Source: Tetrapyrgos nigripes
Lineage: Eukaryota; Basidiomycota; Agaricomycetes; Agaricales; Campanellaceae
Direction: 5' to 3'
DNA: 64,000 bases
Assembly (NCBI GenBank): GCA_013368315.1
Contig: JAACJM010000185.1
Span: 100,559 to 164,558, forward strand
How positions within the stretch are numbered: the stretch's first letter is position 1; each line of letters opens with the position of its first letter. Positions 1 to 64,000 of the stretch are shown piece after piece. Under the pieces are notes generated by a model. It searched no databases and was not told where the DNA came from. It was given only the letters and a program-made list of their open reading frames with translations. Made by a program: the position numbers and the translations under genes.

Positions 1-384
1 CTTCATAAGGGCCTGTTGTTCACATTAGCAAATGTGGAGCTAGGACAGAAGGAGGCCCCTAAAAACCTAGACGAGCTGATCAACCGAGCACTTCATGTGG
101 AACAGACCCTAGCAGAGTTCGTAGGAAAACCAGTCACTGGCCCTACCCCATCCCTCTCCAGATTCCCCTCTGCATGAGACCCTAATGCCATGGACGTTGA
201 CGCCTCCCGTACTGAGCGTCCCTAGGGTAACGGACACACCTTCGTGGACTACCAGAAGGTGATGCAGGGGTGCTGCTACGGCTGTGGTTCCAAGGATCAC
301 ATGAAACGAGATGGGAACCACAGATGTGACAAGTGTGACTACTGTGAGAGGATGGGTCATCGCTCTTCCGTCTGTCAGGACTGA
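1..384 (+). pseudogene. gag: Gag C-terminal part with two CCHC zinc knuckles
   Basis: Read in frame 1, the segment gives the end of a capsid region, then an Ala-Met-Asp-Val-Asp linker typical of gypsy Gag, then two Cys/His clusters. The first is around positions 271-312 (CYGCGSKDHMKRD); the second is around 328-380 (CDYCERMGHRSSVC). These bind the genomic RNA during packaging. The frame is broken by TGA at 178-180 and TAG at 223-225 and terminates at 382-384. The TGA at 178 sits where a CGA arginine codon would fit, so a C-to-T change is likely. The start of Gag is outside the window. Confidence 0.8.
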
Positions 385-653
385 TACATGGGTCGACCCC
401 GAGGAGGGGGTCGAAGTAGACAACGTGTGGCTGCCACTATTAGTGACACCTTTAGTCTTTTCCCCAATGATCCACCCTCTCCTACCCCTGCTACTGTCGC
501 TGCTTCCTCATCCACTGAATCGCCATCTACACTCTCTGCCTTGCAACAATCTATCGCCGATCAAACTGCCTTACTCCGTAACATCGCTAACCAACAGGGT
601 TTTTGAAATGGGTGTCCGTTCCCGCCACGGTGTGAACACCCCTGAATACCCAT

Positions 654-2127
654 GTGCTCTCTTGTTTCTCGTACGATTCTATTCCCTCATGTACCATATC
701 CAGTATCCCCAAAATAGAATCTTGTGCTTCTCACTTCCGTATACGTGTGAAACTCCGAGGAAGACAAAATGAGGCAGTGGTAGTGGTGATGGTTGACAGC
801 GGAGCTACAGGACTGTTCCTGGGACAGTCATTTGTAAAGCAGCACCAAATCCAAACCTATCCCCTCTGTAAACCCCTAGATGTCTACAACATTGATGGGA
901 CCCTTAACTGAGCAGGGCACATAGATCGGTTCTGTCAGCTAGCTATGACAGCAGATGGACAGGAGGCATGGCTAGATTTTCTGGTTATGGACTTAGGTGG
1001 AGAAGACATCATCCTGGGTCTTCCCTGGCTGTGTAAGATGAACCCACAGGTTGACTGGACAGACGGCCGGCTGCAAATCCCTGTAGCACCACCCCCATCA
1101 GTGAAAGAGATCCCCGATCAGGATCAGTTCGTTGCTACCAATTTCGGACCAACCTCAAGGGGAAATGTCATCCTGGAAGGCACAGAATCTGAACCAACCC
1201 AGTTGATTCCTCAGGGAACACATGCACCCATAGACCAACCCCCAGATCTGGCAGCAGAAGAGGAGGAGGAGGAATCCCAAGTATATCGCATTCATGCTAA
1301 CCGGGCTACAAGGTGCTCCTGGAAGAAAGCAGGGATCCTTGCTGACACTGGAGAAGAAGTCTGGTGTGCTGCAGGGTTCACTTACTCACAGCAGGTGGCT
1401 GAAGAGGCAAACCAGATGAAACCGAAACAGTCATTTGAGGAGATAGTCCCTCCTCAATATTGGAATTATTCTCAGGTCTTCTCCGAAGCTGAGTCGGAAC
1501 GCCTTCCTGCACACAAACCCTGGGATCATGCTATTGAACTGGTACCTGGAGCACCTGCTACCCTACGAACCAAGATCTACCCAATGTCCATCAATGAACA
1601 GCAGGAACTCGATCAATTCCTTGACGAAAATGTCTGCAAGGGATATATCTGGCCCTCCAAATCCCCTCTGTCCTCTCCCATCTACTTTGTGAAGAAGAAA
1701 GACAGGAAACTTCCGACGCCTAAATGAGTACACTATTAAGAACTGCTACCCTCTCCCCCTCGTTGCCAACATAGTCAGCCGCCTTCAAGGTGCCAAATAC
1801 TTCACCAAGTTTGACATACGTTGGGGTTACAACAATGTCCGGATCAAACAGGGGGATGAGTGGAAGGCGGCGTTTGCAACCAACCGAGGACTTTTCGAAC
1901 CTACTGTCATGTTCTTCGGATTGACAAACTCGCCAGCTACTTTCCAGGGCCTCATGAACTCCATCTTCTCAGACTTGATCACAGCAGGCAAGGTAGCAGT
2001 TTATCTGGATGACATCCTGATCTTCAGTGGGACTCTGGAAGAACACCGAGGAGTGGTTCGGGAAGTGCTAGCCAGGTTGAAAAGGAATGATCTGTATCTG
2101 AGGCCAGAGAAATGCGAGTTTGAATGA
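654..2127 (+). pseudogene. pol: Aspartic protease and reverse transcriptase, first part, of element A
   Basis: The protease active site DSGATGLFLG is encoded near 798-830. The flap-side motif IILGLPWL lies near 1009-1030. RT follows: EWDHAIEL-type entry near 1525, fingers region [15 protein letters not shown] near 1655-1700, FFGL(T)NSPATFQ near 1912-1950 and the catalytic YLDD at about 2002-2013, which is intact. One stop falls at 909-911 between the protease active site and the rest. A frame change near 1711 separates RT motif 1 from motif 2 and a TGA sits at 2125. The fold and order match chromovirus Pol; the copy cannot encode a continuous polyprotein. Confidence 0.9.
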
Positions 2128-2991
2128 GAGGAGATAGAATATCTGGGGCTGATTATCCAGGAAGGGCAAGTTTGCATGGACCCAGTGAAGGTGGCAGCAG
2201 TACAGCACTGGCCAGTTCCCCGCAATGTCCGCAACGTTCAGGTGTTCTTGGGCTTTGCAAATTTCTACCGACGATTCATAGAGAACTTTGCTAAAACTGC
2301 TTGGCCTCTGAATGACCTCACTCATAAAGACATCTTGTTTAATTGGGGAACTCACCAACAGGAAGCCTTTGACTCCCTTCGAACAGCCTTCACGTCTGCC
2401 CCCATTCTTACACTCTGGTCACCAGATCGTCCTACCCGAGTTGAAGTAGACACTTCGGGCTTTGCAACAGGAGGAGCTCTAATGCAGATGTTGGAAGACG
2501 GTCTTTGGCACCCAGTAGCATTCCGTTCCGCATCCATGCAGTCAGCCGAATGCAATTACGGAATCTACGACCAAGAGATGCTGGCTATTATCAAGGCACT
2601 GAAAGATTGGCGGAGTTATCTGGAAGGACTACCACAGCCCTTTGAAATTATCACAGATCACTCCAATCTAGAGTTCTGGCGAACAGCACAGGATCTTAGT
2701 CGACGACAAGCAAGATGGGCCCTGTGGCTATCACACTTTGACTTTCGACTAATCCATCGCCCAGGCAAAGCGAATACCCAAGCAGATGCCCTCTCTCACC
2801 TCTCCTCCCACCAAGTAACAGACTGGGAAGACAATCTGGAAACCACAGTACTCAAACCAGAACACTTTGTAAGGCTCACCGCCACTACGCTGGCCAACCC
2901 TCTAGAGGAACGAATTTGTCAGGCACTGGGAAGAGAAGTGGAGGAGGTGTTAAAAGGACTAGAGCAGTTGAAGAAGGAAGGATTGCAATGA
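2128..2991 (+). pseudogene. pol: RT C-terminus and RNase H of element A
   Basis: Continues the 1909 reading frame after the TGA at 2125. The RT connection motif VFLGFANFYRRFIENF is near 2245-2290. RNase H follows with its acidic catalytic residues in place: VEVDTSGFATGG near 2440, YDQEMLAI near 2566, ITDHSNLEFW near 2650, and the HRPGKANTQADALS tail near 2755-2795. The segment ends at a TGA at 2989-2991 just before the integrase zinc domain. Product would degrade RNA in RNA:DNA hybrids during reverse transcription. Confidence 0.88.
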
Positions 2992-4346
2992 CTGGCCAAT
3001 GGTTTACCTGAATGGGAGGAGGATAATGGATTGGTATATCACAAGGGGCGAGTCTATGTCCCCCCAAATGAAGACCTGTGGAGGGCAATAGTAGAACAAT
3101 GCCATGATGAACCATCAGCAGGACATCCAGGACTACATGGAACACTCAATTTGGTAACCTCACACTTCTGGTGGCCCACCATTCGCTCTTTTGTGGAGAA
3201 GTACATGGAGGGATGTGATAAATGTGCCAGGAAGAAGCTGCAACGTCATCTGCGAGCAGTAATCCAGCCTTTGGATGTACCCTTAGGACTCTGGGAAGAA
3301 GTTGGAGTTGACCTCATTACACAGCTACCATCCTCGCAAGGCTATGACGCAATCCTGGTCTGCACTGACCTCTATGGAAAACAAGTCCACACCCTTCCCT
3401 GCACCTCTAATATCACTGCTACTGAAGTTGCTGACCTATACTACCGAGAAATCTTTCGCCTTCATGGCCTCCCACTCTGCTTTGTATCTTGCAGCACAAA
3501 CCATGCGTTCTTTGTTGGACCGACTCAGGATCAAGTCAAGCCTTTCCTCAGGCTACCGACCCCAGACGATGGACAGACAGAACGAGCCAACCAGGAGGTG
3601 GAGAAATATCTGTGCCTCTACACCAACTACAGACAGGACGATTGGGTGGAGCACCTTCCTATGGCCGAGTTTGTTCTGAACTCCCGCACACACTCCGCAC
3701 ATGGCATGGCACCTTTTGAAGTGACTTATGGCTACCTTCCTCTATTCAACATACTGGTAGGCCGGCGCACAGGCATCCCAAACGTAGAAGACTGTCTCGA
3801 AATCCTAAGACAGGTTTGAAGAGATGCAGGATCAGCACTGCACCTGGCTAAGTGCCGGATGAAGGAAGGATATGAAAGAGGGAAACGGAAAGGACATCAG
3901 TTCAAGGTCAGGGATCATGTCTGGCTGAGTGCAGAAGACATCGACCTGAAACTTTCAAGTGACAAGTTGGGAGATCGGCAACTGGGACCATACGAGATTG
4001 TAGAGAAAATTGGAGATTTGGACTATCGGTTAGACCTCCCTGAAACTCTTAATCGCCTGCACCCAGTATTCCATGTCGACAAACTCTACCCCTACAAGGG
4101 TAATCCAGTGAACAGACTTTTACCTGAGGAACCAGAGCCAGTATACCTCAAGGGGGAGGATGAGCCTGAGTACGAAGTGGACACCCTTCTGGATAGCAGG
4201 ATATGATGGAGGCAACTGGAATACCTTGTCAAGTGGAAAGGATACGATGATGGTCACAACTCATGGGAGCCAGTTGCGAATCTCAAAAATGCGAAGTGTA
4301 AGATCACAGCATTCCACAAGAAACACCCAGAGGCAACAAAGACTTA
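2992..4346 (+). pseudogene. pol: Integrase and chromodomain of element A
   Basis: The integrase zinc finger is visible as HDEPSAGHPGLHGT near 3103 and CDKCARKK near 3214. The first catalytic Asp (VGVDLITQLP) is near 3303. The region that should hold the second Asp (SDRGPQF in copy C) is out of frame between about 3490 and 3570, so that residue is lost. The third acidic motif (DGQTERANQEVEKY) is present near 3568. The GPY/F-like segment (LGPYEIVEKIGDLDYRL) is near 3982. After a TGA at 4204 a chromodomain ([18 protein letters not shown]) runs to a stop near 4346. Chromodomains steer integration toward heterochromatin in chromoviruses. Confidence 0.9.
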
Positions 4347-4384
4347 AGGTTCATCGAGGACAATGAAGTGTAGGAGGGGGGTAA

Positions 4385-4831
4385 TGTCATGACGTCTATA
4401 TTTGGTACTATTTATTTCTTCTTATCTCCGTATCCTCAGACCTTTACACCATTTGACTCTTGTTCCACATGCTATGCACCGGACCTTTCATTTCTCCGAT
4501 ACAGCTTTGATACAGCTTCTTGACAAGCTTCCTTTACAGCTTTCTTTACAGCTTTCTTTACAGCTTTACTTTTACATATATAAACCCTGCCCTGACACCT
4601 GGTTCCCCATCTTGACCTCTTTGTCATTGGGACCAGGTGTGTATTCCCCTTTTCATTACTTCTTTCACCTTTACTGATGGGCACTGTAGTTCCAGTACTT
4701 ACTGCTGTCTGTTAGGTATTTAATACATTCTTCGTCGTTGGGACCAGTTCCAGTACTTACTGCTGTCTGTTAGTCGAGTCAAGCCTGTAGCTCCTCGTTA
4801 TCACTATCTAAGCGCTCGCCTCTTTGTGACA
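4385..4831 (+). repeat. 3' LTR of element A
   Basis: A purine tract (AGGAGGGGGGTAA, ending 4384) directly precedes TGTCATGACG at 4385. The far end is set at ...TTTGTGACA (4831), giving TG...CA ends and the same TGTCATGA start as the LTRs at 39185 and 46683. Inside are four TTTACAGCTTT(C) units (about 4518-4566) and a duplicated 28-bp block (about 4688 and 4750). The 3' border is less certain because the partner LTR and TSD are outside the window. Confidence 0.65.
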
Positions 4832-5411
4832 CCACATCACATCCAATCACCTCTTTCAATTTCTCCTTCTTTTTACTCGTTGGATGCTCCCCTCCAGACT
4901 TGCTGCAGACTCTACATCTTCTCTCTCATCCCCACTGACTCACAATGCTGTGGTAGAGCTCCTGACTGAGCTCACAAACTCACACAGAAAGACTGATGTT
5001 GAAGTATTCATAATGTGAATGCTGCAAAGTGCAAATGAGAGACATTTGATGGAGAGCATGCTTAGGAAGCTTCAGGGCCAGCACCCAAAGAAATAGTTTG
5101 AGCCATGGTATACAGAAGAGAAACAGAGAAGAGAGAGGTTGGTGACAATGAAGTTGAAAAGCTTATGGGTCAACAGGTTTTTTGATTCAAGTTGGAGTTT
5201 GAAATGAGATGGGCAGGAGTGCAGTGTCGACCTGACTGAGAAAGAATGAGAATACAGTGGTACTTAGATGAAATATAGAGTGTTGCTTTGCAGTACCACT
5301 ATGTAGCAGTTAGGGGGCAAGGGAAAAACCAGAGACAAAGGACTGGGAAAAAACAGGAACAATTCATATAGCCACAAGTGGAAAATGGGTGTAAAGAACT
5401 CAGCCTCATTC
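4832..5411. other. Intergenic stretch, nothing recognised
   Basis: No coding frame with protein-like composition, RNA gene or clear repeat could be supported. Confidence 0.6.
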
Positions 5412-5583
5412 TTTGACCTTGTAATACACTCTGACTTACAGAAACCTTATGGAATTGTTGTGAATTTTGAGCTTTCATGTAATACTCCCATAATACATGA
5501 GGATTTACAAACTGAATGGCACTGAGTAAGTCTTTTGTAATATCACAGTATGACAGTGTATTTATGGCTATTTGCACCCAGTG
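5412..5583 (-). mobile_element. Terminal fragment of CACTGGGTGC (CACTA-type) element
   Basis: The right edge is ...TTTGCACCCAGTG (5583), the inverted terminal sequence of the element at 21836-24600. The body (TTACAGAAACCTTATGG, ACAAACTGAATGGCACTGAG) matches the fragment at 26275-26411 and, reversed, the start of the element at 17056. Only one end is present, so this is a truncated copy. Confidence 0.75.
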
Positions 5584-8500
5584 AAGGATATTGTTTGCAG
5601 GACTTTAGTTGTCAGGCTGTGTAGGCTTTTTTGTCTTTCTCTCAGTGTTTCTGCATTTCCTTTCTTCCCTACATTTGATGAGGATTTTGGTGAGTGTGGG
5701 TGGGTATGTGTATTGAAGGTATGAAGGGGGGGAGGGGAGGGGGGAAGGGAATGCTGGGGGATTTGGATACAGGGAGGTGGAAGATGGGATGGAACAGAGA
5801 GGGTGGGAACTTGTGGCCTCTGCTTATGCTGCCCATAGTACCTATGATCATGAATGACTGGGGCTGGGTCTGGTGTATCAGGAGAAAGTGGAGTGGGAGG
5901 GACAGAGAGATGGACAGACAGGGAATTAGGAAGGGGGGAAGGGTTAGCTTATGTGCATAAATCAGAGAAAGTAAAAGGCCAACAAAGGAGAGAAAGCAAA
6001 CAGGAAACAGAGCAGGGAAACACCATCTGACTGTGATAAAAATGACATTGCAAACACCAACTGAAAACCTCGCCAGAAGCCAACCCAAAACCTAAAAAAG
6101 AGCGCTCACCAATCAGTCTTCTTCCCCTCTCCCGCCTCTTGCATACATTGTCTTCCCCAGCACATACTTTAACCCTCCTTCTCCTGCAACATTATAGATG
6201 ACTCCAATACTAAACTCATTTTTCTTAGGCTTCCAGCTTCCTTCCTTGTATGCCATGTCATAAGAGAACCCATGAGAGAGCAGGCAGAGTTGTGGAGTCA
6301 CATTGGAGGGGTTTTTCTGTAAGGGAAGGGGGATTAGAGATCGCAGTAGAGATAGGTATGAAACAGGGATAGGTGATGGGGAGTAGAGCATAAGGTAAAA
6401 CAAGTTGAGTAAGCAATTGAAAGGTCAACAGAAGAAGAGGAAAAGAAGCAAGTAGTGAGAGGGAAATCATCAGGAAAACAGTCCATGGCTAATGTACCTG
6501 TAACTATCAGTAATTATTGAAAAGGGAGTAATATTCATGGAAGTACTGACAATTATTGACTTTTACTGAACAGGGGTGATAGTTAGTAAGTCATAGCTGA
6601 AATTGGGTACAATTATCTTCTGTCTAATAACTTGGCATCAAGTTATCAAGACCTTAGCACAATCATCTTAGTTCATTTTTCTGTCTTAGCATCTCACCGG
6701 GTGTTGTATTCAAGTCATATTCAAACATCAGTAATAGTCAATAAATTAGTGAACATATTATCTACAACTTAGGTGTGCTTCTGAGTCCATTTGAACCTTG
6801 CGATGGTTTTGTATTCAAGGACTACTAGTAGTTGGTAATTTACAAATAAATGTCCAAGATTTATCTGATACTGCAGCACTACTCTTCAAGACATACTGAA
6901 TCTACTACATAGTGTTAACATTACCAATCTGAGGCTGAGTCTGAGAGCAGTAGAAAGACAAATACTTTGACACACCTTTGTGTACTGTCAGTAACTGGGG
7001 CAAAGAGCCATTGCTTCGTGTGGCAAATTATGAGGCCCTTTCACATAGTCTAACTCAGGTTATGCAGAAAGGAGGGAGAATCAGTGGAAAGTGAGAGGGA
7101 AGAAGGGTGTTAAGCAGACTGATTTGACACGCTAGCATGATGTCATGGTTATTGATGTCAACAGTCCTTGGATCTGGTCCAGACTGAGTCTGGGCATTCT
7201 GGTTGTCAGGAAGGGCAAAGACCAGCTGTGGCAACAAAAAGGGGTGGGAGTTTGAGGTTGTGGTAAAATTTTCAAGGTCAACATAAGTTAACTTGGCCTT
7301 TAAGAGGCCTCATAATCAGTGCAGCACCACTGTAGCAAAGAGCCTATGGATGGGTTGGGCAGCATACACAGCTTTGAACAGGGGCATGTGGGTAAGTGTT
7401 GGACTTGGTGAAAAAGACTGCAAGTGCAGCAGAAAATCAGTAGCCAAACTGATGTTACGGCTGACCAGCACCCGTCAATATTTCGAACTCCACTCCATCA
7501 ACTGTACAGTTGACATGATTTGTTGTGACAGTTGGCTTCACTTTTCTTCTCCCTTCCATCTTTCCCTTCCTCCTTTTCCCCTCCTCTCCCATTCACCCAG
7601 TTCTAGTGTGCTGTTCAGCTACTCAAAACCAACTGGGTAGGTTTATCATAATGGGGATACACAGGAACTACTCTGTTTTCTGTTGTGTTGGATGGTCTCT
7701 TTGTGTGTCATCTTGCGCTTGAGACAGTTGGTATTCTAATTTTCGCTGTTGCTAGCTGCAGGGTGCAGGTTTTGTTAGTCTGAGACTCAGTGCAGACCTT
7801 CAATGGGCCTGGTTGGTGACCATTGCAAAAACTTGGTATGTTTTCTCAAACTTCTGTGCTGTGCTTACGGGCTGGCATTTTAGTGTTACCATGTGCTAGC
7901 AGCTCCCTCCGTTGGCTCAGTAAGTCCATACACATTGCCTATTGTTGCCACCCTGATCCTCTTCTTCAGAGCTTCATGTGTCCAAGTTTCTTCCTCTGGG
8001 GTGAGTCATTATCTTTTCACTGCTTGCAAACAATGTGCTAATGAGAGACTAGGACTTATTAACCTCCAGGCATGCTCATTGTGGTTTGGATGTGATATAA
8101 GGTAAGCTTTCCACTCACTCTTTTCAAACAACATTACTAATTTTGGATTGATACAGGGACAATCTTGAGTCATCCTCACAAATGTCTGTCTGGTCTGAAC
8201 CCTATCTGGCATCAGTCTGGCTTTCTCTCTGAAGGTTGTAGAGGCTACAGCCTGAGGGATAGAGTGTGTCATGATGTCAGTCCTGATTGTGGGTGTTGTG
8301 TCATGTTGGGTTACCATAGTCTATGTACTGTTCCTTGTCCCTAGTTTAGCTTTATGTTAATATATCTATGGTTCTGATCTTTCTTTCATGGTTTTTGAGC
8401 TGAAGATAAGTATGTCGAAAAGAATGAATAGAAAGCTATAAGGCATCCATAACCTCGCTACAACTTCTCGCAAACATGCACTAAGTTGACAATAATGCTT

Positions 8501-11500
8501 GATAATTCACAGGGGGACCGCAGAATGTTAGCCAATTGTGACTAAGGTCAATAAGGTCGCTAACACTCGATACTTATTCATACTTATTGACAATATCCAG
8601 AACACTACTTAAACTTATCCATGGACCATTTTCCTGATGTAGAACAATAGAGGATGAGTCGCTGTGTCAACTCTTGTTGTCAAGAGGTGTGCAACTGGTC
8701 TACCTGAAACCAGACCTTGGGGGGAGGGAGGGGTCTGGAGAGGGCTTATGACCCAAAAGTACATCATGCCCTACTGAGTGTATAGACCAATTTTCTGGAG
8801 TCATCTCTGCTTCAAAGTATCAGAAATACACTTGGAGGGTAAAAACAGGTAGAAGACATGCCTGATATGCCTTATTTAGGTGGAATCCCACTGAAATGGT
8901 ATGTAGTTCTCATGATAGTGATGTCATCAATGGTCTGACATCATGAACTTTTCTTTGAAAAATATTTGCTACCTCAAGAAAATGGATCCCACATTAGGAT
9001 TTATCACTCCTTTTGTTGTGTCTTTAAGTCAGTAGAGGGTCTATAAGGTGGTCTGGAGGGAAAAGTGACTTGATTTGATGATTTGTAAGCGAAATTTTAT
9101 CTTATCTCTTTCCCTTTTAGGAAGGAGGGGAGGAGGGGGGAGGTCTGGCTGACCGTCTGGTCCAGCCATAACTGTCTGCACACCTGTTGCTCGTTGTAGA
9201 AGGTGCTGTTGATATAGTAGAAGTGACACTCATTGCTGAGGATGTCCTTAGAAGACTCCCACTCATGTTATCTATCTATCTATCGGGTACCAGTCCCAGA
9301 CTGCCTACTCCCAGTCCCGTTTGCTGCTGATGGCCTCGAAGACGTCGATGAAGTGCCAGATAATGGTGGTGCATCTGAGAGAAGGAAAAACAGTTGGAAA
9401 ACCCTGCGTAGATGTGAATGGGGAGGAATGATGAATTGACTGGAGTGGGACTGCTTGGGGAGAGGTCATCCTGTTGTCGTTGTTGGTGGAAAAAGACTGA
9501 GACTGCTGTGTGGCTGTGTATCAGCAGGTCTAGATTCGCACTGAGAAAGTGAAAGGATACGCATCATCATTCTTCTTGGGCACAACGGCAAGGGATCTGC
9601 AACAACCATGGGCTGGATACATTCTACGAGACAGAGACTCCTCTGCCAGCAAGAGCAGAAGTGATATCACTACTTCAAATCAACTTCAAGTCGTCTTTAC
9701 TGCATTCGGAACTGTGTGGACCATGGACATGACTCGACTGGCTTGAGCCAATGTTTAGAAAGGCTTCAGAGAGGTATGGGAGGGTTCTGTGAATGGTTGG
9801 AGGTGCATGTATGTCTCTCAGTGAGTGCCTGCTTTCCTTGCCCCTCATCTTCCCTATTTTCCCAATCAGTTTTTACCGTACATGCTTCATGTTCTCAAGT
9901 CTTCACTCAGACTTGGAGCTTTGCGTTCGTCATTGTTGGACTCAGTATCCTTGGTACCGTCAATATGCCTTTCATGTCTCCAAATACCTTCATGGGCTCC
10001 AGGTCTTAAAACGAGCCACGACGTCCAACACGGTTGCTCTGCAGCCAAGCCAAAATCATCACCCGAATCAACAACTACTACCCAAGCTTACCATCCTCTT
10101 TCCAAAACAATGCATACAAGTGTTTTGGATCTCGAACACAGTGCAAGATATCCTTGAAGGAGACTCAAAATTTAATACTGAACCAGTGAATGCTATCCTC
10201 TCTGCAGGTTGCGGCATGTATTTCATTTGCGGGGTTTCTAGTCAAGTCGGTTGCGACTTCTTCATTCTATTATTCCCAAACCACTATCATCTACTTCAGA
10301 GTCTAACTGTCTAATAGTCTACGTTCAGACCCACATTTGAACGCGCTAGACATCTGACTCACTCGTGGCTTCTGGCGATAGGACAAATTTTTCATGGTGC
10401 ACTTACTACCAAACATTAAAACCAATTGAGCTCTCATTGTCATTTAAAGATACTATTCGATACCAGGAAGCTGGCCACATTAGCATTTTTAAATCATATA
10501 AAATTACTGAGGGAAATTTAGATTACAAAAACTTTAGCATAGCATAGTAGGGCTTCTTTGGAATCAGCACCGTGCAAGCTGCGGTCAAGGAGTAGCGAGG
10601 ATTTTCCCGACGCGAGTCTGTTTTTGGCTAAAACTGGCTACCTGGCCACCTGCTCTGGCCCAGAACCGTGCGCATGTACATGAGCTATAAAACCTGGAGG
10701 ATTATATATCCTTAGCATATAGAACTATGCTGAATACCTTCGGCAGTGTAACGGTACACTTGCTGTCGAGCAGTGGTCACTCTAAGGGCAGTTTTTGGCG
10801 TGGGAACGGTATTTTAGGAAAATGCGTCATTTCGGGTTTTCGGGCCACTCTTTTACTAGTGTGTCACGAAGCAAATACCGACCCCCTTCAAAATTTGACA
10901 TCCAAGTGCGCCCCACCCAGACATATTTTTAAAGCACCCTAGACCACCCCAATGTAGACATAAAGTCAGATAATTGCCAAATGACCAGCTTCCTGGTACG
11001 AGATAGTACACATTAATGTTCTTGGTCACGTTTCACAGAAGCCTCATCTCGACAAAGAGGGTGCAGCATGCCTCAACCTACAACGTCGGTCTGAGTCCCA
11101 ATCTTGCAAGAAGTCCGTTAGCTGCCTGATCCAAAGTTCGACGTATACCCCCTTATCCAGAGATCCTCAACTACCACTTTGAAACGCACTCTGCAACTAA
11201 TCTTCTGCACAGCAGGTCACTCTCATTTTTCTCATTCTCAAATCATTGCCTGAAATGTGTATGATCATAAAGGACACAATACGAAGTAGATAATGGCACA
11301 ATGGATACTAAATCTTCTGCATACACACAAGGCATCGTTATACTCTTAAGTAGATGACAGCAAATGCTTCACAAGTGGAAAAGTTTTTACGGGTCTCTTT
11401 TGCGAGACTCTGGGGTGCTTGGTTGCTCAATGTCATACAGGCAAATAATCGTGGTTGAAACTCAAGATGTTGAGTTTTGATCCAAATGACATTCTTTTCA

Positions 11501-11577
11501 GACAGTACCTGAGTTAGATCTTACCATTCTGCACCAAGCACTGTTTTTCCATAGATATTTTTTGCGCAAGACGACAT
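5584..11577. other. 6-kb stretch without a supported gene
   Basis: Contains GA/CT-skewed low-complexity DNA (about 5650-6470), AT-rich DNA (about 6480-7000) and many short open frames on both strands. None has a recognisable domain, consistent intron pattern or protein-like composition. A weak partial match to the later promoter repeats begins near 11519 (ACCATTCTGCACCAAGCACTG). Untranslated exons or decayed transposons may be hidden here; I could not identify any. Confidence 0.5.
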
Positions 11578-11836
11578 CATTCTGTGTTGTCAAAAGAACC
11601 TCACGTGCATTGGACACTTTCCTCTGAGCGATATTGACATCTATCACCTACATTCCAAATCTTATCATTCTGCACTGTCAAACAGACCTCACGTGCATTG
11701 GACACTTTCATCTGAGCACTCTTGACATCTATCACCTGCTGTGTCCCAGCGTCTTTTCTCAACCTTATCATTCTGCACTGTCAAAAGAACCTCACGTGTA
11801 TTGGACACTTTCCTCTGAGCGCTCTCGACATAAATC
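11578..11836 (+). promoter_or_regulatory. Three imperfect tandem promoter repeats, each with CACGTG
   Basis: Three units begin CATTCTG(C/T)(A/G)... and contain the core CCTCACGTG(C/T)ATTGGAC followed by ACTTTC(C/A)TCTGAGC and a GACATCTATCACCT-like tail. The CACGTG boxes are at 11602-11607, 11690-11695 and 11793-11798, so spacing is 88 and 103 bp. The block ends 25 bp before the first plausible ATG (11861) of the NACHT-WD40 gene. CACGTG is the target of Cbf1/Pho4/USF-type bHLH factors in fungi; binding here is inference. Confidence 0.6.
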
Positions 11837-11860
11837 ACCTCTGTTTCATCAAACATTAAT

Positions 11861-14800
11861 ATGCCACCAAAGAAATCAAAGAAATCCAAGAAAACAAGGA
11901 ATAAATCATCAAAAAATGAACAAAAAATGGAGAAGAAGCAAGGTCAGTATTCAAGGAAGAAATAGTAGGTGAAAAGTATTCAGTGATTCTACTGGGCAGC
12001 TCACGAAATGACCGATACAAGGAACATGGAGATTTCGGCTCAAAGCAGTCAAGCTATTACAAATGCGTCCATTGCCCTGACTAAGCCCAGGTAGGTATTC
12101 TTAGAGTCTGCAGTTTCACAGCTTTACTGATAATGTGAAATAGAGCTGGTGCTCAAAGCCGCATGAATCCTATGTATGATTTTTCTTTGCTTCTAGAAAT
12201 AAAGTGAAATAAATTTGCTAGCAGCAGGAACAATCCTATTTCATGGCCCAGACCAGCAGATGTTAGGTTTGTCATTGTGATTTAGAGCAATATCTTAGTA
12301 ACTGACTCAACCTCAAATTTGAAGCATACTTCAGGACGCCCATAATTTTTCTATGAGCAGTGCTAACATCAGTGTTGTACAAGGAGATCAACATAACACG
12401 CAGAGCTATTTTGGAGAGCAAGGTAAGGTTTAATGTTGATTGCACACGAATTCACTCATAACTCAATTTGATACAGACATCATTAACAAGCTTAACCCAG
12501 CCAAAAAGGCATTTCATGATGTTGGCGCAAGAAGTACCTGTATTGAGGGCACTCGAACAGAAATATTGCAAAGCGTAATGAGCTGGGCAGAGGACACTTC
12601 ACCAGATGCTCCAGCAGGCTATTGGATGTGTGGTATGGCAGGTACTGGAAAAAGTACTATTGCAAAATCTGTATGTCTGATGCTAGAGAAGAAAGGATTG
12701 CTGGGTGGAGCATTTTTCTGCTCTCATCAGATTCAGGAGTGCAAGGATTATCACAAAGTCATTCCAACAATTGTATATCAGCTGGCTCAATACTATGCAG
12801 GAGCAATTGAAAACGCCCTCAATATGGATCAAGATATTGCTTTGAAGGAACCAGATAATCAAGTCAGCAAACTTCTCACTAATCTCTGGAGAAATGCTCC
12901 ACCATTTTACACTCGAGTAGTGGTAATTGATGCCTTGGATGAATGCGAGAACATTTCCCTAGTGCTGAAACATCTCATTCCAGTCATCAGAAATCAAGAA
13001 ATTCCAGGCATAAAATTCTTTCTGACTAGCCGCCCAGAGCAGCATATCAAAGATCATTTTGATGTCAGTACAATGCAACAGGAAAAGCAGACCCTCCAAC
13101 ATTTCTATTTGCACAATGTACAGAAAAGTATTGTAAGAGATGATATCTCTATTTTCCTTCAGAAGGGACTTAGTGGGATGTCTGTCTCCAAGGACAACAT
13201 GAATAGACTGGTTGAAAGCTCAGGTGTATTATTTATCTATGCTGCTACCATTGTCAAATACATAACTGGAGGTGGACAACGAGCTCATTCCAGATTATCC
13301 AATGTCCTCAACTTGAAACGTACTCCAGATGAGCGACAAACAGAAATATTGGACAACCTATATTCTCAAATTCTTGATGAAGCACTTTCACTCTCAAAAC
13401 TATCTCCCGAAGAACAGCAGCAGAGTTTGAAAGTTTTACACACCTCAATCATGACAGGCAGACCTGTGTCATGTCAAATCATCTCAGAGCTATTGAATTT
13501 TGCTTTGGAGGATGTTCAGGCTACAATATCAGACTTGCAATCTGTTTTGTATATCAATCAGTCTGATCAGGCAATCTACACATTTCATGCCTCATTTGCA
13601 GACTACATGACTTCAGAGACAAGGGCAAAGAATCTGTACTGCAATCCAATCAGTTATCACAGTCTCCTTGCCAAACAATGTCTGAGTTTAATGCAGTACC
13701 AACTCAAATTTAACATCTGCAATCTGCCTTCGTCATTTTTGAGTGATGATAATGTACCAGATATCCAAACCAAGATAGCTGAAAGTTTAAGTGGAGTACT
13801 TGAATATTCATGTATCTTTTGGGCTTATCATGTTGAAGGAACTGAGTTGGATATAAGCATAGTTGAAAAAATGGAGATATTTTTTCAGCTCAAAGCTCTT
13901 TTCTGGATTGAGGCCATGAATCTTTTGAAGAGAATTGTAGAATGTATTAGAATTCTTGGACTGGTTTCAAAGGTATGTTAAGATATAAAATATGATGAAG
14001 TTGTCTATTTATATATCACAAACAGATCTGTCAGGCCAACAAGTTGATTAGTCCTACAATACAGAAAACTGTACAAGAAATGAAAGACATGGCAACTGTA
14101 TTTGGCTTAAGTGCTGTGAAAAATATGACTCCACATATGTATCTTAGCATCATGCCATTTTTCCCAGCACTGAGCTGTACACTGGAAAAAGTGGTTAAAG
14201 TATTGAGCACATTGGTACGAAACCCTTCCATTGGTTATTGGCAGGCATCTTCAGAAGTTCTATGCATAAGTGTTTCTCCAAATGGAGAAAGAGTTTTGAC
14301 AGGGCTGCAAAATAATCAGCTCATTATGTGGAATATAAATAATGGAGAGCAAATTGGAGAGGCTTTTTTTGGACATCAAGGCTGTGTCAGATCAGTGTCC
14401 TTTTATCCTGACAGTACGAGAATAGTATCTAGCTCAGATGATGCAACAATAAGAATCTGGGATACTAATACCAGGAAGATGGTCTGTCAGCCTCTTCAAG
14501 GGCATATACATACTGTCAGGTCTGTGGCAATTTCATCCAATGGGTCCAGAATTGCCTCTGGTTCAAGGGATAAGACTGTGAGAATATGGGATGCAATCTC
14601 TGGAAAGGCAATTGGGCAGCCCTTTGAGGGACATGAAGATGAGGTTAACTCAGTAGCATTTTCTCCCAATGGGAGTACAATTCTGTCTGGCTCAAGAGAC
14701 AAAACAGTGAGGATTTGGGACATCTCAAATGGAGACACCATTGGAAAGCCTTTCCAGCTGTATGGCATGGTTATATCAGTATCATTTTCTCCTGATGGAG

Positions 14801-16083
14801 CTAGAATTGCTGTTTGCTCAGGTGCTGTGACAATGTGGGATGAAAACAGTGGAAAGGTGCTTTGGCAAATAAACAATGGAAGTGATACAATAAATTTCTC
14901 TCCTGATGGGACCAGAATTGTCTCTGCATCATTTACAACAGTGAGGATCTGGGATACAAACGCTGGAGCAGCTGTTGGTCAGCCTGGTCAAGGACATCAG
15001 GGCAGTATCAATTCAGTGATGTTCTCTCCTGATGGATCCAAAATCATTTCTGGCTCAGATGATCAGACAGTGAGGATCTGGGATTCAAATGTTCAGTCTG
15101 TCATTCATGAGCTTGGACAGGGCCATCAAGAAAGTGTTGAATGTATAGCATTTTCTCATGATGGAGCAAGGATTGTCTCTAGCTCAGATGATAAGACAAT
15201 AAGGATGTGGGATGCAAAAACTGGAAACTGCATTGGACAACCATTGCTGGGACATACAGATAGGGTCAGATCAGTGGTATTTTCACCTGATGGAGCCAAA
15301 ATTGTGTCTGGATCATATGATGGGACAGTAAGGATCTGGAATGCAGACACAGGAAATCAAATTGGACAGCCTTTTCTGGGACATAACCATCCAGTCACAT
15401 CAGTTGCATTTTCACCTGATGGTACCAGAATTGCATCATGTGGTTCAGATGATCAGGCAGTAAGGATATGGGATGCAAGCACTGGAAATGCCATTGGACA
15501 GCCTTTACTGGGACATACAGATTGGGTCAGTTCAGCTGCATTTTCACCTGATGGAACCAGAATTGTGTCTTGCTCAGGTGATAGGACAGTAAGGATCTGG
15601 GATGCAGAGACTGGAAATGCCATTGGACAACCTTTGCTGGGGCACACAAGCTGTGTCACATCGGTTGCATTTTCACCTGATGGGACCAGAATTGTGTCTG
15701 GCTCATATGATAAGACAGTAAGGACCTGGCATGCATACACAGGAAATGCCATTGGTCAACCATTGCTGGGACATACAGATTGGGTCAGATCAGTTGCATT
15801 TTCATCTGATGGAACCAGAATTGTGTCTGGCTCAAATGATAGAACAGTAAGGATCTGGGACATAAGCATTGGAAATGCTGTTGAACAACTTTTACTGGGA
15901 CATGCAGGCTACGTTAAATCAGTAGCATTCTCTCCAGATGGAACTAGGATTGCATCTGGCTCTTGTGACTGTACAGTCAGAGTTTGGGATGCAACAATTT
16001 TGACTCAACGTGACATCAGTCATCAGCCACACACAAAAAGTGCCTACAATGGGATCACCTATTCACTATCTGTCAATAGCTGA
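11861..16083 (+). CDS. NACHT-WD40 STAND (fungal NLR-like) protein, multi-exon
   Basis: Signal-transducing NTPase of the fungal NLR class, typically a non-self sensor that can trigger incompatibility-type cell death. Firm exons are 12335-12422, 12477-13972 and 14026-16083, with introns 12423-12476 (phase 1) and 13973-14025 (phase 0). The first contributes AHNF...VQGDQHN, a motif usual in agaricomycete NACHT proteins. A basic first exon (MPPKKSKKSKKTRNKSS, 11861-11941) and one near 12010-12091 are likely but their splicing is less certain. The NACHT domain has Walker A GMAGTGKST (about 12635) and Walker B VVVIDALDEC (about 12917-12947). The C-terminal half has about 14 WD40 units, enough for two seven-blade propellers. 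A conserved-looking last exon (16132-16337) lies beyond the stop at 16081; see that entry. Neighbours are transposons only. Confidence 0.9.
14245..15997 (+). repeat. Array of ~14 WD40 units, later ones nearly identical in DNA
   Basis: Within the NACHT-WD40 gene, units of about 126-129 bp repeat the pattern GH-x(3)-V-x-SVAFSPDGTRI-x-SGS-x-D-x-TVRIWDA. Units from about 15240 onward share long identical DNA such as TTTTCACCTGATGGAACCAG, while the earliest units and two central ones (about 14755-14960) are divergent and lack the GH dipeptide. Such recent sameness suggests ongoing exchange between units. Confidence 0.85.
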
Positions 16084-16131
16084 GTAGTTTGGATAAATTT
16101 CAACAAAGAGCATACTAATTACTTCTTACAG

Positions 16132-16337
16132 CCTCATCCTGGTATCTTGATAGTGAAGGATGGGTCCGATTTCCTGGAGTTGATCATGGTATCATTTGGA
16201 TCAGACCTGAACATTGGTCTTCTGTGTGTACCCCTCAGAATCTTAAAATTATATCTCAGAAAGGTTGCATTAACCTTAACCTGGAGCAATGTGAATTTGG
16301 TGAGAATTGGGCTCAATGTTACAATGATTATAAATGA
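16132..16337 (+). pseudogene. Probable orphaned C-terminal exon of the NACHT-WD40 gene
   Basis: A good 3' splice site (branch-like TACTAAT, then TTCTTACAG ending at 16131) opens a frame that reads SSWYLDSEGWVRFPG...GIIWIRPEHWS...CYNDYK and stops at 16335-16337. A tryptophan-rich tail of this type (DGWI...WVPPEH) closes many agaricomycete NACHT-WD40 proteins. The preceding exon hits TGA at 16081-16083, and the only good-looking donor before it (GTCAAT at 16072) would join in the wrong phase. Either a weak donor such as GTGCCT near 16040 is used or the tail has been lost by mutation. Confidence 0.5.
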
Positions 16338-16513
16338 TTCAGACCAGAGTAACATCAATGTGGTTATTTGTAATTTGTTAATAGTCAATGCTGTCTACGT
16401 GCAATATGCTCTTACAACTTCAATAAACCTGTTCAGTTGACATTGGTAAAAGTACAGTCCTGTATGAGCATATCATATTAGTCGCTGAAATAGGCTGTTG
16501 GTATTTACGTAGT

Positions 16514-16651
16514 AAAATTATTGCGATTTCCGAAAATAATGGGTCTTCAAACTGAAACTTTCGGTTTTGATCGCCTTGATTTAAGGGCTTATGAATTGAC
16601 AAGTTTTGTTTCTGGACCCATTAATTTCGGAAATCGCAATAATTACTAGTG
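16514..16651. mobile_element. Short hairpin / MITE-like element
   Basis: Arms of about 28 bp, AATTATTGCGATTTCCGAAA plus ATAATGGGTC (from about 16517) and its reverse complement ending AAATCGCAATAATT (about 16645), enclose a ~70-bp unique loop. The arms are almost perfect. No clear target duplication could be assigned, so family is unknown. Confidence 0.55.
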
Positions 16652-16769
16652 ATCTTGAGACTTAGAATAAGCATAACCACATACCCAACACCTGCTTACA
16701 CGGTTCCAGTATTGTTGCTGTTGTAATTTCTAGATTAGCTTGTTGTACCTAACAAACTCATAGCTGTAC

Positions 16770-17055
16770 TGTCAAGGACACTACTATACTCAATGGCGGG
16801 AACCACCAAAGTCACACAAAGACTAGATCAAGAAAAAGAGAAAGATAGATTGAGGGAAATGAGTAAGCTGATTATGCTCAACACTGTGTAGGTAGTGGTA
16901 CAGAGTGGAGACAAAGTGAATGAACTAGAGAGCTACCAAGATTTGCTGGTATATATAAAAGAACAATGAATAGGCAAGAGAGTTTCATGAAAATGGCACA
17001 GGGACAAGAACGACAATGTAGGAGATAGGTACAATGGTGGAAATAGAACTGTGAG
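16770..17055 (-). repeat. 3' LTR fragment of element B
   Basis: Starting TGTCAAGGACAC, the sequence parallels the reversed LTR at 58652 (TGTCAAGG..., AAGTCACACAA, AGAGAAA-rich tract, GTGGTACAGAGTGGAGACAAAGTGAA). It marks the outer border of minus-strand element B and is cut at 17056 by the CACTGGGTGC terminus of another transposon. Confidence 0.65.
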
Positions 17056-17944
17056 CACTGGGTGCAAATACCTGTAAATACACTGAAGACTTACTCAGTG
17101 CCACTCAGTTTGTAAATCCCCATGTATTATGGAAGCATTACATGATAGCAAAAATTTCAGAACAATTCCATAAGGTTTCTGTAAGTCAGGGTGTATTGCT
17201 GGAGTCTTTGGATGTGAAATTCTGTCACAGCAGTACATACTATAATACCATTGAAAATTGCAGAAATATTTTGGCATGTCATAGAGTAATACAGCCTAGA
17301 TTTACAGAGGACATACACAGGTGCAAATACCATAAATACACTGTCTTACAGTGATATTACTGAAGACTTACTCAGTGCCACTCAGTTTGTAAATCCCCAT
17401 GTATTATGGGAGTATTACAGGAAAGCAAAAATTTCACAACAATTCCTTAGGGTTTCTGTAAGTCAATGTGTATTACTGGGATCTTTCTATGTGACATTGT
17501 GTCACACTAATACATACTATAATACTATTGAGATAGACAGAAACATTTTGATGTGACACATGGTAATACAGCCAAGATTTACAGAAGACTTATGAGATCA
17601 AAAGCTCTGGTAAATCACTATTAATAGTGAGTGCATTTATGATAGATTTAATGAGTGACAGGATGGTCACAGAAATGCTTAAATAGGATCAGGTGTATTA
17701 CAGGAGCTTTACAAAACCCAAAACATTGTCATGGAATCTTATAATTTTACAGAAAAGTCATACATCAGGATAGAAGTAATACACCTGTAAGTCAAGGAGA
17801 ATTGTTTTGAATTTACTGGAAAGTAGATAACTTGTAAATCCTGCATGAATCTTGGAGACTTATAAGAGATATGTAAGAGGTTGTAAGATCAAGAAATGAT
17901 AGCATAAGAGTAGGTGTTTTACTGTATATTTATGACAGTTCCCA
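17056..17944 (+). mobile_element. CACTA-type element or fragment with subterminal repeats
   Basis: Begins with the family terminus CACTGGGTGCAAATA (17056). The interior is a run of diverged, related segments (ACTTACTCAGTGCCACTCAG at about 17090 and 17368; CCCCATGTATTATGG; repeated TTACAG) and holds no coding frame. The right inverted terminus was not found; the boundary is set where element B's chromodomain resumes (about 17945). It is therefore a truncated or rearranged copy. Confidence 0.55.
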
Positions 17945-18166
17945 CAAGTTTTTGGAATCTGAGTAATCCAACCATTTAACCAAGTACTGAACATCTTGAC
18001 AATTTCTTGTTGGTTTTGAGTCCAAGATTGCTTCAACATTGTACTTGTTATCCTCTGGTAGTAATTCTGCAGGTTCACCTGGGTAATTTACTCCATGTGC
18101 TTCAGTTTCTTTGTATGGTGATAGTAGTGAAGTATGGAATACTGGATGAATTCACCAGGTGTTTGG
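17945..18166 (-). pseudogene. pol: Integrase C-terminal tail and chromodomain start of element B
   Basis: Minus-strand reading gives HPVFHTSLLSPYKETEAHG, then a spacer (EAILDSKPTRN) and a chromodomain start (VQYLVKWLDYSDS...LWE), matching copy C at 45485-45690. It ends abruptly at the CACTA-like block, so the rest of the chromodomain is missing. Unlike copy C, the Trp of VKW is intact here. Confidence 0.8.
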
Positions 18167-18737
18167 TGTCATGAATCTCTTCGTGCCTTCATCTTCAAAC
18201 CCTGTTTTCCTTCATTCTTTTGCTTTTAGTCTTCTTTCCAGTACTTTGGCTTATCCAGATCTTGTTTCTCTTGTTTTCCCTCTTCTTTGCTTTGCTTCCA
18301 TCATTCCTTTTGCTTCCAGTCTTCTTTCCAGTACTTTGGGTTATCCAGATCTTGTTTCTCTTTGTTTTCCTTCTTCTTTGCTTCGCTTCCTTTGTTCCTG
18401 TCACTTCTATAGTTCTTCCAGGTGTTTCTCCATAGTTCTACCTTGATTCTCCTTGATTCTTCCATAGTTCTTCCTTTCCATCAGTACCTATTGATCTAGG
18501 CTTTGTCTCTTCATTCCTTTGATCATATATACTTCAAGGCTTTGTAGATAGGTCTCTAGTCTGTCCACTTGTGCTCCCTATGATCCATACTGCTCAGCCT
18601 TATCTCAGTACTATGTAGACTTGGGCCCATCTGTGGCTACTCACCCTTATCTATTCTATCTGCTCTATTACTTCATCTTTGGCTCCTGTGTGGTGGCCTG
18701 AGAGGTTATCCAGTCCCTACTGAACCTGTTCTTGACA
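18167..18737 (+). repeat. Solo LTR inserted in element B integrase, TSD TTTGG
   Basis: Starts TGTCATGAATC (18167) and ends CTTGACA (18737), the same ends as the 532-bp LTRs of copy C. It is flanked by the 5-bp duplication TTTGG (18162-18166 and 18738-18742), and the integrase frame of element B resumes exactly on the other side. Orientation is plus, opposite to its host. It contains a direct ~83-bp duplication (CCAGTCTTCTTTCCAGTACT at about 18305 and its variant near 18226). It is a relic of LTR-LTR recombination. Confidence 0.9.
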
Positions 18738-19945
18738 TTTGGCAGTTTGAGACAATAGTTGACCTTGCCAATTACATCAGTGATTTTGAAGGGTCCATGA
18801 TGACGATTTGCCAACTTAGCTTTTGGCCTTGTGGTTTTCAAATTGTTACGAGCTAATAGCACCATATCCCCAACTTTGAAGTTCAATCCTTCTTTCACAT
18901 GATCCTTATTTTGCTCCTTCATCAGTTCTGCAGACATTCTTCAACTTTTGGTACATGTGAAGAGGGATTGATTGTCAGAAAGAGTTGAGGGAGGTAGCCA
19001 TGAAGCAGCTCAAATGGTGATTTTCCAGTAGCTGAGTGGACTCGAGTATTATGACAGAACTCAGCATATAGCAAATATTTGACCCAATTATCTTGACGAT
19101 AATTACAGAATGTTCACAGGTATTGCTTGAGTTCTTGATTGAACCTCTCTGTTTCACCATCTGTTTGTGGATGATAAGCTGTACTGAGAGCTGAAGTAAT
19201 ACCTAACTTAGCATATATTCCTCTCATAACCTGGCTCACAAATTGGGGACCTTGATCCAATATCACCTTGTCCCAAAGGCTGTAACATCACCATGTGTTG
19301 TGCCATCACTATCAATATCCTTTCGACAAGGGGAAATGATGACTGTCTTAGTTGATCGATCTATAGTGACATGGATTGCATTAAAGCCATCACATTCCAG
19401 GAGATCCATGATGAAATCAGTAGTAATGATGCCAAATGATTGTTCTGGTGTTTTGTTCGGAATTAAGGGTACATGGGATAGATGGTTTTGTGCCTTGGTT
19501 AATTGGCAAGTAGCACATCCTTCAACATAGCTGCAAATGAAAACTGACATACTGGGCCACCAAAACTCTTGGCTAACCAATTCATACATCTTGAATCAGC
19601 CTGGATGTCCTGCAGTAAGACTATCATGATGCAACTTGACAATATCTCTTCATAGTTCTTTTTCATATGGGACATAGATTTTTCCTCAGAACAAAATCAT
19701 TCCATCCATTACTGTAGATTTTTGACTAGCGAACAAGGACCATTGTTTAATATGACTTCAAGAGCACTCATGACCTCAGTTTCCTTTTGTGGACATTCCC
19801 AAATTCGCCTTTTCAGTTCTGCATCTCCTGGCCTCATAGCACATATCCTGAAGAACTTTGGATCCAGTAATACCCTATCCTTGTTATCATCTTCTACCCC
19901 CTCTTTAGGATCTGGTCATCAGGATAACAGATCACTATGATTAAG
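18738..19945 (-). pseudogene. pol: Integrase of element B
   Basis: Minus-strand frames show the zinc-finger segment and EGCATCQLTKAQNH (about 19495-19530), TTDFIMDLLECDGF with the first catalytic Asp (about 19395), a diverged second Asp region near 19245, the third acidic motif near 19150 and the KVGDMVLLARNNLKTTRPKAK tail near 18830-18880. Several stops and frame changes interrupt it. The upstream segment FFRICAMRPG (about 19850) is intact here, whereas copy C has a stop at that Cys. Confidence 0.85.
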
Positions 19946-21430
19946 AACTCCTGTTTTGTGGATGAGAATAAAGTTGAATCATGTAAGAAATAATGCCATT
20001 CTTGCTTGTCGTTGGCTTAATTTCTGAGCTGTTCTGAAATATTCCAAGTTCTTGTGATTGGTTAGGATTTCGACCAGGTAATGTTGCCATGCTTCTAATC
20101 CACATATGATTGCCAGTAACTCTTTATCATGAATATCATAATTCCATTCCATTTCTGATAGGGATTTTGATAGATATGCTACTGGGTGCTATTGATTGTC
20201 AGGTCCTTGTTGTGCTAGAATTCCTCCTGTAGCATAGCCAGAAGAATCTACTTCAACTCTATATGGTTTAGAATGATCAGGCATCAAGAGCACAGGTGAG
20301 GAAGTGAATGCATCTTTAAGTGCCTGAAAGGCTTCTTCCATTTCAATAGACCATTTCCATGGTTCATCCTTCTTGGTTAGGTTAAAGAGTGGTCGAGCAA
20401 TTTTAGAGAAATCTGTTATGAACCAGTGGTAAAAGTTCCCAAATCCTAGGAATGATTGAATGTCCTTGACTGATCATGGGGTTGGCCATTCAGTGACACC
20501 TTTGACTTTAAATGGATCCATTGCCAAAGTGTTAGGCAAGAGGATCAGACAGAAGAATTCTACTGAATCAGTCTTGAAGGTACATTTCTCTGGTTTTGGA
20601 TAGAGGTCGTTATCTTGTTTAACCATCTGCTGATGTTCCTGCAAGGTTTCCATGAAGATTAAAATGTTGTCCATATAGATTACTACTTTTCCTGAATCAA
20701 TAAGGTCCTTGAAAAGAGTATTCATCATCGGTTGGAATGTGGCAGGAGAATTCATGAGACCAAAGAACATCACTGTTGGTTCAAAAAGTCCTCTGTTGGT
20801 TTTGAATGCTGCCTTCCATTCATCTCCCTTTTTGATCTGTACATTGTTATAACCCCATCAAAGATCAATTTTGGAAAATTTGTGTGCTCCCTTGAGTTTG
20901 TCTACCAATTCAGATATTAGTGGTAAGGGATATTCATTTTTTACAGTTCCATGATTTAAGGCTTGATAATCCTGTACAGGGCATAGCTTTCCATCTTCCT
21001 TTTTAATGAGGAAGAAAGGACTTGCCATAGGAGATTTTGAAGGCCTTATGTACCCTTTGTTCAGGTTTTCATCAATAAAACTATCGAGCTCCTTTTGTTC
21101 AATTGGTGATAAGGGATAAGTTTTACAAGGACAAGGTTCGAAGTCTGTTTTCAGGTTGATAGCATGATCCCATTCGTTATGCACTGGTAATCGTTCTGAA
21201 GTTTGTTTATCAAAAACTGATAGAAACTGATGATATTGAGAGAGAATCTTATCTGTAAGAGGGACATCTTTCTTGATTTCTTGGGATGCTTCTGCAAGTT
21301 CCTGAGCTTTGGTAAATCCTGCACAAATGTTAATATTTGGCATCTCCAATGATTCCAAATCTGGTGTCATGTATTCTTCTTCTTTTCTCAACAGCTCTTC
21401 CATCACCTCTTGTTCCCATTGGTTCAGAAT
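19946..21430 (-). pseudogene. pol: Reverse transcriptase and RNase H of element B
   Basis: Frames at 20858-21406 carry the EWDHAINL entry and KGYIRPSKSPMASPFFLIKKEDGK; those at 20474-20773 carry MFFGLMNSPATFQ. The catalytic box reads YMDN instead of YMDD (about 20665-20676), so the second catalytic Asp is Asn. RNase H motifs (VEVDSSGYATGG, DHKNLEYF) occur between 20000 and 20260 but out of one continuous frame. The enzyme would be inactive on this ground alone. Confidence 0.88.
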
Positions 21431-21835
21431 ATCCTTCTGACCATAATCTTCTTCAGTAAAGATTGTTGTAGATCCCGAAGTATGATGAAAAGATCAAATG
21501 TTTGAATCATCCAACTGGTTCTAGCCATTTGACTTGGTAATCCTTGTGATGAGCTTGTGGGTCAGCAGTAGTCAATTTAGGAGGTTTTGGTTTTGTCCAT
21601 AGGTTAAGGATAGGAGGATTTTCCAACATACATGTCTCAGGACATCTGACCATATCCACCTGAGAAAATGACCAATATATCTTTGGGTTATGTTCTTCTA
21701 ACCAATTGGTGCCAAGAATTATGTCATGGTCTCCAATGTCAGTAACATAGAATTCAGCTTGTTTCTCATGATATGATTCTTTGTCCCTGGCATAGATCTG
21801 AAGTTTCTGAATGGTGTAATGTCATACCCATCCCA
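21431..21835 (-). pseudogene. pol: Protease C-terminal part of element B
   Basis: Minus-strand reading gives VTDIGDHDIILGTNWLEEHNP (about 21670-21740), then the linker to RT. The 5' half of the protease domain lies at 24604-24868, separated by the foldback element 21836-24600. The target triplet CCA is duplicated at the two junctions. Confidence 0.8.
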
Positions 21836-22879
21836 CACTGGGTGCAAACACTTGTAATTCCTTGGCTATACAGAGGAATTACAGAAGCCTTATGTAGGTA
21901 CATTCAATATGTAAGTCCACTTGACCTACTGAAGTATTACAAGAGATCAAAAAAATTAGAACAATTATGTAAGACCATTATAAGGCATGAAGACTTACAG
22001 GAGACTTTCAGTGTTATAACACTTGTAATTCCTTTGATATACAGAGAAATTACAGAAACCTTACTCAGGTACACTAAATATGTAAGTCCACTTGACTTAC
22101 TGAAGTATTACAAGAGACCAAAGAAATTAGAACAATCATGTATAACCATTGTAAGGCATGAAGACTTACAGGAGACATTCAGTATTACAGAAAAGAATAG
22201 TTTGTCCTTAACAAAAAATACAAAAGAATTACAAGAATTTGGTAAGTCCATTGTAATACATGGAGACATACTATGGACATTCAGTGTGACTTTCTGTCAC
22301 AATATGTGACACAATGGATTTACAAAGAAATTTCAGAGTGGGTTTATGTCACAGTATGTCATCCTGTAAAAATTCACCAGAAATACATGAGTATTTTGGT
22401 GTGACAAAAAATCACAGTATAGTCCAGTGTAATACCACTGGGACTTACAGAAGAGTTACAAGAAAGAAGACTGTGAAACCTTCAAGAAAGTCTGGCAAGT
22501 TTTATATGAAATGTATCAAGTGACAGACAAGTCACTGTAATTCACCAAAAAGTCTGCCAGTATTACAGAGGACTTACACTAGATGCAAACACTTGTAAAT
22601 TCATGGCTTTACCAAGCAAGGTACACAATAGTATGATGACATGCCTGAGATGTGTCATCCACATTGCACACATTGTCCTTGTCATGCATGTTGTCCTTGT
22701 TGTCCTTGTTGTCCTTGTTGTCCTTGTTGTGCATGCTGTCCTTGCCATGCAACACATTGTCCTTGTCGTGCAACACATCAGTGTTGGACGGTCAATGGCA
22801 GCTGGTCAATGTCAAAGTCAAGTGATTTGACTTTGGTCAATGACAGTCTTGATTGTCAAATGACCGTTGACTGTTGACC

Positions 22880-23120
22880 TTCAGTTATTTGCAACACCCG
22901 CTGGGCTGGTCAACCAGTTTCTACCACTGGAGGAATTCCTATACGTGAACTTTTCGATTTTTCAGATCAGCGATGGATCAATATGTACTTACATCAGTCA
23001 AAGGAAGCAGACAGTGAAGAGATGGCATTATATGAGCTTTTGAAGGTGGAAAATGTTGGAGATGAGGGTGGACTTATTGATATGGATGGAACAAATGAAG
23101 ATTTGTTGGTTAATTACTGA
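22880..23120 (+). pseudogene. 3' end of an unidentified gene inside the foldback element
   Basis: An open frame of about 80 codons (CNTRWAGQPVSTTGGIPIRE..., LFDFSDQRWINMYLHQS..., stop at 23118-23120) has protein-like, acidic composition and is followed by AATAAA at 23144-23149. It has no start codon of its own. It could be the last exon of the parent element's transposase or of a captured host gene. I do not recognise the family. Confidence 0.45.
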
Positions 23121-23334
23121 AACTTCAAGTTGTATTGAATGTGAATAAACATTGAATTTGTACTTGTATTGTCTGGTTCTACTACGGTGCTATTTGCTGT
23201 TCAAACTTGCAAGTTCAAAGCTAGAGATTGTAACTCAACAGTCGCAAATGGACATTGCCCACTTGCTCCCAGGCCCAATGTCAACCATCAAGTCAATTGA
23301 CTTCCAGACATTGTTATGCTGCCACAAGTCATTG

Positions 23335-23875
23335 ACATGTCCAACACTGCAACACATTGTCCTTGTTGTGCATGTCATCCTTGTCATCCTTGTTGTGCTT
23401 ATCATCCTTGTCATCCTTGTCATGCACATTGTCCTTGTTGTCCTTGTTGTGCACGTTGTCCTTGTCATGCAACACATTGTCCTTGTTGTCCTTGTTGTCC
23501 TTGTTGTCCGTCCTTGTTGCACACATTGTCCTGGATGACAAGGATGAGGAGGACGTGGACAACGTGGACAATGACAAGGACAACATGGACAATGACGAGG
23601 ATGACATGGACGACAACAATGACAATGACAATGTGGACAACAACAACAACAACAACAACAAAGTGGACAACGATGAGGACAACATGGACAACGACGAGGA
23701 CAACGTGGACAATGATGAAGACAACATGGACAATGGTGAGGACAACAAGGACAACAACAACAACAACATGCACAACAACAACAACAACGTGCATGATAAC
23801 AACAACAACATGCACAACAAGGACAACAAAGATGACCAGGATGACAAGAACAATGTGTGCAATGTGGATGACACA
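23335..23875. repeat. TTGTCC / GGACAA minisatellite arranged as an inverted pair
   Basis: From about 23350 to 23530 the plus strand repeats TTGTCCTTG(T/C)TG; from about 23565 to 23860 it repeats the complement GGACAA(C/T)(A/G)TGGACAA and CAACAACAACAA. A shorter array of the first type is at 22672-22765. The block can fold on itself and creates spurious Asp/Asn-rich, Thr/Arg-rich and Cys-rich open frames on all strands. Confidence 0.85.
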
Positions 23876-24603
23876 TCTCAGGCATGTCATCATACTATTG
23901 TGTACCTTGCTTGCTAAAGCCATGAATTTACAAGTGTTTGCATCCAGTGTAAGTCCTCTGTAATACTGGCAGACTTTTTGGTGAATTACAGTGACTTGTC
24001 TGTCCCTTGATACATTTCATATAAAACTTGCCAGACTTTCTTGAAGATTTCACAGTCTTCTTTCTTGTAACTCTTCTGTAAGTCCCAGTGGTATTACACT
24101 GGACTATACTGTGATTTTTTGTCATACCAAAATACTCACATATTTCTGGTGAATTTTTATAGGATGACATACTGTGACATAAACCCACTCTGAAATTTCT
24201 TTGTAAATCCATTGTGTCACATACTATGACAGAAAGTCACACTGAATGTCCATAGTATGTCTCCACATATTACAATGGACTTACCAAATTCTAGAATTTT
24301 TCTTGCTTTCTTGTAATTCTTTTGTATTTTTTGTTAAGAACAAACTATTCTTTTCTGTAATACTGAATGTCTCCTGTAAGTCGTTATGCCTCTGAATATC
24401 AAAGGAATTACAAGTTTTATAACACTAAAAGTCTCCTGTAAGTCTTCATGCCTTACAATGGTCATACATAATTGTTCTAATTTTTTTGATCTCTTGTAAT
24501 ACTTCAGTAAGTCAAGTGGACTTACATATTGAATGTACCTGGATAAGGCTTCTGTAATTCCCCTGTATAGCCAAGGAATTACAAGTGTTTGCACCCAGTG
24601 CCA

Positions 24604-24868
24604 TGGTATTTTCAGAACCATCAACGTTGCGTACAGGGAATGGATTTTTGATAGGAAATAGGGTCAAGTGATTTTCTTGTGCGAAACAACTGTTGATAAT
24701 TATGCCTTGTGCACCACTATCCACTAGAGCTTCTGCATCGATTTTTCTGCCAGTAATTCTGCTGATGAGTTCAGCTTGGAGCATTATTGAGGGCACCTGC
24801 TGGTTATGAGTAACCACCAACATTCTCAACTCTGACAGAAAGGTATGTTCATGAGAGGGGTGTAACAC
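24604..24868 (-). pseudogene. pol: Protease N-terminal part of element B
   Basis: The minus strand encodes TGRKIDAEALVDSGAQGIII with an intact DSG active site (about 24700-24745), then FPVRNVDGSENTM before the foldback insertion. In copy C the same active site reads DSS. Confidence 0.85.
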
Positions 24869-24989
24869 ACAATATCAATTGTTCATATAATGTCCAGCAT
24901 ACTGTACAACTCCTCCTGACGACATAGCAGGGGAGTGATTCAAAAATCCAATTTCAACATAACATCTTTCAAATATACAGTGGCCTGCT

Positions 24990-26274
24990 CTTTCTCTTCT
25001 CCTTCCAAACCCTTGACCTTGTTAACCGTGTCTGAAATATTTCAAATCACATTGCGAGATGAAGGCAATGCTTGAGCTACTGTTACAGGTGGCAAACTTG
25101 ATGACAACAATGATGATGAAGTTGGAGCAGCAGTATCAGCTGTTCAAACAGCACGAGGGAATGAGGTACAAGGGGTATTTTGAGACATAGATGGTCTTGA
25201 GGTATTGTTCAGGAAAACTGGACATTTGTTGCTCATATGACTGGGTTGTCTACATGCGAAGCATGCTCCTAATTTGCAAAGTCAATCCCTTCAGACATCA
25301 GTTTAGGTAAAGGAGTAAAGGATGATTGTGCACCTGGTCCCATGTTCATAAGCACATTAACACTAGCACCCATTCTTCCCTGAGGACCTGGACTCGTCCT
25401 CAACATGGAGGTGGACTTCCATCACCCCAATTTTTCTTGTTCCTTCAACCATTCCAAATGAAGGCTTATGGCCCTGTCCTTGTATTCATCAAAATTGTCC
25501 CATTTCAGATAAGTATGCCCCACTGCTTCACGAAGTTTTGGCAGTAGTCCATCTTGATAAAATTCCAGTAGCGCTGTTTCTCCAATGTTGGATTCCTCCC
25601 CATATGTATCAAAAATGCTATTGTAACTACTGATGTCCGTCCCCTTCATCCTAGCTGTCTTGATCTTGGTTCTCACTACATTGTCTGCCGCGAGAGCCTT
25701 AAAGTCCTTCTTAAACCTATCTTGAATCTGTTTCAAAGTAATCCATCTCCGACTCTCTGGTTTAACTTCTTCATCCTCTTTGTCATTATCTCATTTCATA
25801 AGACATTGTGCTGCCCAATCTTCTCCTTTCTCTCCTGTGAAGAACGATAAGAATAACGAGACTTGACTCTCCTCAGTAGAGTACTTGGCTTTATTCATGT
25901 GCAAGTAGTTGTTAAACAAGGCTAGCCATTGTTTAGCCTCATTATGTTCTCCATTGAAGGTATCAGGTTTCCTTCCTTGTTCAGAAGTACTGTTGGAGTC
26001 ATTAGGTGCCACATCAGCCATGACTGAATCATCTGGTTCTGATGGATCAAGAGATGGAGAAGGGGCCAGACGACGAGGGGCTACAGATGGTCCTTCAGTG
26101 GAAGGAATTATAGGAGAGGGAGGGTCATTCAGTTCTGATGGATTGGGAGAATGATTTACAGGGGACAAAGATTCAGGACTTGTATTAGGTGGGAGTGCAG
26201 ATGTAGAGGGCAGACTGGATATGGAGGAGGATTCTGGGTTCAGTTGAGTATTTATGGGAGTAGATACAGAAACC
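24990..26274 (-). pseudogene. gag: Gag of element B
   Basis: Reading leftward: a Pro/Ser-rich start (SSSISSLPSTSALPP...), then NGEHNEAKQWLALFNNYLHMNK and SLFLSFFTGEKGEDWAAQ (capsid, about 25800-25950), then MKGTDISSYNSIFDTYGEES and LEFYQDGLLPKLREAVG (about 25480-25650), then a CCHC knuckle CFACRQPSHMSNKC (about 25222-25262). A TGA separates the two capsid halves near 25795. Sequence and order match Gag of copy C at 40880-41890. Confidence 0.88.
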
Positions 26275-26411
26275 TTATGGAATTGTTCTGAAATTTTTGC
26301 TTTCATGTAATACTCCCATAATACATGAGGATTTACAAACTGAGTGGCACTGAGTAAGTCTTCAGTAATATCACAGTATGACAGCATATTTACAGGTATT
26401 TGCACCCAGTG
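26275..26411 (-). mobile_element. CACTA-type terminal fragment interrupting Gag of element B
   Basis: Ends ...TTTGCACCCAGTG at 26411 and starts TACAGAAACCTTATGG, nearly the same span as the fragment ending at 5583. Beyond 26411 Gag does not resume, so the insertion or a later deletion removed the 5' end of element B. Confidence 0.75.
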
Positions 26412-27377
26412 AACGCTATATCTTCTGGCTCTCACACTTTCCATATTTTCAGCATTTGGCAAAGATTTTCCCTCATAAACTTTAGCAGATGCGACTACAT
26501 GGTAATGATGAGAGTATATAGAAGTGACTACTGTACAAATTTGATCAAGGGAGAGGAAGGCGTAAAGACACAATGAGCAAAGTTTCTCGAAATCTATTAC
26601 TTCTGTCCCCGATATCACTTCAGGGGCACGGATAGTTGCCTGGAATACAACCGCTCCTATGGGAACGGGGCAAAAATAGATAGATACACGCAAAGTGGCC
26701 CCTAAAAGACCCGGCATAGTCACCAGATATAGCTCTACAGGACGAGGCAGTCCCCCCCAAGCACCGCCGCTTGTAAATACCTTCTTGATACCTTCCGAGC
26801 AGAATCACGAACTTACACAAGCTAGTAGGGTATTCGTTCCATCTGGACAAGTCTGGACAAGCTTGTACACAAGTAGTAGTTCCTCAATCTCTATTCTGGA
26901 ACAATAAACATCCTTGTCTTTGCCCACTGGCAGTGAACAAGACTACTTAGCACATAACCCTATGAGATCATAGTTAAACAGAATCTTACAGTGAACTTCT
27001 ACCACTTCGTACCCGTGTGTAAAAAAAGATGATACTATTCGATGGTCTCCGCGAGGTATTAATATTCCGACGAAGGGCAGTCCTTCAACGTGAGTTTCGA
27101 GCTCCAACAACAATCACCATCATGATTCTAACTGCTAAGCGTGCGGTCTTCAAGAACAAATCAAAGTTGATCAGATCTGATTATAAAGTGAACCCTTTCC
27201 TCCATTTCCCATCAGAAACATTGCCTATCACCTCCTTCTAATTCCCGTGTTCTTCAACTGAAGACAGCGCTCATTGGACACTGACCAGAACTTACACGGT
27301 ACTTATCTGCTGCTACTCTTCAATCTTTACGATTGACTTGACAGTAATCTTCCAGATTTAATCTGTCAGCTATTAGA
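26412..27377. other. Intergenic with dispersed repeat; upstream region of the 27378 gene
   Basis: 26449-26635 (TTTTCAGCATTTGGCAAAG..., GCGACTACAT, AGAGGAAGGCGTAAAG, TCGAAATCTAT) is a diverged copy of 32695-32880. 26637-26665 (GCCTGGAATACAACCGCTCC) recurs near 59236. From about 26900 to 27377 nothing coding is seen; this includes the likely promoter of the next gene, which has no clear TATA box. Confidence 0.55.
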
Positions 27378-29001
27378 ATGGCCGACGCAGTAACAATTGT
27401 CATCGATGGACTTGGGGTTCTTTGCGAAGGCTTGTCTACATGTAATCAAACTAGTACTGTACAGCCATGGTACACACGCGTCAGTGACCTTAGTCTTTTT
27501 AACCAGCAAGGAAGTCGTTCTGGGATGTTCAATTCTACGTCCCTGATTACGCATGGCGTTGTTGACGTGTCCTTCAAGGGCGTTTTTGAAGGTGAGTACT
27601 TTTCCGGATATGCGATGTTACTAACTCATACCCAGTCATTGCCAGTGCCGTCACTGTATATGGGAGTACTCCTCCGAGTACCTCCAATCAAACCTTTGCT
27701 ATCGGAAATGACCTACTCCACTATCTTCAACCCTCATACAAAGGAGCATTGTTCACTTTAACAAATTCTGTGGCGCTTACGTTTGCTGGAGATGTCGAAT
27801 TTGACTATATGGTTCTTAGTATCATAGAAGACGAGTCAGAGACACCACTAGGAGGTCAAACCATTCTCGTAGACGATCTTAGTGAAGAAATACGATGGAA
27901 TGGCAACTGGGACTCTCTAGAAACCAATATCACTTTATCATCCGACTTATCAAATGAGGAGCTGACAGTGGCTGCTCATGGCAATTGGACTCATATCTCC
28001 TCGACAGAAGGAGATTCCTTTACATTTCTATTTGCTGGTAAGTAATCTATTGTCAGTACCTACAAATTCAGTTGCTTGAAAACTGAAATTGCTTAATCTA
28101 GGTACATCTGTCCAAGTATACGGCGTCATATTCGATTTTTCTGCGGATTTCACAATCCAAGCCACAATAGATGGACAACAAAATACTCGGCGAATTTTCG
28201 ATACTGATCCGATGGCCCATAAACTTTTGTTTGCAACGGAAAGTGATCTGGCACTCGGTAATCATACTTTGGTGGTGAAAATCCAAGAGCTGTCCGAAAC
28301 AGCGGTTGTAGCCATCGACTACATCCTTTATACCCCTTCCTTCCAAACAATTGTGGATAAACCGGTATTTCCATTAGTTGACACCACCAACAACACAAGC
28401 ACTTCCTCGCCCACCACCAGTCCAACATCCAGTACTCTTTCAGATTCGGGTTCATCCAAAATCAATGGCGTCATTGCAGGAGTGACGATCGGTGGAATTG
28501 CATTTTTTACAGTGGCTATCCTATCCCTGTGTATATGGCGAAGAAAGCAGAGGAAAAGGGACCTGGAACTCTCACATCGAATTCCTGAGCCTTTTATGAC
28601 AAAACGCTCAGCGAGAACCCAGCCTGGTATCATCTTTCTCATTGAAATCTCTCATATTCTAAATCTTTTTCGCAGGTATCCGAAGAAAGGACCATGCTCT
28701 CAGTCCAGTGGACTCAGATCTTGTCATAGAGCACCAGAACACTGACGCGAAAGGCCGCTTCGTCTTTGCCATCTCAAACCCGGATCAACAAAACTTGCGT
28801 GAATATAGGAATGCTCTCGAAGAGCAGATGGAGGTGCAGAGTCAAGCTGGGAATCCTGATCAGACAAATATAGAGGCAGAAATGAGAGAGATGCGGGCAA
28901 GAGTTGATATGCTTACGAGGGAGATGGGGAGGATTTTAGTACCACCTTCTTATGTTAGCGAGAGTGGTAATGTCCGTGAGGATGCCGAAGCCAGTAGCTA
29001 G
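27378..29001 (+). CDS. Single-pass membrane protein with extracellular domain and cytoplasmic coiled coil
   Basis: Four exons, 27378-27591, 27636-28037, 28102-28626 and 28676-29001, joined by introns of 44, 64 and 49 bp with GT...AG ends and a clear branch site (TACTAAC) in the first. All three introns are phase 1, and the joined frame codes for 488 residues. The N-terminal ~350 residues look like two beta-rich modules (about 1-170 and 175-320) followed by a Ser/Thr/Pro-rich stalk (NNTSTSSPTTSPTSSTLS). One transmembrane helix (GVIAGVTIGGIAFFTVAILS, about residue 365) leads to WRRKQRKR. The tail has a helical stretch (REYRNALEEQMEV; REMRARVDMLTREMG). This layout is common among agaricomycete surface proteins of unknown function. 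No obvious signal peptide is seen. Confidence 0.85.
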
Positions 29002-29148
29002 ATGAGTTTTGAAACTAGAGGAGTCTTTCCAGTGAGATGTTTTTACGTTGTACGGGTTGTATCCCTGCACAGCGCGGGATGGTCACCATTTATGAGGATG
29101 ATGACGACGACAGTGACGGAGGAGAGAGAAAGAGAGAAAGAGCATCAC

Positions 29149-29241
29149 AAAAAATGACGCTTAGTTATAATCCCATTCTCAACATGATAGAACCTGGTTG
29201 AGATGTTTCTACCAATTATAACAGAGCGTCATTTTTTGGGA
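29149..29241. repeat. 93-bp hairpin / MITE-like inverted repeat
   Basis: CACAAAAAATGACGCTTAG...TTATAAT on the left pairs with ATTATAACAGAGCGTCATTTTTTG on the right with few mismatches, and an inner CTCAAC/GTTGAG pair strengthens the stem. It is 150 bp downstream of the membrane-protein gene stop. It could be a MITE or act as a 3' RNA structure. Confidence 0.5.
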
Positions 29242-29774
29242 TGAGAGGCAGGATGGGTGAGGAAGAGAGGAAGAAGAGAGCAGGAATGACAGGTTTCTTT
29301 ATCCAAGGTTTATCCAGCTTTAATATCGAACCTTGAAAGAAGTCATTACAATGCAGCAGAGCGTTCAAATACAGTCTCTCCTCCTGATTGGTTCATTATG
29401 GGCATAACTACCCTTTCTCACTCCCAGACATCCTCCAAACGACCACTCTTCCTCCGGGATAATCCGAGATTGAAAATGGGCAGTTCTTAGATTTCTACGA
29501 CAAGAGTGGCTGTCTTGTACTCATGATATATTCAGTCTGGATTAGTCTTACCGCTCCGTGTCCCACTCGTAAAGAAGATAGAGCTGCACACTGTAAGAAT
29601 GGCTTTCTTTCTATGCAGAGCGCGAAGATCTTGAGAATAGGTTTGACTACAGATCATTCTGAGAAGGTAAGAACTCATCTATAATATTATAATTACACGC
29701 AGGCATTCCCCTTCATAATCTTCTCTCTAGATCTGATAGCTACTCTTCTCGCGGACACGGAAAATCCATATGCA
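29242..29774. other. Intergenic, nothing recognised
   Basis: No coding frame, RNA gene or clear repeat supported between the convergent genes at 27378-29001 and 29775-30777. Confidence 0.5.
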
Positions 29775-30777
29775 TCATTCGTCTTGTCGCTTCTCTTTTT
29801 TCAATCGTAGTAGAATCCATACCAGCATGAACTGTGAAACCAAACCAATATCAGCATTAGCAAATGGACAACACGCCGAAAAACCAGAATGAAGAAAAGA
29901 AAAAAAAGAGTAAAGCAACCCAGCACACCTGCATATACCCAAACCCACTCCTCAAAAACGGTGTCGTTTTTATCGAATTGGGTAAGACATTTTTCATCGA
30001 GCTGTTCCCCGACGCGTCGGGAGAACAGTATAACGGGAATAGCTGGATCAAAGAGAGAATAGATCCACAGAAGGTCGAGGGCGAAGGTGGAGAGGATTGC
30101 AAATGCGATGGAGGCTTGCTGGGAAAGAGAAGGGAATATGGGTTAGCCAGAGGACAGCGCGAAAAAGAGGGAGAGAAAAGAGTCAAAAAAATACACACAG
30201 CTTGCCCAAAATTTCCGTCAATCTAAACGTATGTCTCTCATCTTTCCTGGGTTCCGATCCCCGAGTCGCCGCAGGCCTTAACTCCCATTCCAAAATAGAC
30301 CGAGGCCGTCCGCGTCACTCCCACCTCTACCTCCAGCCGCAGGTCGACTAGCACCAGCACCAGTACCGGTGCAAAACCAACACGTTGCCCCTCCTTACTA
30401 GGCTGGCCTTCACCTTCGTCTTCGTCCCAGTCTTCTTCTCCATCATCATCAGCAGCAACATCTTTCTTCTTCGCCTTCCCTTTCGAATGTATTTCATCAT
30501 CATCATCATCACTCGTATCCAGCCCCTGCACCTTCCTCAACCTCTTCTGTCTCTCTGACCTGTCCTTCTTTAATTTTGTGCGTTCGTAGAGGAATTGAGT
30601 CGTTGAGGGTGTTGTCTGGATGGTATTGGTGTAGTTGTAGCTGTAGTTGTGTTTGTAGTAGTAGGCGATGGTGATGCAGAGGATGCCAATGGTGCTAAGG
30701 TAGTTGCAAGTTATTAGAGTGTCAAAAAAGCTTCTTTGAGAAGCTCACCTTGCGATATCGTCGTCGTACGAGTCCAT
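29775..30777 (-). CDS. Predicted multi-exon membrane protein, family unknown
   Basis: A start at 30775-30777 (MDSYDDDIA) is followed by a 54-bp intron (30695-30748) and an exon reading STIGILCITIAYYYKHNY..., then a basic stretch (YERTKLKKDRSERQKRLRKV) and an Asp/Glu-rich stretch (TSDDDDDE...DGEEDWDEDEGEG). A later exon (about 29870-30118) encodes ASIAFAILSTFALDLLWIYS and WVYAGVLGCFTLFFLFFILV, two further membrane helices, and may end at 29775 in LLRLKKEKRQDE. The join across about 30119-30290 is uncertain (a GTTAAG donor would keep frame), and the last intron would be only 38 bp. It could instead be two genes. No family recognised. Confidence 0.5.
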
Positions 30778-31372
30778 TGAGATGACAACAAACGTCACGG
30801 TGACTCCGAGGCACATGCACAGGACTGACGCGTCGCGCTCGCACGTCCTTTGGTACTACAATGGTAGGCTTCTAGCATCTTATACTCAGCAGTAGTAGGA
30901 CTATCTACGGTACATGCTAAGAGGGCTACTAGTAGTACCTACCCCTCGTCTTGACAACTTTTCTCATCCCATCATCCTCCAAACGATTCGATTAACGACA
31001 TCGTCCTGTGTACAAATATGTACAGGAATGGAATGCAGTGATCAAGGCCATGAGAGTCCCCTCGTACATGTCCAATGATTGCAAATTCGAGAAATCGTCT
31101 GTAGCGGACGATCCAGCTACGTTGACTACTACGAAAGATGCTGGATCTTCTGACGGGCATTAACACCTTAATGTATGCAACTGTGACCTCAAAAGATGCT
31201 GACGCTGCGTCCTGTACGATATGTATATTCATAAACAATCCAACTGGCACATTACTATTAGTTTTTGCGAATAGATAAGCGTTACTTGACAAGTCCAGCC
31301 TAATCGTCAAGAGTCCGGCTAAATAGGGATAATAACGACCAGCGCCAATCTGATTCTCCCATACTAATCCCT
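30778..31372. other. Intergenic between two minus-strand membrane-protein genes
   Basis: Includes the upstream region of the 30777 gene and the downstream region of the 31373-32134 gene. No supported feature. Confidence 0.5.
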
Positions 31373-32134
31373 TTACTGTATCTTCTCCGAGATCTTCTCC
31401 ACGTCCTCATCAAACTCGATCAACTTTTCCTCTAACCCATGATGAAACGTCTTAACCTGTATCATCTGCCCCTGTTCCTGTCCTTCCACAGGAGTCCCAA
31501 TCATCAACTCCTCGTTACCCTCCAAACGAATCTGTCCTCTGCGGGCACGGTAGACTTTGATCGCAGCCGCGAGGACGACGAAGAGGAATAAGAAAGGTAT
31601 TTCGATAGCGACGATGACAGCCATGAGGGAAGCATTCCTAAGCACTCGGGTCGTAGCGCCCTCAACGACGGAGGTATCGCTAGGGCGGTTAAACACCGCA
31701 TCGTTGACAATCCAAGCGATACAGAGAGTGACGGTAACAGCCCACTCCGTGATAATAGACCGTTTCGACCTCTTAGCACTGGGAAGCTCTCCGGAATCCC
31801 TCAGAGCCTGAATCCTCTCTCGTCTCGCTTGACGGTGTTCCTCGACTTTGGCCTTAAACGCCGGACGGAAGCGCATAGCGAGGAGGATGATAGAACGGAT
31901 GAAGAGGACGATAGTAGCGGTGAAGACAATGAGGAGGATGTAGGCTATGCCTGTTAGCCCTTCCCAGCGGATGATGGTAGCGGTTTGGTCCTTTAAAGAG
32001 TCTTTGAGAGAGTCGGAGATGCCGATGCCAAAGGGGAGGGAGGTAAAGGGGTATTGGGATTGGAGAAGGGCGCCATAGACAAAGATTAAGAGGTAGAAAG
32101 TACGGAAGAAACCCAGTCGCTTCAGTAAGGACAT
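31373..32134 (-). CDS. Four-helix membrane protein of unknown function
   Basis: A single uninterrupted frame of 253 codons, start MSLLKRLGFFRTFYLLIFVY. Hydrophobic segments occur at about residues 9-25, 60-85 (GIAYILLIVFTATIVLFIRS), 126-145 (WAVTVTLCIAWIVNDAVF) and 170-192 (LMAVIVAIEIPFLFLFVVL). Basic loops follow helix 2 (HRQARRERIQALRD...AKRSKRS) and helix 4 (KVYRARRGQ), suggesting both face the cytoplasm. The acidic tail (EEKLIEFDEDVEKISEKIQ) is helical. The spacing is insect-odorant- or tetraspan-unlike, and I do not recognise a family. The frame is clean, with codon use unlike the decayed transposons around it, so it is probably a live host gene. Confidence 0.8.
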   Translation of the reverse strand: MSLLKRLGFFRTFYLLIFVYGALLQSQYPFTSLPFGIGISDSLKDSLKDQTATIIRWEGLTGIAYILLIVFTATIVLFIRSIILLAMRFRPAFKAKVEEHRQARRERIQALRDSGELPSAKRSKRSIITEWAVTVTLCIAWIVNDAVFNRPSDTSVVEGATTRVLRNASLMAVIVAIEIPFLFLFVVLAAAIKVYRARRGQIRLEGNEELMIGTPVEGQEQGQMIQVKTFHHGLEEKLIEFDEDVEKISEKIQ

Positions 32135-33320
32135 AGTTGATTAGGTATTAAGGATTAAGAGAAGCCTTCTGGGATGGTGGTGGTAAGGAGACAAGGAGTA
32201 TTATGATCACGTCACACTTACAGCTGTTACAGACAGATGCCGGACACACTTCAGTTTCGGCAAGGACGCGGCAATGCTCGGATAGATCACCTTGCCGACC
32301 TTTATCGTCCACATGTACAAACAATGATGTCATGCGGTCTAGATCTTCTGCCCTTCTTCACAGCAACATCATGACGCGTCCTTTAGTAGCTGCACCGTGA
32401 CTGCAGCCTGTCATCATCAAGAAAACATTCAGCGAAAGAGCTCGCAGCTCAGCATACTTCGACACAGTACTTGTCAAGAGCAAGCAAGGTCGGCGCTTCG
32501 GCACGAGGCCCTTCTCCAGTGGGTACTCACTTCCATTGCTGCGTACAAAAGCACAACACTCGGATTTTAAGCCAGGAAAACGTTGGATACGAATAAGATC
32601 AGTCGTAGGGGCCGCTATATGAAGCTTCACAAAATTTTAGCCTTGCACTTCTGTCACGCTCGCGGAACGGCTTTTTTTTTGATGTTTTCATTGTGTTTTC
32701 AGCATCCGGCAAAGGTTTCCCCTCACAAATAGCAAATGCGACTACATATTAATGAATACAGTATATACAAGTGTCCACTGTACAGATTTGATTAAGGGAG
32801 ACGAAGGCGTAAAGGCACAATGGACAAAGTTTCGCATCTCGAAATCTATCACTTCTGTACCCAAAATCATTTCAGGGTACGGAAAGCGAGCCGGTTATCT
32901 GCGTCCCCTATTCCGGGTTCTGCGAGTCTAGGCCGTCAAAAACAGTCTGGGACGACTGGACTGCAGGGGGGCGTATGCTCGTCTGCAGGGCTTTCGGGAT
33001 TGGCTCGCTTGGTGCCTACATCCCTCAGCACCGCTCTATCTCCTTCCTCTCCCTTTCATTTTGCCGCTTTCATAATTCCATATCCAGATTCCATGTATGT
33101 AGTAATTGCTGCGCAATGCCCTTCCTGTAGCTAAGTAGAAGGTCTACCTCGAGCTCGCCCCTACTGTAGCTACTTGTATCCTGCTGTATCCTACTTTGGG
33201 TCCACAGAGAGTACCCGCACATCGCAGAACCCTTTTCCGGAGCAGTGTAATCTAACTAATCTCCCCCCTTCCCCCTCCCTTCCCTTTCCCCTTTCCCATT
33301 CCCTTTCCCTTGTCTATGTA
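32135..33320. other. Intergenic region with dispersed repeats
   Basis: 32695-32880 is a copy of the repeat at 26449-26635. 33117-33260 (CTGTAGCTAC, TTTGGGTCCAC, AGAACCCTTTTCC, GTAATCTAACTAA) recurs at 58511-59230, where a solo LTR interrupts it. No supported gene. Confidence 0.6.
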
Positions 33321-34132
33321 TCATCAACACTACAAAGGACGACCGTTTGTCCTATAGACAAATCTTAAACCTGATTGGCTAACGCTATCTGCCCCTTGCG
33401 TCACCGCTCCGCCTCGCTTAAGCGATTGCTGAGTGCTCCGACGGATTGGTCTCTTCCTGCTATTACTAACATCGCAAGCCAATGCTTTCCTTTTCCTTGA
33501 AGCCAATCCTATCTAGAAGTACTAGAGCCAATGCTCTCCACAGGCAAGAAAATTGTAGCAAGTTGAGGCAATCTTCAGAGCAGCAGTGTAATACAGTTAA
33601 GTATCAACGGATAAGGAGAACTTCACTTCTTTCAGGTTCTGTTTCTACTACAAAAGGCTGATAAAAAGGGGGGATACAAGCATGGTGGAGTGGGGCAAGA
33701 AGGAGGAACACTGCTTAGTGGGAAAGCACTGCGAGAGACTTTGATTCAATCTACATCAGGCTTCTGTATTGCTTTGAGACTAGAGGCTTATTAGTTTTGT
33801 ATCATGGTACAGCTAGGGCTCAACCAGGGCTCAGTTACCTTATTATTTAATTGTGTGGGTAGGAATAATATGGGTATGGGGGAGATGAGGCTGCAAGAAG
33901 CGAGATCTCTCCCTCATTCTAGATCTGAAGCATTGCACGGGGCCTCAGAGCCGCCGACGAAGGTGGTCGGCGGCTGCAGGGGCCTTTCTTTCGCAGCGTG
34001 GTACAGTGCAGTCTTTACTTACTATCATCTAGAAGCATGGCTTACTTTCGGTGCATAGCACGAGTCACTTTTTCTTAATCTTATGAAATCGGAAAATTCC
34101 CGTAGCTATAGCATCGCACGGGTCACGGCTAG
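33321..34132 (+). mobile_element. Helitron 1, non-autonomous, 812 bp
   Basis: Starts TCATCAACAC right after A33320 and ends ...GCACGGGTCACGGCTAG (CTAG at 34129-34132), preceded by a small hairpin (CCCGT...ACGGG, 34100-34122), as expected for Helitrons inserted at A|T. Its start shares TACAAAGGAC(G/T)AC(C/T)GTTTGTCC, AGACAAA and CTGATTGGC with the start of the element that begins at 34133. It has no coding frame of note. Confidence 0.65.
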
Positions 34133-34938
34133 TCATCATATATACAAAGGACTACTGTTTGTCCCGTTTTGTCTCGAGACAAACCTGCAATCTGATTGGC
34201 CAGCGCGCAGCCGCTTACATCTGACCCTTGCGTCATCGTTGCTGATATCATGATCATCGTGTGACCCTCGCAAGCGTTGCCAGTTGCCTCACTGGCGCGT
34301 CCCCGCTTCCTTCCTTACCATGCAGCTGCCCAGTGCCTTCCTCCCTCGCTGGCCATTCTGAAGGACCCTTGAAGGCCGCCCTAATTTGCCTGCTCTTGCC
34401 AACGTCGTCGGGGCAGGCAGGTCGAAGGACCGTGACTTGGGGTCAACAGTTTTCTCATCTGTGCCACTTCTAGAATCTTCCTTACTTTTCTCAACAACGC
34501 GACGCATTTAAAAGGGTCCAAGTCCTTGTCAAGCTCAACAAACATGCACGGTCAGACTAATCCTTCCGTTCCCTTGCCATTGTGAGTGTTCACAGTCTCC
34601 ATGTTTAATTTCTCTCAACGTCTTTGTAGATCCAGTGCTGACCTCTCCCTCAACACTTCGAACCACTCATTCGACGATCTTCCAATGTTGCTACCATTTG
34701 AAGAGGAGCAATGTTTGCATGCAGAGCAGGCAAGGAACAGGGATACTCAATGACGCCACATCGTCATGGTACGTTTGCCTTATTGTGTTGTTTCTGTCAT
34801 GGCACTAATCTTCGATTCCTTTCAGAAACACAGTCTACCTCATCTTCATATCCCAGGGTGGATGTACCCCATAGCCAAGCTCTAAGTAGTTTGCTTTATC
34901 ATTACCATTGCTGAATAGATTTTACTTTTAAAAATTTA

Positions 34939-35400
34939 AACATGTCTGAGGCTGATGTAGTTATTGCCTGGAAAGTTCTGAAACATGACGCGGTTGGGAA
35001 TAGCTTGAACAGGTCCTGGCTGTAACGCATCACTAATGCAGTGTTCCTTTCCCTCCATGACTGTATCCAGCAGTTCATGTAAGTACTTTCCAGCTCACTT
35101 CGTACTCATTTTTACCTTGCATGTGCAGGTCATCATCCAATGCCCCCAACATGCAATTTTAAACACGTCTGAGGCTGATGCCGTGAGCCGGTGGTTTTTG
35201 CCTGGAAAGTTCTGAAATGTTCATTAGACATAACGCGGTTGGAAATAGCTTGAACAGGTCCTGGCTGTAACGCGTTGGTAACACAGCTTTCCTTTCCTTC
35301 CATGACCATATCCAGCAGTTCATGTAAGTACTTTCCAGCCCACTTCATACTCATTTTACCTTGCATGTGCAGGTCATCATCCAATGCTCCCAACATGCCT
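34939..35400 (+). repeat. ~220-bp tandem duplication in the Helitron gene 5' part
   Basis: Two adjacent copies, about 34939-35155 and 35160-35400, share CTGAGGCTGATG, GGAAAGTTCTGAAA, TAGCTTGAACAGGTCCTGGC, CAGTTCATGTAAGTACTTTC and TTGCATGTGCAGGTCATCAT. Each includes a GTAAGT...GTGCAG intron-like segment, so an exon-intron unit was duplicated. Confidence 0.75.
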
Positions 35401-37161
35401 CAATGCCATCAAAGGCATATCCGATATGCATTCAGGCAAGCTCAACTTATCGAAGACACTCAGATCAGTCCACGGAGAAGACGAACTCTTCCAACTCTAC
35501 AGAACCAAAATGAGATCCATATGGATGACGAGGATCCTTTCTGCTCTACCGGTAACAGTACAGGACAACCTCTCATCCAAGATGACTTGGTACATATATA
35601 AACACTTTGGTCCATGGTACACAGACTAACAGTTACTTCAGTCATTACTGCATTCTCCAAGCAGTCCTCCTCCTTCGCCTACCCATTTGGTATGTATTTA
35701 AATACATATCAAGGCTATTCACTAACCTGATTTGTAATTTCCAGACCAGCTCAAGTTGTATATGCCAACCTTTCAATGATGTCAGCAACACTCCACGTTG
35801 ACGTCTCCTGGTCTTGCCATTCCATCATCGTTTTCATCCCCAACTTCTACCCACCCCAGCATCAAGTCAAGTCTCAACTGCTGAAGATGAACATTGTCCA
35901 GTCGGTAGGTTTTTTTTTGTATCTCTGTCTCTGCACTTACTGATGATGCTTTAAAGTCCAAGCAGGGTTCAATCCCGACTATACTGCCTTTTTGGGGACG
36001 TCTGGCCTTTTCTGTGCTGCTTGCCACCCTTACATCGAACTTGTTGCCCGTCATGACCTCGGTAGAATGGAGTACTCCTGCAACCATTGTGGTGCTCTAC
36101 ATTGGCTAGATGAGAAGCTCTCCAAACCATCCCGAGCTTCTCCAGAGTTCAGCATGTGTTGTAAACATGGCCAGGTTCAAATACCGTTGCTTGAGCCTCC
36201 TCCAGAATACCTGGCGCATCTTTACACTGGCCATGATAGCCAAGCCAAGGAGTTCCATGAGAACATCACTCAATACAATGCTGCTCTGGCATTCACATTG
36301 GTTGGAGTCTCAGTTGATGATAGCGTCAATCACCACAGTCCTGGTCCCCCCATCTTCTGCATACACAGAGAATTGAAGCATCTTTCCGGTTCTCTTCTAC
36401 CCCGTCAAGGCCATGCTCCATCCTATGCTCAGCTTTACATCATTGATCCCCATGCTGCCCTTCAATACCGTATACATTGAAATGGAAATCTTTGCTGAGA
36501 CACTATGGAGGGTCTGCAGAGGCTGCTGAAGAATGTGAACCCCTATTCCAAAATCTATCAACATGTATACAAGATTCTCCTGAGTACAGCCAGGCCAGGA
36601 TCGACGCCATTACAATCTCCCAACTGCTGACAAAGTTGCAGTGATAGTACCTGATGGAAAGCAAGGAGTGGATCACTGAGACATTATCCTCTGTCTACGT
36701 GATGAGGAGGGTGGTGGTTTGCAGAGGGTCAGTGATGGGCATGCTGCTTACATGCCCCTTCACTACATGCTGTTGTTTCCTCATGGCGAGCCTGGATGGC
36801 ATTGGGATCTTCGGTTACACCAACCTGATGAGGATGAACCCAAACAACTCACTCAGACTTGCTACGCATCCTTTTGACTGCATCTGCGACAAAACAAGTT
36901 TTCAACCATTCTCCATGGTGGTTGACTCATGCAGTGTTATGCTGTTGATCTTTGGGCCAGTGCTGACCAGAACCGTCTTAATTACCTCAGCAACAATCAG
37001 GACAAGTTGCGTGCTGCTCTGTATCAAGGCCTGGAGGATGCATTAGACAGGGATGCTGATGTAAACAGCATTGGGCAGCGGGTTATCCTTCCTTCGTCCT
37101 ATATTGGTGGACCAAGACACATGCATCTACACTATCAGGATGCCATGGCGATTGCATGATA

Positions 37162-38799
37162 CAGTGGCCAAAAAAATTGTCCACATGTTTGGCACTTTTG
37201 GAAAGATTGCTGATTTAAGAGCTATTGAGCAGAAATCTCAAAACATGGCTGGTGGTAGCAAGAAAGCCTTTAATTAGAGCTACAATAATCTGTCTGTTTT
37301 GTCTTATTTGGCCACATATCTGTGGAGTTATGATTGATTTAAAATTGTATGTCATTTGGACAATTTTTTGAGTTGCCACTTCAAAATCATTATTGCAATA
37401 ACCTGATGTGTTATACATGATGTCATGGGTGGAGCTGTACAGTAATGTGATGTATACACCACAATGATGTCATAGCTGCCAGCTGGAGCATACATAGCAA
37501 CATACAGATGCTCTACAGCTTCTATGAAAATCATGGGGTCCCTCATATCAGCCCAGAAAGACAATCTCTACTCTCTCCTCCAAACTGCTCCTCCCTCTAT
37601 CAAAATTTCAGCTCAGACTGAAGTATGAAAGCAGAGTGTTGCTTTTAAAGGTAGAGAGACATGTTCTGATAAAGGAAACCATTGGATATAGCACTTTAGA
37701 AAGTTAATACCCAGCTGAAAAATGGCCACCTCTGGATCAACTCCCATATTATTAATGCTTTCCAGGATTTTGTTACTTAAGATGGTCATATAGTGTTTGC
37801 AATCTATCTTCCCCTTCATCTGGACCATTTTTACTGCTTACTGTTGCCCCATACCCTACCCCATCATGTCATTTTCTCTCTCAAATGTCATCATTTCTGT
37901 CACATCTTGCTGTACCATGAATTTATCTCTCTTTTCTCACACATGCTGGGGCATATTTGCCCCAAAATAATTGGTTTTGGTCTTATCTGAGAAAATAACC
38001 CACTTCTAGCCTTCTACAGCCCGGTCTTTTTACATCTGTGCAAACTTCAAGTGAGCCTTGCTGCAAGTCACTGTAAGTTTGCACTTGTTCTGTGTTTTGG
38101 AGATCACCACAAGACGTTTTCAGGAATGTTTTGGCTGTTATAGGTTGGGACAGGTTGTCCAAGAAGAGCCTTGATGTTTCAGGCCACTTGTGTAGCAATC
38201 TGGCTTTACCAGAATGGATTTTTTTTCCAATCTAACCTCTTCACAAGTAGTAGAGAGCCTCCTAGGACACCCTGCTGTATTGTTCTCATTGTCTGTATTT
38301 GTCTTTTAAGCCACAAAAGCAACTCTTGGCTTCCATACTCCAGTCTGAGCTGCAATTTTTGCAGATGGAGAGGCAGTTAAGAGGAGAGAGTAGAGATTGT
38401 CTTTCTGGGCTGATATGAGGGACCCCATGATTTTCATAGAGGCTGTAGAGCATCTGTATGTTGCTATGTATGCTCCAGCTGGCAGCTATGACATCATTGT
38501 GGTGTATACATCACATTACTGTACAGCTCCACCCATGACATCATGTATAACACATCAGGTTATTGCAATAATGATTTTGAAGTGGCAACTCAAAAAATTG
38601 TCCAAATGACATACAGTTTTAAATCAATCATAACTCCACATATATTTGGCCAAATAAGACAAAACAGACAGATTATTGTAGCTCTAATCAAAGGCTTTCT
38701 TGCTACCACCAGCCATGTTTTGAGATTTCTGCTCAATAGCTCTTAAATCAGCAATCTTTCCAAAAGTGCCAAACATGTGGACAATTTTTTTGGCCACTG
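37162..38799 (-). mobile_element. Tc1/mariner element with ~420-bp inverted repeats, TA duplication
   Basis: Ends are CAGTGGCCAAAAAAATTGTCC (37162, first 20 bases diagnostic) and the complement, flanked by TA at 37160-37161 and 38800-38801. The arms (37162-37584 and 38372-38799) are almost identical over ~420 bp. The middle encodes, on the minus strand, a decayed transposase. It lies in the Helitron Rep gene; without it the host reads AMAIA-stop-YFKKVDLFITMT, where the stop is TGA in a CGA context. Confidence 0.9.
37620..38200 (-). pseudogene. Tc1-like transposase remnant
   Basis: Minus-strand fragments read GYFLR and then WVIFSDKTKTNYFG (about 37950-38000), corresponding to the W-x-FSDE-(T/S) catalytic block with the Asp kept. 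These are followed after stops by VQMKGKIDCKHYMTILSNKI and LESINNMGVDPEVAIFQ (about 37740-37830), the segment before the second Asp of Tc1 proteins. At least three stops interrupt it. An N-terminal region with Tc1-like spacing (RRYLHK-type) was not clearly found. Confidence 0.7.
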
Positions 38800-39184
38800 T
38801 ACTTCAAGAAGGTCGACCTTTTCATCACCATGACTGTGGATCCTACATGGCCAGAGATCAAATGCAAGCTACACTCAGGACAGACACCACTGGATCACCC
38901 TGATCTGGTCACCCGTGTATTCAAGCTGAAGAGAGATTCATTACTGCGAGACATAAAGCAGGTATTTGGACCCATATCAGCCTATATCTACACTATCAAA
39001 TTCCAAAAGCGTGGCCTACCCCATATGCACCTCCTTATATTCCTGCAGCACAGGTATAAGTTGCTTAGCCCTCATGATATCGATACAACAATTTGGGCTC
39101 AGTGGCCTGATCCTGAAAAGGAGCTAGAGCTATTCAACATTGTAAAGAAGTGCATGGTCCATGGTCCATGTGGTGCCTTGAATC

Positions 39185-39716
39185 TGTCATGAATCGCTCC
39201 CCGCCTATTCATTTCCTTTCCATTCCTTCTCCTTTACCACCTATTTCTCACGTTATTTACTTTTAACCCTGTAAACATCAACCATTTTCCATCATCGTCT
39301 ATAGTTACCATCTCTACAGATCTATGACTCACTCTTATCTCCTCCGATTCTTATCTCCACGGATATTCTCACTGTCAATCATTTCTTATGATCCGGTACC
39401 TTCATCTATCCATATTTAACTCATTACTCTCTCGCCCTTGACGTCCCCACATGATACCGTCTATTATTACTCACTATTTCCCATCTGTTCATGTTTTACT
39501 TATATACCTGTGATCTTTGTAACCTATTCCTTAGTTCGTTCAATTCGTCTCCGCTCCGTACTATTACTACACAGTGTAGAGCCTAGTCAGCTTACTACCT
39601 CATCTCTCTATCTCTCTCTATCTTTTTTTATCTCTTTGATCAATCTATTCTCTCATAACCAGCTTTCTCATATTGTGTGACTTGGGTGGTTATTGAGTGT
39701 ACAGATAACCTTGACA
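39185..39716 (+). repeat. 5' LTR of chromovirus C
   Basis: TGTCATGAATCG...AACCTTGACA, 532 bp, C/T-rich. Differs from the 3' LTR only at 39655, 39661 and 39670, each A where the other has G in a CpG. Typical LTR would hold promoter and polyadenylation signals; no clear TATA box was assigned. Confidence 0.97.
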
Positions 39717-40406
39717 CTTGAACGAACTCCCATACACCCACCTCACAACTCAACACGAATCCTTCCATCATATTAAACCTTCCTATTATTCCATCCTTCC
39801 CCTACGGTGCCCCCAAGCCCATCGACACTACCCTGTGTGAGGAGCCTCACAGGTTGGCAGGCGTGAACAATCTCAAGGAGTTGTTGCATGAGGTCATCTT
39901 CCATCTACACAGTTTCGAGACATAAAACCAGGCTCGCCGATTCGAGTAGGGTGGTCGACTGACTCTGTAATTGAAATCCTAAAAATCCTTTTCACCCTGT
40001 CTACCCCATTCTCCCAAATTCGCTTCGAACCCGCTGTAACCCCTTCTGACTACGAACGGGTTCCATTCCCCCTCCCTCTCGACATCTTACACACCGAATA
40101 CTGGGTCTCCCATGGAAGAAACATACGAGCGAATCCTTGGAGTTTCGACCGACACTTCATCTGCACAAGACGTTGGGTGTGGAAACTTATCTCAGGTGAC
40201 GTAGTCCTCTCGATATTTTCATACATAACAGTGAAAGAGGACTCCAATACAGGAGAAACTGTGGTTCAGATTAGAGGACCTCTATTCCTCAGAGAACACG
40301 TCGACTACTCTCTATCATCACCTTCCCCCGACTACGGGCTACCCTCCTCCTTTATCCTAGGACCCAATTACCTGGCTTAAAGAAGAATTAGTATATGACC
40401 AGTTGA
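39717..40406 (+). other. Leader of chromovirus C with an open frame lacking an ATG
   Basis: Between LTR and Gag. From 39976 to 40380 a frame stays open (RFEPAVTPSDYERVPFP..., WVSHGRNIRANPWSFDRHF..., stop 40378-40380). It could be the start of Gag cut off by mutation, since the Gag frame itself is open only from 40407. Primer-binding site was not identified. Confidence 0.45.
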
Positions 40407-41894
40407 CGATCTGCATCTGCAGACCTGAACCTTCACTGTGCCAACCAACCACATGTATTCCACCCCTCATCATCCCAAGACGCCGCCTACTTCCCCGAAA
40501 ACGGTGACGATCCTTGGATTCCGTGCACCGTACAACTGTGCCTAAACAGATATAACACTCAACAACTTGCTGCCGAAGAGATCCCAAGTGGGCTACATGT
40601 CATAACCCAACTCCAAGAACTTGCAATTCAAAAAGCACACCCAAAACCCAATCCTAAAACTGAATCAGACCAAGGAACCTCTACACCTACCAACCAACCT
40701 TCTGAATCTAACCTAGTACCAGAAACACCTCCCAATAACCCGTCAGAACCAGACAACCCCACTCCCCCCCCTTCTTCTCCCACCATTCCGTCCGCTGAAG
40801 GACCATCTGTAGCCCCTCGTCGTCCTCCTACACCTCCTTCTCCAGATCCATCAGATCCAAACAACTCAGTCATGGCTGATACACCTCCTATCGGGTCGAA
40901 TGGCACTTTGGAACGAGGAAGGAAACCCAACGCCTTCAATGGAGAACGCAGTGAGGCAAAACGATGGCTGGCCCTGTTTAACAACTATCTGTGTATGAAT
41001 AAAAGCAAGTATCCTACTGAGGAGAGTCAGGTCTCGTTATTCCTGTCATTCTTTACAGGAGAAAAGGGAGGAGATTGGGCAACGCAGAGATTAATAGAAC
41101 AAGATGAAGATGAAGAAGATGAGGAATTGGAGAACATGCCTGAGAAATGTAGATGGATAACTTTGAAACAGATACGTGATAGGTTCAAAAGGGATTTCAA
41201 AGCTCTTGCCTCAGAAGATGTGGCGAGAACAAAGATCAAGTTTGCTAGAATGAAAGGGACGGATATCAGCAGCTACAACAGCATCTTCGATACATACGGA
41301 GAAGAATCCAACTTCGGAGAAACAGCATTGTTGGAATTTTATCAGGATGGATTACCACCTAAACTCCGAGAGGCAGTCGGAAGAACGTATCCAAAGTGGG
41401 ATGACTTCGAGGAATACAAGGAAAGAGCTGTAGAACTCCATTTAGAATGGTTGAAGGAGCGGGAAAGACAAGGGCACTGGAAAACTACTTCAACATCGAA
41501 GAGTAGTCCAGGTCCATCTCAGGGAAGAACGGTAGCAAGCGTCAATGCGCTTATGAATATGGGACCAGGTGGTAACTTATCTTTCACTCCTTTGCCCAAG
41601 CTGACACCTGATGAAAGAGACCGACTCCGAAAACTAGGAGCATGCTTCGCATGTAGACAGACTGGACACATGAGCAACGAATGTCTGACGTTCCCAAAAA
41701 CGTCATCTCAAAACACTTCCCAAACAGCCGAAACCGCATCTTCACCACCGGTAACGGTAGCTCAGACATCTTCATCTCGGGACACGATCAAGGATATTTC
41801 TGACATAGTTAACAGGGTTAAAGGATTAGAAGGGGAAGAAAAGGAACAAGCAACCGTCTATTTAAAAGACATTATGTCTAAATTGGATTTTTGA
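40407..41894 (+). CDS. gag: Gag of chromovirus C
   Basis: The frame is open from 40407 and the first ATG is at 40872 (MADTPPIGSNG), giving 340 residues. Upstream of this ATG the frame encodes a long Pro/Ser/Glu stretch with no ATG, so the true start may be lost. Capsid motifs NGERSEAKRWLALFNNYL and SLFLSFFTGEKGGDWATQ, MKGTDISSYNSIFDTYGEES and a single CCHC knuckle CFACRQTGHMSNEC (about 41644-41686) are intact. Structural protein of the virus-like particle. Close to Gag of element B. Confidence 0.88.
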   Translation, partial: RSASADLNLHCANQPHVFHPSSSQDAAYFPENGDDPWIPCTVQLCLNRYNTQQLAAEEIPSGLHVITQLQELAIQKAHPKPNPKTESDQGTSTPTNQPSESNLVPETPPNNPSEPDNPTPPPSSPTIPSAEGPSVAPRRPPTPPSPDPSDPNNSVMADTPPIGSNGTLERGRKPNAFNGERSEAKRWLALFNNYLCMNKSKYPTEESQVSLFLSFFTGEKGGDWATQRLIEQDEDEEDEELENMPEKCRWITLKQIRDRFKRDFKALASEDVARTKIKFARMKGTDISSYNSIFDTYGEESNFGETALLEFYQDGLPPKLREAVGRTYPKWDDFEEYKERAVELHLEWLKERERQGHWKTTSTSKSSPGPSQGRTVASVNALMNMGPGGNLSFTPLPKLTPDERDRLRKLGACFACRQTGHMSNECLTFPKTSSQNTSQTAETASSPPVTVAQTSSSRDTIKDISDIVNRVKGLEGEEKEQATVYLKDIMSKLDF

Positions 41895-42010
41895 ATCACT
41901 CCTCTGCTACATCGTCAGTAGGAGTAGAACAGTACACCGGACAGTTAAAGAACAATCGATATAGTGTGTTATACCCCTCTAGTGAATGAGTCTTTCCTTC
42001 AGAACTAAGA

Positions 42011-42609
42011 ATGTCGGCAATCACTTGTAACCGACAGATACCATTGATCACACTCAAAACTGAATTAATCGGCAAGGTTACTGGCAGAAAAATCGACGCA
42101 AATGCCCTAATAGACAGCAGTGCAGAAGGTTCGCACAAAAACATCAACTCACCCTTCTTCCTATCAAAAAACCGTTCCCAGTACGAAACGTTGACGGCTC
42201 CGAAAACACCATGGGATGGGTATGAGAATACACCATCCAAAATCTCCGTATCTATTCCCGAGACAACAAAGCATACCACGAGGAGAAGGCCGAGTTCTAC
42301 GTGATGGACATCGGGGATCATGATATAATCCTCAGTACCGACTGGTTGGAAGAACATAACCCAGACATAGATTGGTCGGACTCGCGAATAGGCATGACCA
42401 GATGCCCAGAAACGTGTATCATAGCGAACCCCCCCATTCTCCATTTGAAAACTAAAACAAAACCTTTGAAATCCACAGTCGTCGATCCAAGAACCCACCA
42501 CAAAGATTACCAAGTCAAATGGTTGGAACCAATTGGACAATTCAAACCAGTTGCCCAATCAAAAATTGCAGGGCGACGCCGTCGGATTCCTATTCGATCC
42601 TTCCATTGA
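42011..42609 (+). pseudogene. pol: Protease of chromovirus C, active site altered
   Basis: Encodes TGRKIDANALIDSSAEG where element B has DSGAQG, so the essential Gly of the DSG triad is Ser (GGT to AGT). A frame change follows within about 40 bp and a TGA sits at 42223-42225. The frame reopens at 42301 with MDIGDHDIILSTDWLEEHNP, again with Ser where ILG is expected. Confidence 0.85.
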
Positions 42610-42687
42610 AGTTCGGAGGTAACGGCGATCTTTACTGAAGACGATTGTGGGAGAGATACGGTCCCAGAACAATGGGAACAAGACGCA

Positions 42688-44277
42688 ATGGAAGAACTGT
42701 TGGGGAACGAGGAAAGAATAGACGAGGAAACATCAGGAACACCAAACCTGAACATCCGTGCGGGGTTCACAAAGGCACAAGAACTTGCAGAGGCAGCTCA
42801 GAACGTCCAGGTCGATATACCTCTTAAAGATAAGATTCCTTCGCAATATCATCAGTTCTTACGAGTCTTTGACAAACAAACCTCAGAATGATTACCTAAA
42901 CGTGGCGAATGGGATCATGCTATCGAATTAAAACCGGACTTTGAACCATGCCCCTGCAAAACGTATCCTTTATCCCCAAATGAACAAAAGGAACTCGATG
43001 AATTCATCAAGGAAAACTTAGAGAAAGGATACATAAGACCGTCGAAATCTCCTATGGCAAGTCCTTTCTTCTTTGTAAAAAAGAAAGACGGAAAACTACA
43101 ACCAGTACAGGATTATCGTGCCTTAGACAGAGGGACCATCAAAAACGAATACCCCCTACCGCTCATATCGGAACTCGTAGACAAACTAAAGGGGGCACGG
43201 ATGTTCTCCAAAATCGACCTCAGATGGGGATATAACGACGTACGCATCAAGAAGGGAGATGAATGGAAAGCGGTGTTTAAAACCAACTGCGGTCTCTTCA
43301 AACCAACGGTGATGTTCTTCGGTCTTATGAACTCTCCAGCTACATTCCAAGCAATGATGAACACTCTATTCAAGGACCTGATTGACTCCAGAGAAGTCGT
43401 GATTTATATGGACGATATTCTCATATTCACGGAGTCACTAGAAGAACCCCGATACATGGTAAAACAAGTACTTGCACGCCTCCAGGACAATGATCTGTAC
43501 GCTAAACCGGAAAAGTGCACTTTCAAAACCGATTCAGTAGAGTTCCTCGGCCTTATCGTTTCACACAATACGCTGGCGATGGATCCAGTCAAGGTCGAAG
43601 GCGTGACCAAATGGCCAATCCCACGCAACGTCAAAGACGTACAATCATTCCTTGGCTTTGGAAACTTTTACCGTCGTTTCATACATGATTTCTCAAAAAT
43701 TGCACGACCACTGTTCGATCTCACGAAAAAGGATCACCCATGGAAATGGTCCGATGAAGCTGACGAAGCTTTTCAAACACTCAAAGATATGTTTACGACT
43801 TCACCAGTCCTCCTCATGCCTGATCATTCTAAACTGTATCGAGTAGAAGTTGATGCATCAGACTACGCTACAGGAGGTATCTTGCAACAACAAGGACCGG
43901 ACGATAAATGGCATCCGGTAGCCTACCTGTCAAAAGCTCTGTCCAAAACCGAACGGAATTATGACATTCACGATAAAGAATTGTTAGCGATCATACGCGG
44001 ACTTGAAGCCTGGCGACACTACCTGGAGGGCGGACCACATACCATCGAAATCTTGACCGATCATGACAACCTTAGATACTTCACCACCGCTCAGAAACTT
44101 AGCCGACGACAAGCAAGAATGGCCTTGTTCCTGACCAGATTCGATTTTACGCTCACTCATAAACCCGGAAAACTTAACCGAAGCGACCCACTCTCTCGGA
44201 GATCAGATCATAAAGAGGGGGTCGAGAACGACAACAAAGATAGGGTCCCACTTGACCCGAGGTTCTTCAGGATTTGA
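42688..44277 (+). pseudogene. pol: Reverse transcriptase-RNase H of chromovirus C
   Basis: One frame from 42688 with a single TGA at 42889-42891 (before LPKRGEWDHA) and a terminal TGA at 44275. RT motifs KSPMASPFFFVKKKDGK, MFFGLMNSPATFQAMMNTLF and catalytic YMDD (about 43408-43419) are intact. RNase H has VEVDASDYATGG (about 43846), [11 protein letters not shown] (about 43963), LTDHDNLRYF (about 44053) and THKPGKLNRSDPLSR. Apart from the two stops this half of Pol looks functional. Confidence 0.92.
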
Positions 44278-44280
44278 GCA

Positions 44281-45669
44281 ATGAGGCCAGGAACAGTAAC
44301 TGCAATGGGAGATACAGAGTTGAAAAGGCGGATTAAAGAATGCCTGGAAAGGGATGCTGAAGTTGTAAGTGCGTTACAAACCATCTTTAACAACGGACCA
44401 CGTGCGCTGGCGAAAAATCTACAGGAATGGAATTACGAAGACGGAATCATCTTGTTCCAAGGGAAGATCTACATCCCAAATGACCAACAACTCAGACGAG
44501 AAATTGTTAAAATGCATCACGACAGCCTTACCGCAGGACATCCGGGACGATTCAAAACGTACGAACTTGTCAGTAGAGAATTCTGGTGGCCTGGTATGTC
44601 AGTATTCGTTCGTAACTATGTCGAAGGATGCGCTACCTGTCAGTTAACCTAGGCAAATAACCACCCGGCGCATGTACCACTGATGCCGAATGAGATACCG
44701 GAACGACCCTTTGGCACAATTACAACCGACTTCATCACGGATCTGCCAGAATGTGACGGCTTTAATGCAATTCATGTCACAGTTGATCGTTCAACGAAAA
44801 CGGTCGTCATCTCTCCATGCAGAAAGGATATCGATAGCGACGGGACAATTGACCTATTATTCAACAACACCTGGCGACGATATGGCTTGTGGGACAAAAT
44901 GATATCTGACCGCGGCCCTCAATTCGCAAGCCAAGTAATGAAAGGAATATACGCTAAGTTAGGTATCACTTCGGCACTCAGTACAGCTTATCATCCACAA
45001 ACAGATGGCGAGACAGAAAGGTTCAATCAAGAACTAGAACAGTACCTTCGAACCTTCTGCAACTATCGCCAAGATGATTGGGTTAAATACCTACCTTACG
45101 CCGAATTTTGCCACAACACACGAGTTCATTCAGCAACCGGGAAATCGCCATTTGAACTGCTCCATGGATATCTACCCCGACTCTTCCCTTCCATCAATCC
45201 GACTTCACACGTACCAAAGGTCAAAGAACGCCTTCAAAACTTGGATACTCTCCGAGAAGAACTAAAAGCAAGTCTGGCGACAGCAGCAGAATTGATGAAG
45301 GAACAAAACAAGGACTATACGAACGAAGGGAGGAAGTTTAAAGTTGGGGACAAAGTGTTGCTAGACGGAAAGAATCTGAAGACAACGAGGCCAAAAGCTA
45401 AGTTGGCAAATCGTCGTCACGGACCATTCGAAATCACTGACGTTATCAGTGAAGTCAATTACCGACTCAAATTACCGAATACCTGGCGCATTCATCCAGT
45501 GTTCCACTCCTCACTCCTATCGCCGTACAAAGAAACCGAAGCTCACGGAGTGAACTACCGGGGAGAACCAGCTAAGTTACTTCCCAAAGACAATGAATAT
45601 GATGTGGAAGCAATTCTAGATTTGAAACCAACAAGGAACCACCGAGGAGTACAATACCTTGTCAAATGA
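44281..45669 (+). pseudogene. pol: Integrase of chromovirus C
   Basis: Same frame as RT. Zinc motif HHDSLTAGHPGRFKTY...CATC (about 44515-44640), stop TAG at 44650, then FGTITTDFITDLPECDGF (first Asp, about 44710-44760), MISDRGPQFASQV (second Asp, about 44899) and YHPQTDGETERFNQELEQY (third acidic residue, about 44989). The tail VGDKVLLDGKNLKTTRPKAK and HPVFHSSLLSPYKETEAHG follows. The frame ends in TGA at 45667, where the Trp of YLVKW would be. Confidence 0.92.
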
Positions 45670-45830
45670 TTGGACTATGCTGACTCAGAATTCATGGGAA
45701 CCAGCATCAGGATTGACGAAGGTGAAAGAGATGATCAAAACCTTCCACCAACAGCACCCAAATGCGTATCGACCAAAAAACCTGATACGCCCAGGAACAA
45801 CAGTGCGTTCACTGGGAATCGCCATAGAAG
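45670..45830 (+). pseudogene. pol: Chromodomain of chromovirus C, frameshifted
   Basis: After YLVK-stop, LDYADSEF continues in frame, then SWEPASGLTKVKEMIKTFHQ continues one frame over (about 45692-45760). So the chromodomain needs both a stop and a frame change undone. Compare element A, where only a stop interrupts it. Confidence 0.8.
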
Positions 45831-46182
45831 ATATATGGCGAAGTACTCATGTGCTTCAAACGAAAGCATAACTCCGAGGAGAAACATTGTCACGAATCGC
45901 TGGTATTCTATGTCCTCCTTCCCACCCCACTCGGCAACTGAATTCAGAATTCCGTCATCATTCATCGATCGCATTCCCTCGTTAACTAACACCTCACCTC
46001 AACGACACCAGTAGACAGCGTTTACTGTCAAACTCGTCTCCGAACGATAACCTGACTTTTCACTCGATACTTACGTCACATAAGCCAACAACGATAAAAA
46101 ACCCCTCTCCATAACGGAGAACGACAGGATAACACCCATCACCACCAGCCAAACTACAACGACTTGTACTCCCGCTATCGCA

Positions 46183-46671
46183 ATGTCAACCACTCCCTCT
46201 ACTACCTCTACTGCCCAAGACACAGCTCTCACACGCCCAACTAACAGAGGGCGCTGTACATATGGACGACGTTCAGGACGTCAATGTCGACTCTCGAAAC
46301 AACACCAAGGACCTCACCACGGATGTAGACGCTGCACATGGGGAGGAGAGGATGGACCGGGGCAATGTATATTGGGGACAGGCCATAGAGCTAGATGTGT
46401 GGCTCATCGGACATCCTTATGGGCAGAACACCGAGGAAATCTTGGATCAGGATACGGCTCCGTATGGGGGGCACACATCTTCCTGGAAAATAGCGACGAT
46501 GACGGATGGAGTGGAAGTGGACCAGGTTGGGGTACTGCAACCAACACAACAGAATGGGGCGACTTAATGGACTATTGGCCAGAACAGGGAGAATTGGACA
46601 GACGACTACGCAAACAATGGGCGAAACACTGGACTAATACCTTGCTGAGCTCCAGTGAAAGCTCGTCTTAA
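46183..46671 (+). CDS. Accessory ORF of chromovirus C, Cys/His doublet protein
   Basis: An intact 162-codon frame lies between the end of Pol and the polypurine tract, in the same strand, and stops 11 bp before the 3' LTR. After a Thr/Ser-rich start (MSTTPSTTSTAQDTALTRP) come two similar Cys/His units: RCTYGRRSGRQCRLSKQHQ-GPHH and RCTWGGEDGPGQCILGTGHRARC. A Gly/Trp-rich acidic middle and a basic helix (LDRRLRKQWAKHW) follow, then a Ser tail. The units may bind zinc. Standard chromoviruses end after the chromodomain, so this is an additional gene or a captured host fragment. Function unknown. Confidence 0.65.
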   Translation: MSTTPSTTSTAQDTALTRPTNRGRCTYGRRSGRQCRLSKQHQGPHHGCRRCTWGGEDGPGQCILGTGHRARCVAHRTSLWAEHRGNLGSGYGSVWGAHIFLENSDDDGWSGSGPGWGTATNTTEWGDLMDYWPEQGELDRRLRKQWAKHWTNTLLSSSESSS

Positions 46672-46682
46672 AGAGGGGGTAA

Positions 46683-47214
46683 TGTCATGAATCGCTCCCC
46701 GCCTATTCATTTCCTTTCCATTCCTTCTCCTTTACCACCTATTTCTCACGTTATTTACTTTTAACCCTGTAAACATCAACCATTTTCCATCATCGTCTAT
46801 AGTTACCATCTCTACAGATCTATGACTCACTCTTATCTCCTCCGATTCTTATCTCCACGGATATTCTCACTGTCAATCATTTCTTATGATCCGGTACCTT
46901 CATCTATCCATATTTAACTCATTACTCTCTCGCCCTTGACGTCCCCACATGATACCGTCTATTATTACTCACTATTTCCCATCTGTTCATGTTTTACTTA
47001 TATACCTGTGATCTTTGTAACCTATTCCTTAGTTCGTTCAATTCGTCTCCGCTCCGTACTATTACTACACAGTGTAGAGCCTAGTCAGCTTACTACCTCA
47101 TCTCTCTATCTCTCTCTATCTTTTTTTATCTCTTTGATCAATCTATTCTCTCGTAACCGGCTTTCTCGTATTGTGTGACTTGGGTGGTTATTGAGTGTAC
47201 AGATAACCTTGACA
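46683..47214 (+). repeat. 3' LTR of chromovirus C
   Basis: Preceded by the purine tract AAAGAGGGGGTAA (ending 46682). 532 bp, same ends as the 5' LTR, with CpG retained at 47152-47153, 47158-47159 and 47167-47168. Confidence 0.97.
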
Positions 47215-47219
47215 GAATC

Positions 47220-49124
47220 CACTTGCTCCATGCATGGAAAATGGCAAATGCACGAAAGGATTTCCAAAAGCTTTCCAGTCACATACAACCATGGATGAAG
47301 AGGGCTATCCTCTCTACTATAGGCCGGATGATGGACAGGAGTATGAAGTCGGATTGCACAAGATGGCTAACCATTGGATTGTCCCTTACAACCCTTACCT
47401 CTCAGTGAAGTATGGCTGCCATATCAATGTGGAGTGTGCAACATCTTTCAAGATGGTCAAATACACCATCAAGTACATCAACAAGGGACCTGACCATGGG
47501 ACATTGGCACTTCAAATTGTGAACAAGATTGAGCAGTACAAAGAAGGCCGCTACTTCTTGGCATATTTTCTACTTTGATATTCACGACCAAGAACCGAAT
47601 GTGGTGCGCCTGGCGATCCATTGTCCAGGTGAACATTTGGTTTGTTTCAACCCTGACAAATGTCCTGACATCCTCCGTCATCACATCTGTGAAGAGAAGA
47701 GCCAGCTTACAGCTTTTTTCAAAGCTAATGTGGATCCCATCCTCAGAGAGACAGCACGCCAGTATACATATCAAGAGTTCCCTCAGTATTTTGTGTGGAA
47801 GGACCAGAATAAGCAATGGAAGTTACAGGAGAGGGGTTGGGCATTAGGGCAAATGTATTATGTCCCTCCAAATGCTAGAGAACGGTTCTACTTACGCACA
47901 CTTCTGACCGTGGTCAAGGGTCCAAAGTCATGGGAGGATGTTCAGACTTATCATGGATGCACATATGACACATTCAGAGATGCATGTCTGGCTCGGGGTC
48001 TACTGGAGGATGATGGCAAATGGCGGCATGCATTGGAGGAAGCATCAGAGATGCAAACAGGTCACAGCCTTCGTCAAATGTTTGCAACCATTTTGCTGTT
48101 CTGCAGTCCTCAGCAGCCTGGTCAACTCTGGGCCAAATTTCAGGAACATATCTGCGATGACTTGCAATATCGACTACGAGTTATGGGCCATGTCAATCCA
48201 TCTGCTGAAGATGCCTACGACTATGGTCTCTTTCTCCTGGATCGTATTCTACAGGAGTCGGGACACTTCCTCCAGGAATTCCCAAGCATGCCCTTGCCCC
48301 AGCAAGATTGGGCTGCCCAGACAGACAACCCTTTCATTGCAGAGCAGCTTGACTATGACTGGGAGGCTGAGCAGCAGAAGGCTGAGCATAACCTTCAGCT
48401 CATGCAGGATAACCCAGAGCAACATGATGCTTTCGAGCAGGTGATAAAGTTGGTGGAAGACCAAGATGGCCAGTTGTTTTTTCTCAATGGCCCTGGTGGG
48501 ACTGGAAAAACCTTTGTCTACAAGACACTCTGCCATGCTGTGTGTGCCCAGAGATGGATCACTTTATGTGTTGCATCAACAGGTATCACTGCTCTTCTAT
48601 TACCTGGTGTTCGCACTGCTCATTCCATGTTCAAGATTCCCATAGATGGCCTTACTGAAGAGTTTCTCTGCAATATCAGCAAGCAGAGTGCATGTGCTGA
48701 TTTACTTTGTCAGACCCGTCTTATCATATGGGATGAGAGTCCCATGCAGAATTGTTTTGCTTTCGAAGCCCTCAATCACACATGCCAAGACATCCGAGAT
48801 GATGAGAGACCATTTGGGGGAATAACCATGGTTTTTGGCAGGGACTTTCAGCAAATCTTACCAGTCGTTGTCAAAGGTTCTCAAGAGGACATCGTATCTG
48901 CTTGCTTGAAACGATCCCAGCTATGGCCTCTTATCACTCCTCTCACCCTTACATGGAATATGCGGCTACAAAACTCAGATGAGGAAGCAACATTCACATT
49001 GTGGTTACTGGATGTTGGCCATGGGCAAGGTCTTTCACCTGGAGATAATCACATCAGGTTGCGAAATAATATGAATGTTGACTCAGAACATTCACTCATT
49101 GATTCCATCTACCCCGATCTCTCA
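47220..49124 (+). pseudogene. Helitron Rep end and helicase, first part
   Basis: This is the section of the Rep-helicase gene between the LTR element and the MULE. 47234-47578 carries the catalytic Tyr pair (Y-TIK-Y) and a frame change near 47550 shifts into 47529-49124 (FYFDIHDQEPNVVRLAIHCP, then AYDYGLFLLDRILQESG). Walker A GPGGTGKTFVYKTL and ASTGITALLLPG, Walker B and LTWNMRLQ follow. The reading frame runs into the MULE exactly at the GATCTCTCA duplication (Asp-Leu-Ser). Confidence 0.92.
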
Positions 49125-49139
49125 GGGCCACCAACTTTT

Positions 49140-49256
49140 CAAGCAACAGGTCAAGCAACAGTAAAGCAACAGTAAAGCAATGTCAAGCAACAGTAAAGCA
49201 ACACCAAGCAACAGTAAAGCAACATCAAGCAACAGTCAAGCAACAGTTGCTTGATG
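49140..49256 (+). repeat. Left subterminal array of CAAGCAACAGT-type repeats
   Basis: About ten degenerate copies of (G)TCAAGCAACA / AAAGCAACAGT immediately inside the left MULE terminus, closing with AGCAACAGTTGCTTGAT, a small palindrome. Confidence 0.9.
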
Positions 49257-49394
49257 CAAAACTTCACAAAATCACAAGAATGATTGCATCAAGGGCAACA
49301 TCACAAAGTACTGTCATGTGCGTTGGACACTTTCTACCTCTTTGCATTCTCACACCAATATTTCTGTGTCATTTATCTTTCCTTTGTGTCTTCA

Positions 49395-52300
49395 ATGTTG
49401 GTGAGTGGTATGCTGCAGTATATCCTAATGCAAATCATAGTGACATCTTCTAAAATCAGGCAAAACTCAGACAACAAATTGCTGATTGGATTGATCCTCA
49501 ACGTAAAAAACCGCCAAATATTGGCACTGAAAAGGCACCTTCTTCAATTGTTTCACCCAGCAACCACCTGTTTTTAGGTCTTTCTGCAGCACCTCTCAGC
49601 TTACCATTTAATGGTTATGCCCATCCTGAAATTCAGAATTTTCCTCAATCAAACACAGCAGATTCAGATCAAGCCCCTGGAATGAAACGCAAACTCAGTG
49701 TTGCATTTCGGGAACCTCCTGTTACTGAAAGCATCATTCAAAAGCGCACTAGGAAATCAGCCCATCATGTACCTCTCACTGGTCCTTGTTGCAACAGTCA
49801 GACCATTTACTTGGAATTTGAAGATTTACGTGAAGGATGGGATGGTTTCCCTCAGGCAAACTTTGCAATGGACATTACATGGGAGATATTCGAGGAGAAT
49901 AACGAGCTATCAGTACACTGGGCCACCAACACTGTGGGGTACAATACAAAGGACCATAGAAAGAGTAGTGTCAATGCGGAACAACTTGAAAATGGTGTAC
50001 GAACAAAACGTAAATGCCTTGGGCATATCCGGTGTGATAATTCAGACTGTGCAATTGTCAAGAGACCACATACTGGGCCACTGTCTGCCATTACTAAACA
50101 GCTTCAAAAGCTCAATGGGACATGTGAATGCAGCTCTGTTCTCAGCCACATACCCTGCCCCAATATTTCAATGATTGTGAAATGGGCTGATGGTGTACGC
50201 TACTTCAATGGAATAGAGGATCATAATCATCCCAGACTTCCTCACCAATTGCATGCGCTCAAAGGCTCACAGAAAAAATTTACAGAAATGGTTGAAGATA
50301 ATAAGGACGTAGGTCCAGCAGGCCTTGCAGCAGGGAACACTCAGTCAGGGGAAAGTGTCTCAGATATTGATCCTGTTTGGATGAATCAAGACAGGATTGC
50401 AAGGGACCGCAAAAAAATTCTTGACAAACATGAGCCCCGAATGGGTGATGATTTCATCTCTCGTTTTATCGATTTTCAGACCAATTATCCAGGATTTGTA
50501 GTCTCTGAGACTATGCTTGCTGGTATTGCTGTTGTATCTCTCCAGACTCCATTTATGGCCCAACAAGTTCATCTTGATGCAACAGCAGTTGAGGGTCCTT
50601 TCAATGGGATAGTTAGTGATGCTGCTCATGGCTGGTGGAAAATCTCAACATCCGTTCTCATTATGAGCTCTGTTTTCTGTGTCAACTTGCTTCGTTGGGT
50701 ACCTGCTCTTATCAGCTACTCAAATGGAAATACAGCTGCACATTACGAATATCATTTTCTTGCACTGATGGAGGGTATAGCAAAAGCAACAGCAGAAAGA
50801 GGAAGGATTGTGGTTGATGAAATTTTTGCCCAGGTATAGTTGTTGGTAATTACATCTAGATTAATTTCTCATCTATTCTTTCTCAGATTGTGGACTTCAG
50901 TGAGACAGAAAGAAATGGATTTATACAAGCCTTTATCCGATTCTGGCAAAGGCGTAATGACACACGCAGTGTAGAAGAGCTCAGAAATAAGGCTGCTAAA
51001 TTACTACGAGGTTGTCAGCAACATTTCAGGAGTAGCATAACTCGTGTCGGACGAATAGCAGCAATAGTGTCTGTTGACCAGCAGAAAGAATTTTCTCGCC
51101 TGGCTAAGTCACTTATTCATTAAGACAATGTTGAGTCATTTCTTGAAGTTGTCTCTTCAATCAAATCTCAATTTCCAAAATTGATCCCTTGGCTAGAATG
51201 GTGGCTGAGACCAGAGCACGCTGTGATGATTTTCGAATCACAACACATTATGGACTATTCGCTATGGGAATCACTTCCTGAAACAACAAATCCTGAGGAG
51301 GCCTTGCATTTCAGCCTCTATTCTGCAATGGGAAAGCATCACAATTTTTTCGAGGGACTAGGGAAACTCTTCAAGTGGGTGGAACAGCTATCAAAATTGT
51401 ATAATGCTGCATTAAGTGAGTACTCAATAAGTATAGATGTTGTATTTTTTGTTTTTCTCAACATTTCATTTATTTAGTTGGCAGGCCTGTGCGCTGGGGA
51501 AAGGCACCATTACTGAAGCGCCAAGAAATTAAAGCCGAAATCCACCAGACAAAGAAATCACGGACAGCATCTGCAATTGCCGCTCGGAACAAACGCTACC
51601 ACAATGATGGACGACCACTGGACGATAACCGCCTTCTCAAAGTCACTCACAGGAAACAGCAAAAGCAACGCACTGTTACAAAACTGGAAAAGAGAAGGAG
51701 AGAACAAGTCTCACCATCAGAGTTATCAGATATTTCAAGAGAGTTGAATTCAGGCAGTGATGACGGAGAGTATTCAGAACAGCATGGAATCATTGAGGGT
51801 TTTGCTACTGAAGATAAGTCTGATGCAGTTGAAGCAATGCATACATGGGCTATCTCACAGGGTAAAGTGGTTGCTTCCTCAAAATCAGAGGGAAATTCAA
51901 ATGGAATTAGCACGGCAAAATCTCAACCTGATATTTTAGGGAATTATCCAACCAGTGGGTCAACTAAGGCCACTCTTGGAGAAGGAACCATTCAGACACA
52001 GAATGGAAAGAAGCGCCTACTTCTTTATCCAAAAGCGTCCTCATTTCAGTCATACAAGTGGTCTCGCAACTCTTGCTGGGCTGATACATCATTTGAGTTA
52101 TTATTTTGGGCATTCAATTTTGACTGGAATGTGGTTGAGAATCTGTTTGAAAGCTATGACAATCACCCATTTGGGCCAGTTCTCAAATCACTCCAGGCAA
52201 GGCGAATTCTGATGGAGAATACAAGGCGAGGTCCCGATATGACTGTTGAGTTAATGAAATACAGAGATGAGACATGTATTTATATCAAACAGAAGGAATA

Positions 52301-54852
52301 TGGAATGAATGTTGCTGCTTATGAATGGGAAAGTGATATGGTAAGTTATCAATTATTAGGAATAGTGTGTGTGTGCTGACTCGGATTTCTGTAATAGGTC
52401 TGGCTCAATACCTGTTTTGATATCAATGACAAGTTACGCTGTGGCAAATTTCAGAGATCCAAAAGACTCACACTCACAGATAGAGATTTAAGCCGGTTCT
52501 TTTGCTTGCAAGTAATCAAGATTCAACAGTGCATTCCTGAAAACGCTGCTGGAAAGCGAAGCATGCCAACACACATGCAAATTACTCCACCTCATCCAGT
52601 TTGTCTTCGAACCACCCATAGACCCACTGAGGATGAATACAAGCAATGCCAGGGGAATATTCAAAAGTGGCTGCAATTAATGACTAGTGGAAGCCAGAAT
52701 GCTTCATTTGCTCCTGACTGCTGGCGTCAATGCGATGGAATAGGATATTGTTCTGGAATAAAATCAGTATTCAACTTGTGTATGAATCTTCCTGAATACT
52801 TGATTTTTTCTATGGATACAGACCAGAAAGCATGGAATTTCCCTCGAACTTTATATCCAAAATCTGGGACACAAGCCAAGGATAAGAACTGTATCTACGA
52901 CATGACGGGCCGTGCTTTCATGAATAGTTCCCATTATGTGTGTAGAGTTGTCGTACCTATGGATACACCTCAAGGAAAGCCCGCAGTATTTTTCTATGAT
53001 GGGATGCATGAAGATGGAAAGGCATTCAGGGAGAATAAGTCACTTGATGGGCTTCTTTCAGGAGTCTCACCGGAGCTACCTGCCAAGTATCAAGAGAAGG
53101 GGTACAATACTTGTACTGTTATTTATCATCTCAGAGGTGGAGCCCAAGCTCAGGAATGGTTCACAAAAGGCCAGGTAGAGTATGCTGCAAAGAAATTCAA
53201 TTTAGAGTTCAGACAAGACATCACTCCAGTTACCCTTCTTGTTTCTAAAGCAGAATTAAAACTCAAAGACTTTCATAGAACACCTTGGGAAGGAAATCCA
53301 TGGTTCAGTTTGCCAACAATTAAATACCTGACCAGTTCTTTGATCCCAACCATAGAATATGATAATTCTGCAAATGATACATTGGAAGCATCAACTGCCA
53401 TGGGAGCGGAGAATTCACAAGCTCCAGAAGAGGTTCATGAGTCTGAAAACAAATTTTTCTCCACAGACAATTTAGTTCCCAGGGCAGAGTCAAATGCTAT
53501 CTCTGACATCAGCATACCAGAAGGAAATCACAGGGATGAAGATGCTGAAGCAGTTGTTGATGAGCTCATGCGTGATCTGGAAATGATTGATGTGGACCAA
53601 GACAGCATGAATGATGAGAAGCAAGAGGTAGAGGACTTTCAATATTTAACTGGTGTGAGAGAGAATTTCGAGAGTATGAAGCATCTATGGCAACATGAGG
53701 TATGTGTATTGACTTTCTGTCTTTCCAAGTTATTATTTTCTGATCAAGGAAATCACGCTCTAGATCAAAGACATGCAGAAGGAAATGGAGGATGGAATCA
53801 AGTTTCTCCTACGCTCTATCAAGATTGAGCAGGAAGACGTGACCAATATTTTCACTGGTAGAATCACTCCCCGAATACTGGATGGGTACTTTCAGTGCTA
53901 TCAGGAGCCCCTGAATATTACTGGCATATATGTCTGTGATACTATCAATTACGATGATCTCGAAAAGCTGATTCTGAAAAGAGGACAGCAGAGAGAAGCA
54001 ATGATTTGTGAACTTTTCGAAAAATACAAGGTAACATTTTGATGATCAGTGTCAGAATACTAAGCTTACTTAATTGTTAAAGATTGACTGGTCAAATCAT
54101 CGTTTGACTCTGCTTATAGTCCCAATATTCTTCAACAATCATCTGATCACAGCAATTGTTGATTTTGGACAGATGATGATAAGGGTGTATGATATTTCTT
54201 CTGAGCAGCACAGTCATACTACTACACCCTGGAGAGATGGCCCATATACTTGTATATTTCAGGTATTCATGATTTCTGCTTCGTATTTTATAAAATCAAA
54301 CATTTTGATTGCAGGTAATTGGAAACCTGATTAATCTTCATCAGCCACTGCATAATTTGAAGCTATTCAAAAAATGGGATCTAAAATGCTGTGCAGAGGT
54401 GAGTACAGTAGAATACTCTTACAAACTTTTTTATTAATATACTCGATTTACAGTACCAGCCTCAGGACAGGAATCTCAGCCAAAGTGGTCTTTATGTGTT
54501 TGGCATTATTTTGCTAGTATTTTGGGGAAAATTTCAGAATAATCAGTATTTTAGAGATATTCTGAAACCAAAGATGCTAGTGCTGCTAGCAGCAGAAATT
54601 ATCCTTACATTTTATGAGCATGCCTACAAAGTTCCCTATATGGATGTGGAATCCGAAACTAGTGAGCATCCAAGGTAAGGCTCATGATTCATGTTTGGAA
54701 CTGATGCTCATATTGCCTAGAACGGCAAGTCCCTTCCGTCAAAGCAAGCGACTGCAGGAAAAAAGAACAGGTAAGCAAATAACCTATGTCCACACTGAGA
54801 ATGACACTCAGATGCAAATATGAAACTAGCATTCAAGAATCACAAAGATTAA
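49395..54852 (+). CDS. MULE transposase fused to USP-like and Ulp1-like proteases, 11 exons
   Basis: Predicted exons: 49395-49400, 49460-50833, 50887-51415, 51478-52340, 52398-53699, 53764-54030, 54083-54262, 54315-54398, 54454-54674, 54721-54770, 54830-54852; every GT-AG join keeps frame, giving 1,633 codons with the stop. One in-frame TAA (51121-51123) breaks exon 3. Residues ~170-270 hold a GCM/WRKY-GCM-type Cys-His cluster (RKCLGHIRCDNSDC, CECSSVLSHIPC, DHNHPRLPHQLH). Residues ~375-520 are the DDE-like transposase core (LDATAVEG, VSDAAHGWW, RWVPALISYSNG, VVDFSETER). Next comes a basic linker, then a USP-like module with Cys box NSCWADTSFELLFWA (C836) and His box SSHYVCRVVVP...FFYDGM (H1103). 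Last is a Ulp1-like module with H1467, D1484 and Ser1546 where Cys is expected. It probably mobilises the MULE; protease roles are inferred. Confidence 0.8.
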
Positions 54853-55070
54853 ACAAGTAAGTGCTAACTATTGAGTTGTCACTGACTGAATCTTTGACAA
54901 GAGTATTGGTGTAACAGTGAAACTCCAAGGAATTGATCAAGTTGGGAAAAGGTTCAATTATTGGAAGACTGTAGATAGTGATGAATCTTGAGTAGTGTAT
55001 ATAGCAGAATAGAATTGTTCATTAACAGCAACTCAACACCAATAGGTGAAGCAAAAGTCAAGCAACACTT
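54853..55070. other. 3' region of the MULE gene
   Basis: AT-rich, without coding potential; leads into the right repeat array. A clear AATAAA polyadenylation signal was not found. Confidence 0.4.
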
Positions 55071-55800
55071 CTCATAGGTAAGGCAACAGTCAGGCAACAG
55101 TCAGGCAACGGTCAAGCAATAGTCAAGCAACGTCAAGCAACAGTCAAGCAACGTCAAGCAACATCAAGCAATGTCAAGCAACATCAAGCAACAGTCAAGC
55201 AACAGTCAAGCAACAGTCAAGCAACGTCAAGCAACAGTCAAGCAACAGTCAAGCAACAGTCAAGCAACAGTCAAGCAACAGTCAAGCAACAGTCAAGCAA
55301 CAGTCAAGCAACAGTCAAGCAAAGTCAACAGTCAAGCAACAGTCAAGCAACAGTCAAGCAACAGTCAAGCAACAGTCAAGCAACAGTCAAGCAACAGTCA
55401 AGCAACAGTCAAGCAACAGTCAAGCAACGACAAGCAACAGTCAAGCAACAGTCAAGCAACAGTCAAGCAACAGTCAAGCAACAGTCAAGCAACAGTCAAG
55501 CAACAGTCAAGCAACAGTCAAGCAACGACAAGCAACAGTCAAGCAACAGTCAAGCAACAGTCAAGCAACAGTCAAGCAACAGTCAAGCAACAGTCAAGCA
55601 ACGTCAAGCAACAGTCAAGCAACAGTCAAGCAACGGTCAAGCAACAGTCAAGCAACAGTCAAGCAACATCAAGCAACATCAAGCAACATCAAACAACATC
55701 AAGCAACATCAAGCAACATCAAGCAACATCAAACAACATCAAGCAACATCAAGCAACAGTCAAGCAATGTCAAGCAACACTTAAGGGTAAGTTAAGCAAC
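55071..55800 (+). repeat. Main right array of the 11-bp repeat GTCAAGCAACA
   Basis: Several dozen near-perfect head-to-tail copies of GTCAAGCAACA, with 8-9 bp variants (GTCAAGCAAC, ATCAAGCAAC, GACAAGCAAC). The same strand orientation as the left array, so the arrays are direct, not inverted, relative to each other. The array makes a spurious 256-codon frame (SNSQATVKQQ repeats). Confidence 0.97.
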
Positions 55801-56200
55801 AGTATGAATAGAATATGGGTCAACAAGCTACCACTTGAGATATCACTCAAGGTACCCTCAAGCTATCATCTCAAAGAGACACATATTGCTCACTGCTCAG
55901 ACATACTTAGCATCCTCATAGTTCTCAAACTAGTTGGATGAATGTAACAATAAATTGATTTTTTCCGACTTTTTTTTTTTTCTACCTTTACAATGATAAA
56001 AAGTTTGTACTTGATTGAGTAGAGGCTAAACCAATTTGTAATGAAGAAATGGTATGTATAATATCTTAATGAATGGCCCATTCAATGTGAGTAATTTGTT
56101 GTAAAATGAAGTGTAGTGAAGTTGACTAGACTAGGACAAGCACAGCCACATCCAAAGTAGAAAGTCAAGCTATCCTAAAACTACTCTCAAGTGGGTTACA
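55801..56200. other. Non-repetitive spacer inside the MULE right end
   Basis: About 400 bp of AT-rich DNA splitting the right array into a main and a terminal block. No gene seen. Confidence 0.5.
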
Positions 56201-56204
56201 CTCA

Positions 56205-56320
56205 AGCAACTTCCAAGCAACCTTCAAGCAGGGCCAAGCAACAGTCAAGCAACAGTCAAGCAACAGTCAAGCAACGTCAAGCAACAGTCAAGCAACTGTT
56301 GCTTGACCTGTTGCTTGAAA
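56205..56320 (+). repeat. Terminal right array of the 11-bp repeat and inverted terminus
   Basis: Further CAAGCAAC copies ending in AGTCAAGCAACTGTTGCTTGACC, where orientation flips to form the right terminal inverted repeat. Confidence 0.9.
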
Positions 56321-56341
56321 AGTCAGATGCCCGATCTCTCA

Positions 56342-57007
56342 TCCTTACCCACTGCTCCTCCTCCAGAATACTTCATGGAATGTGCTATTCTTGCACCTCA
56401 CAACTCTGATGTGGACCAAACTAATTGGGAGCTCCTTGATCGTCTACCTGGGGAAGAGCACATATACTTGAGTGCTGATTCTGTTGTCAAGGAAGCTGGG
56501 GCAGATGGCAGCAATGATCCAATTCCTCCTGAAGTTCTCTGTTTGCTTGATGCTTCTGGACTTCTGCCAGGTGAGCTACATTTGAAACCAGGCTGTCCAC
56601 TCATCCTTTTGCAAAACCTCACCCCTGCATGTGGCCTCTGTAATGGCACACGAATGGTCCTAATATGGAGCACTGACCATGTCCTTGAAGTCAAAATTCT
56701 CAGGGGTGATCATCACTGTGAAATTGCACTCATTCCTTGCATATCACTCATTCCGTCTGCTAAAAACACTGACTTTACCTTTGTGTTGAAGCGCCAGCAT
56801 GCTTTTGCCATGACAATCAATAAATCACAAGGGCAGTCACTCAAGTATGTTGGGGTAGATCTCAGGGTACCGGTCTTTATGCATGGTCAGTTGTACGTTG
56901 CTTTTTCAAGGTGCACTTCAGGGAATCGCATCAAAGTTCTGCTTCCAGATGATGAGCCTTTGTGTCAGACGCCCAATGTAGTATTTCCAGAAGTGTTGGT
57001 GGATTAG
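56342..57007 (+). pseudogene. Helitron helicase, last part
   Basis: Resumes the helicase frame after the MULE (SLPTAPPPEYFMECAILAPH). Contains GCPLILLQNLTPACGLCNGTR, KRQHAFAMTINKSQGQS and HGQLYVAFSRCTSGN, which are the late PIF1/RecD-type helicase motifs, and stops at 57005-57007. This part has no internal stop. Confidence 0.93.
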
Positions 57008-57095
57008 AGACTCTAGAATATGTATTACATCTACTTTATAATCTCACGAACCTTTGTCCATTAATCTGAGCATTGTTGAAGGATGACATCATATT

Positions 57096-58160
57096 TTGAG
57101 ATGTTTCCAGTGTCCACTGCCACCAGACCTCATTTTCTATGGTGTTCCAGCATTTTCGACAATCCTCCTGTTATGCAGTCACTTGATGGCAAACAGAACT
57201 ATAAGAGCGTGTTTCCTTCAGAGCGCATTTCCTTCAGATTCCCTTTCATCCCACACTCCGTTGCTGCTCCCCTGTTCTGTCACTTTGTCTGGAATTGCTG
57301 TTCTCAAGTATCCTTGAGTACTCAATAGAAAAACTATTCTCTTTGATGCCCATTTCTTCATGTATGATCCTGACGGCGAGGATTTCGAAGGCATCTCACT
57401 CCTTCGCTACTTCAACCATGATGACTGGAAGTTTGGAGAGACAGAGAAGTATTTTAATATTGCTGAGGCAAGTAACTGAACTTTGTTTCCATTACCTCCA
57501 ACTGAAACCATCTACTAGGTTGCCTTAATGGATGACAAGTGCCCCATCGAGTACCTTGCAGATTGCAAAAGAGAAGACTATTTTATGGTAGGGGATATCA
57601 TACAGGTGTATTGAACTTGCTGATTTGCTAAATCATGTTCGTAATTATCAACTCAACCACTTCGACAGCTCATTCCCACCGATCGCGATCCCGAATACAA
57701 AGCAGACACCAAACACACTCCATTCATCGACGTTGGTGCTGTTGCTGATGACATTGTTGACAAATGGAAGACTGAATATTCCTACACCATTCGAGTCAAT
57801 CCCGACGTTTACATCCAGCTCCTTCAGCCATCCAAACCCAAACAATCCACTTCCAAATTTCAGAATCAGCCTGCTACACCTACTCCCCAAGTAAAGGACA
57901 AGCAGGAGAAGGTCTATGGCCATATGCCACTCAACTGCTCAGTCCCCAACTCGCCTTGATGGCCATTTCCTCCCACTATCAAAGTTGGGAACTATGTTTC
58001 CCTTGGAGGCTATCTGCAGAGTGTCAACAGGAATGATGAAAAGAAGGTCACAGGATTTAATGTTGAGCTGGAGCGTGTCACCTACATGGGCATGGGCAGG
58101 ACTACACAGACAGGAACCCCTCTGGTGCTCACAAAAGAGGGTAGCTGGCGAGAATGGTAT
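57096..58160 (+). pseudogene. Helitron second gene, OB-fold-like (possible ssDNA-binding) protein
   Basis: Begins at 57096 (MRCFQCPLPPDLIFYGVPAF) 90 bp after the helicase stop. The frame crosses TGA at 57315-57317, continues through TILFDAHFFMYDPDGEDFEG, and passes an AG|GCAAGT...TAG intron (57470-57518) and a GTGTAT...GACAG intron (57606-57668). Then come LIPTDRDPEYKAD, EYSYTIRVNPDVYIQL, a second TGA (57957-57959), and a basic/aliphatic segment TIKVGNYVSLGGYLQSV with FNVELERVTYMG. That last segment resembles a single OB-fold. Placement beside a Helitron helicase suggests an RPA-like partner; this is inference from shape. Two stops make it non-functional. Confidence 0.5.
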
Positions 58161-58483
58161 GTTTCCTCCTGCACATTCCTTTGTTCAAGGTTTCACTCGC
58201 AGTTTCAGGTTCAAACAACGCCTGGCAAGCATATGAGATTCAGCTATGCTGACAGTCCCACTCCAGCTTCAAGAAAGTCCACAACCAACCAATCCCTTTG
58301 CCTCATCAATCTTCATCTTCATCTTCATCCTCTCTTTTACAGTAGTTTCACCATTTTCTCTACTACATGGAATACTATCTAATATCTTGCTGTTCACTTA
58401 GTAGAAAAATGACCAATTTTGCTATCTACACATCGAGAGACGTCACTTTCAAAGCCCATGTGCATAGCACGGGTCACTGCTAG
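58161..58483 (+). other. 3' terminal region of Helitron 2
   Basis: After the OB-like gene, non-coding DNA leads to the terminal hairpin CCCATGTGCATAGCACGGG (58455-58473) and CTAG (58480-58483). Confidence 0.6.
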
Positions 58484-58510
58484 TGTACTATATATAATTG
58501 CTGCTCTAAA

Positions 58511-58651
58511 CCTGTAGCTACATAGGTCTACCTTGCACTCACCCTTACTGTAGCTACATAGGTCTACCTCGCACTCGCCCTTACTGTAGCTACTTGTATC
58601 CCGCTGTATCCTTCTTTGGGTCCACGGAGAGTATCCGCATGTCGTGGAACC
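58511..58651. repeat. Dispersed repeat, left half, with a 43-bp tandem duplication
   Basis: CTGTAGCTACATAGGTCTACC...CTCACCCTTA is present twice in tandem, then TGTATCC(C/T)GCTGTATCC, TTTGGGTCCAC and GTGGAACC. Related to 33117-33232. Interrupted at 58652 by a solo LTR. Confidence 0.75.
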
Positions 58652-59192
58652 TGTCAAGGTTGTCGGTACACTCAGTAACCACCCAAGTCACACAATACAC
58701 AAAAGCCGGTTACAAGAGAATAGATTGATCAAAGGAGACAGAGAAATATAGAGAGAGAGATAGAGAGATGAGGTAGTAAGCTGACTAGGCTCTTACACTG
58801 CGTAGTAGTAGTACGGAGCGGAGATGAAGTGAACAAACTAAGGAATAGGTTACAAAAGATCACAGGTATATAAGTAAAAATGTGAACAGATGGGAAATAG
58901 TAAGTAATAATAGACAGTATCATGTGGAAACGTCAAGGGCGAGAGAGTAATGAGTTAAATATGGATAGATGAAGGTACTGGATCATAAGGAATGATTGAC
59001 AGTGAGAATGTCTGTGGAGATAGGAATCGGAGGAGATAAGAGTGTGAGTCATAGATCTGTAGAGATGGTAACTATAGGCGATGATGGGAAATGGTTGATG
59101 TTTAATGGGGTTAAAAGTAAATAAAGTGGGAAATAGGTAGTAAAGGAGAAGGAATAGAAAGGAAATGAATAGGCGGGGAGCGATTCATGACA
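58652..59192 (-). repeat. Solo LTR, TSD GAACC
   Basis: Reverse complement of the chromovirus C LTR: starts TGTCAAGGTTG (58652) and ends GCGATTCATGACA (59192), 541 bp. Flanked by GAACC (58647-58651 and 59193-59197). The related repeat at 33226 has the unoccupied site (CAGAACCCTTTTCC). Diverged from the LTRs of copy C by scattered changes, so older. Confidence 0.93.
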
Positions 59193-59829
59193 GAACCCTT
59201 TTCCAGAGTGATGTAATCTAACTAACTAACTACTAGCCTGGAATACAACCACTCCTTATGGGAGTGGTGCTACATAAGGAGCGGTTCTAAGATAAGTATT
59301 TTTTTTTTTTGTTTTCCTGTTATTGAGCTGCTGCACGGTAGCGTAGGGTAGTGAATACAACCTGTGGTACCTAATCAAATGTGAAACAAAAAAGTAAAAT
59401 ATCTGTCAACGTCATGGTCCCTGAAGGGTCCCACGACAAAATCATCGAGCCGCGAAGGCTGCATTAAGCACTGGTTGGTATGTAATGGTAAAGTGTCCGA
59501 GCTGTAAGTATGTGATGTAATGTAGGCCATTGTATGAGTTAAGAAAGATGAGAGTGTAGAGAGATAAGGGAGGAGGAAACAGGGAGGAGAGAAGGGGTGG
59601 GAAAGGGGATTAGTGATTTTTATACTATGGTGTATAGTAGACTAGCAGTTATACAGAGCAACTCTGTTTCTGCCTGGCATTGTTGTGGTGTCGCGTTGTA
59701 AGAGAGACCAGGACTAGCAGGAAGGAAATAATATGGTACTCTAAGGATTATTCATAAAGGAAAGAGGGAGAGATAAGGAAGAAAGAGATAGGAAATGAAG
59801 ACTCATCAAGCCACTTCAAAATCTAATCA
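59193..59829. other. Dispersed repeat, right half, and intergenic DNA
   Basis: 59198-59230 continues the repeat seen at 33233-33262. At 59247-59260 AACCACTCCTTATG pairs with CATAAGGAGCGGTT (59273-59286), a 14-bp hairpin with one mismatch. No supported gene. Confidence 0.6.
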
Positions 59830-61900
59830 CCATCATTATCATCCTGGAGGGGTGGGAGCAATGCCAAATACATGCACTAGGTGTTTTTGTTGCATTGAAA
59901 AACTGGAGTAGGTCCATTGAGGCATCCCCTGTCTGCCAGTAGGGCTCACAGGTTCATACTGTGGTGTCCTACCAATCAACAAAGCTGGGTTCTGGCAGCA
60001 TGGTGAACTGGGCATTGGAGAAGGTAATGGAAGACTGTTTGGGCACCCTTCAGCAACATGGGCAGGTGGGGGTATCAGCACAAGCAATGGAATTCAGGTG
60101 TTTCTGAAGAGGTGCATGTCAGTGGTGTAACTGGGTAAGAAGACTGGTGTGACATTGAGGTAGCCCAGCAATGAGCTTGAGGTAGTTTTGACTGGCTTTC
60201 ATGGTGGATGTGGGGTCAATGTTCTGGAAGGCACAATGGCATGATGACTTTCTCCCACATTTATCATGGTGGGCATCAAGTCGCTGTTGGAAGGTCTTGA
60301 TGGTTGCAGTCTGAGTGTGGGAAAGGATATGGAGATCATGTGATGATGGTGCGTTCCTCTGGCAACGAGAAGTAGATGAGACTAATTACATGTCCTACTA
60401 GGTCATTGACAAAGTGATCTGTGCTTTATTCAGGATTTTCTCAGCTTTTTGCAGGCATAGAACAAAACTACGATTGTTACAGATGGTGAGATAAGAGCCT
60501 TGAGGTCAAGATCTTTTTGTGTTCGCTTCTTCAGCAACTCACAGGAACACCAAACTATCAGCAAATGCCTGGGCCATTGTGAATGAGCTCTGCAGGGCAT
60601 AATTACATCCCATTGAGGGCATTGATGTCGACATACATTCAGGCTATACTCACTCCTGTCTGAACTGTATTCCACTTTCCAACCCTCATCATGTTTGGAC
60701 AAATCGAAAATTTATCTTCAGATACAGTAAACTGATGGCCATCATGCAGTCATGGCCCATAATTGTCTTCAGGTTGAATAGATCAATGAATTCCATGGCG
60801 GGGGTTAGTGGATATTTGGACATAAGCAAAAATCTTTGTGTATTTGCTCAGTGCTGAACCTACTCCATATGGAATGTCATCCACAAAATGGTCCTATATT
60901 CCCACACTCTGTTTAGGTAGTGGGTTTTGTGGTACCAATCCTATTTGCACAATGCCATGGCGCACAACAGGCTGGTTCAATCAAAACTCTGCTCTGCGGC
61001 ACCAGCACTGAAATCAACCCAGTACAGTGGGTTTGACCCAATCTGACGCTCTTTGTTTTTCAATGACAGTTCAGACCTCCTCCTTGCCGCCTCTAGCATT
61101 TCATGGTAACAGGTATGAAATCAGCTCCATTCTTGTTTTGGTCCCTGTTTACTGAGCCCATTGATCAGTTATAAGGAATGCTGAGGGGATTAGAATGTTC
61201 TATGGCTTCCCTCAACCTTTCTATCAGCAGTCTGCAGCTCCCTGTCTTTGGCTTCTGATGTCAATCTGAACATGTGGGGTGAAGCCCCTACCCATTGCAC
61301 AGACATAGCAATCAATGACAATGATGGATGGATTGTCCAGGAAGGACATGGCGTTGCGTCCACCTAGGTTCTGGTTTGATGTTCTGTTAGCTCTTGCCAG
61401 AACACTTGAGTGCTGCAAGCTCAATGTGACAGTATGTCCTATACAGATCGTCACTGCATAAATTAATGTCATTTATTCTCTCTTTTGTTAACACAGGTAT
61501 CCACTGTGACTGAGCAAGCCGAGAACAGTGGGCATTGCAGAGTAGTTGAAATAAAGTTTGAGGAGGAATTGACAGAGATGGAGTTGGTGTGAGGTAGCAT
61601 ATATTTTGGAGAGTACTATGGCCTTCAGGCATTCCTTGTTACATATTGTCCTGTAGTAGACTTCAAACTGTTTCCTATTCTTGTGTTGGTGTAAAGCATA
61701 GTGATGAACCAGCGAGTTGTAGTGGGCTCTGCCACCCCACAGGGGCCAGCACTTCGCCGGTTATGGAGTAGGTCGGCAACTGCAAAAAACCCTGCAAATA
61801 TTCGAGATTTATCAATGCCCAATAAAAATGCACGCACCCCCACTGTGGAACCCCATAAATGATCGCTATTGAACTAGTGCTGTGCTTCAGGGCACTTCTT
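59830..61900 (-). pseudogene. Degenerate transposase, probably KDZ type
   Basis: Minus-strand fragments in several frames: an N-terminal portion with YLTPTPSLSIPPQTLFQLL and AHCSRLAQSQWIP (about 61500-61610), like the CxC/KDZ stretch that precedes the catalytic core. Next comes GGRNAMSFLDNPSIIVIDCYVC (about 61300-61370), resembling the KDZ block CFGG...DIIVCID-C. Then NYALQSSFTMAQAFADSL (about 60560-60610), a tail-like segment. Stops and frameshifts are numerous and no terminal repeats were found. The family call rests on motif shape only. Confidence 0.4.
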
Positions 61901-62307
61901 CAAGTAAGTAGCCAGACTGCACCACTTGAATACATGCTCATCACTCACAGTCACCTGCCCACATCAATGTTGAAGGAGAAATGAAATTGAAAAGGAACAA
62001 CGTCGAAGGTTCTACTCGGAACTGGCCGTGAAACTTTAAACTCCATTCGGTCGTGGCGGCATGATGTCATTCAGTTGGACACTCCCTCCTCCTCCCTTCG
62101 GTCGGAGTCGGGGACGAGTCCCTAAAGGGCCTCGTAATATTGAGTAGACCGTCCTCCACTAGAACGAATTGCACGGAAGTCTGGCATATAGTATTCACTA
62201 TATTTAGTTGTAAGCAAATAAATAAGGAAGAACCAATCTAAAAAATCTACATCCCTATCCGAGAGAAAGCACGTTGAAAGCCTATGATATAGCCATAAAC
62301 AAAATGT
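61901..62307. other. Intergenic between transposase remnant and MFS gene
   Basis: No supported feature; includes the 3' flank of the MFS gene. Confidence 0.5.
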
Positions 62308-64000
62308 CTACACTTTAACCAATAACCGTCTATCCTTTTTAAATCGAGCTAGCAACCGAAGCAAGTTACCAAGGATATTGAAATCGATTGCAATGAATCA
62401 AACTCACCATAAGTAATACAAAGTGCGCCCAGTATCTGCATCCCTCCAGAGTACATTGTAACCGCCGTCCAATTGTTTCCGGAGGATGAGAGAATTGCAC
62501 TGGATAGTAAAGCACCTGTGCCCTGTCCTAATTTTGAGGGCAAAAAGGAGTCAGAATGAAAGTTATTCAGACAGCAAGCGGGACAGGTAGCACGTGTCGC
62601 ATGCTGCCACTGGCACGCACCGGGGGCATTGGTAAGGAGCATAAATCCCGTCACGCTTGACAATCCGTCGACTCCAAAAACAGAAGCACAGACAACGGGT
62701 ATGAGACTCGAGAACCAACAGCCGATAAAGCCGTTGAGAACTGAGAAGAGAATGATGACAGGGTAGGAACGGGCAAAGGTCCATAATAATATTTGGAGAA
62801 GACCACCAAAGAAGAATGAACAGAAGAACATATTGATCGGACCAAATCTATCTGCGAGATGGCCTGAAGAAATCTATAGAAAGAGTTGTTGGTACTCGGT
62901 AGGCTGATGAGAACACATGTTGCCGCGGCAGCGTGCTCACTCTTCCAAGACCCACTGGCAGATGAAGGTTTAGTAGACAGATGAAGTTGATTAGCATATT
63001 CGACGTACGGCAGAAGTTCATAAGAATAAGTGGAACTGTGTTTTTCATGGACGAATTATCATTCCAGGGCGCTATCTGGTGGGTGTAAGTTGCACTGAAA
63101 TTGTACGGTGTCTGTTTGGATTTAATCAGCACACGATTCCAGGTCCGGAAGGATTTTGTCCAAACCAAGAAGCCGAACACGCCAATACACATGCTGGCGG
63201 CGATACTATAAAAGGAACCCGTCACTTTTTTGGGCAACCAACGTTTCTTTGCACTAGGATTGGTACAACGCGTTCCTCGATCAGAAACCATCCAATGAGG
63301 ACGGTATAGCATTTATAGAACTGTGCACCAGTAAAGCTTTGCGGAAACCCATGGCAGTCAATCTATACCCAAACGTTCATCATGATACACTTAGTTAAAT
63401 GAGATGGTGAGGACGTACAGTGACCTAATGATGAGCACTTGGACGGAACCTCCTATTCCAGTCCCGCTCACCGCTAGCCCAGGTAGCGAGTCCTCGTCTC
63501 TTCTCAAACCATTGCGATAGCAGGGAGATATATAGTGGTTGACCCATACCGACAGCTAGACCGTAAAGAACCCTTGGAATAGAAAGAGCTGATATATTTT
63601 TGTGGAAAACGCTGAAGCTAGTTGGCAAACATAGATGATGATACAGCTAAGTCGAATGATTTTCTGTAATATAGTTAGTTTTGAGGATATCGGACTACGA
63701 TTGAATATGAAACGACCTTATAGCCACTATTTATCGTTTATTAGCTCCATTAGGGACAGAAAATCTTGGATAGACGTACTAGCGATCTCCCAGGACACCG
63801 AAGAAGTATGAACCTCCGTTAAGAACCTGCAAATCACGCCCAGGGATACAGGTAAGCAGGATTGAAGAGATATTAGAGAGAGAGGACGCCGCACGAAGCT
63901 CGATAACCCAGCTATTGAAGTGAGTACAGTGAGGCTGGTAGTGGGAAACATAGTCGTATGATAATAGTCCTGAAGAACACCCCAAACCATCACATATCCT
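62308..64000 (-). CDS. MFS transporter, monocarboxylate-permease type, 5' end outside window
   Basis: Integral membrane importer of monocarboxylates or related organic acids (family-level inference). Minus-strand exons in order: VWGVLQDYYHTTMFP (helix 1 end, about 63960); LFQG-type helix with GLAVGMGQPLYISLLSQWFEKRRGLAT (about 63470-63570); the central loop (about 63190-63310); NMLINFICLLNL-type region (about 62960); HLADRFGPINMFFCSFFFGG (exon 62621-62873); GQGTGALLSSAILSSSGNNW (exon 62408-62527); and a last exon ARFKKDRRLLVKV ending at 62308. Confident introns are 62349-62407 (59 bp) and 62528-62620 (93 bp). The R-x3-LATGLA and NAPG motifs fit fungal MCT proteins. Exons between 62874 and 63990 are not fully resolved; at least one frame change may be an intron. 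Not linked to the transposons beside it. Confidence 0.8.

Follow-up and report, generated by a model that had tools for sequence, protein, structure and literature searches.

A probable Mutator-like transposon of Tetrapyrgos nigripes whose transposase carries a predicted USP-type isopeptidase module and a Ulp1-like tail without the catalytic cysteine

The element and its gene

In this study, we analysed a stretch of 64,000 nucleotides of Tetrapyrgos nigripes DNA, referred to here as the window, which contains a transposable element with an 11-exon gene. The features, in window positions, are:

49116..49124, no strand: left target-site duplication, GATCTCTCA
49125..56332, +: whole element, GGGC...GCCC ends, 7,208 bp
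49125..49162, +: left terminal inverted repeat, matching the right one at 34 of 38 bases
49139..49247, +: 11-bp tandem array, unit TCAAGCAACAG, about 10 copies
49395..49400, +: exon 1, ATG plus a second codon
49460..50833, +: exon 2, GCM-type zinc domain and beginning of the DDE-like core, with Asp 389
50015..50230, +: GCM-type zinc cluster, CLGHIRC to HNH, residues 188-259
50887..51415, +: exon 3, continuation of the DDE-like core, with Asp 463, GCQQH and TTNPEE (D-D-C..H-E by eye)
51121..51123, +: in-frame TAA, codon 539, absent in the 5 other copies readable there
51478..52340, +: exon 4, linker and USP Cys box (NSCWAD, Cys 836)
52398..53699, +: exon 5, remainder of the USP module, with His 1103 and Asp 1125, followed by the opening conserved block of the Ulp1-like tail
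53764..54030, +: exon 6, Ulp1-like tail
54083..54262, +: exon 7, Ulp1-like tail, His 1467 and Asp 1484
54315..54398, +: exon 8, Ulp1-like tail
54454..54674, +: exon 9, Ulp1-like tail, Ser 1546 at the catalytic Cys position
54721..54770, +: exon 10, basic motif RQSKRLQ
54812..54852, +: exon 11, carrying the stop codon
55083..55779, +: 11-bp tandem array, about 65 copies
56198..56296, +: 11-bp tandem array, about 9 copies
56295..56332, -: right terminal inverted repeat, matching the left one at 34 of 38 bases
56333..56341, no strand: right target-site duplication, GATCTCTCA

An earlier note on this DNA had described a 7.2-kb element with a 9-bp target-site duplication, and this holds: GATCTCTCA stands on both sides, and the flanks, joined through a single copy of it, read through without a stop as a helicase of the PIF1 type (Pfam PIF1, E=3e-65). 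The interrupted helicase frame (47523-49124 plus 56342-57007) is perhaps that of a Helitron. Target-site duplications of Mutator-like elements (MULEs) measure 8-11 bp and mostly 9. Seven close copies, the window element included, were found when the genome (98.46 Mb, 587 contigs) was searched at the DNA level with a 1,476-bp query; they match nearly all of the query at 96-100%. Partial matches, at about 68-77%, occur at seven further loci, and the remaining hits, out of 121 altogether, fall mostly on the repeat-rich end of the element. Duplications of 9 or 10 bp were recognized by eye in five of the seven close copies, with one mismatch in 9 in the C18 copy, and the terminal inverted repeats of the window element agree at 34 of 38 bases, counted on the printed ends. 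The C169 and C10 copies have no duplication; C169 has the window's right flank and is therefore a recombinant or an assembly chimera. Over aligned columns, gene identity to the window is 0.995 for C169 and C257, 0.985 for C10, 0.981 for C18 and 0.955 for C349, the C10 and C349 values resting on fewer columns; for the rearranged C189 no meaningful value can be given. Each of the seven copies has lesions of its own and none is intact. The window element is probably a young copy, now damaged by one stop, of a Mutator-like DNA transposon. An assignment to the KDZ elements was dropped, as both the length of the duplication and the GCM domain are contrary to it. The rearranged C189 copy (L011) carries two arrays of a 9-bp unit, at 3607-4070 (about 52 copies) and 5409-7679 (about 253 copies). 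Neither tRNA genes nor Rfam matches at gathering scores were found in window positions 1-64000.

Splicing yields 1,638 codons with GT-AG borders at all ten introns and a single internal TAA at codon 539, so that the continuous 11-exon frame proposed earlier is borne out. The ATG-YTG|GT arrangement of the two-codon first exon recurs, by eye, in one related element (C29). It could be argued that the locus instead holds separate genes, a transposase gene and a USP/Ulp1 gene with its own promoter, as the exon joins are predicted from the sequence. However, the end of the transposase and the USP Cys box lie together in exon 4, and the His/Asp part of the USP module and the first block of the tail together in exon 5, all in one frame, and the predicted gene models P0001 and P0003 from other fungi join GCM, DDE and USP parts; we therefore regard separate genes as improbable.

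Modules of the predicted protein

All four modules named in the earlier note, namely a GCM cluster, a DDE-like core, a USP-like and a Ulp1-like module, are present. Pfam searches with single exons of the window revealed none of them, and it was only through profiles and relatives that they became visible. A profile of five transposase rows matched mouse GCM1 (1odh, E=4.2e-9), and the four Cys residues and the HxH of the cluster are invariant in all five rows; the Pfam GCM model matched one of these rows (1.6e-4), and two single sequences searched alone gave no GCM1 match. Based on the similarity to GCM1 and the zinc ligands, the module is a predicted GCM domain. In the DDE-like core, D, D and C-x2-H are invariant in five of five rows and the E motif is present in the four rows that reach it, as judged by eye. 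The Pfam MULE model (PF10551) did not match this core, and none of the 29 matches of that model in the genome lies at these loci by coordinates. Comparison by hhalign with three of these 29 segments gave nothing, the profiles being shallow and one perhaps in a wrong frame. The putative placement of the core in Mutator rests on the target-site duplication, the terminal inverted repeats and the by-eye motif.

The Cys/His/Asp triad of the USP module is invariant in eight of eight rows including the window. The earlier note had named a papain-like fold as a check on this module, and a USP fold was indeed obtained by Foldseek for the predicted structure of the module of a relative, P0001, in which the window exons were alignment rows and not the target. 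Identity in the structure rows is about 13%, and these rows are tied among USPs. A first structure prediction from four rows reached a pLDDT of 32 and was discarded, and a search of PDB sequences with the USP profile brought up neither a USP nor anything else relevant. Relevant Pfam matches came from one of the eight modules, that of P0007 (Peptidase_C98, E=3.7e-4; UCH, E=3.9e-3), both below the curated cut-offs. Searched against this genome, Pfam gave 0 matches for C98, 19 for C48 and 31 for UCH, and by coordinates none of these 50 lies inside the elements described here. The module thus resembles the USP family (C19, including USPL1, C98) in its full predicted fold and its triad, but differs in its low identity and its scores below Pfam cut-offs. 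Between the window and C21 its pN is 0.22 and its pS 0.80 by simple counts. Taken together, the element carries a USP-type module with the triad kept, a predicted isopeptidase.

Which modifier the module acts on is a separate matter. The USP could be a SUMO isopeptidase of the USPL1 type and the tail a SUMO-docking part, in which case the C-terminal half would act on SUMO and not on ubiquitin. For P0007 the Peptidase_C98 model, which represents the USPL1 type, scores better than UCH; USPL1 structure 7zju appears in the Foldseek list for the P0001 module (rank 42, E 7.7e-9), and the module has a CWLD-like Cys box that we take to resemble that of USPL1. Four of the eight modules have Phe after the catalytic His, which is a USPL1 trait, Tyr being the ubiquitin-type residue according to the available text of PMC8983731. 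However, Tyr stands there in the window, C21, P0003 and P0007, the C98 match is confined to one of eight modules below cut-off, and the structure rows do not separate USPL1 from other USPs. We consider the SUMO reading unlikely, if worth keeping in mind.

A profile of four tail rows matched SENP1, with 2xph as the best hit (E=2.5e-4) and seven distinct SENP1 sequences below 1e-3; the matches that follow begin with Rab-23 at E 0.18 and above. The matched region presumably covers the catalytic His and Asp. The Pfam C48 model reached E=0.23 in one of the four rows. The catalytic His is present in all four rows, and Asp in two (window and C21), having been lost in C138 and C234. The catalytic Cys is absent from all four; its position is occupied by Ser at 20 of 20 readable sites among 21 genomic sites, across four subfamilies. 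The tail exons are short and non-contiguous in the DNA. By simple pairwise counts, in which near-identical pairs are uninformative, pN is 0.34 and pS 0.73 between the window and C21, with weaker constraint between C138 and C234 (pN 0.19, pS 0.36). A pN below pS together with the missing Cys suggests that the tail is constrained and yet not catalytic in the usual way. The tail is C48-like by similarity, with its SENP1 profile match and its His, but set apart from the SENP/Ulp1 family by Ser in place of Cys and by the loss of Asp in two of four subfamilies. An apparent Ulp1 region in C6 was rejected, since it continues into repeat DNA, and the 'Ulp1' rows of C6 and C88 are void.

The earlier note had proposed a transposase fused to two isopeptidases. 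A GCM/DDE transposase bearing, in one frame, a USP-type fold and a Ulp1-like module stands as predicted from sequence, but the second isopeptidase does not, the Ulp1-like module having no nucleophile at any readable site in the four subfamilies. That both modules are active, so that one protein would be deubiquitinase and deSUMOylase at once, would fit the USP fold and the SENP1-like tail; against it are the Ser for Cys at all 20 readable sites and the Asp lost in two of four rows, and we hold it to be highly improbable.

Relatives, module exchange and repeat arrays

Searching the genome with exon 5 gave 47 matches and with exon 9 gave 22 at 21 places, the C10 match being split in two. At 13 of the 21 tail places (C181, which is the window, C169, C257, C18, C21, C113, C75, C138, C234, C23, C73, C35 and C98) an exon-5 match lies on the same strand within 3 kb. 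Among the remaining eight, C10, C22, C29 and C346 are without the USP part, C412 lies at a contig end, and C18:368217, C86 and C169:6218 were read at the tail only. At four divergent loci (L028, L029, L030 and L033) the upstream transposase part was also recovered by tblastn, with the order unchanged. The combination of USP module and tail is not unique to the window copy.

In the C88 type and in C201, the USP module is followed by a PHD finger instead of the Ulp1-like tail. The PHD finger was found in all three rows tested, P0001, P0002 and P0003 (best Pfam 1.4e-4, best PDB 3.1e-4). P0002 is a protein of this clan from T. nigripes itself (D9758_017577), and the PHD type is also represented in Gloeophyllum trabeum (P0001) and Rhodocollybia butyracea (P0003, and P0004-P0006 by Pfam), whilst P0007, an ENA protein of 1,140 aa, ends shortly after the USP module. 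As to a search of other genomes for the same domain order, which had been suggested earlier, other fungi have the USP on a transposase, G. trabeum and R. butyracea with a PHD finger, and among 3,001 database candidates the tail alignment identified no protein with the tail.

Synonymous divergence changes in sharp steps along the gene. Between C138 and C75 pS is 0.76 at the transposase end (180 codons of the partial C75 locus), 0.30 in the USP and 0.035 in the tail, and between C138 and C234 the values are 0.74, 0.78 and 0.36. Steps of this kind, and those between L029 and L030 (the C75 and C138 loci) in particular, may reflect the swapping or conversion of C-terminal segments among element lineages.

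The extra modules might simply be captured host sequence without function. Plant elements capture gene pieces, as described in the available part of PMC13317346, and derivatives without the USP part exist here (L016, L020 and L021). However, the window differs from C6 and C21 by few amino-acid changes while synonymous change is near saturation; the USP recurs in T. nigripes, R. butyracea and G. trabeum and on an ENA contig, and the order of USP and tail is kept at 13 loci. Functionless cargo is disfavoured already, and we rate it as quite improbable. The three derivatives, in C29, C22 and C346, respectively, keep the last tail exon; the GCM/DDE part has no stops in L016, and L020 and L021 have only its first 260-290 residues.

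Arrays of 11-bp units lie outside the gene in three families according to Tandem Repeats Finder, with the unit TCAAGCAACAG in the window family, a TCAAGCTACCC-like unit in the 71% kin and CATGCGGGTAC in the C88 type. In a fourth family (L042, C113), for which 0.3 kb of 5' and 1.5 kb of 3' flank were searched, no 11-bp array and no octamer turned up. The optimal site of GCM1/2 is given as ATGCGGGT in the available text of PMC8859918; the octamer also stands in a primer in PMC5114015, as far as its available text goes, and we do not rely on this. The arrays of the C88 type, the sister branch, contain this octamer, a match noticed post hoc among three array families read, for which the chance per 11-bp unit on either strand is about 22/65536. 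At L043 it was observed 5 times with 0.07 expected. Genome-wide, the paired octamer has 335 matches, overlapping ones counted, versus 3 for the reversed pattern, and patterns specific to either end occur, with at most one mismatch, at 42 and 19 places versus 0 for the controls. Ten of the 11 C88-type USP copies (C88, C149, C6, C74, C105, C187, C293, C59, C91, C151 and C563) are bracketed by both end patterns, about 7.37 kb apart; C563 begins at a contig end and has the only side possible there, and in C59 the two sides are inverted arrays. The exact octamer is not found in the window; the 11-bp unit of the window family differs from it, and GCM binding to that unit is proposed by analogy.

Inverted GCM-octamer arrays also stand at both ends of elements of about 0.7 kb, for example C2:1306021-1306715, with similar pairs in C5, C25, C29, C33, C44, C60 and C63. 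These are likely non-autonomous derivatives of the GCM-USP-PHD element.

A proposed mechanism and known systems

The explanation that we favour, with confidence somewhat above even, is that of a Mutator-like transposon whose transposase brings its own isopeptidase, binds the element ends through its GCM domain and docks through a dead Ulp1 fold. The GCM domain would bind the phased 11-bp arrays near the ends, and the DDE core would cut and join these ends. The USP would strip ubiquitin, or possibly SUMO, from the transposase or from chromatin or repair proteins at the bound ends, by which silencing or degradation would be undone where the protein sits. The dead Ulp1 fold would be retained for docking, plausibly onto SUMO-coated repressed chromatin, its slot being taken by the PHD finger in the sister branch; the exchange of the two in one slot points to chromatin docking. 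A predicted isopeptidase module whose active site is intact has been kept here by a transposase across several divergent families, and why transposons carry Ulp1, OTU or USP domains becomes testable on one protein by a single cysteine change.

A more far-reaching proposal, which we put forward tentatively and regard as possible rather than probable, is that of a DNA-addressed chromatin eraser, in which GCM would read the phased 11-bp arrays, the USP would remove a ubiquitin-like mark and an interchangeable reader module would provide docking, with dead Ulp1 serving for SUMO and PHD for histone tails. The octamer would then be an end code of the transposon clan, kept since the GCM regulators arose from such transposases. 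Animal GCM transcription factors have the same DNA-binding domain by profile, and the sister-branch arrays hold their octamer, but here the domain is part of a transposase. The sister-element arrays that match the GCM octamer of animal development offer a direct test of where the DNA specificity of GCM regulators originated.

C48-like domains on Mutator-type elements have been described in the plant Ulp1 MULEs (KIU/Kaonashi in VANDAL; melon, rice and grapevine) and in hydra and lancelet, according to the available parts of PMC13317346, PMC2836005, PMC10398659 and PMC5735166. VANDAL elements moreover encode anti-silencing proteins, and these recognise short sequence motifs within the non-coding regions of elements of their own kind (PMC13317346). 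KIU elements of Arabidopsis have been reported as non-TIR MULEs in which one of three genes bears the Ulp1 domain, whereas the window element has terminal inverted repeats and its Ulp1-like part is the transposase tail, without the Cys and behind an intact USP. Ginger1 transposases with OTU, Ulp1 or Ulp1+PHD tails are alike in having a C-terminal isopeptidase or PHD module, and a Trichomonas vaginalis transposase_11 with Peptidase C19 in having a USP-type module. Such isopeptidase tails and the VANDAL anti-silencing proteins serve as precedents for the mechanism proposed here. The Ginger1 and T. vaginalis transposases belong to other superfamilies (Gypsy-integrase type and transposase_11), and in the available text of PMC2836005 they have no GCM domain and none combines USP and Ulp1. 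Among the matches listed from the open-licence literature, no title or abstract opening described a fungal MULE with USP or with USP and Ulp1, and the terms MULE, Mutator, Ulp1, ubiquitin, PHD and GCM do not occur in PMC12730594.

A basic RRSKR-like motif lies near the C-terminus, at 54721-54770 in the window; it is found in the four Ulp1-tail rows and also in the C88 protein with the PHD finger, and is possibly a nuclear localisation or docking signal.
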